From positions 124,001-188,000 of the forward strand of contig NZ_WLCM01000003.1 in assembly GCF_013317235.1 (NCBI RefSeq): DNA of 64,000 nt, in the 5' to 3' direction. Positions 1 to 64,000 of the stretch are shown in pieces (the first letter of the stretch is position 1; the number at the start of each line of letters is the position of its first letter). The DNA comes from Leisingera sp. ANG59. GTDB taxonomy: Bacteria; Pseudomonadota; Alphaproteobacteria; Rhodobacterales; Rhodobacteraceae. The notes under the pieces were generated by a model. The model was not told where the DNA came from and made no database searches. It was given only the letters and a program-made list of their open reading frames with translations. Position numbers and translations under genes: made by a program.

Positions 1-125
1 GCTTCGGACTTCGGCAGCGGCGGCTTTTCGAAACCTTCGCGTGTTCCCAGAACGCTTTTCAAGCGCAGGATCAGAAACACGGCAATACCGGCCAGAACCA
101 AAAGCTGAATCACAGGCGACTCCAT
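1..125 (-). CDS. Tim44-like (TimA-type) membrane protein, N-terminal fragment
   Basis: The reverse strand reads ATG at position 125 and stays open to the window edge, so only about 41 residues are visible. They start with a short polar stretch, then a hydrophobic segment (roughly residues 5-20), then a basic turn and a Pro-rich linker. This matches the single N-terminal anchor of Tim44-domain proteins, which in Rhodobacteraceae commonly sit divergently beside fxsA and secB. The family assignment rests on this context and the anchor shape, because the Tim44 domain itself lies outside the window. Confidence 0.6.
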   Translation of the reverse strand, partial: MESPVIQLLVLAGIAVFLILRLKSVLGTREGFEKPPLPKSE

Positions 126-240
126 GGATACCTCATGCTAGGCGTTCGTGCTTTGTTTGAAACCAAAGCGGTCACGTCTTATGTAGGTGACGGGCGGGGG
201 CAAGTCTACCGCCCGGACGTATGATCGCAAGGAAACCCTT

Positions 241-741
241 ATGTATCTCTTCCTGGCCTTTCTGATGGTTCCCATCATTGAAATTGCTTTGTTTATTCAA
301 GTCGGCGGCGCCATCGGCCTGTGGCCGACCCTGGCCATCGTGGTCCTGACCGCGGTGCTGGGCACCTGGCTGGTGAGAACCCAGGGGCGCATGGCCATGG
401 GGCAGCTGCGCTCATCCTTCCAGCAATTGTCCGATCCGGCGGAACCTTTGGCCCACGGCGCGATGATCCTCTTTGCGGGCGCGCTGCTGCTGACCCCCGG
501 TTTCTTCACCGATGCGGCCGGCTTTGCCCTTCTGATGCCCCCTGTGCGGCTGGCGGTTTACCGCTATCTGCGCTCCCGTATCACCGTAGCGCAATTCCAG
601 ATGGGGCCAGGCAGCATTCAGGGCCGCCATTATCCCGGCGGCGCCGACAAGCCGGATGACATCATCGATGGTGATTACGAAGATGTGACGCCGGGGAAGC
701 AGCCTGGTGGCCCTTCGGGCTGGGTTGACGGCCCCCGTTGA
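241..741 (+). CDS. fxsA: FxsA family membrane protein
   Basis: Encodes 166 residues of the FxsA cytoplasmic membrane family, known in E. coli for relieving phage T7 exclusion by F; its cellular role is unclear. The start MYLFLAFLMVPIIEIALF is the classic FxsA N-terminus, so I choose ATG 241 over an in-frame upstream GTG at 187. Three hydrophobic segments are visible at roughly residues 2-22, 28-45 and 77-100, followed by an acidic, glycine-rich cytoplasmic tail. It lies just upstream of secB on the same strand and faces away from the Tim44-like gene. Confidence 0.88.
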   Translation: MYLFLAFLMVPIIEIALFIQVGGAIGLWPTLAIVVLTAVLGTWLVRTQGRMAMGQLRSSFQQLSDPAEPLAHGAMILFAGALLLTPGFFTDAAGFALLMPPVRLAVYRYLRSRITVAQFQMGPGSIQGRHYPGGADKPDDIIDGDYEDVTPGKQPGGPSGWVDGPR

Positions 742-797
742 GCTGGCCGGACCAAGCTGCTAAGCACGGTCCAAAGCATATTTTCAGGAGTATCCCG

Positions 798-1286
798 ATG
801 GCCGAAAACGGCGAAGCCCAGCAGCAGCCGCAAGTCCAGATGAACATTTTGGCCCAGTTCATCCGCGACATGTCGTTCGAGAACGTTATGGCGCAGAAAG
901 GCACCGGCGGCGAGGTTCAGCCAGACGTCAGCGTACAGGTGAACCTGGATGCGAAAAAGCGCTCGGCTGAGAACCAGTATGAGGTGGTCACCAAGCTGAC
1001 CGTCGAATCCAAGAACAAGGAAAGCGGCAACGTCCTGTTCGTGCTGGAGCTGGAATATGTCGGCGTCTTCAACATCGTCGGCGTGCCGGAAGACCAGCTG
1101 CACCCGTTCCTGCTGATCGAATGCCCGCGCATGACCTTCCCGTTCCTGCGCCGGATCGTGTCGGATGTGACCCGTGACGGCGGCTTCCCGCCGCTGAATC
1201 TGGACAACATCGACTTTGTGGCAATCTACCGGAACGAACTGGCCCGCCGCCAGTCCGAAGCGGCAGCTGCTGCGCCCACGCAGTGA
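798..1286 (+). CDS. secB: Protein-export chaperone SecB
   Basis: 162 residues, the usual length for alphaproteobacterial SecB. SecB is a cytosolic tetrameric chaperone that keeps preproteins unfolded and passes them to SecA. The body contains the family-typical strands around VNLDAKKR and ELEYVGVF, and the FPFLRRIVSDVTRDGGFPPL segment near residues 115-135. The chosen ATG 798 follows a CAGGAG ribosome-binding site at about 785-790; an in-frame upstream start would add an atypical extension. secA lies at the far end of this window, so the two partners are not co-transcribed. Confidence 0.96.
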   Translation: MAENGEAQQQPQVQMNILAQFIRDMSFENVMAQKGTGGEVQPDVSVQVNLDAKKRSAENQYEVVTKLTVESKNKESGNVLFVLELEYVGVFNIVGVPEDQLHPFLLIECPRMTFPFLRRIVSDVTRDGGFPPLNLDNIDFVAIYRNELARRQSEAAAAAPTQ

Positions 1287-1308
1287 ATTTTTCAGATATC
1301 TAAACTGG

Positions 1309-1337
1309 AAACGCCGCTGACACTCAGCGGCGTTTTT
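1309..1337 (+). terminator. Rho-independent terminator after secB
   Basis: An 11-bp GC-rich stem (AACGCCGCTGA paired with TCAGCGGCGTT, loop CAC) is followed by a T-run (GTTTTTCGTTTT). It sits between the convergent secB and dnaQ genes. The T-run is good only on the plus strand, so it mainly ends secB transcription. Confidence 0.85.
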
Positions 1338-1358
1338 CGTTTTCCGGCTTCTTCGACA

Positions 1359-2087
1359 TCAGGAAGCCTTCCACAAGGCATTATCCCCCATCTTTTCGAT
1401 GAAGGCCTCATGCGCTGCCATTTCCTCAGCCGTCACTCGCGGCGGCAGCGGAGTCTGCCGCGGGGCAGGGCGCCAATCATCCTCCACCTGCTCATTGCCG
1501 GACGAGGCCTTTTGCGTTGACAAGCCAAAATCCGGCTGCCGCCCGCCAATCAGCTCAAGATACACATCTGCCAGGATTTCGGAGTCGAGCAGCGCCCCGT
1601 GCAGGGTCCGGTTGGAGTTGTCGATGCTGAAACGGCGGCACAACGCATCCAGCGTCGCCGGCGAGCCCGGAAACCGCTGGCGGGCCATCGCCAGTGTATC
1701 GATCGCTTGATCCATCGGCAGCTTTGGCAGCCCCATCCAGTCCAGTTCCGCGTTCAGGAACTTCATGTCGAAGCTGGCATTGTGAATGACCAGCTTGGAG
1801 TCCTGCACAAAGTCCAGGAACTTCTGGCCAACCTTGGCAAATACCGGCTTGTCCCGCAGCGTTACTGCACCTGGTTCCGGTTTCTGCGGCGGTTCCAGCA
1901 GGTCCGGGCCGATACCATGGACCGAGAACGCCTCTGCCGGCATCGATCGTTCCGGGTTGATATAAACGTGGAACGTTTCCCCGGTCGGCATGTGGTTATA
2001 GAGCTCCACCGCACCGATCTCGACGATCCGGTCGCCGGAGAACGGGTCAAACCCGGTGGTTTCGGTATCAAGAACGATTTCACGCAT
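1359..2087 (-). CDS. dnaQ: DNA polymerase III epsilon subunit (3'-5' proofreading exonuclease)
   Basis: 242 residues of the DEDDh exonuclease family, the proofreading subunit of the replicative polymerase. The catalytic residues are visible: D7 and E9 in DTETTGFD, D107 in HNASFDMKFL, and H163 with D168 in HGALLDSE. The tail after about residue 183 would carry the clamp-binding and alpha-subunit contacts. Its start overlaps the end of coaE by 8 bases, so the leftward genes maf-aroE-coaE-dnaQ appear to form one operon reading away from the proposed origin. Confidence 0.95.
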   Translation of the reverse strand: MREIVLDTETTGFDPFSGDRIVEIGAVELYNHMPTGETFHVYINPERSMPAEAFSVHGIGPDLLEPPQKPEPGAVTLRDKPVFAKVGQKFLDFVQDSKLVIHNASFDMKFLNAELDWMGLPKLPMDQAIDTLAMARQRFPGSPATLDALCRRFSIDNSNRTLHGALLDSEILADVYLELIGGRQPDFGLSTQKASSGNEQVEDDWRPAPRQTPLPPRVTAEEMAAHEAFIEKMGDNALWKAS

Positions 2088-2673
2088 GGCTCAGTTTGCT
2101 CCTGATATCTGCGAGGATCTCTGCCACCTGCACCTCGGCATGTTCGAGCGTGTCAGTCTCGATCACATAGCTGGCACGGGCCATCTTCTCCTCAATCGGC
2201 ATTTGTTTCTGCAAGATATGCCGGAATTGCTCAACCGTCATCGTGCCGCGGGCAAGAACCCGCTCTTGCTGAGTGGCGGCATCCACGGTCACACAGGCCA
2301 CCGCGTCCATCTCCGCGTCTCCGCCGGTTTCAAACAGCAGGGGGATGTCGAAAACCAAAATATCGCTCTGCGCAGCAGTCCGGAATGCCGCACGGTCCTG
2401 CGCGACAAGTGGATGCACGATGGCTTCGATGCGCTTCAAGGCTTCGGGATTCTTACCGATGATCTCCTTCAACGCAGCCCGGCTGACTTCTCCGTTCTCT
2501 ATTGCTCCAGGAAAGGCGGCCTCCATGGGCAGGACGGCGGAGCCGCCCTTTCTATAGAGCCGGTGAACCGCCGCATCCGCATCCCAAACTGCGCAGCCCC
2601 GGGCTGCGAACAATTGGGCCGTGGTGCTTTTGCCCATACCAATTGAGCCGGTGAGGCCGAGGCAGAAACTCAT
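2080..2673 (-). CDS. coaE: Dephospho-CoA kinase
   Basis: 197 residues, normal for CoaE, which phosphorylates the 3'-OH of dephospho-CoA in the last step of coenzyme A synthesis. The P-loop GSIGMGKST (residues 9-17) follows the first strand, and DADAAVH corresponds to the substrate-binding segment. The gene overlaps aroE by 4 bases upstream and dnaQ by 8 bases downstream, showing tight translational coupling in the maf-aroE-coaE-dnaQ operon. Confidence 0.95.
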   Translation of the reverse strand: MSFCLGLTGSIGMGKSTTAQLFAARGCAVWDADAAVHRLYRKGGSAVLPMEAAFPGAIENGEVSRAALKEIIGKNPEALKRIEAIVHPLVAQDRAAFRTAAQSDILVFDIPLLFETGGDAEMDAVACVTVDAATQQERVLARGTMTVEQFRHILQKQMPIEEKMARASYVIETDTLEHAEVQVAEILADIRSKLSHA

Positions 2674-3503
2674 CCGAGCACCGCCGCACGGGTGGCAGCA
2701 TCAACTTCAGGCCGGTGACCAAACCAGCGCTCGAAACCAGGTACCGCCTGATGCAGCAGCATGCCCAGGCCATCAACCACGGTGCAGCCCGCCTCCTCAG
2801 CCGTTTGCAACAGATCGGTTTTCAACGGCGCATAGATAAGATCGGTGACAACAGCGTTCGGCTGCAACCCGTCCAGCGGCACCCGCAGGCGCGGCTTGCC
2901 CACCATGCCAAGCGAGGTCGTGTTCACGATCAGCGCACCGTCCTCAATGGTATTGCCGGCCTGGACCCATTCCACCACTTTAATGCGGCTGCCAAAATCC
3001 TTCTGCAACTGGTCCGCCCGCTCGCGGGTGCGGTTGGTCAGCAGAATCTCTGGCACGCCCACCTCCATCAAGGAAGCCACCACCGCTCGGCAGGCCCCGC
3101 CAGCACCCAGAACAACGGCAGGCCCGGACTGCGGATCCCAGTCCGGCGCGCCCTGGTGTAAGTTTGTGATGAAGCCGTAGCCGTCGGTGTTGTCGGCCAG
3201 GATGGTGCCGTCATCGCGGAAGATCAGCGTGTTTGCGGCACCGATCAACCTAGCCCGGTCCGTCACCTTGTCGGCAATCTCCATCACCGCCTCCTTATGC
3301 GGGATGGTCACATTGGCGCCGACGAACCCCATTTTCGGCATCACCCGGATGGTCTCCGCCAGGTCCTCGGGCTCCACATGCATCGGAACATAATGCCCGG
3401 CGATGCCATGCGTTTTCAGCCAGTGACGGTGAAGCTGGGGGGATTTGGAATGCGCAACCGGACAGCCGATCACGCCGGCGAGCGGGATTTTTGCTTCTGT
3501 CAT
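2670..3503 (-). CDS. aroE: Shikimate dehydrogenase (NADP+)
   Basis: 277 residues, matching AroE, which reduces 3-dehydroshikimate with NADPH in aromatic amino acid synthesis. The substrate-binding SKSPQLH motif (residues 19-25), catalytic K70 in TIPHKEAV and D107 in DNTDGYG are present, followed by the nucleotide-binding VLGAGGACRAV loop. It overlaps maf by 4 bases and coaE by 4 bases, so all four leftward genes are translationally coupled. Confidence 0.95.
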   Translation of the reverse strand: MTEAKIPLAGVIGCPVAHSKSPQLHRHWLKTHGIAGHYVPMHVEPEDLAETIRVMPKMGFVGANVTIPHKEAVMEIADKVTDRARLIGAANTLIFRDDGTILADNTDGYGFITNLHQGAPDWDPQSGPAVVLGAGGACRAVVASLMEVGVPEILLTNRTRERADQLQKDFGSRIKVVEWVQAGNTIEDGALIVNTTSLGMVGKPRLRVPLDGLQPNAVVTDLIYAPLKTDLLQTAEEAGCTVVDGLGMLLHQAVPGFERWFGHRPEVDAATRAAVLG

Positions 3504-4099
3504 TGCTCGATTACCCCTTGCAAACCCAGGTAACTGATAAGCTCCATCAGCGGCAATCCCAAGACATTAAAGTAGCTGCCCTCGATGGAGGCGAACAGCC
3601 GCACGCCTTCCTCCTCCAGCTTGTACGCCCCCACTGCATGGCGGATGCTGTCCCAATTGCGGCTGACATAGTGTTCCAGATAGGCGTCAGAGCATTTGCG
3701 CATCACCAGCCGGACCTGCCCGACATGTCGCCAGATCGGCTCACCGTCACGATAGATCACAGCTGCCGACAACAGCATATGCCGCTTGCCCTGCATCTCC
3801 TTCAACTGGGCCAGCGCAACATCTTCACTTGCCGGCTTGGAAAGAATTTGCCCTTCAAACTCAAGAACCTGATCGCAGCCAAGCACCAGCTGTCCCGAAT
3901 GTTTGCTGCTGATCTTGCGCGCCTTGGCCTCTGCCAGCGCGTCGGCGATGTCCCGCGGCGGCGCTTGCTCTGCCAGCAGCGCGGCCTTGATCGCCTGCTC
4001 ATCCAGACGCGGCACATCCGTTTCGAATTTGATCCCGGCCTGGCGCAGCAGATGCGCCCGGATTTCGGAACCAGAAGCCAGCACAATGTGGGCAGTCAT
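3500..4099 (-). CDS. maf: Maf family nucleoside triphosphate pyrophosphatase
   Basis: 199 residues of the Maf/YhdE/YceF family, which hydrolyses non-canonical or modified nucleotides and has been linked to septum control. The N-terminal LASGSEIRAHLL replaces the more common LAS-SPRR-ELL, so the active-site loop is somewhat divergent, but the VLGCDQVLEFEG segment and the C-terminal YFNVLGLPL motif are typical. It is the first gene of the leftward operon, and a DnaA-box-like TGTGGAAAA overlaps its start codon at 4099-4107. Confidence 0.88.
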   Translation of the reverse strand: MTAHIVLASGSEIRAHLLRQAGIKFETDVPRLDEQAIKAALLAEQAPPRDIADALAEAKARKISSKHSGQLVLGCDQVLEFEGQILSKPASEDVALAQLKEMQGKRHMLLSAAVIYRDGEPIWRHVGQVRLVMRKCSDAYLEHYVSRNWDSIRHAVGAYKLEEEGVRLFASIEGSYFNVLGLPLMELISYLGLQGVIEQ

Positions 4100-4509
4100 G
4101 TGGAAAACCCCGTGGGAAAGACGCAGACGGTTTCAGGACGTTTTGTATGGTTTTCCGCGCTCAAGTAAAGACTCCAGGGGTTGACGCAAATCTCGGGATT
4201 CAGCCCGCTGAGTCGTCCTTTGTGAGTCAGGATAACTTTGAATCCGTGGATATGCCGGCTCCCCCCGGTTCATCCCGCTGTTATCCCCAAGGTCAGAAAT
4301 ATAAACGGGTCCTTAACAAGCCATATTTAATAGGCGTTAAGGGATTTTCCACGACTCCAGTCCCATGCACGCTGGAATCTTATCCCTGCTGGGGATAAGC
4401 GGAGGAAGATTCACTTATCCACTGGAATCCACGCACACTACAAAAACATCATCCTTCTAATATTTCTTTTATTATTAGGGTGGTCCGATCTGACCGGGGA
4501 GAACAGCCC
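4099..4509. other. Candidate chromosomal replication origin (oriC)
   Basis: About 410 bases without a gene, between the divergent maf and hemJ genes. DnaA-box-like sequences one mismatch from TTATCCACA or TTTTCCACA occur at 4281-4289 (TTATCCCCA), 4345-4353 (TTTTCCACG), 4390-4398 (TTATCCCCA, minus strand) and 4415-4423 (TTATCCACT). A perfect TTTTCCACA lies on the minus strand at 4099-4107. TTATCCCTG at 4380-4388 forms an inverted pair with the 4390-4398 box. AT-rich tracts at about 4296-4346 and 4455-4480 could be the unwinding element. TTAA-N6-TTAA at 4327-4340 resembles a CtrA site. Divergent gene direction and parAB plus parS about 3-7 kb away support the call. Confidence 0.75.
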
Positions 4510-4965
4510 ATGGACTCGAGCGACCTGATGTACACGCTCTACCCATATGCCAAGTCACTGCACATCATGGCCGTGCTCAGCTGGATGGCGGGCCTCTTCT
4601 ATCTCCCACGTTTGTTCGTGTATCATGTGGAGCAAGCAGAGAAGGTTCAGGAAGCAGTGCCGATCTTCCTGACCATGGAAGAAAAGCTTCTCCGTATCAT
4701 CATGCGCCCAGCCATGTACGTTTCCTGGGCGGCAGGACTGTTCATTGTGCTGACACCCGGCATTGTCGACTGGAGCTACGTCTGGCCCTGGACCAAAGGC
4801 GCATCGGTGATCGGTATGACTTGGTTCCATCACTGGCTGCTGTTTCGCTACCGGGATTTCAAAGAAGGCCGGAATGTACTGACAGGACGGCAGTTCAGGA
4901 TGATGAATGAGGTGCCAACTGTGCTCATGGTGGTGATTGTGGTCTCGGTAATCTTCAAATTCTAA
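4510..4965 (+). CDS. hemJ: Protoporphyrinogen IX oxidase HemJ
   Basis: 151 residues of the HemJ (UPF0093) membrane family, which oxidises protoporphyrinogen IX to protoporphyrin IX in haem synthesis. Four hydrophobic segments are visible. The conserved early histidine in YAKSLHIMAVLSWMAGLFYLP (H18) and the MRPAMYVSWAAGL segment are family signatures. ATG 4510 is preceded by GGGGAG at 4497-4502; the in-frame upstream codons lie in the AT-rich origin and are unlikely to be translated. Other haem genes in this window are hemW and hemH. Confidence 0.92.
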   Translation: MDSSDLMYTLYPYAKSLHIMAVLSWMAGLFYLPRLFVYHVEQAEKVQEAVPIFLTMEEKLLRIIMRPAMYVSWAAGLFIVLTPGIVDWSYVWPWTKGASVIGMTWFHHWLLFRYRDFKEGRNVLTGRQFRMMNEVPTVLMVVIVVSVIFKF

Positions 4966-5138
4966 CACAGCGGCGCTGGAATAAGGTTTACAGTGGCGGA
5001 ACGCTTGCAGCCGGCGTTTGACTCATCTGAAACGAGTCCCTATGTATGGCTCTCAGCGGGCCCGTCCGGGCAGCCGTGTTTTCCAAACCTGTCGTGTGAC
5101 CGACCCCCGGGTAAGCGGGGAGTAGAGGCCGTATCTAT

Positions 5139-6410
5139 ATGACCGTTCAATCCCTGAATCTGTCCGATCTCAAGGCGAAGAGCCCCAAAGCGCTGCTGGC
5201 GATGGCCGAGGAGCTGGAGATCGAAAACGCCTCGACCATGCGCAAGGGCGAGATGATGTTCCAGATCCTGCGGGAACGCGCAGATGAAGGCTGGGACATC
5301 GGTGGTGATGGTGTGCTGGAGGTGCTGCAAGACGGATTCGGTTTTCTGCGGTCACCAGAAGCGAACTACCTCCCGGGCCCGGATGATATCTATGTCTCCC
5401 CCGACATGATCCGTCAGTATTCTCTGCGCACTGGTGATACCGTTGAAGGCCAGATCAAGGCGCCGCTGGAGACTGAGCGCTATTTTGCTCTGACCAATGT
5501 CACCAAGATCAATTTCGAGGAGCCGGAAAAGGCCCGTCACAAGATCGCCTTTGACAACCTGACACCGCTCTATCCGGATGAGCGCCTGAAGATGGAAATC
5601 GAAGATCCCACCATCAAGGACCGTTCCGCCCGTGTGATCGACCTGGTGGCCCCCATCGGCAAGGGCCAGCGCTCGCTGATCGTGGCGCCGCCGCGAACCG
5701 GTAAAACGGTGATCCTGCAGAACATCGCGCATTCGATCGAGAAGAACCATCCTGAGTGCTACCTGATCGTTCTGCTGATTGACGAACGCCCGGAAGAGGT
5801 GACCGACATGCAGCGCTCGGTGAAGGGCGAGGTCGTGTCCTCCACCTTCGACGAGCCGGCGACCCGTCACGTTGCAGTGTCCGAAATGGTCATCGAAAAA
5901 GCCAAGCGCCTGGTGGAACACAAACGAGATGTTGTGATCCTTCTTGATTCTATCACAAGACTTGGTAGGGCGTTCAATACCGTGGTTCCGTCATCGGGCA
6001 AGGTCCTGACTGGCGGCGTCGACGCAAACGCCTTGCAGCGGCCGAAACGCTTCTTTGGTGCGGCCCGGAACATCGAAGAAGGCGGCTCGCTGACCATCAT
6101 CGCCACCGCGCTGATCGACACCGGAAGTCGGATGGACGAGGTGATCTTTGAAGAATTCAAAGGCACCGGTAACTCGGAAATCGTGCTGGACCGCAAGATC
6201 GCCGACAAGCGCGTGTTCCCGGCTATCGACATCCTCAAATCCGGTACCCGGAAAGAAGACCTACTGGTCGACAAGGGCGATCTGGCCAAGACCTTCGTGC
6301 TGCGCCGGATCCTGAACCCGATGGGCACCACCGACGCGATCGAGTTCCTGCTGTCCAAGCTGAAGCAGACCAAGTCGAACTCCGAGTTCTTCGACTCGAT
6401 GAACACCTGA
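5139..6410 (+). CDS. rho: Transcription termination factor Rho
   Basis: 423 residues, normal for Rho, the hexameric RNA-dependent ATPase that ends transcription. The N-terminal Rho domain and cold-shock-like RNA-binding domain (about residues 55-125, with DGFGFLRS) precede the ATPase domain with P-loop APPRTGKT (183-190), Walker [14 protein letters not shown] and the Q-loop region [17 protein letters not shown] 173-base leader separates it from hemJ, compatible with the Rho autoregulation known in other bacteria, though no specific element is recognised there. Confidence 0.97.
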
Positions 6411-6440
6411 TCCGGGCCGGCAGAAGAGAAAGGCCACCCC

Positions 6441-7727
6441 ATGGACACGATCTTTGCGCTGGCCTCCGCCCAAGGGAAGGCCGGGGTCGCGGTGATCCGC
6501 GTCTCCGGTCCGCTTGCGCTTGACGCCGGCGTGGCGCTGTGCGGCGGTCAACTGCCGGCGCGGGGTTCCAGTCTGCGGGTTCTGAAAGACGAATCAGGTG
6601 AGCGTCTTGATGAAGCCCTGGTTCTGAGTTTTACTGCTCCAAGCAGTTTCACCGGTGAAAATACCGTTGAATTTCAAACACATGGAAGCACGGCAGTTGT
6701 TTCAGCGGTTCTTGATTCGCTGGGGCGAATCGACGGTCTGAGAATGGCTGAACCGGGTGAATTCACCCGCCGTGCATTGGAAAACGGTAACTTGGACCTG
6801 GCCCAGGTTGAGGGCCTTGCCGATCTGATTGATGCGGAAACCGAGGCACAGCGCAAGCAAGCTCAAGTCATCCTCGCCGGCGGCTTGGGGCAGCTGGCTG
6901 AAGCCTGGCGGGCAAATCTGATCCGGGCAGCGTCCTTGATCGAAGTAACCATAGACTTCGCTGATGAGGAAGTACCGGTTGACGTAACACCTGAGGTCAC
7001 AGCGCTTTTGGCAGAAGTCCAAGCCGGCCTCGAAAGGGAGACCGCCGGCGTCAAAATAGCCGAACGGATACGCAGCGGGTTCGAAGTAGCCATTGTCGGA
7101 GCTCCTAATGTTGGAAAATCCACTCTATTGAATGCGCTGGCCGGCCGGCAGGCCGCGATCACATCGGAATACGCCGGCACCACCCGCGACATTATCGAAG
7201 TGCGCATGGATTTGGCCGGCTTGCCTGTTACATTGCTGGATACGGCCGGCTTGCGGGACACTGAAGATCATGTTGAGGGGATCGGAATTGCCCTTGCGCG
7301 AAAGCGGGCTGAAGACGCTGACTTGCGCGTGTTTCTCGCGGAAGACCATGAAGTCCTGGACGTGGAAATGCGCACGGGCGACATCCGGCTGCGTCCAAAG
7401 GCGGATCTGCGTTCCGACCAGGTGAATTCAGTCTCGGGCCGGTCAGGGCAGGGGGTCGACCAATTGGTTAACCATGTTTCCTCAGTTCTCAAGACGCGCT
7501 CCGCGCAGGCGGGTATTGCCACGCGCGCCCGTCACCGGGATGCGATGCTGTCTGCTTTGCTCAGTCTGACGGAGGCACAGGACATCCTGCAGCGCGGACC
7601 GGAGTTTTATGATATAGCGGCCGAAGAAATGCGATCGGCGATCCGAGCCCTGGAAATGCTGGTTGGCCGGATCGGGGTTGAAAATCTCCTGGATGAGATT
7701 TTCTCTAGTTTCTGTCTGGGAAAATAA
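6441..7727 (+). CDS. mnmE: tRNA uridine-5-carboxymethylaminomethyl GTPase MnmE
   Basis: 428 residues. MnmE works with MnmG to modify uridine 34 of certain tRNAs. The N-terminal folate-binding domain spans about residues 1-118, helical segments flank the G domain (about 210-350), and the essential C-terminal CLGK motif is present. G1 is GAPNVGKS (220-227), G2 AGTTRD and G3 DTAGL. The G4 motif reads PKAD (319-322) instead of NKxD, so the guanine-contacting Asn is missing. The gene is 13 bases upstream of the mnmG start, consistent with an operon of interacting partners. Confidence 0.95.
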
Positions 7728-7732
7728 AGGAG

Positions 7733-7748
7733 TGTTTCACGTGAAACA
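7733..7748. promoter_or_regulatory. parS centromere site 1
   Basis: TGTTTCACGTGAAACA is a perfect 16-bp palindrome identical to the common bacterial parS consensus bound by ParB/Spo0J proteins. It lies across the mnmE-mnmG junction, over the mnmG ribosome-binding site and start codon, about 3.3 kb from the proposed origin and 3.3 kb upstream of parB. Confidence 0.95.
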
Positions 7749-9615
7749 TTCATCTTATGACGTGATTGTGGTCGGCGGCGGTCACGCCGGTACAGAAGCC
7801 GCCCATGCATCAGCAAGAATGGGAGCCGCGACTGCGCTGGTGACCCTGGAACGCAGTGGCATTGGTGTAATGTCCTGCAACCCGGCAATCGGCGGATTGG
7901 GCAAAGGCCATTTAGTCCGGGAGATTGATGCGATGGATGGCGTCATGGGCCGGGTTGCTGACCTCGCGGGTATTCAGTTCCGATTGCTGAACCGCCGGAA
8001 GGGGCCCGCTGTGCAGGGACCGCGCGCGCAGTCAGACAGAGCTATTTATCGGCAAGAGATGCTTCGCTTGACGGAAAGTCGGCCGAACTTGGATATTGTT
8101 GAAGGAGAAGTAACGGATTTCCTTATGAGCGGGGGCACTGTTGCCGGCGTGACATTGGCAGACGGAAGCGAAATTGCGGCCAAATCAGTTGTTCTGACTT
8201 CGGGAACCTTTTTGCGCGGTGTCATTCACATTGGTGATGTTTCAAGGCCCGGCGGCCGGATGGGGGACAAGCCTTCTGTTAAACTGGCCGAGCGTCTTGA
8301 CAGCTTTGAGCTTCCGCTTGGCCGGCTGAAGACCGGCACGCCACCCCGGCTTGACGGGCGCACCATCAACTGGGATGCCCTTGACGCACAGCCGGGTGAC
8401 GATGATCCTGTCTTCTTTTCGTTCATGACTAAGTCTCTGAGTGCAAGGCAGGTGTCATGCGGCATTACGCATACCAATGCCAAAACCCATGAGATTATCC
8501 GGCAGAACCTGGAACGCTCCGCGATGTATGGCGGTCATATCGAAGGCGTGGGGCCTCGGTACTGCCCGTCCATCGAAGATAAGATCGTTCGGTTTGCGGA
8601 AAAGGACTCCCACCAGATTTTCCTTGAGCCAGAAGGTGTGTCCGACCACACGGTATACCCCAATGGCATCTCCACCAGCCTGCCAGTGGATGTTCAGGAG
8701 GATTATGTCCGTTCGATCCTTGGCCTGGAGAAAGCCGACATACTGCAACCGGGCTACGCGATTGAGTACGACTATGTGGATCCGCGCGCGCTCCAGTTGG
8801 ATCTGTCTCTGAAGGATGTTCCGGGACTGTATCTTGCAGGGCAAATAAACGGCACAACCGGCTATGAAGAAGCGGCCGCGCAAGGACTCGTCGCCGGCTT
8901 GAACGCGGCGCGTCGGGCCAGGGACGCCGGACCGGTGACCTTCAGCCGATCAAACAGCTACATCGGTGTTATGATCGATGATCTGACGACCAACGGTGTC
9001 ACGGAACCTTACCGGATGTTCACGTCAAGAGCGGAATTCAGACTTTCCTTGCGGGCCGACAATGCAGATCAGCGACTGACACCGATTGCGATTGATCTGG
9101 GCTGCGCCGGCGAGGAACGCCGGGCGGCGTTTTTGCAGAAAAGCGAACAGCTGACTTCAGCCCGGCAGACGCTGGAAGCTCAAACTTTCACTCCGAAACA
9201 GGTCGCAGAAGCAGGGATCCGCGTCAATCAGGATGGTAACAGGCGGACCGGCCTGGATGTTCTGGCATTTCCGGATGTCGACTTTGAGGATGTGATTGAG
9301 CTAATGCCAGAGTTGGATAGCGTGACTCCGGAAATTCGTCGCCAAATGGAGCGCGATGCCTTGTATGCAAATTACATTGCGCGGCAGGAGCGGGAAATTT
9401 CCGTGATGAAGCGTGATGAAGGCCATTTGATCCCTAAGGGTTTTGTTTATGGCGAAATTGACGGTCTTTCCAAGGAGCTTCAGCAAAAGCTTTCGAGGGC
9501 TTGTCCGGAAACCCTGGCGCAAGCGGCTCGGATCGACGGCATGACGCCGGCAGCGCTTGCGCTGATCCTGGCCCGTCTCCGCAAGGAAAGGACCAGGCAG
9601 GAGAAGACTGCATGA
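7741..9615 (+). CDS. mnmG: tRNA uridine-5-carboxymethylaminomethyl modification enzyme MnmG (GidA)
   Basis: 624 residues from GTG 7741, close to the usual 630. MnmG is the FAD-dependent partner of MnmE. The FAD-binding GGGHAG (residues 12-17) opens the protein, and the typical [14 protein letters not shown] and [12 protein letters not shown] motifs follow. I choose GTG 7741 because GGAG at 7729-7732 gives an 8-base spacer; the other in-frame GTG at 7732 overlaps that ribosome-binding site. The start codon is part of a parS palindrome, so ParB binding could affect expression. The end overlaps rsmG by 4 bases. Confidence 0.95.
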
Positions 9616-10229
9616 GTGGCAAGGCCCTCCTCGATCGGCTCAATGTTTCACGTGAAACAATTCAACGGCTCGAGATCTTTGATAGCGTTATTCGAAAATG
9701 GAACCCGAAGATCAACCTGGTGTCCCGGTCCAGCCTTGACCAGCTATGGACTCGCCACATAGCGGATTCCGTACAGGTCTTCCGCTGTGTCGACACGCCG
9801 GGGCACTGGGTGGATATCGGAAGCGGCGGGGGATTTCCTGGACTTGTGATCGCGCTACTTGCCGCCGATGAGGCGCCTGAAATGCGGGTAACGCTGATCG
9901 AGAGTGATCAGCGTAAATCGGCCTTTCTTCGCACCGCAGCCAGGGAGTGCGGTGCATCAATTACGGTGTTGAGCGAGCGGATTGAAAAGGCTCCATCGCA
10001 GCTGGCGGATGTGTTGTCCGCACGGGCACTTGCAGGTTTGGATGATCTTCTCGGTTTTGCAGAGCGCCATCTTGCTGCCGATGGCATTGCTGTTTTCCCG
10101 AAAGGGGAGAACTGGAAAAAAGAAGTGGATAACGCGCGGCAGCGATGGCGGTTTGAAGCTGAAACGGCTAAAAGTTTGACTGAGCCAGAAGCAGTAATCC
10201 TGAAAATCAGGGGAGTTGAACGTGTCTGA
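9612..10229 (+). CDS. rsmG: 16S rRNA (guanine527-N7)-methyltransferase RsmG (GidB)
   Basis: 205 residues. RsmG methylates G527 of 16S rRNA using S-adenosylmethionine. The SAM-binding loop [14 protein letters not shown] is clear, and [20 protein letters not shown] is the family's N-terminal motif. ATG 9612 overlaps the mnmG stop codon (ATGA); a longer in-frame reading starting inside mnmG is not needed. Residues NVSRET near the N-terminus are encoded by a perfect parS site, so the protein and the centromere share sequence. The end overlaps parA by 8 bases. Confidence 0.95.
9644..9659. promoter_or_regulatory. parS centromere site 2, inside rsmG
   Basis: A second perfect copy of TGTTTCACGTGAAACA, within the rsmG coding sequence where it encodes part of NVSRET. 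It is 1.9 kb from the first copy and about 0.6 kb upstream of parA. Two identical 16-mers this close together, next to parAB, are very unlikely by chance. Confidence 0.95.
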
Positions 10230-11031
10230 TTATTCCCGCCCGGAGGGGCCTCGTATCATCGCGGTCGCAAATCAGAAAGGCGGGGTAGGGAAGACAACAA
10301 CAGCCATCAACCTTGCCGCGGCACTGGTCGAGTGCGGGTTGCGGGTGCTGGTTGTTGACTTGGATCCGCAGGGCAATGCCTCAACTGGCTTGGGAATTGA
10401 ACCGTCCGACCGGGATCTTACGACCTACGACCTGCTGGTGGAGGATGCATCTCTGGCAGATGTTATCCGGCAAACGGATATTGAAGATCTTTGCATAATT
10501 CCGGCAACTGTTGACCTGAGTTCAGCCGACATCGAGTTGTTCACCAATGAAAAGCGCAGCTTTCTCTTGCATGATGCTCTACGGCAAACTGCAATGGATG
10601 AATATGACTGGGACTATGTTCTGATTGATTGTCCGCCGTCCCTGAACCTGCTGACAGTCAATGCAATGGTTGCAGCGCATTCCGTCTTGGTTCCCTTGCA
10701 AAGTGAGTTTTTTGCGCTGGAAGGGGTGACACAGCTAATGCTGACAATTCGCGAAGTGCGGCAGTCAGCGAACCCGGATCTGCGGATCGAGGGAATCGTT
10801 CTGACCATGTTCGACCGGCGCAATAACCTTTCTCAACAGGTTGAGCAGGACGCTAGGGACAACCTAGGTGATCTTGTCTTCCAAACCAAGATTCCGAGAA
10901 ATGTGCGTGTCAGTGAGGCACCTTCCTACGCGCAGCCGGTCTTGAACTACGACACAAACTCCCTGGGCGCACAGGCATACCGCGCTTTGGCGGAAGAAAT
11001 CCTGAATAAACATCACAAAATAGCGGCGTAA
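10222..11031 (+). CDS. parA: Chromosome partitioning ATPase ParA (Soj)
   Basis: 269 residues of the ParA/MinD family, which moves ParB-parS complexes to segregate the origin. The deviant Walker A KGGVGKTT occupies residues 19-26, and DYVLIDCPPSLN is the Walker B region. GTG 10222 is chosen because GGGGAG at 10210-10215 gives a 6-base spacer; an in-frame TTG at 10216 is too close to it. The gene overlaps rsmG by 8 bases and is followed by parB after 26 bases, so mnmE-mnmG-rsmG-parA-parB is probably one operon. Confidence 0.96.
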   Translation: MSDYSRPEGPRIIAVANQKGGVGKTTTAINLAAALVECGLRVLVVDLDPQGNASTGLGIEPSDRDLTTYDLLVEDASLADVIRQTDIEDLCIIPATVDLSSADIELFTNEKRSFLLHDALRQTAMDEYDWDYVLIDCPPSLNLLTVNAMVAAHSVLVPLQSEFFALEGVTQLMLTIREVRQSANPDLRIEGIVLTMFDRRNNLSQQVEQDARDNLGDLVFQTKIPRNVRVSEAPSYAQPVLNYDTNSLGAQAYRALAEEILNKHHKIAA

Positions 11032-11057
11032 ATGCAGAACACTGACCGGAGGCAACC

Positions 11058-11951
11058 ATGGCAGACAAGAAAACAAAACCACGAGGGCTTGGCCGGGGAT
11101 TGTCGGCGTTGATGGCGGATGTGAACCCTGCGCCGGTGAGCACGCAGACTGAGGCGCCGCGCAACGCGGAAGTTTTGGTGCCTATCGAGAATGTCGTTGC
11201 CAACCCCAACCAGCCGCGGCGACAGTTTCTGCAGGAAGATCTTGATGACCTAACGGCGTCCATCAAGGAAAAGGGAGTTCTGCAGCCGCTGATCGTGCGG
11301 CCCAGATCTGGTGGCAAATTTGAGATTGTTGCCGGCGAACGCCGCTGGCGGGCGTCTCAAGCAGCGCAGCTGCATGAAGTTCCGGTATTGATCCGGGATT
11401 ATTCCGACTTGGAAATGATGGAAGTAGCCATCATTGAAAACATCCAGCGTTCGGATCTGAACGCCATGGAAGAGGCGCAGAGCTACAAGCAGCTTATGGA
11501 GAAGTTTGGCCATACGCAGGAGAAGATGGCGGAGGCGCTCGGCAAGAGCCGCAGCCACATTGCCAACCTGGTCCGGCTTCTCCATCTGCCGGAAGATGTC
11601 CAGATCCTGGTGCAGGAGCGGAAGTTGTCGGCAGGCCATGCGCGGGCTCTGATCACGTCCGATAATGCTTCGGAACTTGCAACCAAGATTGTGAAAGGCG
11701 GCCTGTCTGTCCGCGCGACTGAAGCATTGGTCAAGAAGGATGCCGCGGGTATCCAGTCAGGCGGCGCAAAGAAAGCGCGCAAGGCGCCGGAAAAGGATGC
11801 CGACACCCGGGCGCTGGAAGGCGACCTGTCAGCGATGCTGAAAATGAAAGTCTCAATCGACCATAAACCTGGCGGTGAGGCGGGCGCGGTGACGATCAGC
11901 TACGAATCCCTGGATCAGCTGGATGAACTGTGCAATCTTCTCAGCCGTTAG
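11058..11951 (+). CDS. parB: Chromosome partitioning protein ParB (Spo0J)
   Basis: 297 residues. ParB is a CTP-dependent clamp that binds parS and spreads on DNA. The basic N-terminal tail PRGLGRGLSALM is the ParA-stimulating segment, PNQPRRQF and GERRWRA (about residues 93-99) form the CTP-binding motifs, and the helix-turn-helix follows at about LGKSRSHIANLVRLL. The C-terminal dimerisation domain is intact. A ribosome-binding GGAGG precedes ATG 11058. Its binding sites lie upstream at 7733 and 9644. The 3' end overlaps the convergent DUF454 gene by 11 bases. Confidence 0.97.
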   Translation: MADKKTKPRGLGRGLSALMADVNPAPVSTQTEAPRNAEVLVPIENVVANPNQPRRQFLQEDLDDLTASIKEKGVLQPLIVRPRSGGKFEIVAGERRWRASQAAQLHEVPVLIRDYSDLEMMEVAIIENIQRSDLNAMEEAQSYKQLMEKFGHTQEKMAEALGKSRSHIANLVRLLHLPEDVQILVQERKLSAGHARALITSDNASELATKIVKGGLSVRATEALVKKDAAGIQSGGAKKARKAPEKDADTRALEGDLSAMLKMKVSIDHKPGGEAGAVTISYESLDQLDELCNLLSR

Positions 11952-12294
11952 GCCGGGTCCAGATGAAGATAAGCACGGCGGACAGAACCACCGCTTGAAT
12001 CCCCAGAACGTGACCGGGGGCGCCCAGCAGCAGAGACAGGCCAAAGACGGCGGCAATCGACAGAGTTGCCGCCTTTTTTGCGCCTGGACGGATCGCCCCG
12101 TGATCGCGCCAGTCCATAATCATCGGACCAAAGACGTTGTGAGCGACAATCCAGTTGTGCAGGCGCTCAGAAGAGTTGGCAAAGAAGAAGGCAGCGAGAA
12201 GTAGGAAGGGAACTGTTGGCAATAGTGGGAGGACAATCCCGATGACGGCCAAGGCTACGCAAAACAGTCCCAAGCCGGCATAGAGGAAACGCAT
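11941..12294 (-). CDS. DUF454 (YbaN-like) inner membrane protein
   Basis: 117 residues of the DUF454 family, small membrane proteins of unknown function. The N-terminal YAGLGLFCVALAVIGIVLPLLPTVP segment with its LPLLPTVPFLLLAAFFF core and the RLHNWI motif are characteristic. Two to four hydrophobic segments are visible at roughly 3-45 and 75-112, separated by a basic, polar stretch. It is encoded just downstream of hemW on the same strand, with 4 bases between them, and its end overlaps convergent parB. Confidence 0.85.
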   Translation of the reverse strand: MRFLYAGLGLFCVALAVIGIVLPLLPTVPFLLLAAFFFANSSERLHNWIVAHNVFGPMIMDWRDHGAIRPGAKKAATLSIAAVFGLSLLLGAPGHVLGIQAVVLSAVLIFIWTRPNG

Positions 12295-12298
12295 TGCT

Positions 12299-13453
12299 TC
12301 AATCCATCAAGAGTTCACGGAGAACCGCATTCAATACCGCGCGGCCTTGATCCGTCGCACGAAGCCTTTGGTCAGAGATAGTGATCATGCCCATTTGTAC
12401 AAGATCTTCCAGCCGGTCTTTGGGTAGTTTGTAGCCCGAGAGCTGACTAAATCGCACCATATCCAGACCTTCGGACAGGCGCATACCCATCATAAGGCAT
12501 TCAGCCGCAGCATCTTCCCAGCTTAGCAGCTCGCGCAGGGTTTCACCGCTGCCTTTGCTCACCGCATTCAGCCAAGCCCCGGGTGCCAGATGGGTTTCGG
12601 TGGCGTAACGGCGGCCATTCAAGGTCAGTCTTCCATGTGCTCCGGGGCCGACGCCGGCATAGTCTCCATAGCGCCAGTAGATCAGGTTGTGCCGGGATTC
12701 CGCGCCTGGTTTGGCGTGGTTTGAGATTTCATAGCCGGCCATGCCAAAGCCGGCGCAGATCTCCTGGGTGGCGTGGTACATGTCCGCGGCGGTGTCATCT
12801 TCTGGAAGGCCGCGCAGTTTCCCGCGGGCATACCGGTCGCCGAAGGCGGTGCCCTCTTCGATGGTAAGCTGATAAAGCGACAGGTGGTCGATCGCCATTG
12901 ACAGCGCTTCTCGCAGCTCTGCTTGCCAAGCCTTTAATGTCTGTCCCTGGCGCGCGTAGATCAGGTCAAAGCTTACCCGGTCAAAACACTTTCGGGCTAT
13001 GTCAAAAGCGGCCTTGGCTTCAGTAACGCTGTGAATGCGGCCGAGCCGGCGCAGATCCTCGTCATTCAGAGCCTGGATGCCCATGGAGACCCTGTTGACC
13101 CCGGCATCCCGGTAGCCTGCAAAGCGGCCGGCCTCGACGGAACCCGGGTTAGCTTCAAGAGAGATCTCTATGTCGTTGGCAAAAGGCCATGTTTCACGTG
13201 CCTTTTCGATGACTGCGGCCACCGTATCAGGCTGCATCAGGGAAGGGGTGCCGCCGCCGAAGAAGATGGAGTTCAAAACCCGGCCTGAGAGCTGTTCCGA
13301 GAGTCTGTCAAGTTCGCCGATATAGGCCCTAACCCATAGCTTCTGGTCTATTTTTGCGGAAACATGGCTGTTGAAATCGCAATAGGGGCATTTGGCCTGG
13401 CAAAAAGGCCAATGCACATAAAGGCCAAAGCCCCCATTGCGCCAGTCATCCAC
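12299..13453 (-). CDS. hemW: Radical SAM haem chaperone HemW
   Basis: 384 residues from GTG 13453. HemW is a radical SAM protein of the HemN family, now regarded as a haem chaperone rather than a coproporphyrinogen oxidase. YVHWPFCQAKCPYCDF carries the CX3CX2C iron-sulfur motif near residue 20, followed by FFGGGTPSL and the LEANPGS segment. The phenylalanine after the third cysteine region (CDF) is typical of HemW and differs from HemN. The start is set by the conserved GLYVHWPFC distance and gives an 8-base overlap with rdgB; a longer in-frame reading would run through rdgB. Confidence 0.9.
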   Translation of the reverse strand: MDDWRNGGFGLYVHWPFCQAKCPYCDFNSHVSAKIDQKLWVRAYIGELDRLSEQLSGRVLNSIFFGGGTPSLMQPDTVAAVIEKARETWPFANDIEISLEANPGSVEAGRFAGYRDAGVNRVSMGIQALNDEDLRRLGRIHSVTEAKAAFDIARKCFDRVSFDLIYARQGQTLKAWQAELREALSMAIDHLSLYQLTIEEGTAFGDRYARGKLRGLPEDDTAADMYHATQEICAGFGMAGYEISNHAKPGAESRHNLIYWRYGDYAGVGPGAHGRLTLNGRRYATETHLAPGAWLNAVSKGSGETLRELLSWEDAAAECLMMGMRLSEGLDMVRFSQLSGYKLPKDRLEDLVQMGMITISDQRLRATDQGRAVLNAVLRELLMD

Positions 13454-14060
13454 CGAAACAGCCCTGGACAAACTGAGCGACAGCCTTGCCGCGGTGGCTG
13501 ATCTTGTTTTTCTCCGCGGGATCCATCTCGGCGCAGGTAATGCCGTAGCCGTCCGGCTGGAACATCGGGTCGTAGCCAAATCCGTGTTCGCCACGGATTG
13601 GCCAGACCAGCTGACCCGGCATAACGCCCTCGAACACCTCGTCATGGCCGTCCGGCCAGGCGATGACCAGGGTGCAGCGGAACTGGGCGGTGCGGGGAGA
13701 ATCTGCGCCTGCTGCGGTCAGCTCGTCATTGGCGCGGGTCATCGCCAGTTTGAAATCGCGGCCACTCGGCGTTTCCGCCCAGTCCGCAGTGTGGACACCG
13801 GGGGCGCCGTTCAAAGCGTCGATGGTTATTCCGGAATCATCAGACAGAGCCGGCAGGCCGGTAGCCTTGGCAGCGGCATGAGCCTTGATGCGGGCATTGC
13901 CGACAAATGTGTCTTCGGTTTCCTCGGGTTCCGGCAAGTTCATCTCGCCGGCGCCAATGACCTGCACCCCGAAGGGGGCAAGGATCTCGGCGATCTCCTT
14001 CAGCTTGCCTTTGTTGTGGGTGGCGACAAGCAGCTTGCCGCCTTCCAGTTTTCGGGTCAT
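13446..14060 (-). CDS. rdgB: RdgB/HAM1 family XTP/dITP diphosphatase
   Basis: 204 residues, the normal size for this enzyme, which removes deaminated purine nucleotides (XTP, dITP) from the pool. The N-terminal [14 protein letters not shown] and the metal/nucleotide segment [17 protein letters not shown] match the family, and [13 protein letters not shown] lies near the C-terminus. It overlaps rph by 4 bases and hemW by 8 bases, so rph-rdgB-hemW is an operon. Maf and MutT in this window act on related damaged nucleotides. Confidence 0.95.
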
Positions 14061-14770
14061 TTGCTGGCGGCCTTCTGCATCTCTGCCAGCTCGGAGGTGC
14101 CTTTGGCGGCCAGGTCCATCAACTGGTTCATCTGATCGCGGGAGAAAACAGAGCCTTCCGCAGACATCTGCACTTCGATCAGCTTGCCGGATCCGGTCAT
14201 GATGAAGTTGCCGTCCACGCCGGCTTCGGAATCCTCAGGGTAATCCAAGTCCAGCACCGGCTGGCCGGCATAGATGCCGCAGGACACGGCGGAAACCGGA
14301 TCCATCAGCGGGTCAATCTGCACGTCGCCGGCCTTCATCAGCTTATTGACCGCCAGACGCAGGGCGACCCAACCGCCGGTGATCGAGGCGCAGCGGGTCC
14401 CGCCATCGGCCTGCAGAACGTCGCAGTCGATGGTGATCTGCCGTTCGCCCAGGGCAACACGGTCGACGCCGGCCCGCAGAGCGCGGCCGATCAGACGCTG
14501 GATTTCAACGGTGCGGCCGCCTTGTTTGCCAGAGGCAGCCTCGCGGCGCATGCGGGTGTTGGTGGCGCGCGGCAGCATGCCGTATTCGGCGGTCACCCAG
14601 CCTAGGCCGGTGCCCTTGATGAAAGGCGGCACGCGGTCTTCGATTGTGGCAGTGCAAAGGACGTGGGTATCGCCGGCCTTGATCAGGCAGGAGCCCTCGG
14701 CGTGTTTGGTGAAGCCGGTCTCGATCGAGACAGGGCGCATTTCATTCAGTTCTCGTCCTGAGGGTCGCAT
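14057..14770 (-). CDS. rph: Ribonuclease PH
   Basis: 237 residues from ATG 14770, matching the usual 238. RNase PH is a phosphorolytic 3'-5' exoribonuclease that trims tRNA precursors. The typical [20 protein letters not shown] start fixes the initiation codon; upstream in-frame residues look non-conserved. [12 protein letters not shown] and [16 protein letters not shown] near residues 60-95 are signature motifs, and [12 protein letters not shown] contains the catalytic region. The gene starts 142 bases from divergent hrcA and leads the rph-rdgB-hemW operon. Confidence 0.96.
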
Positions 14771-14830
14771 GGCACATCCTTTTGCTGTTGGCTTGGGATA
14801 TCCCCCGGACGCAGGGCTATGCAAGCCCGA

Positions 14831-14858
14831 TTGACCTTTTCCCGAAGTGCTCTTTAAT
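14831..14858 (+). promoter_or_regulatory. Possible sigma-70 type promoter for hrcA-grpE
   Basis: TTGACC (14831-14836) and TTTAAT (14853-14858) are separated by 16 bases, 55 bases upstream of the hrcA start. The match is good but based on motif alone. I see no CIRCE inverted repeat (TTAGCACTC-N9-GAGTGCTAA) in this 142-base divergent gap. Confidence 0.4.
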
Positions 14859-14912
14859 GACATTTTGGCGCTGGGTTCCTATGTTTAGACCGGAAGAAAT
14901 GCTGGTAGGCTG

Positions 14913-15977
14913 ATGAGCGATCCGAACAACATTCTGAAGGACCTGAATGACCGCTCCCGGGAGGTGTTCCGGGCAGTGGTGGAGAGCTATCTGGAGAGCG
15001 GCGATCCGGTTGGCAGCCGCACCCTGACCCGGTCGTTGAGCGAAAAGGTCAGTGCCGCCACCGTGCGCAACGTGATGCAGGACCTGGAATATCTGGGCCT
15101 GTTGGACAGCCCGCATGTCAGCGCGGGAAGAGTGCCCACGCAGATGGGCCTGCGGATGTTTGTTGATGGTTTGCTAGAGGTTGGTGACCTTAATGCAAAG
15201 GACCGGGAGAAGATTGACGCGACGCTTGGCAGGAATGCAGGCGACGTTGGCGGCATGCTTGACCGCGTTGGTGCGGCGTTGTCGGGCGTGACGCAGGGCG
15301 CCTCCCTGGTTCTGACACCCAAGCACGAAGCTGAGATCCGCCACATCGAATTTGTCTCTCTGGCCCATGACCGCGCTCTGGTGGTTCTGGTGTTTTCCGA
15401 CGGGCATGTGGAGAACCGGCTGTTCACCCCGCCGCCAGGGCAGACACCCAGCTCGATGCGGGAGGCCGCGAATTTCCTGAATGCGCTGATTGAAGGCAAG
15501 ACACTGAGCGAGGTTCAGCGGCAGATCCAGCGGGAAATTTCAGCGCGTCGGCAAGAAATAGACAGCCTTGCACACGCAATGATTGAAAGCGGGCTGGCGG
15601 TCTGGGAAGAAGAAGGCAGCGAACAGGCCCGGCTGATTGTGCGGGGACGGGCGAATCTTCTGGCAGAGTCCGGCGCCGCGGAGGAGCTGGAGCGTATCCG
15701 CACGCTGTTTGACGACCTGGAGCGCAAGCGTGACATTGCCGAGTTCCTCGAACTGACCGAAGAAGGCGAGGGCGTGCGCATTTTTATCGGGTCGGAGAAC
15801 AAACTTTTCTCACTTTCGGGTTCCTCTTTGGTGGTGTCTCCCTATATGAACGCGGATCGAAAGATCATCGGTGCGGTTGGGGTGATTGGCCCGACGCGCC
15901 TGAATTACGGACGGATTGTGCCGATCGTGGACTACACGGCACAGCTGGTCGGCAAACTGTTGTCCGACCGGAGTTAG
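14913..15977 (+). CDS. hrcA: Heat-inducible transcription repressor HrcA
   Basis: 354 residues. HrcA binds CIRCE operators upstream of groESL/dnaK genes and senses free GroEL. The N-terminal winged-helix region contains SRTLTRSLSEKVSAATVRNVMQ, preceded by VESYLESGDPVGS, which is highly typical. A central GAF-like region and a C-terminal segment ending in VVDYTAQLVGKLL follow. It sits 9 bases upstream of grpE, a common HrcA-GrpE pairing in alphaproteobacteria. No CIRCE is visible here, so its targets are probably elsewhere. Confidence 0.95.
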   Translation: MSDPNNILKDLNDRSREVFRAVVESYLESGDPVGSRTLTRSLSEKVSAATVRNVMQDLEYLGLLDSPHVSAGRVPTQMGLRMFVDGLLEVGDLNAKDREKIDATLGRNAGDVGGMLDRVGAALSGVTQGASLVLTPKHEAEIRHIEFVSLAHDRALVVLVFSDGHVENRLFTPPPGQTPSSMREAANFLNALIEGKTLSEVQRQIQREISARRQEIDSLAHAMIESGLAVWEEEGSEQARLIVRGRANLLAESGAAEELERIRTLFDDLERKRDIAEFLELTEEGEGVRIFIGSENKLFSLSGSSLVVSPYMNADRKIIGAVGVIGPTRLNYGRIVPIVDYTAQLVGKLLSDRS

Positions 15978-15986
15978 AGGTGAAAC

Positions 15987-16550
15987 ATGGCAGAGCTCAA
16001 GGACGAAGACTTTCTGGATGACATCGCCGCCGCCGAGGCTGAAGAGCTGGCTGCGCAGACCGAGGAGTTTGATGACGCCTCGCTGGAAATCGATGCGCTC
16101 CGGGCGGAACGGGATGAGCTGAAGGACCGCTTCATGCGGGCGCTGGCGGATGCGGAAAACGCCCGCAAGCGGGGCGACAAGGCACGCCGCGAGGCAGAAC
16201 AGTACGGTGGCTCGAAGCTGGCCCGCGACATGCTGCCGGTCTATGATAACATGAAACGTGCTATCGAAGCGGCAACCGATGAGCAGCGCGAGGTTTCTGC
16301 AGCCCTGATCGAGGGCGTGGAACTGACCATGCGCTCGCTGCTGGGGGTGTTCGAGAAGCACGGTATCCGGATCGTGTCTCCGGAGGTGGGGGACAAGTTC
16401 GATCCGCAAATGCATGAAGCAATGTTCGAGGCGCCGGTGCCGGGCACCAAGGCGGGCGACATCATTCAGGTATCCGCGGAAGGCTTCATGCTGCATGACC
16501 GGCTGCTGCGCGCCGCACAGGTTGGTGTATCATCAACGCCGGCCAGCTGA
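15987..16550 (+). CDS. grpE: Nucleotide exchange factor GrpE
   Basis: 187 residues. GrpE dimer exchanges ADP for ATP on DnaK. The acidic N-terminus leads into a long coiled coil (about residues 25-70: LRAERDELKDRFMRALADAEN and RKRGDKARREAE), then the beta-wing domain with the signature EVGDKFDPQMHEAMFE and the end GDIIQVSAEGFMLHDRLLRAA. It is co-directional with hrcA after 9 bases and ends before a shared terminator facing mutS. dnaK and dnaJ are not in this window. Confidence 0.96.
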   Translation: MAELKDEDFLDDIAAAEAEELAAQTEEFDDASLEIDALRAERDELKDRFMRALADAENARKRGDKARREAEQYGGSKLARDMLPVYDNMKRAIEAATDEQREVSAALIEGVELTMRSLLGVFEKHGIRIVSPEVGDKFDPQMHEAMFEAPVPGTKAGDIIQVSAEGFMLHDRLLRAAQVGVSSTPAS

Positions 16551-16605
16551 TGCGGACAGGCCCTGACGAGCCTGTGCCTTCTGCGGGGTTTTCTCCGAAT
16601 GATGA

Positions 16606-16637
16606 AAGGGCAGGTCCGGTTTGGGCCTGCCTTTTTT
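16606..16637 (+). terminator. Rho-independent terminator after grpE
   Basis: GGCAGGTCC pairs with GGGCCTGCC (one G-T pair, loop about five bases) and is followed by seven Ts. It lies between convergent grpE and mutS, touching the mutS stop codon. Confidence 0.88.
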
Positions 16638-19264
16638 TAGCCTGCGGCCTCTTTGAGCTTGTAGAGCACCTCCAGCGCTTCCCGCGGAGAGAGGTCGTCC
16701 GGATGGATGCTGGCTAGGAGTTCTTCGGCCGGAGAGAGGCCCGCCGGTGCCTTGGGCTGCGGCGGCGCGGCGGCAAAAAGAGGCAGGTCGTCGATCTGGA
16801 TCTTGGACCCGCCTTGACGGCTTCCCTGTTCCAGCATGTCGAGCACATCACGCGCACGTGTAACAACCGAGGCTGGCAGGCCGGCAAGCTGCGCCACCTG
16901 GACACCATAGGAGCGGTCGGCAGCACCTTTGCGCACCTCGTGCAGGAAGATGACCTCGCCTTCCCACTCCTTGACCGCCACGGTGGCGTTGTCGACGCCG
17001 TCCAGCTTGGCAGCAAGCTGTGTCAGCTCGTGGTAATGGGTGGCAAACAGGGCGCGGGAGCGATTCACCTCATGCAGGTGCTCGAGCGTCGCCCAGGCAA
17101 TGGACAGGCCGTCATATGTTGCTGTGCCACGGCCGATTTCATCAAGGATCACCAGCGCGCGGTCGTCTGCCTGGTTCAGGATCGCGGCGGTTTCGACCAT
17201 CTCCACCATGAAGGTGGAGCGTCCGCGGGCCAAGTCATCGGAGGCGCCGACGCGGCTGAAAAGCTGGCTCACAACGCCGATGTGCGCGGCCTCAGCCGGG
17301 ACATAGCTGCCCATCTGGGCGAGCAGGGCAATCAAAGCGTTCTGGCGCAGGAATGTCGACTTACCCGCCATGTTGGGGCCGGTCAGCAACCAGACTGCGG
17401 CGCCGTCGCTGGCGCTGAGATCGCAGTCGTTCGCGACAAAGGTCTCGCCGCCATTCTGGCGCAGAGCCTGTTCCACAACCGGGTGGCGGCCGCCTTGCAC
17501 GTGAAACGCACGGCTGTTGTCGACTTTGGGACGGTTCCAGTTTTCGCCGCGGGCTAGATCAGCAAGCCCCGTCAGCAGATCCAGTTCCGCCAGTCCCCGC
17601 GCAGCAGTGTTGAGGCGCGCGGCATTGTCCAGAACGGCACTAGAAAGCTTTGCATAGAGCCGCTTTTCGATCTCCAGCGCTAGGTTGCCTGCATTCAGGA
17701 TGCGGGTCTCGATCTCGCTCAGCTCCACTGTGGTGAACCGGACTTGGTTGGCTGTAGTCTGGCGGTGGATATAGGTCTCGTTCAGCGGCGGCGACATCAT
17801 CTTGTCTGCGTGTGTCGCAGTGGTTTCGATGAAGTAGCCCAGCACGTTGTTGTGCTTGATCTTCAGCGAGGCGACGCCGGTGTGCTCCGCGTATTTCTTC
17901 TGCATTGAAGCAATGACAGAGCGGCCCTCGTCACGCAGCGTGCGGGCTTCGTCCAATTCGGCATCATAGCCGGTTGCAATGAAACCGCCATCGCGGGCCA
18001 GCAGCGGCGGTTCGGCGACAAGGGCTGCGTCCAAAAGAGACAGCAGATCATCGAAATCCTGAAGATCGGACAAGGCGCTGGACATCAGCTCCGGCAGATC
18101 TTTTCCGGTGCAGAGGCCGACGATCACTTCTGCCTGCGACAACCCATTGCGGATTGCAGCCAGATCGCGAGGGCCGCCGCGCTCCAGCGAGAGGCGCGAA
18201 AGCGCGCGGTCGAGGTCCGGTGTCTTGCGCAGCGCAGCGCGCAGGTCTTCGGATGCTTGCGTGTTGTCGACGGCAAAATCCAGTGCGGCCAGCCGCTGGT
18301 GGACGGTGTCCAGATTGCGCGAGGGGCTGGACAGCCGCTGTTCCAGCAAACGGGCGCCGCCCGGGGTGACGGTCCGGTCCACGACGGACAGCAGAGAGCC
18401 GGCCCGGCCGCCGGACAGGGACCGCGTCAGTTCCAGATTGCGGCGGGTGGCGGCGTCGATCTGCACCACCCGGTCCTGAGCCTCCTGCTGCGGCTGCAGC
18501 AGCAGCGGCAGTTTGCCTTTCTGGGTAATCTCCAGATAGTCGATCAGCGCGCCCATCGCCGAGACTTCGGCGCGGGTGAAGGTTCCAAAGCCGTCCAGCG
18601 CGCTGACGTTGAACAGAGTGCAGATGCGTTTTTCGGCAGCGGTGCTGTCAAAGCTTGCTTTTCCCAGGGGGGTCAGCGGGATCTTGTATTCATCGGCCAG
18701 CGGGCGGGCGGCGTCATAGGCGGGACCATCGGCAACGATCAGTTCAGATGGCGCCAGGCGGGCCAGTTCGGGTGACAGCCGCACCCGCGCAACTGGCATC
18801 ACGTGAAATGCGCCTGTGGAGATATCGGCCCAAGCCAGCGCGGCATCGTCCCGGAGTTCCGAATAGGAGACCAGGAAATTGTGGCGGCGCGCTTCCAGCA
18901 GGGAATCCTCGGTCAGCGTGCCGGGGGTGACCAATCGCACCACATCGCGTTTCACCACGGATTTTGAGCCGCGCTTCTTAGCTTCGGCTGGGCTTTCCAG
19001 CTGTTCACCCACGGCTACGCGGAAACCCTTGCGGATCAGTGTAAGCAGATACCCTTCGGCAGCGTGGACCGGCACACCGCACATCGGGATGTCCTCGCCG
19101 TTGTGTTTGCCGCGTTTTGTCAGTGCGATGTCCAGCGCCTCGGCGGCATTGACCGCGTCCTCAAAGAACATCTCATAAAAGTCGCCCATCCGGTAGAAAA
19201 GTAGCGCATCGGCGTGCGCTTCTTTGATCTCGAGATACTGCGCCATCATGGGCGTTACTGTCAT
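16637..19264 (-). CDS. mutS: DNA mismatch repair protein MutS
   Basis: 875 residues from ATG 19264. MutS recognises base mismatches and loops and starts methyl- or nick-directed repair. The mismatch-reading Phe-X-Glu is present in MGDFYEMFFED near residue 32. The ATPase domain shows P-loop GPNMAGKSTFLRQ, DEIGRGTATYDGLSIAWA and the FATHYHEL histidine loop. The C-terminal ends with a helix-turn-helix-like tail. An in-frame ATG 33 bases upstream adds MSCKDDPGGPP, which is not conserved-looking, so I prefer the inner start. Confidence 0.96.
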   Translation of the reverse strand: MTVTPMMAQYLEIKEAHADALLFYRMGDFYEMFFEDAVNAAEALDIALTKRGKHNGEDIPMCGVPVHAAEGYLLTLIRKGFRVAVGEQLESPAEAKKRGSKSVVKRDVVRLVTPGTLTEDSLLEARRHNFLVSYSELRDDAALAWADISTGAFHVMPVARVRLSPELARLAPSELIVADGPAYDAARPLADEYKIPLTPLGKASFDSTAAEKRICTLFNVSALDGFGTFTRAEVSAMGALIDYLEITQKGKLPLLLQPQQEAQDRVVQIDAATRRNLELTRSLSGGRAGSLLSVVDRTVTPGGARLLEQRLSSPSRNLDTVHQRLAALDFAVDNTQASEDLRAALRKTPDLDRALSRLSLERGGPRDLAAIRNGLSQAEVIVGLCTGKDLPELMSSALSDLQDFDDLLSLLDAALVAEPPLLARDGGFIATGYDAELDEARTLRDEGRSVIASMQKKYAEHTGVASLKIKHNNVLGYFIETTATHADKMMSPPLNETYIHRQTTANQVRFTTVELSEIETRILNAGNLALEIEKRLYAKLSSAVLDNAARLNTAARGLAELDLLTGLADLARGENWNRPKVDNSRAFHVQGGRHPVVEQALRQNGGETFVANDCDLSASDGAAVWLLTGPNMAGKSTFLRQNALIALLAQMGSYVPAEAAHIGVVSQLFSRVGASDDLARGRSTFMVEMVETAAILNQADDRALVILDEIGRGTATYDGLSIAWATLEHLHEVNRSRALFATHYHELTQLAAKLDGVDNATVAVKEWEGEVIFLHEVRKGAADRSYGVQVAQLAGLPASVVTRARDVLDMLEQGSRQGGSKIQIDDLPLFAAAPPQPKAPAGLSPAEELLASIHPDDLSPREALEVLYKLKEAAG

Positions 19265-19366
19265 TGGAGGTCCCCCGGGGTCGTCTTTGCAAGACATCTA
19301 CAATGGGGGCGGGGCGAGGAAAACCCGGATATGGTTGCCGCCGAGCGGCCCGGCGGCAGCCTGCTG

Positions 19367-20200
19367 TCAGTAGAGGTTTCGCAAAGTGTCGGGCATCGTG
19401 TTGACAATTGAGAGCGACACTGTGCTCAACTGCTGCTGCGCTTGGAGGGCCAGCAGCTTGGTTGCGGCTTCTTCTATATTGGTGTCGATCATGGAGCTGA
19501 CCCCGCGGGAAAGCGCATCCGATTGTTTGCTGACATAGTCACCTTGGCCAGCAAGCTGATTGGCACTCGACCCCAAAGCCGCCGAACCTTCGATTGCGTA
19601 GGCAAGAAAGCCTTCGATTTCACCCAAAGCAGTCAGGGCGCTGGCACCGTCAGTGATTGTGGTCCGGCTGCCGAGATCGAACAGCGGGCTGCCTTCAAAG
19701 TCCACACCGTCCACGCTGAGAGTGCTGAGGCTGCCGTCGCTGGAAATCGCTGACGGTACCGTCAGCCCAGTGCCGCCGGCCCCGTCGACATCGGTTTTCA
19801 GCAGGTTCACCCCGTTGAACCCAGAAGACGAGATGATCGAATTGATCTGCTCAGTCTTCTTCGACATGGCCTCTTCATATTTGCTGAAATCACCCATGCC
19901 GCTGCTTGCCATAATGGCCAGTGACCGCATCTCAGTCAGGGTTTCGGTGATCTGCTCTGCGCCGGCTGAGGCAACCGCCACAGTAGCCTCGCCCAGCGAC
20001 AAAGAGTCCGAGACTGAGCGCAAACCGGAAATATCGGAATTCATCAGCTCGGAGATCGCCCAGAGGGCTGCGTTATCTTGTGCGGTACTAATATTCTGAC
20101 CGGTGGAAATGCTGTCCTGCGTTTGGTTGAGCTGAGAATTGACTCCGCCCAATGTCTGCAAGGCCACCATCGCACCGGAATTGTTGTGGAAGCTTATCAT
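19367..20200 (-). CDS. Flagellin (orphan locus)
   Basis: 277 residues. The N-terminal (about 1-135) and C-terminal (about 210-277) helical D0/D1 regions are conserved: NNSGAMVALQTLGGVNSQL, QDSISTGQNISTAQDNAA and the end QAQQQLSTVSLSIVNTMPDT. The variable middle is short and Gly/Ser/Asp-rich, as expected of a surface-exposed domain. No other flagellar gene lies nearby; it sits between mutS and maeB. AAAGGA 10 bases before ATG 20200 is a suitable ribosome-binding site. It could be a main or an accessory flagellin. Confidence 0.88.
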   Translation of the reverse strand: MISFHNNSGAMVALQTLGGVNSQLNQTQDSISTGQNISTAQDNAALWAISELMNSDISGLRSVSDSLSLGEATVAVASAGAEQITETLTEMRSLAIMASSGMGDFSKYEEAMSKKTEQINSIISSSGFNGVNLLKTDVDGAGGTGLTVPSAISSDGSLSTLSVDGVDFEGSPLFDLGSRTTITDGASALTALGEIEGFLAYAIEGSAALGSSANQLAGQGDYVSKQSDALSRGVSSMIDTNIEEAATKLLALQAQQQLSTVSLSIVNTMPDTLRNLY

Positions 20201-20497
20201 TCCTCACTTTTCCTTTGATCCTATGCCCTTGACGGGCGGACAATAGCCGTTCTGACCGTTGCTTGCAGTCCCCTGGCTTCCGGACCTCAGCGCCACCTGG
20301 AAGATAGGTGCGCGTTAATACCTATTAAGGAATTGCAGCATTCCGTGGTCTGCTTTGAGGCTAAAACCTGACGGAATCTATCGTCTTTTAGCCGCTTTTT
20401 TCTAAATTCTGGCAATACAGATTCTTGAAACCGCGGATTGAGGGGCGCGTTGGGCTGGGCTAAGACGGTCCGCGACGAGGAGAGGACACGAGATTAA
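20201..20497. promoter_or_regulatory. Divergent regulatory region between flagellin and maeB, with TTAA-N6-TTAA and overlapping inverted repeats
   Basis: This 297-base gap holds no gene. ATAGGT (20304-20309) and ACCTAT (20320-20325) form an inverted repeat with a 10-base spacer. It overlaps TTAATA-CC-TATTAA (20315-20328), which also reads as TTAA-N6-TTAA, close to the CtrA consensus TTAA-N7-TTAA. The elements lie about 105-125 bases upstream of the flagellin start. I saw no clear sigma-54 or sigma-28 promoter. Confidence 0.45.
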
Positions 20498-22753
20498 ATG
20501 CCCAAGAACAAGATCACCGACGAAGAAGCCCTGGCGTTCCACCTGGAGCCATCTCCGGGCAAATGGGAGATCAATGCCACGGTCCCGATGACCACACAGC
20601 GGGACCTGTCGCTGGCGTATTCTCCGGGCGTTGCGGTGCCTTGCGAGTCCATCGCTGAGAATCCGGAGACCGCCTATGATTACACCAACAAGGGCAACCT
20701 CGTTGCGGTGATCTCCAACGGCACGGCTGTATTAGGCCTTGGCAATTTGGGTGCGCTGGGCTCCAAGCCGGTGATGGAAGGCAAATCGGTCCTCTTCAAA
20801 CGCTTTGCCGATGTGAACTCGATCGACATCGAACTGGATACCGAAGACCCGGACAAGTTCATCGAGGCGGTCAAGCTGATGGGGCCGACCTTTGGCGGCA
20901 TCAACCTGGAAGATATCAAGGCGCCCGAATGTTTCATCATTGAGCAGAAGCTCAAGGAAGAGATGGACATTCCGGTGTTTCATGATGACCAGCACGGCAC
21001 TGCGGTGATCTGTGCGGCAGGCCTGATCAACGCGCTGCATCTGTCTGGCAAAAAGATCGAAGATGTGAAGATCGTCCTCAATGGCGCCGGCGCGGCAGGC
21101 ATCGCCTGTATCGAGCTGCTGAAAGCCATGGGCGCGCGGCATGAAAACTGCATCGCCTGCGATACCAAGGGCGTGATCTACCAGGGCCGCACTGAAGGCA
21201 TGAACCAGTGGAAATCGGCCCATGCGATCCAGACCGATCTGCGTACCCTCGAAGAAGCAATGCGCGGGGCTGATGTGTTCCTCGGCGTTTCGGTCAAAGG
21301 CGCAGTGACTCAGGAGATGGTCGCCTCAATGGCCGACAATCCGGTGATCTTTGCGATGGCCAACCCCGATCCGGAAATCACCCCGGAAGAGGCGCATGAA
21401 GTGAGGGTTGACGCCATCGTCGCCACCGGCCGCTCGGATTACCCGAACCAGGTCAACAACGTCCTGGGCTTCCCCTATCTGTTCCGCGGAGCGCTGGACA
21501 TTCATGCCCGTGCCATCAATGACGAGATGAAGATTGCCTGTGCGCATGCGCTGGCGGCGCTGGCGCGCGAGGATGTGCCGGACGAGGTGGCGCTGGCTTA
21601 TGGCAAATCGCTGACTTTTGGCCGCGATTACATCATTCCAACCCCGTTTGATCCGCGGCTGATCCACCGGATTCCGCCGGCCGTGGCCAAGGCGGGCATG
21701 GATACCGGTGCGGCGCGCCGCCCGATCGTGGACATGGACGCCTATGAGGTGGGTTTGAAGTCGCGCATGGACCCGACGGCCTCGATCCTGCGCGGCCTGA
21801 ATGCCCGCGCGCGCTCTGCCCAGTCGCGGATGATCTTCGCCGAGGGCGACGACCCGCGGGCGCTGCGTGCCGCAGTGATGTACCAGCGCTCGGGTTTTGG
21901 GAAATCGCTGGTCGTGGGACGGCCGGAGGACGTGCGCACCAAGCTGGAGAAAGCCGGTCTGGGGGATGCCGTGCGTGAACTGGAAGTGGTGAATGCGGCC
22001 AACACGCCGCATTTCGAGATGTACAAGGAATTCCTGTACAACCGCCTGCAGCGCAAAGGGTTTGACCGTAAGGACATCCATCGCTTGGTGGGCCGCGACC
22101 GGCATGTGTTCTCCAGCCTGATGCTGGCGCATGGGCATGGTGACGGCCTGGTGACTGGCGCGACCCGTAAGTCGGCGCATGTGCTGGACCGGATCAACCA
22201 TGTCTTCGATGCCGACGCGGATCACGGCGTGGCTGGTGTGACCGCGCTGTTGCACAAGGGCCGGATCGTGCTGATCGGCGACACGCTGGTGCACGAATGG
22301 CCGGACGAAAACCACCTGGCCAACATCGCGGAACGCGCGGCCGTGGTGGCCCGCCATATGGGGCTTGAACCGCGGGTGGCCTTCGTCAGCTTCTCCACCT
22401 TCGGCTATCCGGTGTCAGAACGGGCCGAGAAGATGCATGTCGCTCCCACTGTGCTGGACAAGCGCGGCGTCGACTTCGAGTATGAAGGTGAGATGACCGT
22501 CGACGTGGCTCTGAACGAGCGCGCGCAGCGGTATTACCCGTTCCAGCGGTTGACTGGCCCGGCCAACGTCCTGATCGTGCCGGCCCGCCACTCGGCTTCA
22601 ATTTCGGTCAAGCTGATGCAGGAAATGGGCGGTGCCACGGTGATTGGTCCGATCCTGTCCGGCATCGATAAGCCGATCCAGATCTGTTCGACCACCTCCA
22701 CCACCAATGACATTCTGAACATGGCGGTGCTGGCAGCCTGCAATATCGGGTGA
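20498..22753 (+). CDS. maeB: NADP-dependent malic enzyme with C-terminal phosphotransacetylase-like domain
   Basis: 751 residues. MaeB decarboxylates malate to pyruvate with NADP+, feeding acetyl-CoA and NADPH pools. The malic N-domain and NAD-binding domain fill about residues 1-430 ([39 protein letters not shown]). The C-terminal part from about 435 resembles phosphate acetyltransferase ([34 protein letters not shown]), which in this hybrid class is regulatory rather than catalytic. It starts after GGAGAGG and is 6 bases upstream of a ribokinase-family gene. Confidence 0.95.
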
Positions 22754-22759
22754 TCTGAC

Positions 22760-23632
22760 ATGGCAATCTGGAACCTCGGCTCGATCAATGCGGACATGGT
22801 CTATGCCATGCCGCATCTGCCGGCGGCGGGGGAAACCCTTGCTGCCCGCAGCCTTGACCGTTTTCTTGGCGGCAAGGGTGCCAATATGTCCGTTGCTGCG
22901 GCCCGTGCCGGCAGCTCTGTGAACCATATAGGTGCTGTGGGTCCTGACGGAGAATGGGCGGTCGAGAGGCTGAAGGCGTATGGGGTTGGCACCGGCCACA
23001 TTGTCCAAGCAGACACCCCGACCGGCCATGCGATCATCGTGGTCGAGCCTGAGGGCGAAAACCAGATCATTCTGTTCCCCGGCGCCAATCGCGCACTGAG
23101 CCAGGATCAGGTGGATCGGGCTCTGTCCCTGGCGAAGTCTGGTGACATCCTGGTCATGCAGAACGAAACCAGCATGCAGGCAGAGGCGGCGCAGTTGGGC
23201 CGGCAGAAGGGGCTGCGCGTCTGCTACGCTGCCGCCCCGTTTGATGCAGACGCTGTGCAGGCGGTTCTTCCCTACTTGGACTTTCTGATCCTGAATGAGA
23301 TCGAGGCACAGCAGCTTGCGCAGGCAACGGGGAAACAACCGGGAGAGCTTGGCATCAAGGATGTGATCATCACCCTGGGCGCCAAGGGCGCACGGCATAT
23401 TGACGGAGACACGGGCGCTGTCAGTGACGTGCCTGCCTTGCCAGTCACGCCGGTTGATACAACCGGTGCAGGCGATACTTTTACCGGCTACGTATTGTCT
23501 GGTTTGGATCTGGGCCTGACAGTTGCGGAGGCGATGGAACAGGCAAGCCGCGCAGGGGCCCTTATGGTCACGCGCCGGGGCACGGCTGACGTCATTCCTG
23601 ATTTGAAGGAAGTGCAGGCCGCCCGGTTCTGA
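22760..23632 (+). CDS. Ribokinase-family (PfkB) sugar kinase
   Basis: 290 residues of the PfkB carbohydrate kinase family, which phosphorylates sugars or nucleosides with ATP. The N-terminal signature GGKGANMSVAAARAG (residues 38-51) and the C-terminal TTGAGDTFTGYVLSGL with catalytic D239 are intact, and LILNEIEAQ is a typical mid-domain segment. It most resembles RbsK, but there is no ribose transporter nearby, so the substrate is unproven. It follows maeB by 6 bases and may be co-transcribed. Confidence 0.85.
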   Translation: MAIWNLGSINADMVYAMPHLPAAGETLAARSLDRFLGGKGANMSVAAARAGSSVNHIGAVGPDGEWAVERLKAYGVGTGHIVQADTPTGHAIIVVEPEGENQIILFPGANRALSQDQVDRALSLAKSGDILVMQNETSMQAEAAQLGRQKGLRVCYAAAPFDADAVQAVLPYLDFLILNEIEAQQLAQATGKQPGELGIKDVIITLGAKGARHIDGDTGAVSDVPALPVTPVDTTGAGDTFTGYVLSGLDLGLTVAEAMEQASRAGALMVTRRGTADVIPDLKEVQAARF

Positions 23633-23648
23633 CCTGGGCTCCCCTGCC

Positions 23649-24314
23649 TCAGTGCCCTTTGGCGAAGGGCGCCGCGTCGCCCCAAAGCTGCGACACCTTC
23701 GCATCGCGCCCGCAGGCCTGACGGTAGCGTTTGTAAGCTGCCGCCTGCCGTTTGGGGCCGAACCGGGTGAAAACCAGGCTGTCGCCCTTGTAATAGTCCT
23801 GGTGGTAGTCTTCCGCCTCGTAGAAAGTCTTGGATTGCAGGATCGGGGTCACGATTTTCTGCCCCAAGGCCTGCTGGGCTTCTGCCTTTACTTGTTCAGA
23901 AAGAGCCCTTTCTTCCTTGTTAGAAACAAAAACTGCGGTGCGATAACTGTTGCCACGGTCGCAGAACTGGCCGCCAGGATCGGTGGGGTCCACTGAGCGG
24001 AAGAAAAGCGTGAGAAGATGCTCGCGAGAGACTTTGGCTGGATCAAAGATAATCTGCACCGCCTCATAGTGGCCGGTGCCACCGCGGGTGACGTCTTTGT
24101 AAGTGGGGTTCGCCGTGGTGCCACCCGTGTAACCGGATACGGCTTCAACCACACCCGGCACCCCTTCGAAATCGCTTTCCACACACCAGAAACAGCCGCC
24201 GGCAACGGTCAGAACTTCGGTCGACTGCGCGCGCAACGGATTGCCGTGTGCCGCAACTCCGAAGGTGATCGCACCGGTCAATACCAGGGGTTTCAATTTT
24301 TCCAGAACTCTCAT
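23649..24314 (-). CDS. msrA: Exported peptide-methionine (S)-S-oxide reductase MsrA
   Basis: 221 residues from ATG 24314. MsrA reduces methionine-S-sulfoxide in proteins. The catalytic GCFWC motif places the active cysteine at residue 41, GYTGG and YHQDYYKG are other conserved sites. Unlike most MsrA, about 30 residues precede the domain: a basic start, a hydrophobic stretch and an Ala-Gln cleavage region, so it is predicted to be periplasmic. GGAG eight bases before this ATG favours it over an ATG 12 bases upstream. It converges with the ribokinase gene with 16 bases between them. Confidence 0.93.
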   Translation of the reverse strand: MRVLEKLKPLVLTGAITFGVAAHGNPLRAQSTEVLTVAGGCFWCVESDFEGVPGVVEAVSGYTGGTTANPTYKDVTRGGTGHYEAVQIIFDPAKVSREHLLTLFFRSVDPTDPGGQFCDRGNSYRTAVFVSNKEERALSEQVKAEAQQALGQKIVTPILQSKTFYEAEDYHQDYYKGDSLVFTRFGPKRQAAAYKRYRQACGRDAKVSQLWGDAAPFAKGH

Positions 24315-24369
24315 TCCCGACTCCATCCTGTCTTGCTGCCAGACTGCCGGCTGCCGCGCCCCTGCTCAA

Positions 24370-24449
24370 GCCGGCACGTCAGGATTTCACGGACTGGTGA
24401 CAGCACGTTATCGTTTGGATTCCGGATCCAGTATTACTAACGTGCCGGC
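24370..24449. repeat. 10-bp perfect inverted repeat in the msrA/aminotransferase divergent region
   Basis: GCCGGCACGT at 24370-24379 and ACGTGCCGGC at 24440-24449 are exact reverse complements separated by 60 bases. The right arm ends two bases before the AAGGAGG ribosome-binding site of the class IV aminotransferase gene. It could be two operator half-sites or the base of a long RNA stem. Confidence 0.6.
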
Positions 24450-24462
24450 CAAGGAGGATTCC

Positions 24463-25371
24463 ATGACCGACAAGATGAGCACCCACCAGGCCGAAGAAGA
24501 TCAGCGCAACGAAGCGATCCTGATTTATTTGAATGGTGAAATCGTTCCCAAGGCTGAGGCCAAGGTCAGCGTATATGACAGCGGTTTCATGCTGGGCGAC
24601 GGCGTTTGGGAGGGGCTGCGGCTGTACAATGGCACTTGGGCCTTCATAGATGAACATCTTGACCGCCTGTTTGAAGCAGCCAAGGCGATTGATCTGGACA
24701 TCGGCTTGGACCGGGATGGTGTCAAAAGCGCTTTGTTAGAGACACAAAAGGCCAATGGGATGATTTCGGACGCTCATGCCCGCCTGATGGTCACGCGCGG
24801 TGTTAAAACCCGCCCGTTCCAGCATCCTTCGCTGTCGCGCCAGGGGCCGACGATGACCATTATCATGGAGCATTCGCGCCCCAACCTGCCGCGGTCGATC
24901 AAGCTGGCAACGGTGCCGCATCTCCGCGGGCTGCCGATGACCCAGGATCCCAAGCTCAACTCCCACTCCAAGCTGAACTGCATCCTCGCCTGCATTGCGG
25001 CGGAGAAGGCCGGCGCGGATGAGGCGCTGATGCTGGATGTGAATGGCTTTGTGAACACCACCAACGCCTGCAACTTCTTTATCGTCCGAAAAGGGGCAGT
25101 TTGGACTTCCACCGGTGACTACTGCATGAACGGTATCACCCGGCAGAAAGTAATTGATCTTTGCCGCGATAACGGCATTCCGGTCTACGAGCGGAACTAC
25201 TCTCTTGTTGACACCTACGGTGCGGATGAGGCCTTTCTCACCGGGACGTTTGGCGCGCAAACCCCGGTGGGCAGCATTGATGGACGGCAGATCGGCAGCG
25301 GTCAGATGGGTCCCGTGACGGAGCGTATCCGCGGTCTCTACAAGGCGCTGATCGAGAAGGAGTGCGCCTGA
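24463..25371 (+). CDS. Class IV aminotransferase (D-amino-acid/branched-chain type), atypical cofactor residue
   Basis: 302 residues of fold-type IV PLP enzymes (BCAT, D-amino-acid transaminase, aminodeoxychorismate lyase). YDSGFMLGDGVWEGLRLYNG near residues 38-57 is the family start, and the PLP lysine is probably K170 in NSHSKLNCILA. The segment GFVNTTNACNFF aligns with the usual GxVxExxxxN; the glutamate that normally contacts the PLP ring nitrogen appears as T199. ATG 24463 has a strong AAGGAGG. Its stop codon overlaps the next start, so it is coupled to the sulfotransferase-like gene. Substrate unknown. Confidence 0.82.
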   Translation: MTDKMSTHQAEEDQRNEAILIYLNGEIVPKAEAKVSVYDSGFMLGDGVWEGLRLYNGTWAFIDEHLDRLFEAAKAIDLDIGLDRDGVKSALLETQKANGMISDAHARLMVTRGVKTRPFQHPSLSRQGPTMTIIMEHSRPNLPRSIKLATVPHLRGLPMTQDPKLNSHSKLNCILACIAAEKAGADEALMLDVNGFVNTTNACNFFIVRKGAVWTSTGDYCMNGITRQKVIDLCRDNGIPVYERNYSLVDTYGADEAFLTGTFGAQTPVGSIDGRQIGSGQMGPVTERIRGLYKALIEKECA

Positions 25372-26084
25372 TGCGGATTGCCATGTGGTCCGGGCCAAGG
25401 AACCTGTCGACGGCGATGATGTATGCCTTTGGCAACCGCGGCGATTGCGCCGTTGTGGATGAGCCGTTTTATGCGGCCTATCTGGCTATGACAGGCCTCA
25501 ATCATCCGATGCGTGCGGAAATCCTGGAAAGCCAGCCGCAGGATCCTGTGTCCGTGGCACAGGCTTTGCTGGGACCGGTGCCGGCGGCCAAGCCGTTCTA
25601 CTACCAGAAACACATGACGCAGCACATGATCCCAGGCGTTCCGCGTGAATGGATGCGGGATGTCACCAATGTCTTTCTGATCCGGCACCCGGCACGGGTG
25701 ATCGCCTCTTACGCGGCGAAACGGGAGAATCCGGTGCTGGAGGACATAGGATTCCGCCAGCAGGCAGAGCTGTTTGATCTCGTGCGCGGCTGGGGACAGG
25801 TGCCGGTTGTGGTGGACAGCCATGACATCCGAGAGAACCCGGCTGTCAAGCTGGAGCAGCTGTGCGAGAGGATTGGCGTGCCGTATTCACCGAAGATGCT
25901 GAGCTGGCCCAAGGGCGGGCACAAGGATGACGGCGTCTGGGCCGCCCATTGGTACGGAGCAGTCTGGACTTCAACCGGATTCGCCGGCCCGGAAGGCCGT
26001 CTGCCTGAAGTGCCGGAAGAACTGCAGCCGGTATTCCAGGCTGCGATGCCCTATTATGAGCAGATGAAGGCTGCAAAGATCTGA
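25371..26084 (+). CDS. Sulfotransferase-like P-loop protein
   Basis: 237 residues. MWSGPRNLSTAMMYAFGNRG at the N-terminus resembles the PAPS 5'-phosphosulfate loop of sulfotransferases, and NVFLIRHPARVIASYAA (about residues 103-119) resembles the 3'-phosphate-binding motif; WTSTGFAGPEG is near the end. The family is a good match, but no substrate can be assigned. ATG 25371 shares a base with the aminotransferase stop codon, and GGAG precedes it, so the two proteins are probably made together and may act in one pathway. Confidence 0.78.
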   Translation: MRIAMWSGPRNLSTAMMYAFGNRGDCAVVDEPFYAAYLAMTGLNHPMRAEILESQPQDPVSVAQALLGPVPAAKPFYYQKHMTQHMIPGVPREWMRDVTNVFLIRHPARVIASYAAKRENPVLEDIGFRQQAELFDLVRGWGQVPVVVDSHDIRENPAVKLEQLCERIGVPYSPKMLSWPKGGHKDDGVWAAHWYGAVWTSTGFAGPEGRLPEVPEELQPVFQAAMPYYEQMKAAKI

Positions 26085-26139
26085 CCGGCGGAGGGGCATT
26101 ACCCTTTGGGCCTGGACACCTGCAGCCGGAGAAAGCGGG

Positions 26140-26424
26140 TCAGCCGATCAGCTTGCTCAGTTTCATGGCAACGCCCATGTCGCCGGAAATTTTGATCTTG
26201 CCCATCATGACGGCTGTCATCGGATTGAGGTTTCCGGTCAGCAGCTTCTTCAGATTTTCAGCCGACAACCTCAGCGTGCAGTCCGTTTCGCGGTCGTCTG
26301 TGCTGGCACTTCCGTCCGACAGGACAATCACACCGTCCGTTCCGCAATCGAATTTCAGCGACCCGTCGAAACTCTTCCCGGTCAGTCCGTCCCGGATTCC
26401 AGCCGCAATATCGTCCAAAGCCAT
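26140..26424 (-). CDS. SCP2 sterol-binding domain protein
   Basis: 94 residues forming one SCP2-type lipid-binding domain: an N-terminal helix, then FDCGTDGVIVLSDG strands, DCTLRLSAENLKKLLTGNLN and the C-terminal GKIKISGDMGVAMKLSKLIG signature. Bacterial stand-alone SCP2 proteins probably bind acyl-CoA or other lipids in the cytoplasm; the exact role is unknown. It is monocistronic or loosely linked to the DUF1810 and argG genes upstream (80-base gap). Confidence 0.88.
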   Translation of the reverse strand: MALDDIAAGIRDGLTGKSFDGSLKFDCGTDGVIVLSDGSASTDDRETDCTLRLSAENLKKLLTGNLNPMTAVMMGKIKISGDMGVAMKLSKLIG

Positions 26425-26503
26425 TTCGTCCTCCCTCGCTTTACCAGAGGGTTAGGCGGAGAGATAATACCGGGCAAGATTGACCGCGGGAGAGGCGGAA
26501 GGG

Positions 26504-26968
26504 TTACGCTGCGGCAAGCGCGGTGTTGGTCAGCGGGCAAGGCTGGCCCCCGTAAAAAGCATCCAGAACCTCTTGGAATTCCGCCGGCGCGCCGGGAACG
26601 GCGGCAAACAGCGTCATTGAGGAGCGCAGTTTCTTGGCGTCGATGCCGCCAAGGATTTGCGCGGCATCCGCGCCCTGATGAGACAGCATCAGCCGGCTGA
26701 CCTCGACCAGACGGGCGTGCAGTATCTGGTGGTTCAAATAGGCTGTGGCCTCGGCCAGGTCTTCGATCCCGTAAAGCTGCGCCATATGGGAGCGGCCAAG
26801 CTCAGCCAGTTGGGGAAAGACGAACCACATCCAGTGGCTCGTCTTCTGACCTGCAGAGAGTTCGCTCAGGACAGCCGTCCAGACAGTGTCCTGAGCTTCG
26901 ACGAACATATCCAGCTCTTCCGCGAAATCGTCCTCGAATTCGCCGTCTATGCCGTCGTGATCACTCAC
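26504..26968 (-). CDS. DUF1810 family protein
   Basis: 154 residues. The core motifs [45 protein letters not shown] and MTLFAAV match the DUF1810 family of small cytoplasmic proteins of unknown function. An acidic N-terminal stretch of about 20 residues precedes the domain. The start ATG overlaps the argG stop codon (4 bases shared), so it is translated as a downstream partner of argG, though I see no functional link to arginine synthesis. Confidence 0.88.
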
Positions 26969-28191
26969 TTCTTGATCCGGCGCTCGCGGGCGGCCAGCAG
27001 TTTGAGACGCAGAGCGTTCAGCTGGATGAAGCCTGCGGCGTCCTTCTGGTCGTAGGCGCCGGCGTCTTCCTCGAAGGTCACATGCGCCTCCGAGTAGAGC
27101 GAGTTGTCCGACCAGCGGCCAACGGTGTTCACCGAGCCTTTGTAGAGCTTCACGCGCACGGTGCCGGAGACATGTTTCTGGCTGGCGTCGATGGCGGCCT
27201 GCAGCATCTCGCGCTCAGGCGAGTACCAGAAGCCGTTATAGATCAGCTCGGCGTACTGCGGCATCAGCTGGTCCTTCAGGTGCATCGCACCGCGGTCCAT
27301 GGTGATGGATTCGATGCCGCGATGGGCTTCCAGCATGATGGTGCCGCCCGGGGTCTCGTAGATGCCGCGGGATTTCATGCCCACGAAACGTCCCTCGACC
27401 AGGTCGAGGCGGCCGATGCCGTGCTTGCGGCCGTATTCGTTCAGTTCGGTCAGGATGGTTGCAGGCGACATTGCTTCGCCGTTGATGGCAACCGGGTCGC
27501 CCTTTTCAAAGGTGATCTCGATGAACTCCGGAGTGTCCGGTGCTTCCTCGGGGTGGACGGTGCGCTGGTAGACGTAATCAGGTGCCATTTCCGCCGGGTC
27601 TTCCAGCACTTTGCCCTCGGAGGAGGTATGCAGCAAGTTGGCGTCGACAGAGAAGGGCGCCTCACCACGCTTGTCCTTGGCGATCGGGATCTGATGCGCC
27701 TCGGCAAACTCCAGCAGCTTGGTGCGCGAGGACAGGTCCCACTCGCGCCAGGGCGCGATCACCTTGATGTCCGGGTTCAGCGCATAGGCTGCCAGTTCGA
27801 AACGGACCTGGTCGTTGCCCTTGCCGGTGGCGCCATGTGCAACCGCGTCGGCGCCGGTGGCTTCAGCGATCTCGACCAGACGCTTGGAGATCAGCGGGCG
27901 GGCGATGGAGGTGCCGAGCAGGTAGAGCCCCTCGTAAACCGCATTGGCGCGGAACATCGGGAACACGAAGTCGCGGACAAATTCCTCGCGCACATCTTCG
28001 ATGAAGATGTTTTCCGGCTTGATGCCCAGCATCTCCGCTTTCTTGCGGGCGGGCTCCAGTTCCTCACCCTGGCCGAGATCGGCGGTGAAGGTGACAACTT
28101 CGCAGCCGTATTCGGTCTGCAGCCATTTCAGGATGATCGAGGTGTCGAGGCCGCCGGAATAGGCGAGCACAACTTTCTTGGGCGCGGACAT
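26965..28191 (-). CDS. argG: Argininosuccinate synthase
   Basis: 408 residues. ArgG joins citrulline and aspartate with ATP in arginine synthesis. The N-terminal PP-loop [15 protein letters not shown] and [10 protein letters not shown] are diagnostic, as are the ESITMDRG and YSPEREMLQ segments. GGGAATTCC precedes the ATG. It is the first gene of a two-gene unit with DUF1810 and faces away from a membrane protein gene. argJ, another arginine gene, is at 60-61 kb, so the pathway genes are scattered. Confidence 0.97.
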
Positions 28192-28329
28192 GGAATTCCC
28201 TCTCAGGTCAGAACGCCTGCGGCGTATCGGGTTTTGGACGCAAGGGCAAGGTTTTCCGGGGTTTCACGCCAAGCCGGCGGCAACTATGGTCCGCGCCTGA
28301 CAAGATTTTCAAAACTGGAGCGGATTTTC

Positions 28330-29094
28330 ATGAAACCTTGGGCGCTGTTCAGCCATTCGGTCGGAATGCTTGTGCGGAACTTTGGCGATATGCTTCGCGT
28401 GTTTCTGGTTCCCACGCTGCTGATAGTTGCACTGTTTGCAACGTTTTTGAGAATGACCGGCCTGTGGGAAATTTTGCAATGGGGTGCAATAACTCAGTTG
28501 CCGGAGAACTCAGGCTTAAGCGGCCCGTTGTTTTTAGTTATCGTTCTCTCGCTTTTGGTCGGGGTGTGGAGCGTGGTGGCCTGGCACCGCTTTGTTCTGC
28601 TGGAGGAAATGCCGCAGGGCTGGCTGCCGCGCCTGGAAGGTAGCCGGGTGATGGCCTATTTCGGACGTTCTGTGCAGATTGCGCTGGTACTCATCTGTTT
28701 GATGATCCCTGTGTTGCTGGTGGTGCTTCTGCTGACGACAATTCTCAGCGGAGCAGGACCGGCTGCCCTGCAGTTGATCAATCTGCCGATTGCGATCTTC
28801 ATCACCTATCTTGTTCTCAGGCTTTCAGTAATCCTGCCTGCGGCAGCCCTGGGCACGGACATGGGATTGCGCGCAGCTTGGAATTATACCGGAAACGCCT
28901 TTGGCGACCTTTTGGGGCTTGCTGCCATAATGGTTGCCGCACAATACGCAGCCCAATTCATTGCCGAATCCCTAGCTGCATCCCCAACTCTTGCTGCCGG
29001 TGTTTCAATCCTCGTGTCTGCTGCCCTGGCGTTGCTGAACATCAGCCTTTTGACCACCCTCTACGGTCACTACGTCGAGGGCCGCCCGGTCTGA
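28330..29094 (+). CDS. Multi-spanning membrane protein of unknown function
   Basis: 254 residues with five or six strongly hydrophobic stretches (roughly 23-42, 68-85, 112-136, 142-165, 190-210, 220-243). No motif identifies the function; polytopic proteins of this shape with a WHRFVLLEE segment occur widely in Rhodobacteraceae. ATG 28330 is chosen because the longer upstream reading is only the antisense of argG. It precedes ilvA on the same strand by 72 bases with a hairpin between them. Confidence 0.75.
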   Translation: MKPWALFSHSVGMLVRNFGDMLRVFLVPTLLIVALFATFLRMTGLWEILQWGAITQLPENSGLSGPLFLVIVLSLLVGVWSVVAWHRFVLLEEMPQGWLPRLEGSRVMAYFGRSVQIALVLICLMIPVLLVVLLLTTILSGAGPAALQLINLPIAIFITYLVLRLSVILPAAALGTDMGLRAAWNYTGNAFGDLLGLAAIMVAAQYAAQFIAESLAASPTLAAGVSILVSAALALLNISLLTTLYGHYVEGRPV

Positions 29095-29122
29095 TTGCCG
29101 GTATTCTTATGTATGCTTGTCT

Positions 29123-29146
29123 CCCGCCTCTTGCCTTGGAGGCGGG
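29123..29146 (+). promoter_or_regulatory. Stable hairpin just upstream of ilvA
   Basis: CCCGCCTC and GAGGCGGG form an 8-bp perfect GC-rich stem with an 8-base loop, ending 20 bases before the ilvA start codon. There is no T-run, so it is not an obvious terminator. It may shape ilvA translation or mark processing of a shared transcript. Confidence 0.5.
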
Positions 29147-29166
29147 CTTGCGCCACTGAAGGATAC

Positions 29167-30393
29167 ATGAGCGATTTCAAGACCCAGGCCCGCGCCGCCG
29201 AGCAGGCGATGCGCGATGTGTTTCCCGCAACGCCGCTGCAGCGCAATGTGCATCTGTCGGAGCGCTTCGGCGCCGACATCTACCTCAAGCGCGAGGACCT
29301 GAGCCCGGTCCGCTCCTACAAGATCCGCGGTGCGCTGAACGCGATGCGCAAGCAGCCGGATCAGGAGCTGTTTGTCTGTGCCTCGGCAGGCAATCACGCC
29401 CAGGGCGTCGCCTTCATGTGCCGCCACATGGGCAAGCGCGGCGTGATTTTTATGCCAGTCACTACGCCGCAGCAGAAAATCCAGAAGACCCGGATGTTCG
29501 GCGGCGACAATATTGAGATCCATTTGGTCGGGGATTACTTCGACGTCTGCCTGGCCGCTGCGCAGGAATGGTGCGCCCAGGAGGGCGGGCACTTCTTGTC
29601 GCCCTTTGACGATGCCGATGTGATCGAAGGCCAGGCCTCCATCGCGGTGGAGATTGAGGAACAGCTGGGCAAGGCGCCTGATCACGTGCTGCTGCCGGTT
29701 GGCGGCGGTGGCATGTCTGCAGGCGTTTCATCGTGGTTTGGCGATGAGGTGCACAGCCTGTTTGTCGAACCCGACGGCGGCGCCTGCCTGCGTGCGGCGC
29801 TGGCGGCGGGCAAGCCGGTGCCGTTGGACACTGTCGATACCTTTGTGGATGGCGCCGCGGTGGGGCGGATAGGCGATTTGCCCTTTGACATCCTGAAAGA
29901 CGTGCCGCTGCCGGATGTTCTGGCGATTTCCGAAGACCGGATCTGCGCCACCATAATTGAGATGCTGAACGTCGAGGGCATCGTGCTGGAGCCTGCCGGC
30001 GCGTTGTCAGTTGAGGCGCTGCAGGATGTGCGCTCATGGATCCGAGGCAAGGCCGTCGTTTGCGTTACCTCCGGCGGGAATTTCGATTTCGAACGGCTGC
30101 CCGAGGTCAAGGAACGTGCGCAACGCTACTCGGGGGTAAAGAAGTATTTCATTCTGCGGCTGCCGCAGCGGCCCGGTGCGCTGAAGGAGTTTCTCGGCAT
30201 CCTCGGTCCCGAGGACGACATCGCCCGCTTTGAATATATGAAGAAGTCAGCCCGCAACTTTGGCTCAGTTCTGATCGGGATCGAAACCAAACGGCCGGAA
30301 AACTTCGAGCAGCTGTTTGCGCGTCTGGATGCAGCAGGCATGACCTACACGGATATCACCAGAGACGAGACATTGGCGCAGTTTGTAATCTGA
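29167..30393 (+). CDS. ilvA: Threonine ammonia-lyase (threonine dehydratase)
   Basis: 408 residues from ATG 29167. The enzyme converts threonine to 2-oxobutanoate for isoleucine synthesis. The PLP-binding lysine is K52 in SYKIRGALNAM; the glycine loop VGGGGMSAG and the typical SAGNHAQGVAF are present. A single C-terminal ACT-like regulatory domain (from about residue 325, LRLPQRPGALKEFLGILG) marks the short IlvA type. An upstream in-frame start would include the hairpin region and look non-conserved. It converges with the Hpt gene with only 12 bases between. Confidence 0.94.
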   Translation: MSDFKTQARAAEQAMRDVFPATPLQRNVHLSERFGADIYLKREDLSPVRSYKIRGALNAMRKQPDQELFVCASAGNHAQGVAFMCRHMGKRGVIFMPVTTPQQKIQKTRMFGGDNIEIHLVGDYFDVCLAAAQEWCAQEGGHFLSPFDDADVIEGQASIAVEIEEQLGKAPDHVLLPVGGGGMSAGVSSWFGDEVHSLFVEPDGGACLRAALAAGKPVPLDTVDTFVDGAAVGRIGDLPFDILKDVPLPDVLAISEDRICATIIEMLNVEGIVLEPAGALSVEALQDVRSWIRGKAVVCVTSGGNFDFERLPEVKERAQRYSGVKKYFILRLPQRPGALKEFLGILGPEDDIARFEYMKKSARNFGSVLIGIETKRPENFEQLFARLDAAGMTYTDITRDETLAQFVI

Positions 30394-30405
30394 TCCAGAA
30401 TGAGA

Positions 30406-30729
30406 TCAGAACTTTTCCGACAAACCGGTTAGAAAGGCAGATTTGGACGCTTGGAATTTGGCAATAATGGCGGCGACGTCGACACCTTCTGCTTCCCCAT
30501 TTGCAGACTTGCGCTCGCCATCCATGCACATTGACGAAAACTCTTCAAATCCCAAGTTAAGCGCGCTGCCTTTCAGAAAATGCAGGTCTTGCTCCAACTG
30601 GCTGCGGTTGCCGACTTCCAGCTTGCCGATGACTTCTTCGACCTCTTCCAGAAAAATATCCACAACTTCCCCGAAATCCGCGGCGCCTACCTCTTCGCGC
30701 AGCTCTGTCACGCGTGGCCAGTCAATCAT
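30406..30729 (-). CDS. Histidine phosphotransfer (Hpt) domain protein
   Basis: 107 residues from ATG 30729, essentially one Hpt four-helix domain. The phosphorylatable histidine is H50 in the canonical HFLKGSALNLGF motif. Hpt proteins carry phosphoryl groups between hybrid histidine kinases and response regulators. It is divergent from a receiver-phosphatase gene 168 bases away, so the two are likely partners. An in-frame start 39 bases upstream would run into the shared regulatory palindrome and is less likely. Confidence 0.9.
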   Translation of the reverse strand: MIDWPRVTELREEVGAADFGEVVDIFLEEVEEVIGKLEVGNRSQLEQDLHFLKGSALNLGFEEFSSMCMDGERKSANGEAEGVDVAAIIAKFQASKSAFLTGLSEKF

Positions 30730-30761
30730 GTGATACGTCCTTACGATCTTTCGCTGTGCGT

Positions 30762-30775
30762 ACAACATATGTTGT
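30762..30775. promoter_or_regulatory. Perfect 14-bp palindrome between Hpt and receiver-phosphatase genes
   Basis: ACAACATATGTTGT equals its own reverse complement. It is centred in the AT-rich divergent gap, 33 bases upstream of the Hpt start codon. Its placement suggests a dimeric regulator binding site controlling one or both genes; the regulator is not known. Confidence 0.6.
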
Positions 30776-30897
30776 TTGCAGTAAAAATATGGTGAAATAA
30801 AGTAGGCAACTCAAATTTTAGGCTTCACTGCCTGTTAAATCTCTGGGCCGATAGTATCACATGATCTTCTGATTTTGCCATTTGTGAGGTGCCTTCG

Positions 30898-32169
30898 GTG
30901 CTGCCAGAAAGTTCGATGAACGACGAGGACCAGACAGTGGCCGGATCAATACGCCGTGTTCTGGTTGTAGACGACAGCCGCCTGCAAAGACGCATTCTTG
31001 TGGCGTCGCTCAAGAAGTGGGGATTCGAAGTCGTTGAAGCCGACAGCGGCGAGGCAGCAATGGAAATCTGCAGGCAGGAGACCCCCGATCTGATTCTCAG
31101 CGACTGGATGATGCCGGGCATGAACGGATTGGAGTTTTGCCGTGCATTCCGCGCCCGCACCAGCGAGGACTACGCCTACTTCATTCTGCTGACCTCCAAG
31201 AGCGAAAAAAATGAAGTTGCTGAAGGGCTTGATGCAGGCGCCGATGATTTTCTGACGAAGCCGGTCAGCTCTGATGAGTTACGGGCACGGATCTCCGCCG
31301 GCGAGCGGATCTTGCGGATGCAGCGGGAGCTTTCTGAGAAGAACCGCATCGTGTCTGAAACCCTAGGTGAACTGCAGCGAGTCTATGACGCAATCGACAA
31401 AGATCTTATTCAAGCCCGAAAAATCCAGGAATCCCTGGTGCCGGAGCTTTCCAAGGAATTCGGCTCTTCCACGGTCAGCCTGCTGCTTAAACCCTGTGGC
31501 CATATCGGCGGGGATCTGGTCGGGATGTTTTCGCCCGGTGTAAACCGAATCGGCTTCTACTCGATCGACGTGTCCGGCCATGGCATCACCTCTGCAATGA
31601 TGACGGCGCGATTGGGTGGTTACCTTTCGTCCCATTATTTCGACCAGAACGTCGGGATGGAGAAGCGGTTCAACCGGTTCTATGCCCTTCGCCAGCCTGA
31701 AGAAGTAGCCAGCCTTCTGAACGCGCGGCTGATTGCTGATACTGGGATAGAAGAATATTTTACGATGGCGTATTGCATCGCTGACCTGCGCAGCGGTGTC
31801 GTCAAAATGGTGCAAGCAGGCCATCCGCATCCGCTTTTGATGCGCAAGACAGGCGAGCTGGAATTCATCGGAAAGGGCGGTGTACCTGTCGGGTTAGTGC
31901 CGGATATCGGTTACAGCCAGGAAGAGTTCACAATGGAGCGCGGCGACCGGTTGCTGCTGTTCTCGGACGGATTTACCGAAGCGCGGCTGGAAGACGGGTC
32001 CATGCTTGAGCCTGAGGGATTGCTGGAACTGGTCCAGAAGTGCGGGCCAGAACAAAATGGCAAGGAGTTCCTCGACGACCTTTACTGGCATTTGACCCAG
32101 ATGATGAGCAAGGAACATGGGCTGGAGGACGACGTGTCTGCCACCTTGTTTGAATACCAAGGCCCGTAA
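30898..32169 (+). CDS. Response regulator with PPM (SpoIIE/RsbU-type) serine phosphatase output domain
   Basis: About 423 residues. The N-terminal receiver domain has VLVVDDS, the phospho-acceptor aspartate in [13 protein letters not shown], the LLTSK threonine and the FLTKP lysine. A helical linker (about 125-175) leads to a PPM phosphatase domain with metal-binding [20 protein letters not shown] and EDDVSATLF. Such proteins dephosphorylate anti-sigma antagonists in partner-switching pathways; RbaY of Rhodobacter capsulatus has this architecture. GTG 30898 has GAGG at good spacing; ATG 30916 or GTG 30889 are alternatives. No anti-sigma or antagonist gene is adjacent. Confidence 0.88.
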
Positions 32170-32195
32170 GAGCAGATTTTCTGCCGTCAGCTGAC

Positions 32196-32223
32196 ATCCC
32201 GGCCGCGGCTGGGATTTTGTGTT
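32196..32223 (+). terminator. Probable terminator after the receiver-phosphatase gene
   Basis: TCCCGGCC and GGCTGGGA pair (one G-T pair, loop GC or opened to four bases), followed by TTTTGTGTTT. It separates this gene from the convergent Nudix gene. Confidence 0.55.
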
Positions 32224-32234
32224 TAAGTCTGCTG

Positions 32235-32690
32235 CTAGCGCCCTGGCCGCATTCGGGCAGCCAACTTTGCTGCATAGTGCCGGTCGCCGGCATTTCCCAG
32301 TTTGGCGACAGCTTCCAGAGGGTCGATCCACAGGGCCTCATGTCCTTCTTCTGACGGCGGGCCGATTCTGCGCAGCGGGCGGGCCACATAGATGTGGCAC
32401 AGCTTTTCTGCCCAAAGGTCGTATTCCGGCATATAGGCAAACCGCCTGAAGACACCCAGTTTAAGCGGAGATGAGATTTTCCAGCCGGTTTCCTCAAAAA
32501 CTTCGCGATGTAAAGCTGGTATCGGCGATTCGCCTGGATCGATACCACCGCCCGGAAGCTGCAGATCGGGATGCGGATCATACTGACAGGTAATCAACAG
32601 TTTGCCGTCACGTGGCAGCAAAGCATAGGCGCCGGGCCGCATCCGGTAGTTCCGTCCCTTCTGAGGCGTGTCGCCAAAACGTCTGATCAC
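32235..32690 (-). CDS. Nudix hydrolase
   Basis: 151 residues. The Nudix box GGGIDPGESPIPALHREVFEETGW fits GX5EX7REUXEEXGU exactly in spacing, so it is probably an active pyrophosphohydrolase, but the substrate cannot be read from sequence. GTG 32690 is the likely start, with AAGGGGG seven bases before it; an inner ATG at 32642 is possible but would remove the first strand. It is divergent from hslO with 77 bases between them. Confidence 0.85.
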   Translation of the reverse strand: MIRRFGDTPQKGRNYRMRPGAYALLPRDGKLLITCQYDPHPDLQLPGGGIDPGESPIPALHREVFEETGWKISSPLKLGVFRRFAYMPEYDLWAEKLCHIYVARPLRRIGPPSEEGHEALWIDPLEAVAKLGNAGDRHYAAKLAARMRPGR

Positions 32691-32767
32691 TGGCCGCCCC
32701 CTTCACTCTGGTGTCGTTTCTCCTATATAGCCCCGGTATGCCAATCCCCGGCGCGTAAGGAAACCCC

Positions 32768-33754
32768 ATGACTCTTGGTTCGAAAATCGCGTGGGACGAT
32801 ACCGTCCTGCCCTTCCAGCTTGATGCATCCGACATGCGCGGCCGCGTGGCGCGGCTGGACGGTGTGCTGGATGGTATTCTGAAACAGCATGATTACCCGC
32901 CGGTTGTCGAGGCACTGGTGGCCGAGATGGCCCTGCTCACAGCACTGATCGGCCAGACGATTTCGCTGCGCTGGAAGCTGTCGCTGCAGGTGCAGTCCAA
33001 GGGCGCGGTACGGATGATAGCGACCGACTACTATGCGCCGCAGAAGGAAGGTGAGATCGGCCAAATCCGCGCTTATGCGAGTTTTGACCGCGACAGGCTC
33101 ACGGACAGCAAACCCTTTGATCAGGTCGGTGAGGGGTATTTCGCCATTATGATTGATCAGGGTAATGGCACTCACCCCTACCAAGGCATTACACCGTTGT
33201 CTGGCGGATCGCTGCGCGCCTGTGCAGAGGCCTATTTTGCACAATCCGAGCAGCTGCCAACCATGTTCAAGCTGAGCTTTGGAAAATCCGCCGAACCGGG
33301 TGTGGCGGAGCATTGGCGTGCGGGGGGCATTATGCTGCAAAGTATGCCGAAGGCGTCCCCGTTTGCGGCACAAGGCGAAGGATCCGGTGAAGTCCTGCAG
33401 GCAAGCGATCTGGTTACCGGAGATGAGGAAGAGAACTGGAACCGGGCCACCACATTGCTTAGCACGGTTGAGGATTTGGAACTGATCGGCCCGTCGGTCA
33501 CGCCCACGGATCTCTTGATCCGGTTGTTTCACGAGGAACAACCGCGGGTTTATGATACCCAACCGGTGCGCTTTGGCTGCACCTGCTCGGAGGATCGGGT
33601 GCGGCAAAGCCTTTCGATCTACTCTGCCAAGGATATTGAGAAGATGACTACAGAAGATGGGCGGGTGACAGCAGACTGCCAGTTCTGCGGTGCGCACTAC
33701 GATCTAGACCCGGCAAGCGTGGGGTTTGATGCGGAAAACCCACCCAGTGAATGA
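32768..33754 (+). CDS. hslO: Redox-regulated chaperone Hsp33
   Basis: 328 residues. Hsp33 is a holdase switched on by oxidation of a C-terminal zinc centre. The four zinc cysteines are present as FGCTCSE (CXC) and DCQFCGAHY (CX2C) near residues 271-312. The N-terminal domain has a long core beginning DDTVLPFQLDASDMRGRVARL. AAGGAAA precedes ATG 32768. The following Nudix gene starts inside its 3' end, so the two are translationally coupled. Confidence 0.95.
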   Translation: MTLGSKIAWDDTVLPFQLDASDMRGRVARLDGVLDGILKQHDYPPVVEALVAEMALLTALIGQTISLRWKLSLQVQSKGAVRMIATDYYAPQKEGEIGQIRAYASFDRDRLTDSKPFDQVGEGYFAIMIDQGNGTHPYQGITPLSGGSLRACAEAYFAQSEQLPTMFKLSFGKSAEPGVAEHWRAGGIMLQSMPKASPFAAQGEGSGEVLQASDLVTGDEEENWNRATTLLSTVEDLELIGPSVTPTDLLIRLFHEEQPRVYDTQPVRFGCTCSEDRVRQSLSIYSAKDIEKMTTEDGRVTADCQFCGAHYDLDPASVGFDAENPPSE

Positions 33755-34364
33755 AGCTGCCGGGGATCTGACGGACCGGATTGCCGCTGCGCTGAATCGC
33801 CAAGGCGGCGGCTCTTCCGATTTCGACCTGAATCCTGGCACCGTGCTGCCAGCTGGGCGCAAGCTGCGCCCGGCCGGTGTGCTGGTACCGGTTACGATTG
33901 CCTCGGGTGCGCCGCGCCTGATCCTGACCAAGCGCTCCTCGGCGCTGAAGCATCATCCCGGACAGATCGCCTTTCCTGGCGGCAAGGTGGACGCAGGTGA
34001 CAAGGATGCAAGTGCTGCAGCGTTGCGGGAGGGGTGGGAAGAGATTGGCCTGCCACAGGATCTGCCCCAGATTGTCGGCTGCCTGCCAGAGCATGAAACT
34101 GTAACTGGTTTCTCCGTGACGCCAGTTGTTGCGCTGATCCATGACCGTTTCGACGAGCGTCCCGAAAAAGGTGAGGTCGCGGAGGTGTTTTCGGTTCCGC
34201 TGGAGCATGTTCTGGAAGCAGAAAACTACATTATCGAGTCCCGCCGCTGGCGCGGGATCCGCCGCCGGTATTATACCGTGCCCTACGGCCCATACTACAT
34301 ATGGGGTGCAACCGCACGAATTCTGCGTGGGCTCGCGGTACGGATGGAGGGGGAATGCGGCTAG
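33729..34364 (+). CDS. Nudix hydrolase, CoA pyrophosphatase-like
   Basis: 211 residues. The Nudix box GGKVDAGDKDASAAALREGWEEIGL is complete, and the preceding LTKRSSALKHHPGQIAFPGG is typical of the CoA pyrophosphatase (NudL, UPF0035) class, which hydrolyses coenzyme A. ATG 33729 overlaps hslO by 26 bases and is preceded by GGGG; a GTG at 33747 is another possible start. Its end overlaps cca by 10 bases. Confidence 0.86.
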   Translation: MRKTHPVNEAAGDLTDRIAAALNRQGGGSSDFDLNPGTVLPAGRKLRPAGVLVPVTIASGAPRLILTKRSSALKHHPGQIAFPGGKVDAGDKDASAAALREGWEEIGLPQDLPQIVGCLPEHETVTGFSVTPVVALIHDRFDERPEKGEVAEVFSVPLEHVLEAENYIIESRRWRGIRRRYYTVPYGPYYIWGATARILRGLAVRMEGECG

Positions 34365-35506
34365 ATCAGCCATGGCTGAATAACTCGGCAACGCAGGCAG
34401 TATGCAGCGCCGTCGCTGCGGATGGCGCGAAAGTGCTGTTCGTTGGGGGCTGCGTACGCAATGCGCTGCTAGGTGAACCGGTTTCCGATATGGACTTGGC
34501 TACTGACGCGCGGCCGGAGCAGGTGATGGAGCTGGCCGCCCGCGCTGGGATCAAGGCGGTGCCGACCGGGATCGACCACGGCACCGTGACGCTGGTCAAG
34601 AACGGCATCCCGCATGAGATCACCACCTTCCGCAAGGATGTGGCGACCGATGGCCGCCGGGCCGTGGTCGCGTTTTCAACCAATATCGCCGAAGACGCCC
34701 GCCGCCGCGATTTCACAATGAATGCGATCTATGCCCGCCCGGATGGCGAAGTCGTCGATCCGCTGGGCGGGCTGGCGGACCTTAACAGGCGCCGGGTGCG
34801 CTTTATCGGCACCGCGGAAAACCGGATCCGCGAGGACTACCTGCGCAGCTTGCGATATTTCCGCTTTCATGCCTGGTACGGCGATTACGCAGAGGGTTTC
34901 GACGCGGATGCGCTGGCAGCGATTGCAGCCAACCTGGACGGGCTGGCCTCGCTGTCCAAAGAGCGCGTGGGGGCGGAGCTGTTGAAACTGCTCGCAGCAC
35001 CCGATCCGGCACCCTCGGTTGCAGCAATGCGGCAGGCTGGCGTCCTGGGACAGATTCTGCCTGGGGCCGATGACCGTTCCCTTGCGCCGCTGATTCACCT
35101 GGAGACAGGCCGGGTGGCCTCCGGCATCCGCCGTCTTGCCGCGCTGGGCGGGGAGGATCTGCAGAAGGCGCTGCGTCTGAGCAAGGCCCAGGCCTTTCAT
35201 CTGGAAGCAATCCGGGAAGCGGCCGTTGGTACTGCGGGGGCAGGGGAGCTGGGGTACCGGTTGGGTGCGGAGAAAGCGCTGGATGCGCTTCTGCTGCGCG
35301 CTGCCCTGCTGGAACAGCCGCTTTCCCTAAGTTTAGAGACTGATATTGAGCTCGGCGCCAATGCCAAGCTCCCGGTGAAAGCGCGGGATCTTTTGCCGGA
35401 TTTGAAGGGGCCGGAGCTGGGCGCGGCGTTGAAAAAAATGGAAGCCGACTGGATTGCGTCGGGTTTCAGCCTTAGCCGCGGGGAACTGCTGGACTCCTTG
35501 CGCTGA
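34355..35506 (+). CDS. cca: tRNA CCA nucleotidyltransferase / poly(A) polymerase-family protein
   Basis: 383 residues from ATG 34355. The class II nucleotidyltransferase core is visible: GGCVRNALLG, the catalytic DMDLATDA (about residues 48-55), RRDFTMNAIY, and EDYLRSLRYFRFHAWYG. These proteins add or repair the 3' CCA of tRNA; poly(A) polymerases share the motifs, so biochemical specificity is inferred. GGAGGGGGA precedes the start, which lies within the Nudix gene end. The hslO-Nudix-cca overlaps suggest one transcript. Confidence 0.9.
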   Translation: MRLDQPWLNNSATQAVCSAVAADGAKVLFVGGCVRNALLGEPVSDMDLATDARPEQVMELAARAGIKAVPTGIDHGTVTLVKNGIPHEITTFRKDVATDGRRAVVAFSTNIAEDARRRDFTMNAIYARPDGEVVDPLGGLADLNRRRVRFIGTAENRIREDYLRSLRYFRFHAWYGDYAEGFDADALAAIAANLDGLASLSKERVGAELLKLLAAPDPAPSVAAMRQAGVLGQILPGADDRSLAPLIHLETGRVASGIRRLAALGGEDLQKALRLSKAQAFHLEAIREAAVGTAGAGELGYRLGAEKALDALLLRAALLEQPLSLSLETDIELGANAKLPVKARDLLPDLKGPELGAALKKMEADWIASGFSLSRGELLDSLR

Positions 35507-35600
35507 CAAGGGATGTCAGCAGCGTCACAACCTTGGGGGGTGACAAAACGGCAAATCTTGCGTACCCGTAGGGCAGCCACCACATGACGGAGGAATGCTG

Positions 35601-35627
35601 ATGTATTACGGGATCTGGTTTCTCTAA
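35601..35627 (+). other. Possible 8-codon leader mini-ORF upstream of the ABC exporter pair
   Basis: ATG 35601 opens MYYGIWFL then TAA, preceded by GGAGG (35589-35593) with a 7-base spacer. A 5-codon ORF (MTEEC) ends on its first base, giving a TGATG overlap. Both lie in the 214-base gap between cca and the first ABC exporter gene. It may be a translated regulatory leader or chance; no family is recognised. Confidence 0.3.
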
Positions 35628-35720
35628 CGCCTGAGACCTTGCCCCGTTTGACGTGGGAGCCTTGGGCGGCCCGCTGTCTTCATCTGTTTTCCGATTTGCT
35701 CGAACTCCTGGAGCACCCGC

Positions 35721-37559
35721 ATGTTTCGCTTTTTTGAAAACCTCATTGATCCATATTGCGCCTACCCGGAAACCAACACGCCGCCGACGCGGCTGTGGCC
35801 GGTCCTGCGCGACTATTCCAAACCGTTCAAAAGCGTCTTTATTCTGACTGCGCTGATGTCGGTCGTGGTCGCCGGGATTGAGGTTGGGCTGATTTACTAC
35901 ATGGGCCGCATCGTCGACCTGATGTCGGGCACCCCGTCCGAGGTCTGGGAGGCGCATGGTACCGAACTGATCCTGGTAGCCCTGTTCATCCTGCTGCTGC
36001 GTCCGGTGATCCAGCTGCTGGACGTCGCGCTACTGAACAACGCCATCCTGCCGAACTATGGCACCCTGATCCGCTGGCGGGCGCACAAGCACGTGCTGCG
36101 CCAGTCGGTGGGCTGGTTCGAGAACGATTTTGCCGGCCGGATTGCCAACCGGATCATGCAGACCCCGCCCGCCGCAGGTGAGGTGGTCTTTCAGGTGTTT
36201 GACGCCATCACCTTCTCGCTGGCCTACCTGGTGGGCGCGGCAGTGCTGCTGTGGGTTGCCGATGTGCGGCTGATGCTGCCGCTGGCGGTCTGGTTTGTCC
36301 TCTACGCACTCTTGGTGATGTGGACGGTCAAGCGGGTCGGCCCGGCTAGCCAGGCGTCGTCCGACGCGCGCTCTACCGTGACGGGGCGGGTGGTCGACAG
36401 TTATTCGAACATCCACTCGGTCAAGATGTTTGCCCATCACGACCGGGAGCTGACCTATGCCCGCGATGCGATCGAGAACACCCGCAAGACGTTCCAGACG
36501 GAGATGCGCATCTTCACCATCATGGATGCCACGCTGGTCACGCTGAACGGGCTGCTGATCGTTGGGGTGGTCGGCTGGGCGGTGATGCTGTGGATGCAGG
36601 GCACGGCCTCGGTGGGGCTGGTGGCGGCAGCCACGGCGCTGACCCTGCGGCTGAATGCAATGACCGGCTGGATCATGTGGGCGCTGACCTCCTTCTTCCG
36701 CCAGCTGGGTGTCGTGGCCGAGGGCATGGAGACCATTGCCCAGCCCATCGACCTGGTGGACGCCGCCAATGCGGAACCGCTGAAGCTGACCAAGGGAGAG
36801 ATCGAACTGCGCAACCTCTCGCATCATTACGGGCGTGAGGCAGGCGGGCTCGACAAGATCAGCCTGACCATCCAGCCGGGGGAGAAGATCGGTCTGATCG
36901 GACGCTCTGGCGCTGGCAAGTCGACCTTGGTGAAGCTGCTCTTGCGATTCTACGACGCCGAGAGCGGCCAGATCCTGATTGACGGCCAGGACATCCGGGC
37001 CGTGACACAGGACAGCTTGCGCAGCCGTATCGGCATGGTTCAGCAGGACAGCGCGCTGATGCACCGTTCCGTGCGGGACAACCTGCTGTATGGACGTCCG
37101 GATGCCACAGAGGAACAGATGATCGCCGCTGCCAAGCAGGCGCAGGCGCATGAGTTCATTCTGGATCTGGAGGACCCGCAGGGGCGCAAGGGTTATGACG
37201 CCCATGTGGGCGAACGCGGTGTGAAGCTGTCCGGCGGCCAGCGCCAGCGGGTGACGCTGGCGCGGGTGATCCTGAAGGACGCGCCGATCCTGGTGCTGGA
37301 CGAGGCAACCTCGGCGCTGGACTCCGAAGTGGAAGCCGCCATTCAGGAGACGCTTTATGGCATGATGCAGGGCAAGACGGTGATTGCCATTGCACATAGG
37401 CTGTCCACCATCGCGCAGATGGACCGTATCCTGGTGATGGATCAGGGCCGTATAGTTGAAGAAGGCTCGCATGAGGCGCTATTGGAGGCGCAGGGGCTTT
37501 ACGCACAGCTCTGGGCGCGCCAGTCCGGCGGCTTCCTGAACATCGAGGCAGCAGAATGA
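35721..37559 (+). CDS. ABC exporter subunit 1 (fused membrane and ATPase domains)
   Basis: 612 residues with six membrane segments in about 1-330 and a C-terminal ATPase domain. The Walker A GRSGAGKST, signature LSGGQRQRVTLARV, Walker B VLDEATSALD with catalytic glutamate, and the AHRLS switch histidine are all present. The product is half of a type IV (ABCB-like) exporter in the cytoplasmic membrane. The stop codon overlaps the next start by 4 bases, indicating a heterodimer with the following gene. The substrate cannot be inferred. Confidence 0.9.
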   Translation: MFRFFENLIDPYCAYPETNTPPTRLWPVLRDYSKPFKSVFILTALMSVVVAGIEVGLIYYMGRIVDLMSGTPSEVWEAHGTELILVALFILLLRPVIQLLDVALLNNAILPNYGTLIRWRAHKHVLRQSVGWFENDFAGRIANRIMQTPPAAGEVVFQVFDAITFSLAYLVGAAVLLWVADVRLMLPLAVWFVLYALLVMWTVKRVGPASQASSDARSTVTGRVVDSYSNIHSVKMFAHHDRELTYARDAIENTRKTFQTEMRIFTIMDATLVTLNGLLIVGVVGWAVMLWMQGTASVGLVAAATALTLRLNAMTGWIMWALTSFFRQLGVVAEGMETIAQPIDLVDAANAEPLKLTKGEIELRNLSHHYGREAGGLDKISLTIQPGEKIGLIGRSGAGKSTLVKLLLRFYDAESGQILIDGQDIRAVTQDSLRSRIGMVQQDSALMHRSVRDNLLYGRPDATEEQMIAAAKQAQAHEFILDLEDPQGRKGYDAHVGERGVKLSGGQRQRVTLARVILKDAPILVLDEATSALDSEVEAAIQETLYGMMQGKTVIAIAHRLSTIAQMDRILVMDQGRIVEEGSHEALLEAQGLYAQLWARQSGGFLNIEAAE

Positions 37560-39400
37560 ACATAGGCAACCTGATCGACGCCTTCCGCCCCGCCGAGGGC
37601 CCGCCGCCGCAGCGGCTGGGGGCGTTCCTGCGCTGGTGCTTGGCCGGTGCCTGGCCGATGCTGTTCATGGCGGCTGCGTTTTCGGCCCTGGCCGGCGGGA
37701 TGGAAGCGGGCACCGCCTTTATCCTGGGGATAGTCATCGACACCGCCATCGCCAGCGGGCCGGAGCAGTTCTTCTCGGCCGGCAATGTGGCGGTGATTGC
37801 ATTGGCGCTGGGTTTCTTCCTCCTTGTGCGCCCCGTACTGTTCGGCTTGTCTGCGGCCTCCAACGCCATCGTGGTGCAGCCGAATGTGAACCCGCTGGTG
37901 CTGTCGCGGCTGAACCGCTGGACATTGGGTCAGTCGGTGCGTTTCTTTGACGATGATTTTGCCGGCCGGATCGCTCAGAAACAGATGCAAACGGCAACCG
38001 CCGTCACCTCCGTGACCACTGAGATGATCAATGTGGTGGCCTTTGCGCTGGCGTCTCTTGCGGGCTCATTGGCCTTGTTAGGCTCTATTGACTGGCGCAT
38101 CACCGGCGTGTTTCTGGTCTGGCTGATCGCCTATTTCGCACTGATCCGCTGGTTCCTGCCGCGCATCCGCAAACGCTCCGGGGCGCGGGCCGGGGCCCGG
38201 GCGATGGTGACCGGACAGGTGGTCGACTCGATCACCAACATCAAGACGGTGAAGCTGTTTGCACATGCCGATCACGAGGAACGTACCGCTCAGGACGCCA
38301 TGGTGCGGTTTCGCGACAAGTCGCTTCATTTCGGCTACCTCTCCGCCAGCTTCCGCTTCTCTCTGATGTGCCTGGCGGGCGTACTGCCGGTGCTGCTGAT
38401 CGGCGCGACGCTGTTTCTGTGGCAGTTGGGCACGGCGACCGAAGGCGACATCGTGGCGGCCGGCGCGGTCTCGATCCGCATCGCCCAGATGACCGGCTGG
38501 GTCAGCTTTACGCTGATGGCGATCTATTCCAACGTGGGCGAGATCGAGAACGGCATGAAGACTCTGTCGGTCCGCGACCGGGTTGAGGACAAGCCCGATG
38601 CCAAACCGCTGCAGGTCAGCGAAGGCGAGATCGTCTTTGAACAGGTGGAGTTTGCCTATGGCCGTGATGTTGGCGGGGTGCAGGGGATCGACCTGACCAT
38701 TCATCCAGGCGAGAAGCTGGGCATCGTCGGGGCCTCGGGGGCAGGGAAGTCCACACTCGTGTCGCTGCTGCTCAGGCTTTATGACGGGGAGAATGGCCGG
38801 ATTCTGATCGATGGTCAGGACATTGCCGAGGTGACTCAGAACTCACTGCGCGGCCAGATCGGCATGGTCACCCAGGAAACCGCCATGTTCAACCGCTCGG
38901 CGCGGGAGAACATTTTCTATGGGCGGCCGGATGCCACTGAGGAAGAGCTGATCGCGGCAGCACAGAAGGCTGAGGCGCATGAGTTCATCTCGAAGCTGGA
39001 GGACGGGCAGGGCCGCACTGGCTATGATGCATTTCTGGGCGAGCGAGGGGTGAAACTCTCCGGCGGACAGCGGCAGCGGATCGCACTGGCGCGCGCCATT
39101 CTCAAGGACGCGCCCATTCTGGTGCTGGACGAGGCCACATCGGCGCTGGATTCCGAGGTTGAGGCCGCGATCCAGGCGGCGCTGCACAGGGTAATGGAAG
39201 GCAAGACGGTGCTGGCCATCGCCCACCGTCTGTCGACGCTCAGCGAGATGGACCGGATCATAGTGATGGAGAAAGGCCGCGTGGCCGAAAACGGCAGCCA
39301 CGACGAACTGCTGGCCAGGGGCGGGCTATACGCCCAGTTCTGGGCGCGACAGTCCGGCGGTTTCATCTGCACAGACGAGGAGCAGGCAGCGGCTGAGTAA
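37556..39400 (+). CDS. ABC exporter subunit 2 (fused membrane and ATPase domains)
   Basis: 614 residues, clearly a paralogue of the preceding gene with the same layout: six membrane segments and an ATPase domain with ASGAGKSTLVSLL, LSGGQRQRIALARA, VLDEATSALDSE and IAHRLSTL. The coupling motif DFAGRIAQKQMQT matches the other subunit's DFAGRIANRIMQT. Both ATP sites keep their catalytic residues, so if they form a heterodimer it is not of the asymmetric, one-dead-site kind. Its start overlaps the preceding gene by 4 bases. Confidence 0.9.
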   Translation: MNIGNLIDAFRPAEGPPPQRLGAFLRWCLAGAWPMLFMAAAFSALAGGMEAGTAFILGIVIDTAIASGPEQFFSAGNVAVIALALGFFLLVRPVLFGLSAASNAIVVQPNVNPLVLSRLNRWTLGQSVRFFDDDFAGRIAQKQMQTATAVTSVTTEMINVVAFALASLAGSLALLGSIDWRITGVFLVWLIAYFALIRWFLPRIRKRSGARAGARAMVTGQVVDSITNIKTVKLFAHADHEERTAQDAMVRFRDKSLHFGYLSASFRFSLMCLAGVLPVLLIGATLFLWQLGTATEGDIVAAGAVSIRIAQMTGWVSFTLMAIYSNVGEIENGMKTLSVRDRVEDKPDAKPLQVSEGEIVFEQVEFAYGRDVGGVQGIDLTIHPGEKLGIVGASGAGKSTLVSLLLRLYDGENGRILIDGQDIAEVTQNSLRGQIGMVTQETAMFNRSARENIFYGRPDATEEELIAAAQKAEAHEFISKLEDGQGRTGYDAFLGERGVKLSGGQRQRIALARAILKDAPILVLDEATSALDSEVEAAIQAALHRVMEGKTVLAIAHRLSTLSEMDRIIVMEKGRVAENGSHDELLARGGLYAQFWARQSGGFICTDEEQAAAE

Positions 39401-39454
39401 TCCTGCCGGCGCATTTTGCTTTTGCTGGTCCCTGCGCCGCGCTATTGAGCCGTC

Positions 39455-40702
39455 ATGACTGACGCAGCCAGAACCACAGCAACGATCAACCGGCTTGGCC
39501 ATCAGGGTGATGGCATGGCCGATGGCCCCTTGTTTGCCCCGCGGACCCTGCCCGGCGAAGTTGTCTGCGGTATTGCCGACGGCAGCCGCTTGACACAGAT
39601 CCGCATTGAAACACCCTCGGAACACCGGGTGCAACCGGCTTGCCGTCACTACAAGGCCTGCGGCGGATGCCAGCTGCAGCACGCCAGCGATGCTTTTGTG
39701 GCCAAGTGGAAAACGGATGTGGTGCGAAATGCGCTGTTGGCGCAGGGGCTTGAGACGGAATTCCGCCCAATCCATACTTCACCGTCACACTCCCGCCGCC
39801 GAGCCACCTTGGCCGTACGGCGTACCAAGAAGGGGGCAATGGCCGGGTTTTATGGTCAGGGGTCGGATGTGATAACCGAAATCCCTGACTGCCAGCTGCT
39901 GGAGCCGGAATTGCTTGCGGCCGTTCCAGTGGCAGAGGCGCTGGCATTGGCAGGTGCCAGCCGCAAGGCGCCGCTGGCAGTGACACTCACCACGTCTGAT
40001 GATGGACTCGATATGCTGGTGCGTAACGGCAAGCCTCTTGACGGCCCTTTGCGAATTGAACTTGCAAAGCTAGCCGAGAAATACCGGATCGCTCGCCTGA
40101 CTTGGGAAGATGAACCTGTGGCGATGGAGCAGCCGCCTATGCAGTCTTTCGGTGCGGCGAAAGTCTGCCCGCCTCCTGGTGCCTTCCTGCAAGCAACCCG
40201 AGAAGGCGAGGCGGCGTTACTGGATGCGGTCCGGGAAATTACTACAGGGGCCAAGCGGGTCGTGGACCTGTTTGCAGGTTGCGGCACTTTCTCTTTGCCG
40301 CTTGCGCAAGCTGCAGAAGTGCATGCGGTTGAGGGCGAGCGGGTTATGGTGAAGGCTCTGGATACCGGCTGGCGCAAGGCGAAGGGATTGAAAAAAGTCA
40401 CCACCGAAACCCGCGACCTGTTCCGCAATCCATTGCTGCCTGAAGACCTCAATCCCTTTGGCGCCGCATTTGACGCTGCGGTAATCGACCCGCCAAGGGC
40501 CGGAGCAGAGGCGCAAGTGGCGCAATTGGCCAAGGCGCGTACGCCGTTGATCGCCTATGTGTCTTGCAATGCGGTCAGCTTTGCCCGTGATGCTAGGGCG
40601 CTGGTTGAGGCAGGCTACGCACTGGACTGGGTTCAGGTTGTTGACCAGTTTCGCTGGTCAGCCCATACCGAGCTGGCCGCAAAATTTACGCTGAAAGACT
40701 GA
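39455..40702 (+). CDS. Class I SAM-dependent 23S/tRNA uracil-5-methyltransferase-like protein (RlmD/TrmA family)
   Basis: 415 residues. The iron-sulfur cluster motif CRHYKACGGCQLQH (about residues 63-76) is typical of RlmCD enzymes. The methyltransferase domain has LFAGCGTFSLPLA, the catalytic segment IDPPRAGAEAQ and the cysteine in YVSCNAVSFARD. An N-terminal TRAM-like stretch precedes the cluster. It probably methylates a uridine in rRNA, but RlmC, RlmD and TrmA cannot be separated here. It follows the ABC exporter genes by 54 bases and ends two bases before the sodium channel gene. Confidence 0.88.
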   Translation: MTDAARTTATINRLGHQGDGMADGPLFAPRTLPGEVVCGIADGSRLTQIRIETPSEHRVQPACRHYKACGGCQLQHASDAFVAKWKTDVVRNALLAQGLETEFRPIHTSPSHSRRRATLAVRRTKKGAMAGFYGQGSDVITEIPDCQLLEPELLAAVPVAEALALAGASRKAPLAVTLTTSDDGLDMLVRNGKPLDGPLRIELAKLAEKYRIARLTWEDEPVAMEQPPMQSFGAAKVCPPPGAFLQATREGEAALLDAVREITTGAKRVVDLFAGCGTFSLPLAQAAEVHAVEGERVMVKALDTGWRKAKGLKKVTTETRDLFRNPLLPEDLNPFGAAFDAAVIDPPRAGAEAQVAQLAKARTPLIAYVSCNAVSFARDARALVEAGYALDWVQVVDQFRWSAHTELAAKFTLKD

Positions 40703-40703
40703 G

Positions 40704-41513
40704 ATGACGGATATTCAAGTGATGACACCGACCCGCCGCCTGGAAGCCATTCTGGATAGCAGCCGTTTTGGCCGCTTCATCACCGCTATTATTCTGATCA
40801 ATGCTGTTACCTTGGGTCTTGAGACCTCCCCGTCGGTGATGACTAAGTTGGGCGGGCTGATCCACTTGATTGACAAGGTCTGCCTGTCAATCTTTGTTGT
40901 CGAGATCCTGGCAAAGCTGCTGGTACGCCGGTTGCGGTTTTTCCTGAGCGGATGGAATGTGTTCGATTTCGTGATCGTCGGCATCGCGCTGGCACCAGGC
41001 GCGCAGGGATTGTCAGTGCTGCGGGCACTACGGATTCTGCGTGTGCTGCGGGTGATCTCGGTCGCACCGCGCCTTCGCCGGGTGGTCGAAGGGTTTATCA
41101 CTGCGTTGCCGGGAATGGGCTCGGTGTTTCTGCTGATGGCGATTATCTTCTACATCGGCTCGGTTATCTCAACAAAACTGTTCGGCCAGGATTTCCCGGA
41201 GTGGTTCGGTAACCTCGGCCTCAGTGCCTATTCGCTGTTCCAAATTATGACATTGGAAAGCTGGTCCATGGGCATCGTGCGCCCGGTTATGGAAGTGCAC
41301 CCGCACGCCTGGGCATTCTTTGTGCCCTTCATCATGGTCACGACCTTTGCCGTGGTGAACCTTTTGGTCGGCTTGATTGTGAATTCGATGCAGGATGCCC
41401 ACGGCGAAGAAGAGGGCGAGCGCACTGATGCTTACCGGGATGAGGTGCTGAGCCGCCTGGAAGCGATTGAGCAAAAGCTATCCAGTCCGCCGGTTAAGGA
41501 CAGGAAATTGTGA
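40704..41513 (+). CDS. Voltage-gated sodium channel, NaChBac family
   Basis: 269 residues with six transmembrane segments and one pore loop, so it works as a homotetramer. The S4 voltage sensor has R107, R110, R113 and R116 at every third position (LSVLRALRILRVLRVIS). The selectivity filter TLESWS (183-188), followed by MGIVRPVME, is the sodium-selective motif of bacterial Nav channels such as NaChBac and NavSp of a related Silicibacter. A polar C-terminal neck and coiled coil (about 235-262) fit the family. Its ATG is two bases after the upstream stop. Confidence 0.94.
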   Translation: MTDIQVMTPTRRLEAILDSSRFGRFITAIILINAVTLGLETSPSVMTKLGGLIHLIDKVCLSIFVVEILAKLLVRRLRFFLSGWNVFDFVIVGIALAPGAQGLSVLRALRILRVLRVISVAPRLRRVVEGFITALPGMGSVFLLMAIIFYIGSVISTKLFGQDFPEWFGNLGLSAYSLFQIMTLESWSMGIVRPVMEVHPHAWAFFVPFIMVTTFAVVNLLVGLIVNSMQDAHGEEEGERTDAYRDEVLSRLEAIEQKLSSPPVKDRKL

Positions 41514-41578
41514 ATTTCCTTAACTGCGCTTTCGCGCTAAAGCCTGAATAGAGGCAAAAGAAAAATACAGGCTGGGAC

Positions 41579-42106
41579 ATGAACAGAAGGGCATTTGGCA
41601 TCGGTGCGGCCGTAAGCCTTGCGCTGGCTGGCTGCAGCTCCACCGGCGCCACCGTGAGCAGGTTCAAGGCGTATGATGGTCCGCAGGTCACGTCGATCGT
41701 GATCAATAAAGGTGCACGCAAGCTTTATCTGATGCACAACGATGAAATCCTGCGGGAATACGAGGTCGATTTGGGGTTTGCGCCGCTCGGACCTAAGCGG
41801 TTTGAAGGTGATGGCAAGACGCCGGAAGGCACTTATGTGATCAACCGGCGCAATCCGAACAGCCGTTACCACCTGTCAGTTGGCATCTCATACCCCAACA
41901 ATCAGGATCGCGCTCTTGCGCAGGCCAACGGTAAGCGGCCAGGTGGGGAAATCTTCATCCACGGTCAGCCGAACAATCCTAAGGAACGCAAGCGCGCGGC
42001 TCGGGTCGATGATTGGACAGCAGGCTGCATCGCCGTAACCAACGAGGAAATTGAAGAGATTTATGCGATGGTGCAGGACGGCACACCCATCGCATTGCGG
42101 CCCTGA
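41579..42106 (+). CDS. L,D-transpeptidase (YkuD) lipoprotein
   Basis: 175 residues. A signal peptide ends in a lipobox LAGC (C19), so it is predicted to be membrane-anchored lipoprotein. The catalytic YkuD motif is HGQ followed by DWTAGCIAVTNEEIEEIY with the active cysteine. L,D-transpeptidases crosslink peptidoglycan or attach proteins to it. A second, Tat-exported YkuD gene and a CAP lipoprotein lie within 2 kb. The gene ends at a strong terminator. Confidence 0.92.
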   Translation: MNRRAFGIGAAVSLALAGCSSTGATVSRFKAYDGPQVTSIVINKGARKLYLMHNDEILREYEVDLGFAPLGPKRFEGDGKTPEGTYVINRRNPNSRYHLSVGISYPNNQDRALAQANGKRPGGEIFIHGQPNNPKERKRAARVDDWTAGCIAVTNEEIEEIYAMVQDGTPIALRP

Positions 42107-42130
42107 CAAAGGGGACCAATCCGAAGAAAA

Positions 42131-42161
42131 GGTCCGCCGCGGTTGCGGCGGACCGTTTTTG
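42131..42161 (+). terminator. Rho-independent terminator after the L,D-transpeptidase lipoprotein gene
   Basis: GGTCCGCCGC and GCGGCGGACC form a 10-bp stem with loop GGTT, followed by GTTTTTG. It lies between the convergent transpeptidase and CAP genes. Confidence 0.88.
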
Positions 42162-42193
42162 TTTGCAGCCGTTTTGATGCGAAGCTCAGCGGC

Positions 42194-42676
42194 TTAGTTG
42201 CCCATCACCAGCGTCCACCAGATCTTGCCGTTCGGCTCCTGGAACCAGGAAAAGCCCATGTTTGTGGCCTTGGGATCAAGGATTACCGCACGAGTGGCCG
42301 GTTTTTCCAGCCAAGCGGTCAAAGTTTGCTGCTCATTCTCGTAGGTTTCAGAGATGTTTTCACCCAGCAGCGTGCCAGCGTAGCCCGCGCGGGCGACCCG
42401 GTCCAGCGGAGACGATCCGTCAGAACCGAAGTGCCAAGGCCGGTTCTGCACTGACATGTCGCGGGAATGCGTGGCCGCAGCTGCTGTCAGCTCTGCGTTC
42501 AACTGCACGGTCTGAGCGCCGGCTGCTTGACGCAGCGCATTGACCGAGTCGAGCATTCGCAGCTGCACCTTGTCCGCATTCCTGATGCGGTAGGATCCGC
42601 CGGATTCTGAAGTCGGTGTGCAGGCTGCCGCCAGCGTAAGAATTGCAGCAGCCACCAGCAGAAAAACGCGATTCAT
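42194..42676 (-). CDS. CAP-domain (SCP/PR1-like) lipoprotein
   Basis: 160 residues from ATG 42676. The signal peptide ends in lipobox LAAAC (C19), so the mature protein is probably an outer-membrane or periplasmic lipoprotein. The CAP domain shows LRMLDSVNALRQAAG, LNAELTAAAATHSRDM, NISETYEN and the C-terminal GKIWWTLVMG. Bacterial CAP proteins have no agreed function. An in-frame start 33 bases upstream lacks a signal-like N-terminus, so the inner ATG is preferred. It converges with the upstream transpeptidase gene. Confidence 0.9.
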   Translation of the reverse strand: MNRVFLLVAAAILTLAAACTPTSESGGSYRIRNADKVQLRMLDSVNALRQAAGAQTVQLNAELTAAAATHSRDMSVQNRPWHFGSDGSSPLDRVARAGYAGTLLGENISETYENEQQTLTAWLEKPATRAVILDPKATNMGFSWFQEPNGKIWWTLVMGN

Positions 42677-42846
42677 AATGCTCTCTCGCTCTATCAGTCG
42701 CAGATGCATTTATCCTTCCTGTGGCAACTGTGCAAACGGGCCGGCAAAATTATGCAGACTTGGCCGCCGGATTGATTTGCGACTGCGGCTTTACGGCCAT
42801 AAAATGCTGCAGTCTTGGATCCCGAACGCGCAAATTGGAAGATGTG

Positions 42847-43464
42847 ATGTCCCGAAAACCATTTGAAATCTTCAGCCGGAGGCAGTTCCTTGCCGGAAGT
42901 GCTGCCTTGATATCCTCTTCGGCGCTGGCGCAAGAGGAACCTGATAGTGTTGAGCAAGCTTATGATCCATTGCGCCCGCCGCCAGAGCCGGAACCGCCGG
43001 TTCAGCGCAACATTTCTGCTTTCCGGGCAAAATCCTGGCGGCCATATTTCGACAATTTGCGCAACGGAGCGATTCTGGTCGATATCGACAGCCGGGCGCT
43101 GCACTATTGGTCCGCAGACGAAAACACCTACAAGTTGTTCCCATCATCGGTACCGCTGTCAGACGATCTGACACGCCGCGGCCGTACCCAGGTCGTGCGC
43201 AAGGTGGAAGGGCCAAGCTGGGCGCCAACACCCAATATGCGCGAGCGAAACCCGGAATGGCCTGCCTACATTCCGCCGGGCCCGGATAATCCGCTGGGCA
43301 CCCACGCGCTGTACTTGGGTTGGAAGTATTACCGGATCCATGGGACCCACGATACACGCAAGATCGGGCGCAAGTCGTCGAACGGATGCATCGGGCTCTA
43401 CAATGAGCATATCGCCGAGCTGTTCAGCTTGGCAAAAGTCGGCACTCAGGTGTTGCTAATTTGA
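42847..43464 (+). CDS. L,D-transpeptidase (YkuD) with Tat signal
   Basis: 205 residues from ATG 42847. The N-terminus has a twin-arginine motif SRRQFLAG (R12, R13) and an AQ cleavage region at about residue 29. After a Pro-rich linker the YkuD domain carries HGTHDTRKIGRKSSNGCIGL with catalytic cysteine. Tat export of a peptidoglycan crosslinker is common in Rhodobacteraceae. An upstream in-frame start at 42721 gives a Cys-rich tail without a signal. It is divergent from the CAP lipoprotein gene. Confidence 0.93.
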   Translation: MSRKPFEIFSRRQFLAGSAALISSSALAQEEPDSVEQAYDPLRPPPEPEPPVQRNISAFRAKSWRPYFDNLRNGAILVDIDSRALHYWSADENTYKLFPSSVPLSDDLTRRGRTQVVRKVEGPSWAPTPNMRERNPEWPAYIPPGPDNPLGTHALYLGWKYYRIHGTHDTRKIGRKSSNGCIGLYNEHIAELFSLAKVGTQVLLI

Positions 43465-43558
43465 CGACACGCGTCGGGGCGCTAGGCTGTTAACTATAAC
43501 AAGCAATTGCAATCCCGCGATTTTGCTGGTTAGAAAAAAATACGAGGTAAGTCTTGGG

Positions 43559-43586
43559 TGCGCGGTTCAGTTGTTTGATCCGCGCA
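43559..43586 (+). promoter_or_regulatory. Leader hairpin upstream of the 60-residue membrane peptide gene
   Basis: TGCGCGG (43559-43565) and CCGCGCA (43580-43586) form a 7-bp stem with a 14-base loop, ending 6 bases before the GGAGG ribosome-binding site (43593-43597). A possible promoter lies upstream: TTGCAA (43507-43512), 17-base spacer, TTAGAA (43530-43535). Confidence 0.5.
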
Positions 43587-43602
43587 AATTCTGGAGGTTA
43601 AC

Positions 43603-43785
43603 ATGAAAAAACTCGTTATCGCTGCTGCGCTGACCGCTGCTGCTTCCACCGCCACCGCTGGCAACCTGTCCGAGCCGGTTGTAGAACCGCCGGTCATCGT
43701 GGAAGAAGCCCAGGGTTCTTCCAGCGGCATCCTGCTGCCGCTGCTGCTGCTGGTTCTGGTCGGCGCAGCTGTTGCATCGAACTAA
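43603..43785 (+). CDS. Small exported membrane peptide (60 residues)
   Basis: 60 residues: an N-terminal signal (MKKLVIAAALTAAASTATAG), a short acidic-Pro linker (EPVVEPPVIVEE), Gly/Ser, then a hydrophobic C-terminal helix (about residues 42-59). It resembles small membrane peptides found in many Rhodobacteraceae, but I cannot name a function. GGAGG precedes ATG 43603, and a strong terminator follows, so it is probably monocistronic and well expressed. It lies next to the Tat-exported L,D-transpeptidase. Confidence 0.82.
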   Translation: MKKLVIAAALTAAASTATAGNLSEPVVEPPVIVEEAQGSSSGILLPLLLLVLVGAAVASN

Positions 43786-43806
43786 TTTCGATACACGGTT
43801 ACAGAA

Positions 43807-43834
43807 AAGGCGGTGGTTTCCCACCGCCTTTTTT
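43807..43834 (+). terminator. Rho-independent terminator after the small membrane peptide
   Basis: AAGGCGGTGG and CCACCGCCTT pair around a short T/C loop and are followed by six Ts. It separates the peptide gene from the convergent fusion gene. Confidence 0.9.
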
Positions 43835-43863
43835 GTTGCCCGAAGCGGATTCTGAGAGTCCTG

Positions 43864-46800
43864 TCAGGCTGCTTCCACTTCTTGCAGAATGCTATCCAGG
43901 GTTTTGACGATCATGCCAGTGTCGTCAGAGTCTATGGTCAGCGGCGGCCGTATTTTCAGGATATTGTCCTTGGGGCCTTCGCTGCCGATCAGGATCCGGT
44001 GGTCCCGCATCCGGTTTTTGACATAAGAGCAGATCTCTGTGGCTTCCGAGCCATCCGGGTTGATCAGCTCCATCCCAATGAAAAGCCCCATGCCGCGGAT
44101 GTCTCCGACACAGGCATATTTCTGTTCCAGAGATTTCAGGCCTTCAATCAGTTGTTTTCCCTGGATACGGGCGTTTTCCTGCAGGCCCTCGTCATCCACG
44201 ATATCCAGAACCTCCTTTCCAATCCTGCAAGAGAGTGTCGAGCCGCCGAAGGTGGAAAAGAATTCGATCCCGTTGTCGAAGCTTTCGGCGATTGCTTTGG
44301 TGGTCACAAGCACACCCAATGGGTGGCCGTTGCCGATTGGCTTACCCAGCACCACAATATCCGGCAGGGCGCCCTGATGTTCGAACCCGAAATAGTAGTC
44401 GCCAAGCCGCCCGAGGCCGGTTTGCACTTCATCTGCGATGCAGACACCACCCGCATGGCGGATTTTTTCATAAACTGCAGGCAGATATCCCTTAGGAGGA
44501 ATGATCTGACCACCAACCGAAGGGAAGGTTTCCGCTACGAAACCGGCCACGCCGTGGCCCTTTTCCTGCAGGCGTTTGATCGCTGGGCTTACAAGACCGG
44601 CATACTTCACAGCCCGGTCCGGGTCGTCCCTCCGGAAAGAGCCGCGATAGTCATCGGCAACTTCAACAAGCTCTACCCAATTGGCCTGCCCGATCCCGCC
44701 GGGTTTGTTGAACTTATATGCGGAGATGCTAATCGCTCCGGTGGTATTGCCGTGATACCCGTGATCCGGTGTCACCATGCCTTTGGCACCGGTATGGGCG
44801 CGGGCCAGCCGCAGGGCGAGCTCGTTTGCCTCAGTCCCCGAATTGACGAAGAAACAGACCTCGAAATTCTCTGGCAGCTTTGACAGCACCTTGTCGGCAA
44901 AGGCGGTCTGGGCAGGGTGCAGATAGCGTGTGTTTGAGTTCATCCGCTTCAGCTGGTCCGCAGCGACTGTCTGGATACGCGGGTGGGCGTGGCCCACATG
45001 CGGCACATTGTTGTAGGCATCCAGATAAGGCCGTCCCCATTCGTCAAACAAATGGTGCTTCCAGCCGCGCACCAGCATTACGGGATCAGTGTACGTTAGG
45101 CTCAGGTTGCCGCCGAAATGCGCCTTGCGCCCGGCCAGGACGTCTTCCTTTCTGGTGGGCTGATAACAAACCTTTTCATCCGGCAGGTTCAGCAGCGCAG
45201 CCGGGTTCGGGCAGAGCGCGCGCCACAGGCACATCTCATCCGGATCGCCCACCCCGGGCCAGTCGGCTTCTATCCCTTCAGTGCTCAGAGCCAGCTGGAA
45301 ATGCACATGCGGTGCCCAGCCGCCGTTTTGACTGGGGTCGCCGAGGCGGCAGAATTCTTCACCCTTTTCGATCGTATCACCAGGTTTAAAACGGTCCAGG
45401 AACTCAGGATCCAGATGGCCGTAAAGGGTATAGAAGGGATCGCCTTCGGGTGTTTCATGACGCAGGATGATCACCCCGCCATAGTCCAGATGCCCATTGC
45501 GGTACTCGGCGACAAGCACTTCGCCGCGCAATGGTGCGAACATCGCCGTGCCTGCCGGAGCAAAGGCGTCCACTGCCAGATGCACAGTGCGGCGGTTGCT
45601 GGCTTTCCACGGGCCCTTGCGGAAGGCCGCATCTGTGTAAATCAGCCTGGGTTCATGGTAGTAGCCAAGCCAGGTTCGACCGTTATCCTCAAATTCCTCA
45701 CCGACCTTGGCAGCTTCTTCTTCGGGCATGTGAAACGGGTTTTGCGGCCAGGTGGAATGTTCTACCGACAGCGATCCCATGGGCGCATCCGCCAGGTCTT
45801 CTCCCATTAGGGGTGCGAAATTACCGCGTTCCTGCTTAAGCCATGCCATGACGCGGTTGGCGCCCTCGACCACCGGCAGGCCGCAGGCCGCGCGCAGCCG
45901 GGCATTCAGCAGCCCGCCGTGCAGCGAATTGCCTTCCAGGAACCGCCAGGCCGGCGCCTGGGAGATCGTCACATAGGGGTCATCGGGGTTTTCAACGGCC
46001 ATTAGGGTGGAGTTCACAACACTTACCGCCAACCGCATCTTCAGCAGCGGCCAGACCATGTCCACTTCTGCGGCGGTCAGTGGGCAGGCTTCGTGATAGC
46101 CAGCGACCAGTGACGCAAGAGCTGCTTCGGGCGCCGGGTGGTCGAGAACGATGTAGGCCGCGGCAATTGCCAGATCGCAAACGCGCGGCGCGGCGCACAT
46201 ATCGCCCAGGTCGATCAGGCCGGATACCTGCCGCGGTACGTTCAATTCGCCGGCCACCATGATGTTGTAATCATTTGCGTCGTTGTGGATGGCTAGTTTG
46301 GGCAGTTCCGTCAAAGCGGGCACTAGCTCGGCAAAATCCGCAGAAATTTTTTGCAGAAGCGCGTGGCGCGCAGGGTTTTCAATGCAGAATAGCTGGTCCG
46401 AGATCCAGCCTGCGCGCATCAGGTCCCATTTGAAATCGCGCTCGAGGCCTTCATGGCTGAAGTCCGCCAGTGCATTGGACACACCGCCCAGAACCCGTCC
46501 GATCTCATGGATCAGCGAATCGCTTTTCGGCTCTGACTTGGCATAGCAACGCCCTGGCAACTGGCTCAGCAGCCAGACCAGCCTGTCCTGCCCTTGTTCG
46601 TCCTGGAGGGTCAGTAGTGTCTCTCCGGCAAGAGAAGCAATCACTCGCGGGCAGGGCAGGTCTGGCTGGCGCTCTGCGATGTGCCGAAACGCCTTTACCT
46701 GCATATCGACCAGCCATACCTCGCAGCCGGGGCGCATGGCCTTGAGGACATAGCCTTGGCCATCAGACCTTTTGGCAAGGAAATTGAGGTCGTATTCACC

Positions 46801-46872
46801 ATCCAGGCGGCTCAATTCTGCTTCAATGCCCCAGTGTTCCTGGAGGGCAGCCGCCCAATGCGTAAGCGTCAT
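43864..46872 (-). CDS. Three-domain fusion: APH-like small-molecule kinase, M23 peptidase, class III aminotransferase
   Basis: 1002 residues with three recognisable domains. The APH-like kinase (about 1-330) has HNDANDYNIM with H196, D198 and N203, and DLGD at 221-224. An M23 (LytM-type) domain (about 425-545) keeps H431 and D435 in HLAVD, H486 in YGHLD and H522/H524 in HVHF. A class III aminotransferase (about 585-1002) has D814 in IADEVQTGLGRLG and the PLP lysine K844 in LGKPIGNG. Kinase plus PLP phospho-lyase-type enzymes act on amino alcohols in animals (hydroxylysine kinase and phospho-lyase), so a similar pathway is an inference. No signal peptide is visible. Confidence 0.88.
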   Translation of the reverse strand: MTLTHWAAALQEHWGIEAELSRLDGEYDLNFLAKRSDGQGYVLKAMRPGCEVWLVDMQVKAFRHIAERQPDLPCPRVIASLAGETLLTLQDEQGQDRLVWLLSQLPGRCYAKSEPKSDSLIHEIGRVLGGVSNALADFSHEGLERDFKWDLMRAGWISDQLFCIENPARHALLQKISADFAELVPALTELPKLAIHNDANDYNIMVAGELNVPRQVSGLIDLGDMCAAPRVCDLAIAAAYIVLDHPAPEAALASLVAGYHEACPLTAAEVDMVWPLLKMRLAVSVVNSTLMAVENPDDPYVTISQAPAWRFLEGNSLHGGLLNARLRAACGLPVVEGANRVMAWLKQERGNFAPLMGEDLADAPMGSLSVEHSTWPQNPFHMPEEEAAKVGEEFEDNGRTWLGYYHEPRLIYTDAAFRKGPWKASNRRTVHLAVDAFAPAGTAMFAPLRGEVLVAEYRNGHLDYGGVIILRHETPEGDPFYTLYGHLDPEFLDRFKPGDTIEKGEEFCRLGDPSQNGGWAPHVHFQLALSTEGIEADWPGVGDPDEMCLWRALCPNPAALLNLPDEKVCYQPTRKEDVLAGRKAHFGGNLSLTYTDPVMLVRGWKHHLFDEWGRPYLDAYNNVPHVGHAHPRIQTVAADQLKRMNSNTRYLHPAQTAFADKVLSKLPENFEVCFFVNSGTEANELALRLARAHTGAKGMVTPDHGYHGNTTGAISISAYKFNKPGGIGQANWVELVEVADDYRGSFRRDDPDRAVKYAGLVSPAIKRLQEKGHGVAGFVAETFPSVGGQIIPPKGYLPAVYEKIRHAGGVCIADEVQTGLGRLGDYYFGFEHQGALPDIVVLGKPIGNGHPLGVLVTTKAIAESFDNGIEFFSTFGGSTLSCRIGKEVLDIVDDEGLQENARIQGKQLIEGLKSLEQKYACVGDIRGMGLFIGMELINPDGSEATEICSYVKNRMRDHRILIGSEGPKDNILKIRPPLTIDSDDTGMIVKTLDSILQEVEAA

Positions 46873-46919
46873 CCAATATCTCCCCGTTTTCCGGCCGGTC
46901 CGGAAATTGAATATTGGAT
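46871..46919 (-). promoter_or_regulatory. Nested inverted repeats enclosing the ribosome-binding site of the fusion gene
   Basis: In the mRNA sense the leader holds a 9-bp outer pair, AUCCAAUAU with AUAUUGGAU (bases 46919-46911 and 46879-46871). Inside is a 7-bp hairpin, UUUCCGG-ACCGG-CCGGAAA (46906-46888). The Shine-Dalgarno GGGGAG (46885-46880) lies between the inner hairpin and the 3' outer arm, whose last two bases are A and U of the start codon. Folding would hide the start site. The same bases could also be a DNA operator. Confidence 0.65.
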
Positions 46920-46942
46920 ACTTTCTGGACTGGGGAGGCGTG

Positions 46943-48004
46943 TTAGTCCAGCCAGCCTTTCAGGTTTTCCTCAATCACGCCTGCCAATGCCGCAACGTGA
47001 TCGTCATCGTCATTGAGGCATGGGATATAGAGGAAGTCCTCGCCGCCGGCATGCTCAAAGCTTTCGCGGATTTCTTCATTGATTTCTTCCAGCGTCTCAA
47101 TGCAATCCGCAGAGAAGGCAGGCGCGATCACCGCGATGCATTTCTTGCCTTCTTTGGCGAGCGTGGCGACGTGGTCCACCGTGTAGGGTTTCAGCCATTC
47201 CTCTGGTCCGAACACCGACTGGAAAGTACTGGTGATTTGGGTGTCATCCCAGCCAAGCCGCTCTTTCAGCAGCCGCGTCGTTTTCTGGCACTGGCAATGA
47301 TAGGGATCACCCTGCTTCAGATACCGCTTCGGCATTCCGTGGTAGGAAACCACCAGAATATCCGGGCGCCTTTCTGCCTTGGCATAGGCTTCTTCCACCG
47401 ACCGCGCCAAGGCATCGACATAGGCTGGCTGGTCGAAATAGGGTGCAATTGTGCGGGCGGCGGGCTGCCATGGCTCTTCCATAAGCGCGCGGAAGAACTG
47501 ATCATTCGCAGTACCGGAGGTCGCGCCGGCATATTGCGGGTAAAGCGGCACAAACAGGATTTTCTGGCAGCCGGCCTCCACCATCTGGCGCACCTTGGAC
47601 TTGGTCGAAGGGTTGCCGTAGCGCATGCAGAAATCGACCATCACCTGATCGCCGTACCGAGCTTTCATCACCTCAGCCATCTTGGCGGTCTGGTCCTTGG
47701 TGATGGTCATTAGCGGGCTTTCGCCCTTGTCGTGGTTCCAGATCGATTTGTAGGCCGCACCTGAGGAGAACGGGCGTTTGGTCAGAATGATCAACTGCAG
47801 CAGAGGCTGCCATTTCCACGACGGGTAGTCGATCACCCGTTTGTCGGACAGGAACTCGTTCAGATACCGGCGCATCGGCCAGTAGGAATAATCGTCCGGC
47901 GTGCCAAGGTTGGCCAGCAGGATGCCGACCTTCTCTGCCGGGATCTTGGGATGATCGGCAGGGGCGTGGGCAGGGCATTTGGCGGTCCGGGCGGCGTCCA
48001 GCAT
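46943..48004 (-). CDS. hemH: Ferrochelatase
   Basis: 353 residues. HemH inserts ferrous iron into protoporphyrin IX, the last step of haem synthesis. GILLANLGTPD near residue 30, LFVPLYPQYAGATSGT, VSYHGMPKRYLKQGDPYHCQC and the C-terminal NDDDDHVAALAGVI segments are typical. The conserved histidine of SYHGMP is the proposed metal-site residue. It lies 70 bases upstream of the fusion gene on the same strand, with the fusion leader hairpin between them. hemJ and hemW are at other places in the window. Confidence 0.95.
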   Translation of the reverse strand: MLDAARTAKCPAHAPADHPKIPAEKVGILLANLGTPDDYSYWPMRRYLNEFLSDKRVIDYPSWKWQPLLQLIILTKRPFSSGAAYKSIWNHDKGESPLMTITKDQTAKMAEVMKARYGDQVMVDFCMRYGNPSTKSKVRQMVEAGCQKILFVPLYPQYAGATSGTANDQFFRALMEEPWQPAARTIAPYFDQPAYVDALARSVEEAYAKAERRPDILVVSYHGMPKRYLKQGDPYHCQCQKTTRLLKERLGWDDTQITSTFQSVFGPEEWLKPYTVDHVATLAKEGKKCIAVIAPAFSADCIETLEEINEEIRESFEHAGGEDFLYIPCLNDDDDHVAALAGVIEENLKGWLD

Positions 48005-48106
48005 GGGCAGGTCCTGTGGGGCTGAGAATTCGATGTTTGGCGGGAAACTACTGTCTTTACGCGCAGAAGGCCAATTGGATCACATTGGCGCAGCGATAGC
48101 GGAAAC

Positions 48107-48931
48107 TTATCGGGGTTTGAGCTTGGTTTCCGGCACTTTCAGCGCATCGGCCAGGCGCATCTGGGCAGAGCCGGGGCGCAGGGGTTTCTGCTGGCTGTCC
48201 GATGGCGACCAGCCGGTGAGGCAGACCAGCTCAAATGTCGCTGGCAGCCGGCCGTCTGCAGTGGCGAAATGCTCTCGGTAGATGTGACCGGCCAGCTGGA
48301 ACAGGGTGCGCGGGGCCGGGCGCTTCAGGCGCTGGGCGAGGGCGTTGGTTTCTCCCATTCCACGCAAGTCATGGACCAGGTGTGTCAGATCCCGGTACTC
48401 GGCAGTGAGTGGAACCAGATCGGCGACTGGCAGGGCAAAACCGGCGCGTTGCAGCAATCCGCCCAGATCGCGAATTTCTCCCATCGGGGCTATCCGTGGG
48501 GACAGGCCGCCCAGCACAACGGTTTCCGCCTCGGCCATGGCTGCGCGCAACTCGTGCAGGGTCTGGCCGCCCAGCAGAATGACCAGCAGCAGCCCGTCTT
48601 CCTTCAGGGCGCGGCGGCATTGGATCAGCTGTCCGACCGGATCATTGGCCCAATGAAGGCACATGGCGTGGATCACCACATCGTGCGCGCCTTCAGCCAG
48701 TTCGAGCACTTCCTCGTCCGCAACGATTTTCGCCTCGGGCTGAAACCCTTCCCAGACCTCTGGGAAAGGGCAGATCACCGCAGGGGTTGTAAAGGTTCTG
48801 TTAACCAAGCTTAGGCGATCCTCTGCCTCGTTCCGTGCCATCTGGTGCAGGAACAGGGCATCCGGCCGCCGGCGTGCACGACGGGCTTCCAGGGTGCGGC
48901 GGTCGAAAAGCTGCATGGGTGCTTGTGTCAT
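48107..48931 (-). CDS. NDUFAF5-like SAM-dependent methyltransferase
   Basis: 274 residues. The opening FDRRTLEARRARRRP and the mid-protein CLHWANDPVGQLIQCRRALKEDGL pattern resemble the family of mitochondrial complex I assembly factor NDUFAF5 and related BioC-like methyltransferases. The usual glycine-rich SAM loop is weak here, with FTTPAVICPFPEVWEG in its place, so SAM binding is uncertain; a role in complex I assembly or as a pseudo-methyltransferase are both possible. It is divergent from comF with 13 bases between. Confidence 0.78.
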   Translation of the reverse strand: MTQAPMQLFDRRTLEARRARRRPDALFLHQMARNEAEDRLSLVNRTFTTPAVICPFPEVWEGFQPEAKIVADEEVLELAEGAHDVVIHAMCLHWANDPVGQLIQCRRALKEDGLLLVILLGGQTLHELRAAMAEAETVVLGGLSPRIAPMGEIRDLGGLLQRAGFALPVADLVPLTAEYRDLTHLVHDLRGMGETNALAQRLKRPAPRTLFQLAGHIYREHFATADGRLPATFELVCLTGWSPSDSQQKPLRPGSAQMRLADALKVPETKLKPR

Positions 48932-48944
48932 GGGGGCTATTTAG

Positions 48945-49673
48945 ATGCTGACGGCACGGATTCAAACTGCTGTTTCGCTGATCTACCCGTCTCAGTGCGT
49001 AGGATGCGGCGGGCTGGTAAGCAGTGACTTTGGCTTGTGCGCTGCCTGCTGGGCAGACGTGCATTTCATCAGCGGCACGGTTTGCGAAGGCTGCGGTGTT
49101 CCGCTGCCAGGGCAAACGGACGGGTTTCGCCTGGAGTGCGACAGCTGCCTGCGCCACCCGAGGCCGTGGAGCCAGGGGAGATCTGCACTGCTTTACGAGG
49201 GGCAGGGCCGCAAACTGGTGCTGGCCCTGAAACATGGCGACCGCACGGAAATTGCCGATACGGCTGCCGACTGGCTGCACCGCGCCGCTGAGCCTCTGCT
49301 TCAAGGTGATCTGCTGATTTGCCCGGTGCCGCTTCATTGGACCCGGCTGCTGAAGCGCAAGTACAATCAATCGTCTTTGCTGGCCGCGGCGTTGGCCCGC
49401 AAAAGCGAATTGCACCACTGCCCTGACTTGCTGCGGCGCATCCGGTGGACACCTGCGCTGGAAGGGAAAACCCGCGATCAGCGCTATCGTCTCCTGGGGT
49501 CAGCAATAACGGTGCCGCCAAAACGAAAAGGCAGGATCAAGGGGCGGGCGGTACTGATCGTGGATGATGTGATGACGTCGGGCGCTACGCTCAACGCCTG
49601 CAGCGATGCCTGCCTGCAGGCCGGCGCGGCCGAGGTGCGGGTGGCGGTGCTGGCCCGAGTCACGCAAACGTGA
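48945..49673 (+). CDS. ComF family phosphoribosyltransferase-like protein
   Basis: 242 residues. An N-terminal zinc-binding region has CVGCGG, CAACW, CEGCG and CDSC pairs, and the C-terminal phosphoribosyltransferase domain has VLIVDDVMTSGATLNAC near residue 200. ComF-type proteins are linked to DNA uptake in competent bacteria; in Alphaproteobacteria the role is less clear. No competence genes surround it. The start ATG 48945 is 13 bases from the divergent methyltransferase gene. Confidence 0.9.
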   Translation: MLTARIQTAVSLIYPSQCVGCGGLVSSDFGLCAACWADVHFISGTVCEGCGVPLPGQTDGFRLECDSCLRHPRPWSQGRSALLYEGQGRKLVLALKHGDRTEIADTAADWLHRAAEPLLQGDLLICPVPLHWTRLLKRKYNQSSLLAAALARKSELHHCPDLLRRIRWTPALEGKTRDQRYRLLGSAITVPPKRKGRIKGRAVLIVDDVMTSGATLNACSDACLQAGAAEVRVAVLARVTQT

Positions 49674-49755
49674 GGCAGTCCGCCTGCCTCTGGCAATTGT
49701 TGCAATGAATCCCCAATTCCTCCACAACCTTCGAAACCAGAATATGGGGTCCTGA

Positions 49756-50013
49756 ATGAAAACGGTTGAAATCTACACCTCGCCTCTGTGCGGCTATTGT
49801 CATGCGGCCAAGCGGCTGCTGAACCAGAAGGGTGTGGCCTTTTCGGAAGTCAACGTGCTGGAGGAGCCGGAGCGCAAGGCGGAGATGATCCAGCGCGCCA
49901 ACGGCGGCCGCACGGTGCCGCAGATTTTCATCGGTGAGACCCATGTCGGCGGCTGTGACGACCTGTTCGCGCTGGAACAGGCGGGCAAGCTCGACCCGCT
50001 GCTGGCGGCCTGA
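49756..50013 (+). CDS. grxC: Glutaredoxin 3
   Basis: 85 residues, the usual length of GrxC. The active-site CGYC (residues 14-17), the cis-proline loop TVPQIFI and the GGCDDL glutathione-binding end are present. It reduces disulfides using glutathione. It is 15 bases upstream of a Nit1-type amidase gene that acts on a glutathione derivative in known relatives, so the pair may share a glutathione context. Confidence 0.95.
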   Translation: MKTVEIYTSPLCGYCHAAKRLLNQKGVAFSEVNVLEEPERKAEMIQRANGGRTVPQIFIGETHVGGCDDLFALEQAGKLDPLLAA

Positions 50014-50028
50014 TCCCGGAGAGATAAG

Positions 50029-50859
50029 ATGCGCGCAGCTCTGCTTCAGATGACATCCACCGATATTCCGGCCGAAAACCTGGAAACGGTGAAAGCAATG
50101 ATGGCGGAGGCTGTGCGCGGCGGGGCCGGTTTCGTGCTGACACCCGAGGTCACCAATTGCCTCTCTGGCAGCCGGACGCATCAGAATGGTGTCCTGTGCC
50201 ATGAGGAGGGCGACCCGACCCTGGCTGCCCTCCGCGAAGAGGCGGCCAGGCACGGTGTCTGGCTGCTGCTGGGTTCGCTGGGCATCAAGACCCATGACAA
50301 TGACGGGCGCTTTGCCAACCGGCAGTTCCTGATCAGCCCGCAGGGTGAAATCACCGCGCGTTATGACAAGATCCACATGTTCGATGTGGAGGTCACGCCG
50401 GAGGAAACCTATCGTGAATCCGATGGCTACCGCCCGGGCACCAAAGCCGTCGTGGCGGAAACGCCCTTTGCCAACATTGGCATGACCATCTGCTACGACG
50501 TGCGCTTTCCGCGTCTGCACCGGGCACTGGCCAAGGGCGGGGCGCAGATCCTGACTGTGCCTGCGGCGTTCTCCTATGTGACGGGCGCGGCGCATTGGCA
50601 TTCGCTGTTGCGCGCCCGGGCGATCGAGAGCGGCTGTTTCGTGCTGGCGCCGGCGCAGACCGGCAAGCACCCGGCCTCCCGCGGGCCCAGCCGCAAAACC
50701 TATGGCCATTCCCTGGCTGTCGCCCCCTGGGGCGAGGTGCTGGCGGACGCGGGGCAGGAGCCTGGCGTGACTTACGTTGATCTCGACCTCGAAAAAGTGG
50801 CAGAAGCACGCAGGCGTGTGCCTTCCCTCACCCACGACCGGGAGTTTGACGGACCCTGA
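50029..50859 (+). CDS. Carbon-nitrogen hydrolase, Nit1-type (deaminated glutathione amidase-like)
   Basis: 276 residues of the nitrilase superfamily with the catalytic triad E40 (LTPEVTN), K114 (RYDKIHMFDVEV) and C155 (TICYDVRFP). The KIHMFDVEV and CYDVRFP segments are typical of the Nit1 branch, whose known members repair deaminated glutathione. That specificity is inferred from resemblance. The gene overlaps the MarR gene by one base and follows grxC by 15 bases. Confidence 0.86.
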   Translation: MRAALLQMTSTDIPAENLETVKAMMAEAVRGGAGFVLTPEVTNCLSGSRTHQNGVLCHEEGDPTLAALREEAARHGVWLLLGSLGIKTHDNDGRFANRQFLISPQGEITARYDKIHMFDVEVTPEETYRESDGYRPGTKAVVAETPFANIGMTICYDVRFPRLHRALAKGGAQILTVPAAFSYVTGAAHWHSLLRARAIESGCFVLAPAQTGKHPASRGPSRKTYGHSLAVAPWGEVLADAGQEPGVTYVDLDLEKVAEARRRVPSLTHDREFDGP

Positions 50860-51299
50860 TGGACGAGACCCATTCCCTGGCGGTATCGCTGTTCAGCGAG
50901 ATACTCATGGCTGACCAGCTCGCCCGGTCACGCCTCAGCAAAGTGCTGCCAAAAGGGATGGAGCTGTCGCATTTCTCGGTACTGAACCACCTGGCCCGCG
51001 CCGGGCTGGAACGCTCGCCCGCACAGCTGGCCAAGGCGTTCCACGTGACACGCGGGGCGATGACCAACACGCTGAACAAGCTGGAAGTGGCAGGCTATAT
51101 ACATGTCCGCCCCGATTGGGATGACGCCCGGCGCAAGATGGTGGCCATCAGCCCTGCGGGAAAACAAGCCCGTGACGCTGCACTTGCAGGAATTATTCCC
51201 GTGATTTCTGAAGTTGTGGGGGAACTGGGAAGTGATCGGGTCCGGGCAACATTGCCAATCTTGCGAGAGCTGCGCGGCAAGCTTGAAGAGAGCGGTTGA
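50859..51299 (+). CDS. MarR family transcriptional regulator
   Basis: 146 residues. MarR proteins are dimeric winged-helix repressors that often respond to small ligands or oxidants. The helix-turn-helix region is HVTRGAMTNTLNKLEVAGYI (about residues 62-81), followed by the wing VRPDWDDARRKMVAISPAGK. ATG 50859 overlaps the amidase stop codon. Its control target is unknown; the neighbouring grxC-amidase genes are candidates. Confidence 0.92.
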   Translation: MDETHSLAVSLFSEILMADQLARSRLSKVLPKGMELSHFSVLNHLARAGLERSPAQLAKAFHVTRGAMTNTLNKLEVAGYIHVRPDWDDARRKMVAISPAGKQARDAALAGIIPVISEVVGELGSDRVRATLPILRELRGKLEESG

Positions 51300-51342
51300 A
51301 AATTTGTCGCCCTATAAATCATTGATTCAATAGATAAAAAAA

Positions 51343-51367
51343 GACGCCTGCAAGCAGGCGACTTTTT
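51343..51367. terminator. Bidirectional terminator after the MarR gene
   Basis: CGCCTGC and GCAGGCG form a 7-bp stem with loop AA. The plus strand is followed by ACTTTTT, and the minus strand by TCTTTTTTT, so it can end MarR transcripts on the plus strand and leftward transcripts from ubiG or a small RNA. Confidence 0.85.
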
Positions 51368-51604
51368 CCCATCAGTCCCCATCAATCCGTGAGTGGCGGT
51401 GCCGGTTACCTTTGGGTGGATCCACCAACGTTAAAGCGGCAAGCAATCACTCGGTTACGGAGCTTGCGCCCCAGCAACGAGACGAAAATATTCCATTTCC
51501 GCTATTTGACGATAGCAAGCGTCAGTCAGCGCCTAAAGTGTTCATAAGGATTATCGCCTATCCATTTGGATAGACGCCGCAGGAAAAGGCTGGCGAAGGG
51601 GTTG
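51368..51604 (-). ncRNA. Possible leftward small RNA or long ubiG 3' UTR
   Basis: About 240 bases without a gene between the MarR and ubiG coding ends. Transcribed leftwards, it would end at the 51343-51367 terminator with seven Us. CTATCC-ATTT-GGATAG (51558-51573) forms a hairpin near the ubiG stop. A 13-codon ORF (MEYFRLVAGAQAP) lies on the minus strand at about 51467-51508. No known RNA family is recognised and no clear promoter is seen, so a plain 3' UTR is equally possible. Confidence 0.3.
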
Positions 51605-52351
51605 TCAGCCAGGCTTCACGCTGGCGGTCACATAGTTGACGGAGAGATCCCGTTCCGAGATCGACCAGTTCCAAGTGATCGGGTTGAACACGAAACCTTT
51701 GCGGTCCACTGGTTTCAGTCCGGCTTGCCGCAGCATTTCGAATAGTTCGTCCGGGGTGATGAATTTTGACCATTCATGGGTACCGCGCGGCAGCCAGCGC
51801 ATGATTACTTCTGCCCCGACAATTGCCATGGCAAAGCTCTTGGGGTTGCGGTTGATGGTTGAGCAGATTTCCAGGCCCCCGGGTTTCAGTAGCTGCTGGG
51901 TTGCCGTCAGGTAGCTGAGCGGATCAGCGACATGCTCCACAACTTCCATATTCAGCGCAACGTCGAACTGCTCGCCTGCGTCGGCCAACGCTTCCGCGGT
52001 GGTGTGGCGGTAGTCGATTTCCAGCCCGGATTGTTCGGCATGAATGCGGGCCACCGGCAGGTTGCCTTCAGCAGCATCCGCGCCAACAACTGTCGCTCCT
52101 AACCGAGCCATCGGCTCACTCAGCAGCCCGCCGCCGCAGCCGATGTCCAGCAGCCGCAGCCCATCAAACGGGCGTTGCGACCTGAGGTCACGGCCGAACT
52201 CGCCGGCTATTTGGCTGGTGATATAGTCGAGCCGGCACGGGTTCAGCATATGCAGGGGCTTGAATTTGCCGTTCGGGTCCCACCATTCCTTAGCCATCGC
52301 CTCGAATTTGGCGATTTCCGCAGGGTCGACTGTGGATTGAGGCGCTTGCAT
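51605..52351 (-). CDS. ubiG: Ubiquinone biosynthesis O-methyltransferase UbiG
   Basis: 248 residues from ATG 52351. UbiG performs both O-methylation steps in ubiquinone synthesis. The start [20 protein letters not shown] fits the family's [20 protein letters not shown] opening, and SAM motif [19 protein letters not shown] and the [13 protein letters not shown] segment are present. AGGA precedes the ATG; a longer upstream reading is unlikely. It is divergent from pip with 50 bases between. Confidence 0.95.
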
Positions 52352-52401
52352 TCCTGTCTCCGTGTGCTCTTTTGTAGTCTGACGTTTCACTAAGGTCAGT
52401 A

Positions 52402-53382
52402 ATGGATAGATACCCGGACCAAAAGCGCGCTGTGCATTATCTTTACCCGCCGGTTGAGCCATTTGACCAGCGCATGATCGACGCAGGCCAGGGCCACCGC
52501 ATTTATGCGGAGCAAAGCGGTAATCCAAATGGAATTCCTGTGATCGTCTGCCATGGCGGCCCCGGTGGCGGCAGCAGCCCGGCAATGCGCCGATACTTCG
52601 ATCCGCATGTCTATCGAATCATCCTGTTTGATCAGCGCGGCTGCGGCCGGTCGCGCCCCTATGCCTCATGCGAGAATAACACCACCTGGAATCTGGTGGC
52701 TGATATGGAGTTGATTCGAACACAGCTCTGTATCGACTCCTGGGTGTTGTTCGGTGGCAGTTGGGGTGCGACCCTTGCACTGATCTATGCGCAGGCTCAT
52801 CCGGAACGTGTACAGCAGATCATCTTGCGCGGTGTCTTCCTGATGACCAAAGCAGAGCTGGATTGGTTCTACGGCGGTGGCGCAGGGAAGTTTTGGCCGG
52901 AGACCTGGGCCAAGTTTGTTTCCTTGATTCCGGATGCGGAGCGAAACGATATGATAGCCGCATACAAAAAGCGGCTGTTTTCGGGCAATCTTGAAGAAGA
53001 AGTGCGATACGGCCGGGCCTGGTCTGCCTGGGAAAACGCACTGGCGTCGGTTCATTCCAACGGGCAAAGCGGTGAAAGCCCAGGGGATTATGCACGCGCG
53101 TTTGCCCGGTTGGAGAATCACTATTTCAGTAATGGCGGCTTCCTTGACTACGATGGTCAGATCCTTGCCAATATGGGCCGCGTCTCCCATATTCCCGGTG
53201 TTATCGTGCAGGGCCGCTACGACATGATCTGCCCGCCATCTTCGGCCTGGCGCCTGAGAGAATTGTGGCCGAATGCGGAGTTGAAGATGGTGCGCAATGC
53301 CGGGCATGCTTTGTCGGAGCCGGGAATCAGCGCAGAGCTGGTCCGGGCGATGGACCGGATTGCAGGAGAGCTTGTGCCATGA
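52402..53382 (+). CDS. pip: Proline iminopeptidase
   Basis: 326 residues of the alpha/beta hydrolase S33 family, which removes N-terminal proline from peptides. The oxyanion and nucleophile region is [18 protein letters not shown] with the serine in GGSWG near residue 117, preceded by [11 protein letters not shown]. The catalytic aspartate and histidine lie in the C-terminal RYDMICPP and [10 protein letters not shown] segments. Its stop overlaps the next start by 4 bases, so it is coupled to a substrate-binding protein gene. Confidence 0.93.
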
Positions 53383-54224
53383 CGCGCATCGACCGCCGCG
53401 CGCTGTTCACCTCTGGTGCTGCTGCTGCCTTGCTTGCGGCGGCTGGCGGTTCAGTCAATGCATCACCCAAGGCTGGCGGTGTGTTGCGCCTGGCGGTGCC
53501 GCGCGAGCACGGGATGCTGGAGCAGGCCGCCCGCGGTGCGGTCTATGACACGCTGACAGAAATCGCTCCTGATGGATTGTTGCGCGGGGAACTAGCTACC
53601 AGCTGGCTATCCGCTCCGGACGCACGAGCCTGGACTTTCGATCTGCGGGAAGGCGTTACTTTCCACGATGGCAGACAATTAACGGCGGAAGATGCCGCTG
53701 CCTCTCTAAATGTGCTGGGTGCGACCGGCTTAGAAGTGCGAGCGGCCACCGCGTTGGGAAGTCATCAGCTGTTGCTGGAACTGGAGCAGCCCAATCCGCA
53801 TCTGCCTTATCTGCTGGCCGACGCGGATCATATAATTGCTCCGCGGGGCGCACGGCATGTGCCTCTTGCTGAGGCGGTTGGGACCGGCTGCTACCGGGTC
53901 GAACGTGCCCAGGAGGATCGCCACTTCCGAGCTTCCAAGGTGGCAGGGCATTACAAGGCCGGCACCGCGGGCTGGGCAGACACGGTGGAAATCATCGTGA
54001 TTCCGGATGCCTCGGTCCGGGCTGAGGCACTGCGTGACGGTTATGTCGATGTGGCCGCCCTGCCGGAACCGCGCGGGGTGTTGAAGCGCGGTGAGTTCCT
54101 GTATCACCCGTCCTCCAGAGATATGGCATTGGCCGCCCGCCACGATGTCGGCATCCCGCGCAAAGTGGGCCAGCGGGCGCCGCTGGATGATGGCCGTATC
54201 GCGGAACGGTGGTGGCGAGTTTAG
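53379..54224 (+). CDS. Short periplasmic peptide/oligopeptide-binding-like protein (SBP family 5)
   Basis: 281 residues from ATG 53379. The N-terminus has a twin-arginine-like start (IDRRALFTSGAAAALLAAAGG). The domain resembles the first part of family 5 binding proteins: LRLAVPREHGMLEQ, YDTLTEIAPDGLLRGELATSW and FDLREGVTFHDGRQLTAEDA. Full-length family members have about 500 residues, so the C-terminal lobe seems missing. No permease gene is adjacent. It is translationally coupled to pip, which suggests a peptide-use context. Confidence 0.76.
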   Translation: MTRIDRRALFTSGAAAALLAAAGGSVNASPKAGGVLRLAVPREHGMLEQAARGAVYDTLTEIAPDGLLRGELATSWLSAPDARAWTFDLREGVTFHDGRQLTAEDAAASLNVLGATGLEVRAATALGSHQLLLELEQPNPHLPYLLADADHIIAPRGARHVPLAEAVGTGCYRVERAQEDRHFRASKVAGHYKAGTAGWADTVEIIVIPDASVRAEALRDGYVDVAALPEPRGVLKRGEFLYHPSSRDMALAARHDVGIPRKVGQRAPLDDGRIAERWWRV

Positions 54225-54255
54225 CACGGCCTCGGATCTCGTGAAAACACAAGCC

Positions 54256-54284
54256 TTGCAGTTTTCCCCAATCCCCCCTATATG
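54256..54284 (+). promoter_or_regulatory. Predicted promoter of the rimP-nusA-infB operon
   Basis: TTGCAG (54256-54261) and TATATG (54279-54284) are separated by 17 bases. Transcription starting near 54291 would give a leader of about 114 bases before rimP, containing a terminator-like hairpin. Confidence 0.5.
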
Positions 54285-54340
54285 CCTTTGACAACAGCGG
54301 CGCGTTGAACCTCTGGCTCAAGGCTCCACCGGGAACATCG

Positions 54341-54364
54341 ACGGGCCGCGCGCCCGTTTTTTTG
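54341..54364 (+). terminator. Terminator-like hairpin in the rimP leader (candidate attenuator)
   Basis: ACGGGC and GCCCGT pair around CGCGC, followed by seven Ts, 41 bases before the rimP start. A second short hairpin, GCAGGAG-TG-CTCCTGC, follows at 54370-54385. The first looks like a true intrinsic terminator inside the leader of a NusA-encoding operon, which is known to be autoregulated in other bacteria. Confidence 0.75.
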
Positions 54365-54404
54365 TGCTTGCAGGAGTGCTCCTGCGACCCCAAGTGGAGG
54401 TCAG

Positions 54405-54995
54405 ATGACCAACGACCTTATAGCCAAAGCTGCCATTGATCGGCGCCTGGCCGAGATCGTCTCTCCGGTGATTGAGGATCTGGGTTATGAGTTGGTGCGC
54501 ATCCGGCTGATGTCCGGAAAGTCGACGACGCTGCAGATCATGGCGGAAAAGCCTGAAGGTGGCATCGAGGTGGACGACTGCGCCCAGATCTCGAACGCAG
54601 TCAGCGCTGTGCTGGATGTCGAGGATCCGATCCTCGACGCCTACGCGCTGGAGGTGTCCAGCCCCGGCATCGACCGTCCGCTGACGCGGATGAAGGACTT
54701 CGAGATGTTCGAAGGCTACGAAGCCAAGCTGGAAACCGCCGAGCTGGTCGACGGCCGCCGCCGCTTCAAGGGTGAGCTGGCAGGCACCGAAGGGGACGAG
54801 GTCCTGATCAACATCGACGATCAGGGCGAGACGGTGACCATCGGTTTGAAGTTTGACTGGCTGAGCGATGCCAAGCTGGTGCTGACCGATGAACTGATCA
54901 AGGAAATGCTGCGCCAGCGCAAAGAGGCCGGCACGCTGAACGAAGACGCATTCGACGAAATCGAGACCGAAGAGTCTGACGAGGAGAACAAGTAA
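54405..54995 (+). CDS. rimP: Ribosome maturation factor RimP
   Basis: 196 residues. RimP helps mature the 30S subunit. The N-terminal domain has [15 protein letters not shown], and the [14 protein letters not shown] segment is the conserved core motif. An acidic C-terminal tail ([10 protein letters not shown]) follows the second domain. GGAGGTC precedes ATG 54405. The stop codon overlaps nusA by one base, so it is the first gene of the rimP-nusA-ylxR-infB operon. Confidence 0.95.
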
Positions 54996-56611
54996 TGGCT
55001 ATCACCTCTGCAAACCAGCTGGAGCTGTTGCAAACCGCCGAGGCCGTGGCGCGCGAAAAGATGATCGACCCCGGACTGGTGATCGAGGCGATGGAAGAGA
55101 GCCTCGCCCGCGCCGCCAAGAGCCGCTATGGCGCCGAGATGGACATCCGGGTGTCGATCGACCGCAAGACAGGCCGCGCCACATTTACTCGTGTGCGTAC
55201 AGTTGTGGCGGATGATGAGCTGGAAAACTACCAGGCCGAGATGACCGTCGAGCAGGCGCGCCAGTACATGGCAAATCCCGAAGTAGGCCAGACCTATGTT
55301 GAGGAAGTGCCGCCGGTCGAAATGGGCCGTATTGCTGCTCAGTCGGCCAAGCAGGTGATTCTGCAAAAGGTTCGCGAAGCAGAGCGCGACCGTCAGTATG
55401 AGGAATTCAAGGATCGCGCCGGCACCATCATCAACGGCTTGGTCAAGCGCGAAGAATACGGCAACGTCATCGTCGATGTGGGTGCCGGTGAGGCGATCCT
55501 GCGCCGCAACGAGAAGATCGGCCGCGAAAGCTATCGCCCGAACGACCGTGTGCGCTGCTACATCAAGGATGTGCGCCGCGAGCCGCGCGGCCCGCAAATC
55601 TTCCTATCCCGCACCGCGCCGGAATTCATGGCCGAGCTGTTCAAGATGGAAGTGCCGGAAATCTATGACGGCATCATTGAGATCAAGGCCGTTGCCCGTG
55701 ACCCGGGATCGCGCGCCAAGATCGCTGTTATCTCCTACGACGGCTCGATCGACCCGGTTGGTGCCTGTGTGGGTATGCGCGGCTCCCGCGTGCAGGCCGT
55801 GGTGAACGAGCTGCAGGGTGAGAAGATCGACATCATCCCGTGGAACGAGGATCAGCCGACCTTCCTGGTGAACGCGCTGCAGCCCGCCGAGGTGACCAAG
55901 GTGGTGCTGGACGAGGAAGCCGGCAAGATCGAAGTCGTGGTGCCGGAGGAACAGCTGAGTCTGGCCATCGGCCGACGCGGCCAGAACGTGCGCCTGGCGT
56001 CGCAGCTGACCAACCTCGACATCGACATCATGACCGAGGAAGAAGAATCTGCCCGCCGCCAGAAGGAATTCGAGGCGCGCACCAAGCTGTTCATGGAAAC
56101 CCTGGACCTCGACGAGTTCTTTGCCCAGCTGCTGGTGTCCGAAGGCTTCACCAACCTGGAAGAAGTCGCCTATGTCGAGCTGGACGAACTGCTGGTCATC
56201 GACGGTGTCGACGAAGGCACAGCCGAGGAGCTGCAGGCCCGCGCCCGCGACTTCCTGGAAGCCCAGGCCAAGGCGGCCTTGGATGCGGCTCGCGCACTGG
56301 GTGCAGAGGACAGCCTGATCCAGTTCGAAGGCCTGACCCCGCAGATGGTCGAGGCGCTGGCGAAGGATGACGTGAAGTCGCTGGAAGATTTCGCAACCTG
56401 CGCAGACTGGGAACTGGCCGGCGGCTGGACCACCGATGGCGGCGAGCGGGTCAAGGATGACGGTATCCTTGAACCTTTCGGCGTGTCGCTGGAAGAAGCA
56501 CAGGATCTGGTGATGACCGCCCGCATCATGCTGGGCTGGGTCGATCCGGAAGAGCTGGAAGCGGAAACAGCCGAAGGCGAAGAAGCTGGCGATGAGGAAA
56601 GCGAGGCCTGA
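54995..56611 (+). CDS. nusA: Transcription termination/antitermination factor NusA
   Basis: 538 residues. NusA binds RNA polymerase and modulates pausing, termination and antitermination. The N-terminal polymerase-binding domain is followed by S1 (about 135-200, VKREEYGNVIVDVGAGEAIL), two KH domains (CVGMRGSRVQAVVNEL and AIGRRGQNVRLASQL) and acidic helix-hairpin-helix repeats at the C-terminus (from about 380). The acidic C-terminus is typical of alpha- and gammaproteobacteria. It overlaps rimP by one base and precedes the YlxR-type gene by 26 bases. Confidence 0.96.
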   Translation: MAITSANQLELLQTAEAVAREKMIDPGLVIEAMEESLARAAKSRYGAEMDIRVSIDRKTGRATFTRVRTVVADDELENYQAEMTVEQARQYMANPEVGQTYVEEVPPVEMGRIAAQSAKQVILQKVREAERDRQYEEFKDRAGTIINGLVKREEYGNVIVDVGAGEAILRRNEKIGRESYRPNDRVRCYIKDVRREPRGPQIFLSRTAPEFMAELFKMEVPEIYDGIIEIKAVARDPGSRAKIAVISYDGSIDPVGACVGMRGSRVQAVVNELQGEKIDIIPWNEDQPTFLVNALQPAEVTKVVLDEEAGKIEVVVPEEQLSLAIGRRGQNVRLASQLTNLDIDIMTEEEESARRQKEFEARTKLFMETLDLDEFFAQLLVSEGFTNLEEVAYVELDELLVIDGVDEGTAEELQARARDFLEAQAKAALDAARALGAEDSLIQFEGLTPQMVEALAKDDVKSLEDFATCADWELAGGWTTDGGERVKDDGILEPFGVSLEEAQDLVMTARIMLGWVDPEELEAETAEGEEAGDEESEA

Positions 56612-56637
56612 TTTTTGGCCTTGCACAGGAGACCTGC

Positions 56638-57258
56638 ATGACACGCGGCGGCGCAACAAAAGACCGGACCGGCGAAAGCGAGCGCAAATGCATCGCGACC
56701 GGCGAGTCCCAACCCAAACAGGGCCTCATCCGTTTTGTGATGAGCCCTGACGCGCAGGTCGTGCCCGACGTGATGGGCAAGCTGCCTGGCCGCGGTGTCT
56801 ATGTGGCCTCCAGCCGGGAGGCTCTGGGTACGGCAGTAAAGAAGAAGCTGTTTGCCCGCGGTTTCAAAGCGCCGGTGCAGGTGCCGGATGAGCTGGAACA
56901 GGAAGTTGAGCGCCAGATTGTCCGCCGCCTGATTGAATTGATCAGCCTGGCGCGCAAGTCAGGCGCCGCGGTATCCGGCTTTGAAAGGGTCAAGGACTGG
57001 CTGGCCAAGGAAGAGGCGCGGGTGCTGATCCAGGCCTCTGACGGGTCGGGGCGCGGGAAGTCGAAGCTGAGCACGCCTTACAAGGGCAAATTCATCGGCT
57101 GCCTCACGGCGGACGAGCTGGGAATGGCATTTGGACGCCAAACTGCAATCCATGCCGCCCTCGCCTCTGGCGGACTCAGCAAACGTGTTGTAGATGAGGC
57201 GCAACGACTGCAAGGTTTGCGCGAAATGGTGGGCGGCAACGGCCGCACGGAAGGATAA
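56638..57258 (+). CDS. YlxR (DUF448)/L7Ae-like RNA-binding protein
   Basis: 206 residues. The N-terminal YlxR domain ([19 protein letters not shown] then KLPGRGVYV) is joined to an L7Ae-like RNA-binding domain (about 95-185, [18 protein letters not shown]). YlxR (RnpM) proteins have been linked to RNase P in some bacteria. In Alphaproteobacteria the YlxR and L7Ae parts are commonly fused. It lies between nusA and infB, 8 bases before the infB start, in the usual position. Confidence 0.9.
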
Positions 57259-57266
57259 GTAGCTTT

Positions 57267-59744
57267 ATGAGCGATAGTGACGGCAAAAAGACACTGGGTC
57301 TGCGTGGGGGTTCCCGTCCGGGGAACGTGAAACAGAGTTTCAGCCATGGACGGACCAAGAATGTCGTGGTGGAAACCAAGCGCAAGCGCGTTGTGGTTCC
57401 CAAGCCGGGTGCGGCCAAGGGGGGCAGCGGTGCTGCACCTTCCACATCCGGATCGCGCCGGCCTGCCGGCATTAGCGACGCAGAAATGGAGCGCCGCCTG
57501 AAGGCACTGCAGGCAGCCAAGGCCCGCGAGGCCGAGGAAGCCGCGCAGCGCGAAGCCGAAGAAAAGGCCCGCGCCGAAGAGCGTGAGCGCCGCCGGGCGG
57601 AGCAGGAAGCCAAGGAACGCGAGCAGCGCGAGGCGGAAGAGCGTGCGCGTGCTAAAGCTGAAGAAGAAGAGCGTCAGCGTATTGCAGCTGAAGAAGCTGC
57701 GAAACGTGCTGCAGCCGCTCCGGCACCGGAGGCTGCGAAAGCTGAGCGTTCTGCGCCGAACAAGCCTGCACCTGCCGCAACACCGCGCAAATCCGAGCGC
57801 GAGCGTGAGCAGCGCCCGTCCCGCGGCAAGGGCCGCGACGACAACCGCCGTTCCGGCAAGCTGACCCTGGGCCAGGCAACTGGCGGTGAAGGCAACCGCC
57901 AGCGGTCGATGGCTGCTATGAAGCGCAAGCAGGAACGTGCGCGGCAGAAGGCGATGGGCGGCTCTGTCGAGCGTGAAAAGGTTGTGCGCGACGTGCAGTT
58001 GCCGGAAACGATTGTGGTGTCCGAGCTGGCCAACCGTATGGCTGAGCGTGTTGCCGATGTGGTGAAGTCGCTCATGCAGATGGGCATGATGGTCACCCAG
58101 AACCAGTCGATCGATGCCGATACCGCCGAACTTATCATTGAGGAATTCGGCCACAAGGTGACCCGTGTTTCCGATGCTGACGTCGAGGACGTGATCAAGG
58201 AAGTCGAAGACAAAGAAGACGACCTGAAGCCGCGCCCGCCGGTGATCACCATCATGGGCCACGTCGACCACGGTAAAACCTCGATCCTGGACGCGATCCG
58301 CAATGCCCGCGTTGTGGCCGGCGAAGCCGGCGGCATCACCCAGCACATTGGTGCGTATCAGGTGAAAACCGAAAGCGGCACCACGCTGAGCTTTCTGGAC
58401 ACCCCTGGCCACGCGGCCTTTACCTCGATGCGCTCGCGCGGTGCTCAGGTAACCGATATCGTGGTTCTGGTTGTTGCAGCGGACGACGCTGTCATGCCGC
58501 AGACAATTGAGGCAATCAACCACGCCAAGGCGGCCGAAGTTCCGATGATCGTGGCGATCAACAAATGCGACAAGCCTGCCGCAGACCCGATGAAGGTCCG
58601 CACGGATTTGCTGCAACACGAAGTGATTGTGGAACAGATGTCCGGTGAAGTGCAGGACGTCGAAGTTTCGGCCCATACCGGCCAGGGCCTGGACGAACTG
58701 CTGGAAGCCATCGCGCTGCAGGCGGAAATCCTGGAACTGAAAGCCAACCCGAACCGTGCCGCCCAAGGCGCCGTAATCGAAGCCCAGCTGGATGTGGGCC
58801 GCGGCCCCGTAGCCACCGTTCTGGTTCAGAACGGCACCCTGCGTCAGGGCGACATCTTTGTTGTGGGTGAGCAGTACGGCAAGGTCCGCGCGCTGATCAA
58901 CGACAAGGGCGAACGCGTGCAGGAAGCCGGCCCCTCGGTGCCGGTCGAGGTTCTGGGTCTCAACGGCACTCCGGAAGCAGGTGACGTTCTGAACGTGACC
59001 GAGACCGAAGCGCAGGCGCGCGAAATCGCCGCCTACCGTGAGCAGGCCGCCAAGGACAAGCGCGCTGCTGCCGGTGCAGCAACCACACTGGAACAGCTGA
59101 TGGCCAAGGCCAAGGAAGACGAAAACGTCTCCGAGCTGCCGATCCTGGTCAAAGCCGACGTGCAGGGTTCCGCCGAAGCCATCGTTCAGGCGATGGAAAA
59201 GATCGGCAACGAGGAAGTGCGCGTTCGCGTGCTGCACTCGGGCGTCGGTGCGATTACCGAGACCGACGTGGGCCTTGCCGAAGCTTCCGGTGCGCCGATC
59301 ATGGGCTTCAACGTCCGTGCCAATGCCTCGGCCCGCAACACCGCCAACCAGAAGGGCGTGGAGATCCGCTACTACTCGGTGATCTATGATCTGGTAGATG
59401 ACGTGAAGGCGGCGGCCTCCGGCCTGCTGTCGGCGGAGATCCGCGAGAACTTCATCGGCTACGCGCAGATCAAGGAAGTCTTCAAGGTCACCGGCGTTGG
59501 CAAGGTTGCCGGCTGTCTGGTTACCGAAGGCGTTGCCCGCCGCTCGGCCGGCGTGCGCCTGCTGCGCGACAACGTGGTGATCCACGAAGGCACGCTGAAG
59601 ACCCTGAAGCGCTTCAAGGACGAAGTGTCCGAGGTACAGTCTGGTCAGGAATGCGGTATGGCGTTTGAGAACTACGACGATATCCGCCCGAATGACGTGA
59701 TCGAGATCTTCGAGCGCGAGGAAGTGACCCGCACCCTTGACTAA
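57267..59744 (+). CDS. infB: Translation initiation factor IF-2
   Basis: 825 residues. IF-2 is the GTPase that brings fMet-tRNA to the 30S subunit. The long N-terminal part (about 1-240) is low-complexity, rich in Ala, Glu and Arg (coiled-coil-like), then the G domain has [14 protein letters not shown] (about 331-344), DTPGHAAF and NKCDKP. The C-terminal domains 2-4 end with [21 protein letters not shown] 57267 is eight bases after the preceding stop. It ends the rimP operon at a strong terminator. Confidence 0.97.
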
Positions 59745-59767
59745 CGTCTGAGGAGTTGCGGAAAGAA

Positions 59768-59797
59768 AAGGCCCCGGCTCGAAAACCGGGGCCTTTT
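59768..59797 (+). terminator. Rho-independent terminator after infB
   Basis: AGGCCCCGG and CCGGGGCCT form a 9-bp stem around CTCGAAAA, followed by TTTTTCT. It ends the rimP-infB operon ahead of the convergent mutT gene. The rest of the 168-base gap (59745-59912) shows nothing else recognisable. Confidence 0.92.
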
Positions 59798-59912
59798 TCT
59801 GTTCCGCGCACTTTTCCAGTAATTTCTGGACTGTGGCAGTTAAGTGACCGAATAAATGCGAACAACCTCCTTGGAAGGGTAGCTGCCCGGCTGTGCCGGG
59901 GCCGCAAACGCC

Positions 59913-60311
59913 TTACAGCCAATCACGCAGGATAGGGATCAGCGGAATATCTGCCGGCGGCATTGGATAGTCGCGCAGGTCTTGCGGCCGGACCCATTTC
60001 AACGTTTGCCCTTCTTTGGCCTGCGGGATGCCGTCCCACTTGCGGCAGGCAAAAAGAGGCATCAGCAGGTGGAAGTCCTCGTAGGAATGGCTGGCGAAGG
60101 TCAGCGGCGCGAGGCAGGAGGCCCAGGTGTCGATTCCCAGCTCCTCGTGCAGCTCGCGTATCAGGGCTGTCTCAGGCGTTTCGCCCGATTCGATCTTTCC
60201 TCCGGGAAATTCCCACAGGCCGGCCATGGACTTGCCTTCAGGCCTTTGGGCCAGCAAAACGCGCCCATCTACATCAATGAGCGCCACCGCCGATACCAGA
60301 ACTGTTTTCAT
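59913..60311 (-). CDS. mutT: MutT-type 8-oxo-dGTP diphosphatase
   Basis: 132 residues. The Nudix box GGKIESGETPETALIRELHEELG is complete and the surrounding LLAQRPEGKSMAGLWEFPGG matches MutT, which clears 8-oxo-dGTP and protects against transversions. It overlaps argJ by 4 bases, so it is translated from the argJ transcript. Specificity is inferred from the MutT-like WEFPGGKIE segment. Confidence 0.9.
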   Translation of the reverse strand: MKTVLVSAVALIDVDGRVLLAQRPEGKSMAGLWEFPGGKIESGETPETALIRELHEELGIDTWASCLAPLTFASHSYEDFHLLMPLFACRKWDGIPQAKEGQTLKWVRPQDLRDYPMPPADIPLIPILRDWL

Positions 60312-61534
60312 GACCGGTAATCCGCGTTGATCGAGATGTACTGATGCGTCAGGTCACAAGTCCAGACAGTGGCCGTGCCGTCACCGAGGCCCAGATCCAC
60401 CTTGATGCAGATCTCCTGCTTTTTCATCTCCGCCGCGCCCAGTTCCTCCTTGTAGTCGGGCGAGACCCACCCTTTCTCTGCGACCAGAACATCGCCAAAT
60501 GAGATCGACAGCAGGTCACGGTCGGCTGCTGCGCCGGACTTTCCGATTGCCATGACGATGCGGCCCCAGTTCGGATCCTCGCCGGCAATAGCGGTTTTAA
60601 CCAGAGGAGAGTTGGCAATCGCCATGCCGTGTATCTTGGCTTCTGCATCCGAAGCTGCACCCGTTACCTGGACTTCCACGAACTTAGTGGCGCCTTCACC
60701 GTCACGCACTACTTGGTGCGACAGGTCGAGCATTACCCGTTCAAGTCCAGCTGCAAATTCCGCGTTGACCGTCGCATCCACGCCAGAAGCACCGGTGGCG
60801 CATAGCATCAGGCTGTCTGAGGTGGAGGTGTCGCTGTCCACGGTAATGCAGTTGAAGCTTCGGTCGCAAATTTCGACCAGCTGGGCTTGCAGAGCTGTCT
60901 GTTCCACCTTTGCATCGGTGAAGATGTAAACCAGCATTGTTGCCATATCTGGAGCGATCATGCCGGAGCCCTTGGCAATGCCGGCGATCTTAACCGTCTT
61001 GCCGTCAATGCCGACGGTGGCGCAGGAACCCTTGGCAAAGGTGTCCGTGGTCATGATGGCCCTGGCGGCGCCTTCCAGCGCGTTTTCATCTAGTGCGCTG
61101 CTCAATTCGCCGATCTTAGCGACAATCCTGTCATGCGGCAGCGGTTCACCGATTACCCCTGTGGAGGCGGTGAAAACGCGTTCCGCCGGAACGCCGGTTT
61201 GCGCGGCCACTGCAGCAGTAATCTCCGCAACCGAAGTCTGGCCATAGTGGCCGGTGAAAGCGTTGGAGTTGCCGGAGTTTACCAGGATTGCTGCCCCGGT
61301 GTCTGCTGCACCGCCCAGCTTGGCCTGACAATCCAGTACAGGCGCCGAGCGGGTTTTGGAGCGGGTAAAGACACCAGCAATTGCGGTACCCGGGTCCATG
61401 ACCGCCAGCATCACGTCTGTGCGGCCCTTGTATTTGACCCCAGCGGCGGCGGTTGCAAAGCGCACTCCCTTGATCACCGGGAGGTCGGGGAAGCCAGCAG
61501 GTGCCAGCGGTGAAACGGGCATGGATTTGGCCAT
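60308..61534 (-). CDS. argJ: Bifunctional ornithine acetyltransferase/N-acetylglutamate synthase
   Basis: 408 residues. ArgJ recycles the acetyl group in arginine synthesis. The protein self-cleaves at a conserved KGSGMIAPDMATMLVY motif; the nucleophile threonine lies in MATML near residue 195. The opening PLAPAGFPDLPVIKGVRFATAAAG and CTDSDTSTSDS-like VDSDTSTSDSLML segment are typical. It is two bases from the upstream parvulin stop and overlaps mutT downstream, so the three leftward genes form one unit. Confidence 0.95.
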   Translation of the reverse strand: MAKSMPVSPLAPAGFPDLPVIKGVRFATAAAGVKYKGRTDVMLAVMDPGTAIAGVFTRSKTRSAPVLDCQAKLGGAADTGAAILVNSGNSNAFTGHYGQTSVAEITAAVAAQTGVPAERVFTASTGVIGEPLPHDRIVAKIGELSSALDENALEGAARAIMTTDTFAKGSCATVGIDGKTVKIAGIAKGSGMIAPDMATMLVYIFTDAKVEQTALQAQLVEICDRSFNCITVDSDTSTSDSLMLCATGASGVDATVNAEFAAGLERVMLDLSHQVVRDGEGATKFVEVQVTGAASDAEAKIHGMAIANSPLVKTAIAGEDPNWGRIVMAIGKSGAAADRDLLSISFGDVLVAEKGWVSPDYKEELGAAEMKKQEICIKVDLGLGDGTATVWTCDLTHQYISINADYRS

Positions 61535-61536
61535 GA

Positions 61537-62388
61537 TCAGTTCCTTACCAGACTGAGGTCTTTGAGAATGGCCGGATCAAGCTCTTCAATCTCAGGCCGT
61601 TCAATTTCCGCGGCGGCTGTCAGCTCGTTCACTCGCTCTTCTACAGCCTTCTGCCGCAGTTCGTCAGCCAGTTCTGCCTGGACTTCTTCGAACTCGGGGG
61701 CTTCGGTCTTGCGGCGCTCATTCAGCAGGATGATATGCCAGCCAAACTGCGTTTGGACCGGATCTGAGACCTCACCGGAACCCAGTTTGAGGACTGCCTG
61801 CTCGAACTCTGGAACCATCCGGCCTGTGGTGAACCAGCCAAGATCGCCGCCGTTAGGACCGGAGGGGCCAGTAGAACGTTCCTTAGCCAGGGTGGCAAAG
61901 TCAGCGCCTGAATCCAGCTCGGCCTTGACGTCCAGTGCGTCTTCTTCGCTTTCGACCAGGATATGGGCGGCGTGAAATTCATCGCCGCCTTCACCGGTAG
62001 AATACTTCTCGTCATAGGCTGCGCGCAGCTTCTCCTCGCTGCTGGCCTTCTCCATGACTGTTTCGATTACCTCTGCTGCCAGCAAGGCGCGTTGTTCGTT
62101 TTCGACCGAAAGCTCGACATAGTGGGGCACTTGGCCCCGAAGCTGCTGCTTCAATGCTGTCTGCTGGATCAACTGATCCAGGATTGCGTTGTAGAGAACG
62201 TCATCGGGCAGCTGCTTGTACTGCGCCGGCAGGTTTTCGCGTGCCATGACCATGTGGCCAATGGTGATCTCCTCGCCATTTACCGAGGCAACCACAGTGT
62301 TTGCATGTGGAGCTGCTGCTGCGGCCAGTGGCAGCGCAGCACAGGCGGCAACCGCCATACCGCGCAGAAATGTGAGACCTTTACGCAT
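61537..62388 (-). CDS. Exported parvulin-type peptidyl-prolyl isomerase
   Basis: 283 residues. The signal peptide (MRKGLTFLRGMAVAACAALP, cleavage near residue 26) directs export. An N-terminal SurA/PrsA-like helical part precedes the parvulin domain with FHAAHILVESEEDALDVKAE, GPSGPNGGDLGWFTTGRMVPEFE and FGWHIILLNERR. It probably helps fold periplasmic or outer-membrane proteins. It is the first gene of the leftward unit with argJ and mutT, divergent from secA. Confidence 0.93.
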   Translation of the reverse strand: MRKGLTFLRGMAVAACAALPLAAAAAPHANTVVASVNGEEITIGHMVMARENLPAQYKQLPDDVLYNAILDQLIQQTALKQQLRGQVPHYVELSVENEQRALLAAEVIETVMEKASSEEKLRAAYDEKYSTGEGGDEFHAAHILVESEEDALDVKAELDSGADFATLAKERSTGPSGPNGGDLGWFTTGRMVPEFEQAVLKLGSGEVSDPVQTQFGWHIILLNERRKTEAPEFEEVQAELADELRQKAVEERVNELTAAAEIERPEIEELDPAILKDLSLVRN

Positions 62389-62427
62389 TGATACCTTCCT
62401 ATTCCTTGGCCGTTAGGGGCCGTGCCG

Positions 62428-62456
62428 TTGACACTCTATACCCTGCCGCTTACATC
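62428..62456 (+). promoter_or_regulatory. Possible secA promoter
   Basis: A perfect TTGACA (62428-62433) is followed after 17 bases by TACATC (62451-62456), a weak -10 match. It lies 110 bases upstream of the secA start. A small hairpin, GGGCA-AGTC-TGCCC, is present in the leader at about 62516-62529. No secM-like ORF is seen in this gap. Confidence 0.4.
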
Positions 62457-62565
62457 GCCTTGAGGCCATTGGCAGGACCGTCTTTCCAACATTGTTTATG
62501 GGTTGCGGTCACGGCGGGCAAGTCTGCCCGATGCATAGGCCGGATATAGGATCGCTGGAGAAGAT

Positions 62566-64000
62566 ATGCTGGGTTTCGGAACAATCGCCAAAAAGGTTTT
62601 CGGTACACCTAACGACCGTAAAGTCAAGGCGACACGGCCGCTGATTGCGCAGATCAACGGGCTGGAAGATGAGTTCGCGAAGCTCAGCGATGACGGGCTG
62701 ATTGCCAAGACCGAAGAACTGCGTAAGCGGGCGCTGGATGGCGAAAATCTGGATGCGCTCCTGCCCGAAGCCTTTGCCAACGTGCGTGAGGCCGCCAAGC
62801 GGGCCCTGGGCCTGCGTGCTTTTGATACCCAGCTAATGGGCGGTGTCTTCCTGCACCAGGGTAACATCTCAGAGATGAAGACCGGCGAGGGCAAGACCCT
62901 GGTGGCGACCTTTCCGGCCTACCTCAATGCGTTGACCGGCAAGGGTGTGCATGTGGTCACGGTAAACGAATACCTGGCCAAGCGTGACAGCGAATGGATG
63001 GGTAAGGTGTTTGCTCAGCTCGGTATGACCACCGGCGTGATCTGGTCGGGCCAGCCTGATGCAGAAAAGATGGCTGCCTACCAAAGCGACGTCACCTATG
63101 CGACGAACAATGAGCTGGGATTCGACTACCTGCGCGACAATATGAAACCGTCGCTGGACCAGGTGTTCCAGAAGCAGCACAACTTTGCCATCGTCGACGA
63201 AGTGGACTCGATCCTGATCGACGAGGCCCGCACCCCGCTGATCATCTCCGGTCCGGCAGAAGACCGCTCTGAGCTCTATTCGACGATTGACAAGGTGATC
63301 CCGCTGCTGGCGGAAGACCATTACGAGATCGACGAGAAGACCCGTGGCGTGACCTTCACGGAAGACGGCAATGAATACCTGGAGCAGACTCTGCGTGAGC
63401 ACGGGCTTCTGGAAGCCGAGACATCGCTTTACGACCCGGAAAGCACCACAGTCGTTCACCACGTGAACCAGGCACTGCGCGCGCATAAACTGTTCCAAAG
63501 GGACAAGGACTATATCGTTCGCGACGGCCAAGTGGTTCTGATCGATGAATTTACCGGTCGGATGATGCCGGGCCGTCGCCTGTCCGAAGGCCTGCATCAG
63601 GCCATCGAAGCCAAGGAAGAGGTGCAGATCCAGCCGGAGAACACTACTCTGGCTTCCGTGACATTCCAGAACTATTTCCGTCTTTACAACAAGCTTTCCG
63701 GCATGACCGGTACTGCCATGACCGAAGCCGAGGAATTTGCAGAAATCTATGGTCTTGGCGTGGTTGAAGTACCGACCAACCGTCCGATCGCGCGGGTTGA
63801 TGAGGATGATCAGGTTTACCGCACTGCCCGTGAGAAATATGAGGCGATGATAAAGGAAGCCAAGGTGGCGCATGAGAAGGGCCAGCCAGTCCTGTTGGGC
63901 ACCACCTCGATCGAAAAGTCCGAGCTGCTGAGCCAGATGCTGCAGCAGGAAGGCATCCCGCACAACGTCCTGAACGCCCGCCACCACGAGCAGGAAGCGC
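62566..64000 (+). CDS. secA: Preprotein translocase ATPase SecA (3' truncated by window edge)
   Basis: The first 478 residues are visible, starting [19 protein letters not shown]. SecA drives protein export through SecYEG. Nucleotide-binding domain 1 has [18 protein letters not shown] (Walker A), the Walker B region [19 protein letters not shown], and the preprotein crosslinking domain follows. The motif [14 protein letters not shown] and the start of the second ATPase domain ([12 protein letters not shown]) are intact. GGAGAAG precedes the ATG. The C-terminal half lies outside the window. Confidence 0.97.

What the first reader, a model, noticed from the sequence alone, without database searches (positions are those of the whole stretch)
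43864..46872. Kinase, M23 peptidase and class III aminotransferase fused in one 1002-residue protein
All three domains keep their key residues (H196/D198/N203; H431, D435, H486, H522/H524; D814 and K844). A cell-wall-type metallopeptidase fused between a small-molecule kinase and a PLP enzyme without a signal peptide is hard to explain. The kinase-lyase pair resembles animal hydroxylysine/ethanolamine phosphate degradation, and the M23 part may act on a cytoplasmic peptide or be a structural spacer.
Basis: partly seen in the sequence, partly recalled or inferred. Interest (0 to 1): 0.7.

Follow-up and report, generated by a model that had tools for sequence, protein, structure and literature searches.

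The report
Three-in-one amino-alcohol breakdown enzyme
A marine bacterium carries one intracellular protein that joins a kinase, a zinc peptidase of the cell-wall type and a vitamin-B6 lyase, with all three active sites intact in most relatives examined, which suggests that it frees and burns an amino alcohol, possibly the collagen building block hydroxylysine.

Summary
The ORF is real: window 43864-46872, minus strand, 1002 aa, APH kinase + peptidase M23 + class III PLP domain, no export signal seen. The architecture is already a database family (NCBIfam NF004799/PRK06148, "hypothetical protein"), without a function. New here: (1) M23 metal/catalytic residues are kept in nearly all PRK06148-type fusions examined, under selection like the lyase's. 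(2) On a tree a live M23 is ancestral to the fused clade; it died in the PRK06149 clade and in one other protein (one joint death: AU p 0.043) and is absent from some kinase-lyase fusions, so it is no obligatory spacer. (3) The M23 subfamily also occurs alone and as M23-lyase, some beside peptide-type importers. (4) In some relatives the fusion shares operon-like runs with GH1 or GH42 glycosidases. The lyase is closest to human ethanolamine-phosphate phospho-lyase. Best reading: cytoplasmic release, phosphorylation and elimination of a conjugated vicinal amino alcohol, probably hydroxylysine. No substrate is proven, and the window's own locus lacks such neighbours apart from a shortened binding-protein ORF.

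The parts
43864..46872 (-). complete CDS, 1002 aa kinase-M23-phospholyase fusion (NF004799/PRK06148 family)
   Evidence: 1527.9 bits over residues 2-1001
46087..46800 (-). APH-fold kinase domain (Pfam stretch, residues 25-262; H196/D198/N203, D221)
   Evidence: residues invariant in 80 of 80 rows, though H196 is Y in the distant L130; model pLDDT mostly above 80
45598..45852 (-). linker / pre-M23 segment, residues 341-425, with a G-x-Y/W-x-E-x-R motif shared with stand-alone relatives
45289..45585 (-). peptidase M23 domain (Pfam stretch, residues 430-528)
   Evidence: pairwise dN/dS 0.04-0.09 for residues 426-545
45568..45582 (-). M23 HxxxD motif (H431, D435)
45301..45309 (-). M23 HxH motif (H522, H524)
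43885..45075 (-). class III PLP phospho-lyase-like domain (Pfam stretch, residues 600-996)
44341..44343 (-). codon of the presumed PLP lysine K844

Best explanation
A soluble cytoplasmic catabolic enzyme that takes an imported, conjugated vicinal amino alcohol, most likely a peptide that carries 5-hydroxylysine (in collagen often galactosylated; recalled), and degrades it in three steps. The zinc M23 domain hydrolyses an amide/peptide bond and frees the amino acid. The kinase domain phosphorylates the hydroxyl. The PLP domain eliminates phosphate and ammonia to give an aldehyde (2-aminoadipate 6-semialdehyde if the substrate is hydroxylysine), which would feed lysine catabolism. SHOWN here: architecture, conserved active-site residues, selection on M23, a live M23 as the likely ancestral state with later losses, lack of an export signal, phospho-lyase kinship. 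INFERRED: every enzyme activity, the order of steps, that M23 and kinase-lyase serve one pathway, and hydroxylysine as the substrate.
For: Lyase: best PDB hit is human ethanolamine-phosphate phospho-lyase; the genome's two stand-alone paralogues instead prefer the Arthrobacter enzyme. Kinase: APH fold near homoserine kinase and aminopropanol kinase 6ef6. M23: H431, D435, H486, H522, H524 kept in 80 of 80 rows, 11 of 11, 19 of 20 family loci, 14 of 14 (sets overlap); dN/dS 0.04-0.09 against 0.045-0.065 (lyase) and 0.10-0.145 (kinase) over eight pairs (dS often above 1). M23 is at least as conserved as the kinase in 8 of 9 live pairs and 0 of 4 dead pairs. Signal-less stand-alone M23 relatives; in L179 the M23 gene starts two bases after an MFS gene in a same-strand run with an SBP5-type ABC importer. 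M23-lyase genes follow an SBP5 importer in 3 of 3 loci, all one genus. Glycosidases: GH42 overlaps the fusion by 4 bp in L198 and is that genome's only GH42; GH1 overlaps it by 4 bp (as called, with a TTG start) in L196; GH1 lies in the same-strand run in G051 and G071, each with a single GH1. Loci of four f10 genomes carry an amino-acid binding-protein gene beside the fusion; the copy tested is nearest the lysine/arginine/ornithine type, below that model's cut-off.
Against: Only 4 of the 80 loci have any of the context markers tested. The window has none of them apart from a shortened SBP5 ORF 6.4 kb upstream, and its genome has no GH1 or GH42. The glycosidase link was seen post hoc; G194 has no GH1, the two GH1 of G197 lie elsewhere, and L199, sister of L198, shows none on its 13.8-kb contig. 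The GH1 of L196 scores as a beta-glucosidase, not specifically a galactosidase. A different cluster (gamma-glutamyl-amide-synthetase-like GS, isochorismatase, N-formylglutamate-amidohydrolase-like, Liv-type binding protein) occurs in part or whole in 8 of 119 fusion loci (not dereplicated) and fits a small amine equally well. On the best tree M23 was inactivated twice and excised once, so the kinase-lyase couple does not need it. The two saccharopine-dehydrogenase-type hits of the window's genome do not establish a lysine route: the one tested has no NCBIfam name. The full-length model is poor in the lyase (pLDDT 66 overall), so domain contacts are unknown.
Confidence: 0.38

Rival explanations
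1. Same chemistry but for a small amine: an ethanolamine or 1-amino-2-propanol kinase plus phospho-lyase, with M23 hydrolysing an amide conjugate of it (for instance a gamma-glutamyl amide made by a GS-like enzyme).
For: Nearest solved lyase is the ethanolamine-phosphate enzyme; the kinase fold resembles aminopropanol kinase and a choline/ethanolamine-family kinase; no EutB was found in the window's genome, so the B12 route for ethanolamine seems absent; a GS-like gene (best NCBIfam match gamma-glutamylputrescine synthetase, 237.7 bits, cut-off 650) lies near the fusion in 6 loci, and in L142 it ends one base before the fusion's first in-frame ATG.
Against: Glycosidases, peptide-type importers and an amino-acid-type binding protein near other members are not expected for free ethanolamine. 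Human PHYKPL (hydroxylysine) is not among the 60 listed PDB hits, so the best hit cannot separate the two substrates. I know of no M23 enzyme that acts on such amides (recalled).
Confidence: 0.3
2. The M23 domain is only a structural or regulatory module between two enzymes.
For: In the PRK06149 rows (7 of 7) and L196 the metal ligands are lost while the region persists; there M23 is less conserved than the kinase (4 of 4 dead pairs, and the dead-live pair L196-L198).
Against: Kinase-lyase fusions without M23 exist, so no spacer is needed; site residues are nearly invariant in PRK06148-type proteins; stand-alone live relatives exist.
Confidence: 0.17
3. The M23 domain works on cell-wall peptides that return to the cytoplasm (peptidoglycan recycling), the kinase-lyase part on a wall-derived amino alcohol.
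For: M23 enzymes classically cut peptidoglycan (recalled); two YkuD L,D-transpeptidase genes lie next to the window's gene.
Against: That gene order was found only in the Leisingera/Phaeobacter group of the loci; no export signal; annotated neighbours in other lineages are importers and catabolic genes.
Confidence: 0.06
4. The PLP domain is an ordinary aminotransferase and the three domains are an accidental fusion without a shared pathway.
For: Pfam and many NCBIfam transaminase models match the domain.
Against: A tree separates the fused lyases and the stand-alone phospho-lyase group from five class III enzymes of the same genome at 100/100; triple fusions, kinase-lyase fusions and neighbouring kinase and lyase genes recur, so kinase and lyase belong together.
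Confidence: 0.06

Closest known systems
NCBIfam NF004799 / PRK06148 (hypothetical protein) and its sister NF004800 / PRK06149 (aminotransferase)
   Same: PRK06148: full-length match, same three domains (1527.9 bits, cut-off 1128). PRK06149: same kinase and lyase, homologous middle region (hhalign probability 97.0, E 1.1e-10).
   Different: Neither name states a function for the whole protein. PRK06149-type proteins have lost the M23 metal ligands (7 of 7 rows), and the query scores under that model's cut-off (694.8 against 973).
Animal hydroxylysine kinase + phosphohydroxylysine / ethanolamine-phosphate phospho-lyases (Veiga-da-Cunha et al. 2012; title seen only in the reference list of PMC8154272, content recalled)
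   Same: APH-type kinase and a class III PLP ammonio-phospholyase; 6tor is the best PDB hit.
   Different: Separate proteins in animals (recalled); no peptidase.
Microcompartment-associated aminopropanol kinase (PDB 6ef6, title seen; the partner phospho-lyase pathway is recalled)
   Same: APH-type kinase for a vicinal amino alcohol (Foldseek E 2.2e-9, target TM 0.71).
   Different: Not fused, organelle-associated, no M23.
Peptidase family M23 (LytM, lysostaphin, ShyA; PDB 2hsi, 5kqb, 2b44)
   Same: HxxxD...H...HxH motif set; Pfam gathering cut-off passed.
   Different: Known members are exported (recalled); this subfamily shows no export signal and forms a discrete group (12 hits at 136 bits or more, next 58 bits, in 299 genomes).
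Split HAD-kinase-lyase run (own genome, L139; Herbaspirillum Hrubri_0245-0243, passage of PMC13275390)
   Same: Kinase and lyase-type genes encoded side by side.
   Different: Separate genes, no M23; the L139 lyase falls in the stand-alone lyase group of the tree.

Membership tests
NF004799 / PRK06148 | score over the curated cut-off (1128 bits) along the full model | tested here: met
   1527.9 bits, residues 2-1001 on model 12-1013
NF004800 / PRK06149 | score over the curated cut-off (973 bits) | tested here: not met
   694.8 bits
Class III PLP ammonio-phospholyase (ETNPPL/PHYKPL) | class III fold with PLP lysine and DEVQ motif | tested here: met
   Aminotran_3 E 6.5e-66; D814, Q817, K844 invariant in 80 of 80
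Class III PLP ammonio-phospholyase (ETNPPL/PHYKPL) | closer to known phospho-lyases than to transaminases | tested here: met
   6tor 397 and 5g4i 293 bits, next 159 bits; tree split 100/100
Class III PLP ammonio-phospholyase (ETNPPL/PHYKPL) | eliminates phosphate and ammonia from a phosphorylated amino alcohol | not testable with these tools
   needs assay
Hydroxylysine kinase (HYKK-like) | APH kinase fold with HxDxxxxN and IDxxD | tested here: met
Hydroxylysine kinase (HYKK-like) | sequence orthology to animal HYKK | not tested
   no HYKK sequence on hand; no PDB sequence hit at E 0.1 for the kinase
Hydroxylysine kinase (HYKK-like) | phosphorylates 5-hydroxylysine | not testable with these tools
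   needs assay
Peptidase M23 | Pfam gathering score and complete metal/catalytic residues | tested here: met
   45.5 bits over 28.7; H431, D435, H486, H522, H524; which of them bind zinc is recalled from LytM/lysostaphin
Peptidase M23 | export signal (usual for the family, recalled) | tested here: not met
   no hydrophobic N-terminus by Kyte-Doolittle scan; no dedicated program was run
Peptidase M23 | hydrolyses peptide bonds | not testable with these tools
   needs assay

The most novel reading that the evidence does not exclude
A one-protein pathway for collagen-type hydroxylysine glycopeptides. After import and sugar removal by partner glycosidases, a cytoplasmic M23 peptidase, perhaps the first with a catabolic instead of a cell-wall role, releases hydroxylysine directly to a fused kinase and phospho-lyase. 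The domain was lost or inactivated where another peptidase took over, such as the S58 peptidase beside three of the dead-M23 proteins.
Probability: 0.22. Interest if true: 0.78.

Novelty: new variant of a known kind. Interest (0 to 1): 0.56.

Why it matters
If true, it gives M23 peptidases a role inside the cell and in nutrition, supplies a gene for bacterial breakdown of hydroxylysine (or of a related amino alcohol), and offers a marker for collagen use by marine and soil bacteria. The live, dead and excised versions of one domain in one fused enzyme are a natural experiment on what the peptidase contributes. It would also give a function to a family now named 'hypothetical protein'.

Tried and rejected
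Structural spacer as the general role of M23: rejected, because kinase-lyase fusions without it exist.

Ordinary aminotransferase: rejected on the tree and PDB ranking.

Link to ferrochelatase or YkuD neighbours: hemH stands upstream in 20 of the 80 loci, the Leisingera/Phaeobacter group, so taken as local synteny.

Substrate from the kinase sequence: no PDB sequence hit at E 0.1; the fold search gives many amino-alcohol, sugar and antibiotic kinases and does not decide.

Domain interfaces: the full-length model was too poor (its Foldseek hits, have low TM-scores and are not used); a second model, of residues 1-575, was good (pLDDT 83.7) but says nothing of the lyase contacts. The second aligner was not available.

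Literature: the listings of ten searches showed no paper on this fusion. PRK06148 appears in one paper (PMC8249566), as a domain label of a lipoprotein in a Mycoplasma table (passage seen). The library holds open-licence papers only, so this is weak evidence of absence.

Independent losses: the AU test against one origin of the dead M23 in PRK06149 plus L196 gives p 0.043, borderline. An earlier tree rooted on a long-branch transaminase left the base unresolved and put the f10/f3 live group with the stand-alone lyases (91/75, unstarred).

The M23-only tree was mostly unresolved (5 of 19 inner branches starred). The dead-domain profile finds live fusions only weakly (E 1.2e-5 to 5.8e-4) and a few other places at like E-values, so the homology of the dead domain rests mainly.

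Chance of the glycosidase neighbours (P 0.0007 for 3 or more lineages within 8 genes) rests on my assumed gene counts and 35 lineages, was made after seeing them, and is only a rough guide.

SBP5 importers are common in such genomes (recalled) and I ran no background count for them, so that association is only suggestive.
Full report
WHAT IS THERE. The reported ORF is at window 43864-46872 on the minus strand and encodes 1002 aa. Pfam finds an APH kinase (25-262), a peptidase M23 domain (430-528) and a class III PLP domain (600-996), all over their cut-offs. No signal peptide or membrane segment shows in a hydropathy scan.

IS THE FUSION NEW. No: NCBIfam has a full-length model, NF004799/PRK06148, named 'hypothetical protein' (1527.9 bits, cut-off 1128). 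It is patchy: over the cut-off in 10 of 398 genomes sampled from the phylum, 21 of 198 from the family (23 of 198 at E 1e-200) and 11 of 385 from the class (13 at E 1e-200); these samples overlap. In genome contigs 189 stretches encode a relative, of which the best 80 were kept and read.

THE KINASE-LYASE PAIR. The lyase's best PDB sequence is human ethanolamine-phosphate phospho-lyase (397 bits), then the Arthrobacter phospholyase (293), then other class III enzymes (159 or less). Two stand-alone phospho-lyase-like paralogues in the same genome prefer the Arthrobacter enzyme (346 against 258, 378 against 333); one of them has its own kinase gene in front. The pair also exists as kinase-lyase fusions without M23 (L123-L125) and as neighbouring genes. 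The kinase has no PDB sequence hit at E 0.1; its model (residues 1-575, pLDDT 83.7, pTM 0.84) matches amicoumacin kinase, homoserine kinase, YihE and, at rank 12, a microcompartment-associated aminopropanol kinase. So phosphorylation and elimination on a vicinal amino alcohol is well supported but not assayed.

THE M23 DOMAIN IS MOSTLY ALIVE BY ITS RESIDUES. H431, D435, H486, H522 and H524 are kept in 80 of 80 rows (L070 was dropped by my ORF rule; it keeps the three motifs), 11 of 11 rows (eight triple fusions, one M23-lyase, two stand-alone), 19 of 20 loci of family genomes (L196 is the exception; at least three of the 20, L209, L210 and L213, repeat contigs by length) and 14 of 14 class loci (12 triple, 2 M23-lyase). 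Pairwise dN/dS of residues 426-545 against eight relatives is 0.04-0.09, like the lyase (0.045-0.065) and below the kinase (0.10-0.145) (dS often exceeds 1, so these are rough). The kinase residue H196 is Y in the distant fusion L130.

A SISTER FAMILY WITH A DEAD M23. PRK06149-type proteins (L129: 1642 bits, cut-off 973) have a middle region that Pfam does not recognise (two tested), but profile comparison joins it to the live M23 set (probability 97.0, E 1.1e-10). A search with the dead set finds live fusions only weakly (best E 1.2e-5), with a few other places at like E-values. In 7 of 7 such rows the metal ligands are gone. A separate member, L196, has also lost them. M23 is at least as conserved as the kinase in 8 of 9 live pairs and in 0 of 4 dead pairs, as expected when a function is lost.

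HISTORY. With the stand-alone lyases as outgroup, the fused clade is supported 100/100; live M23 is spread through it and so was probably ancestral. The dead PRK06149 clade (100/100) is sister to the roseobacter live group (94/97); L196 groups with live L198 and L199 (98/93); the M23-less kinase-lyase fusions (100/100) fall among live ones (91/88); the M23-lyase proteins seem to have lost the kinase. One joint origin of the dead forms is borderline rejected (p 0.043), and an earlier tree left the base unresolved. M23 is thus separable from the kinase-lyase couple, which argues for a reaction of its own and against an obligatory spacer.

THE SUBFAMILY OUTSIDE FUSIONS. A profile of this M23 region gives 12 hits at 136 bits or more in 299 genomes and then a gap down to 58 bits. 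Nine are in fusions, three are stand-alone (G247, G228, G015); a fourth stand-alone one is in G357. The four stand-alone proteins keep the HxxxD, YGHL and HxHxQ motifs; the three N-termini scanned (L119, L179, L180) show no export signal. In L179 the M23 gene starts two bases after an MFS gene, in a same-strand run with an SBP5-type ABC importer.

NEIGHBOURS IN RELATIVES (loci not dereplicated). SBP5 importers: M23-lyase 3 of 3 (one genus), PRK06149-type 3 of 7 (with an S58 peptidase gene between), stand-alone M23 1 of 4, and four triple-fusion loci (L027, L040, L203, L204; L210 shows only the permease at its edge). Glycosidases: L198 (GH42, 4-bp overlap), L196 (GH1, 4-bp overlap as called), L137 and L228 (GH1 in the same-strand run after amino-acid-type transporter genes). 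In G051 and G071 that GH1 is the only one found in the genome, in G430 the GH42 is the only one, in G411 the GH1 is one of two; G194 has no GH1, and G197 has two elsewhere. AsnC/Lrp-type regulator genes stand next to 6 of 16 class loci. A GS / isochorismatase / formylglutamate-hydrolase-like / Liv-type cluster occurs in part or whole with 8 of 119 fusion loci. Of the 80 loci only 4 have any marker. The window has none but a shortened SBP5 ORF; its genome has no GH1, GH42 or EutB, but two saccharopine-dehydrogenase C-domain hits of unsettled role.

MOST LIKELY MECHANISM. A peptide- or amide-linked amino alcohol enters the cytoplasm; M23 releases the free amine; the kinase phosphorylates the hydroxyl; the PLP domain eliminates phosphate and ammonia. 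Hydroxylysine is favoured because it is the vicinal amino alcohol that occurs both in peptides and under beta-linked galactose (collagen; recalled), which would make sense of peptidase, glycosidase and amino-acid-type transporters together. The ethanolamine/aminopropanol rival keeps substantial weight.

LIMITS. No activity is shown. The glycosidase association is post hoc and absent from the window's own lineage; no background count was made for SBP5 importers. The human hydroxylysine enzymes were not available for comparison. Papers: PMC8154272, PMC13275390, PMC8249566 and PMC2536512 were seen as passages only, others as search listings; Veiga-da-Cunha 2012 and the aminopropanol microcompartment work are recalled (not held). 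Group names f1, f10 and so on are the tool's codes; no call names those families.

Noticed in passing
L127:7256-10174, L128:7193-10120, L148:7603-10542, L129:7165-10077: PRK06149-type proteins carry a pseudo-M23 domain that Pfam did not report in the two tested (metal ligands lost); L127, L128 and L148 have an S58 peptidase and an SBP5 importer next door.
   Followed up: yes
L008 (record titled Nocardioides marinus DP1N28-1): A contig labelled as an actinobacterium carries the fusion at 83% identity in full Leisingera gene order: probably a mislabelled or contaminated assembly.
   Followed up: partly
L196:2481-9467, L198:8238-13231, L137:7732-17078: Fusion genes in operon-like runs with GH1 or GH42 glycosidases; L196 and L137 also with amino-acid-type transporter genes.
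   Followed up: yes
L142:1411-11079, L041, L051, L122, L197, L201, L218, L219: A recurring cluster (whole or in part) of GS-like gamma-glutamyl-amide synthetase, isochorismatase, formylglutamate-amidohydrolase-like and Liv-type binding-protein genes beside the fusion; its own pathway is unknown to me.
   Followed up: partly
window 53265-54224: An ORF matching only the first half of the SBP_bac_5 profile (positions 4-180 of 368): a shortened binding protein or relic, conserved in the Leisingera/Phaeobacter group.
   Followed up: partly
window 41579-42106 and 42721-43464: Two YkuD L,D-transpeptidase genes convergent with the fusion.
   Followed up: no
window 52402-53382: Prolyl aminopeptidase (TIGR01249, 394.8 bits) some 5.5 kb upstream of the fusion.
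   Followed up: no
L139:7398-10755: The window's genome also has a split HAD-kinase-phospholyase run, the same layout as Hrubri_0245-0243 in Herbaspirillum.
   Followed up: partly
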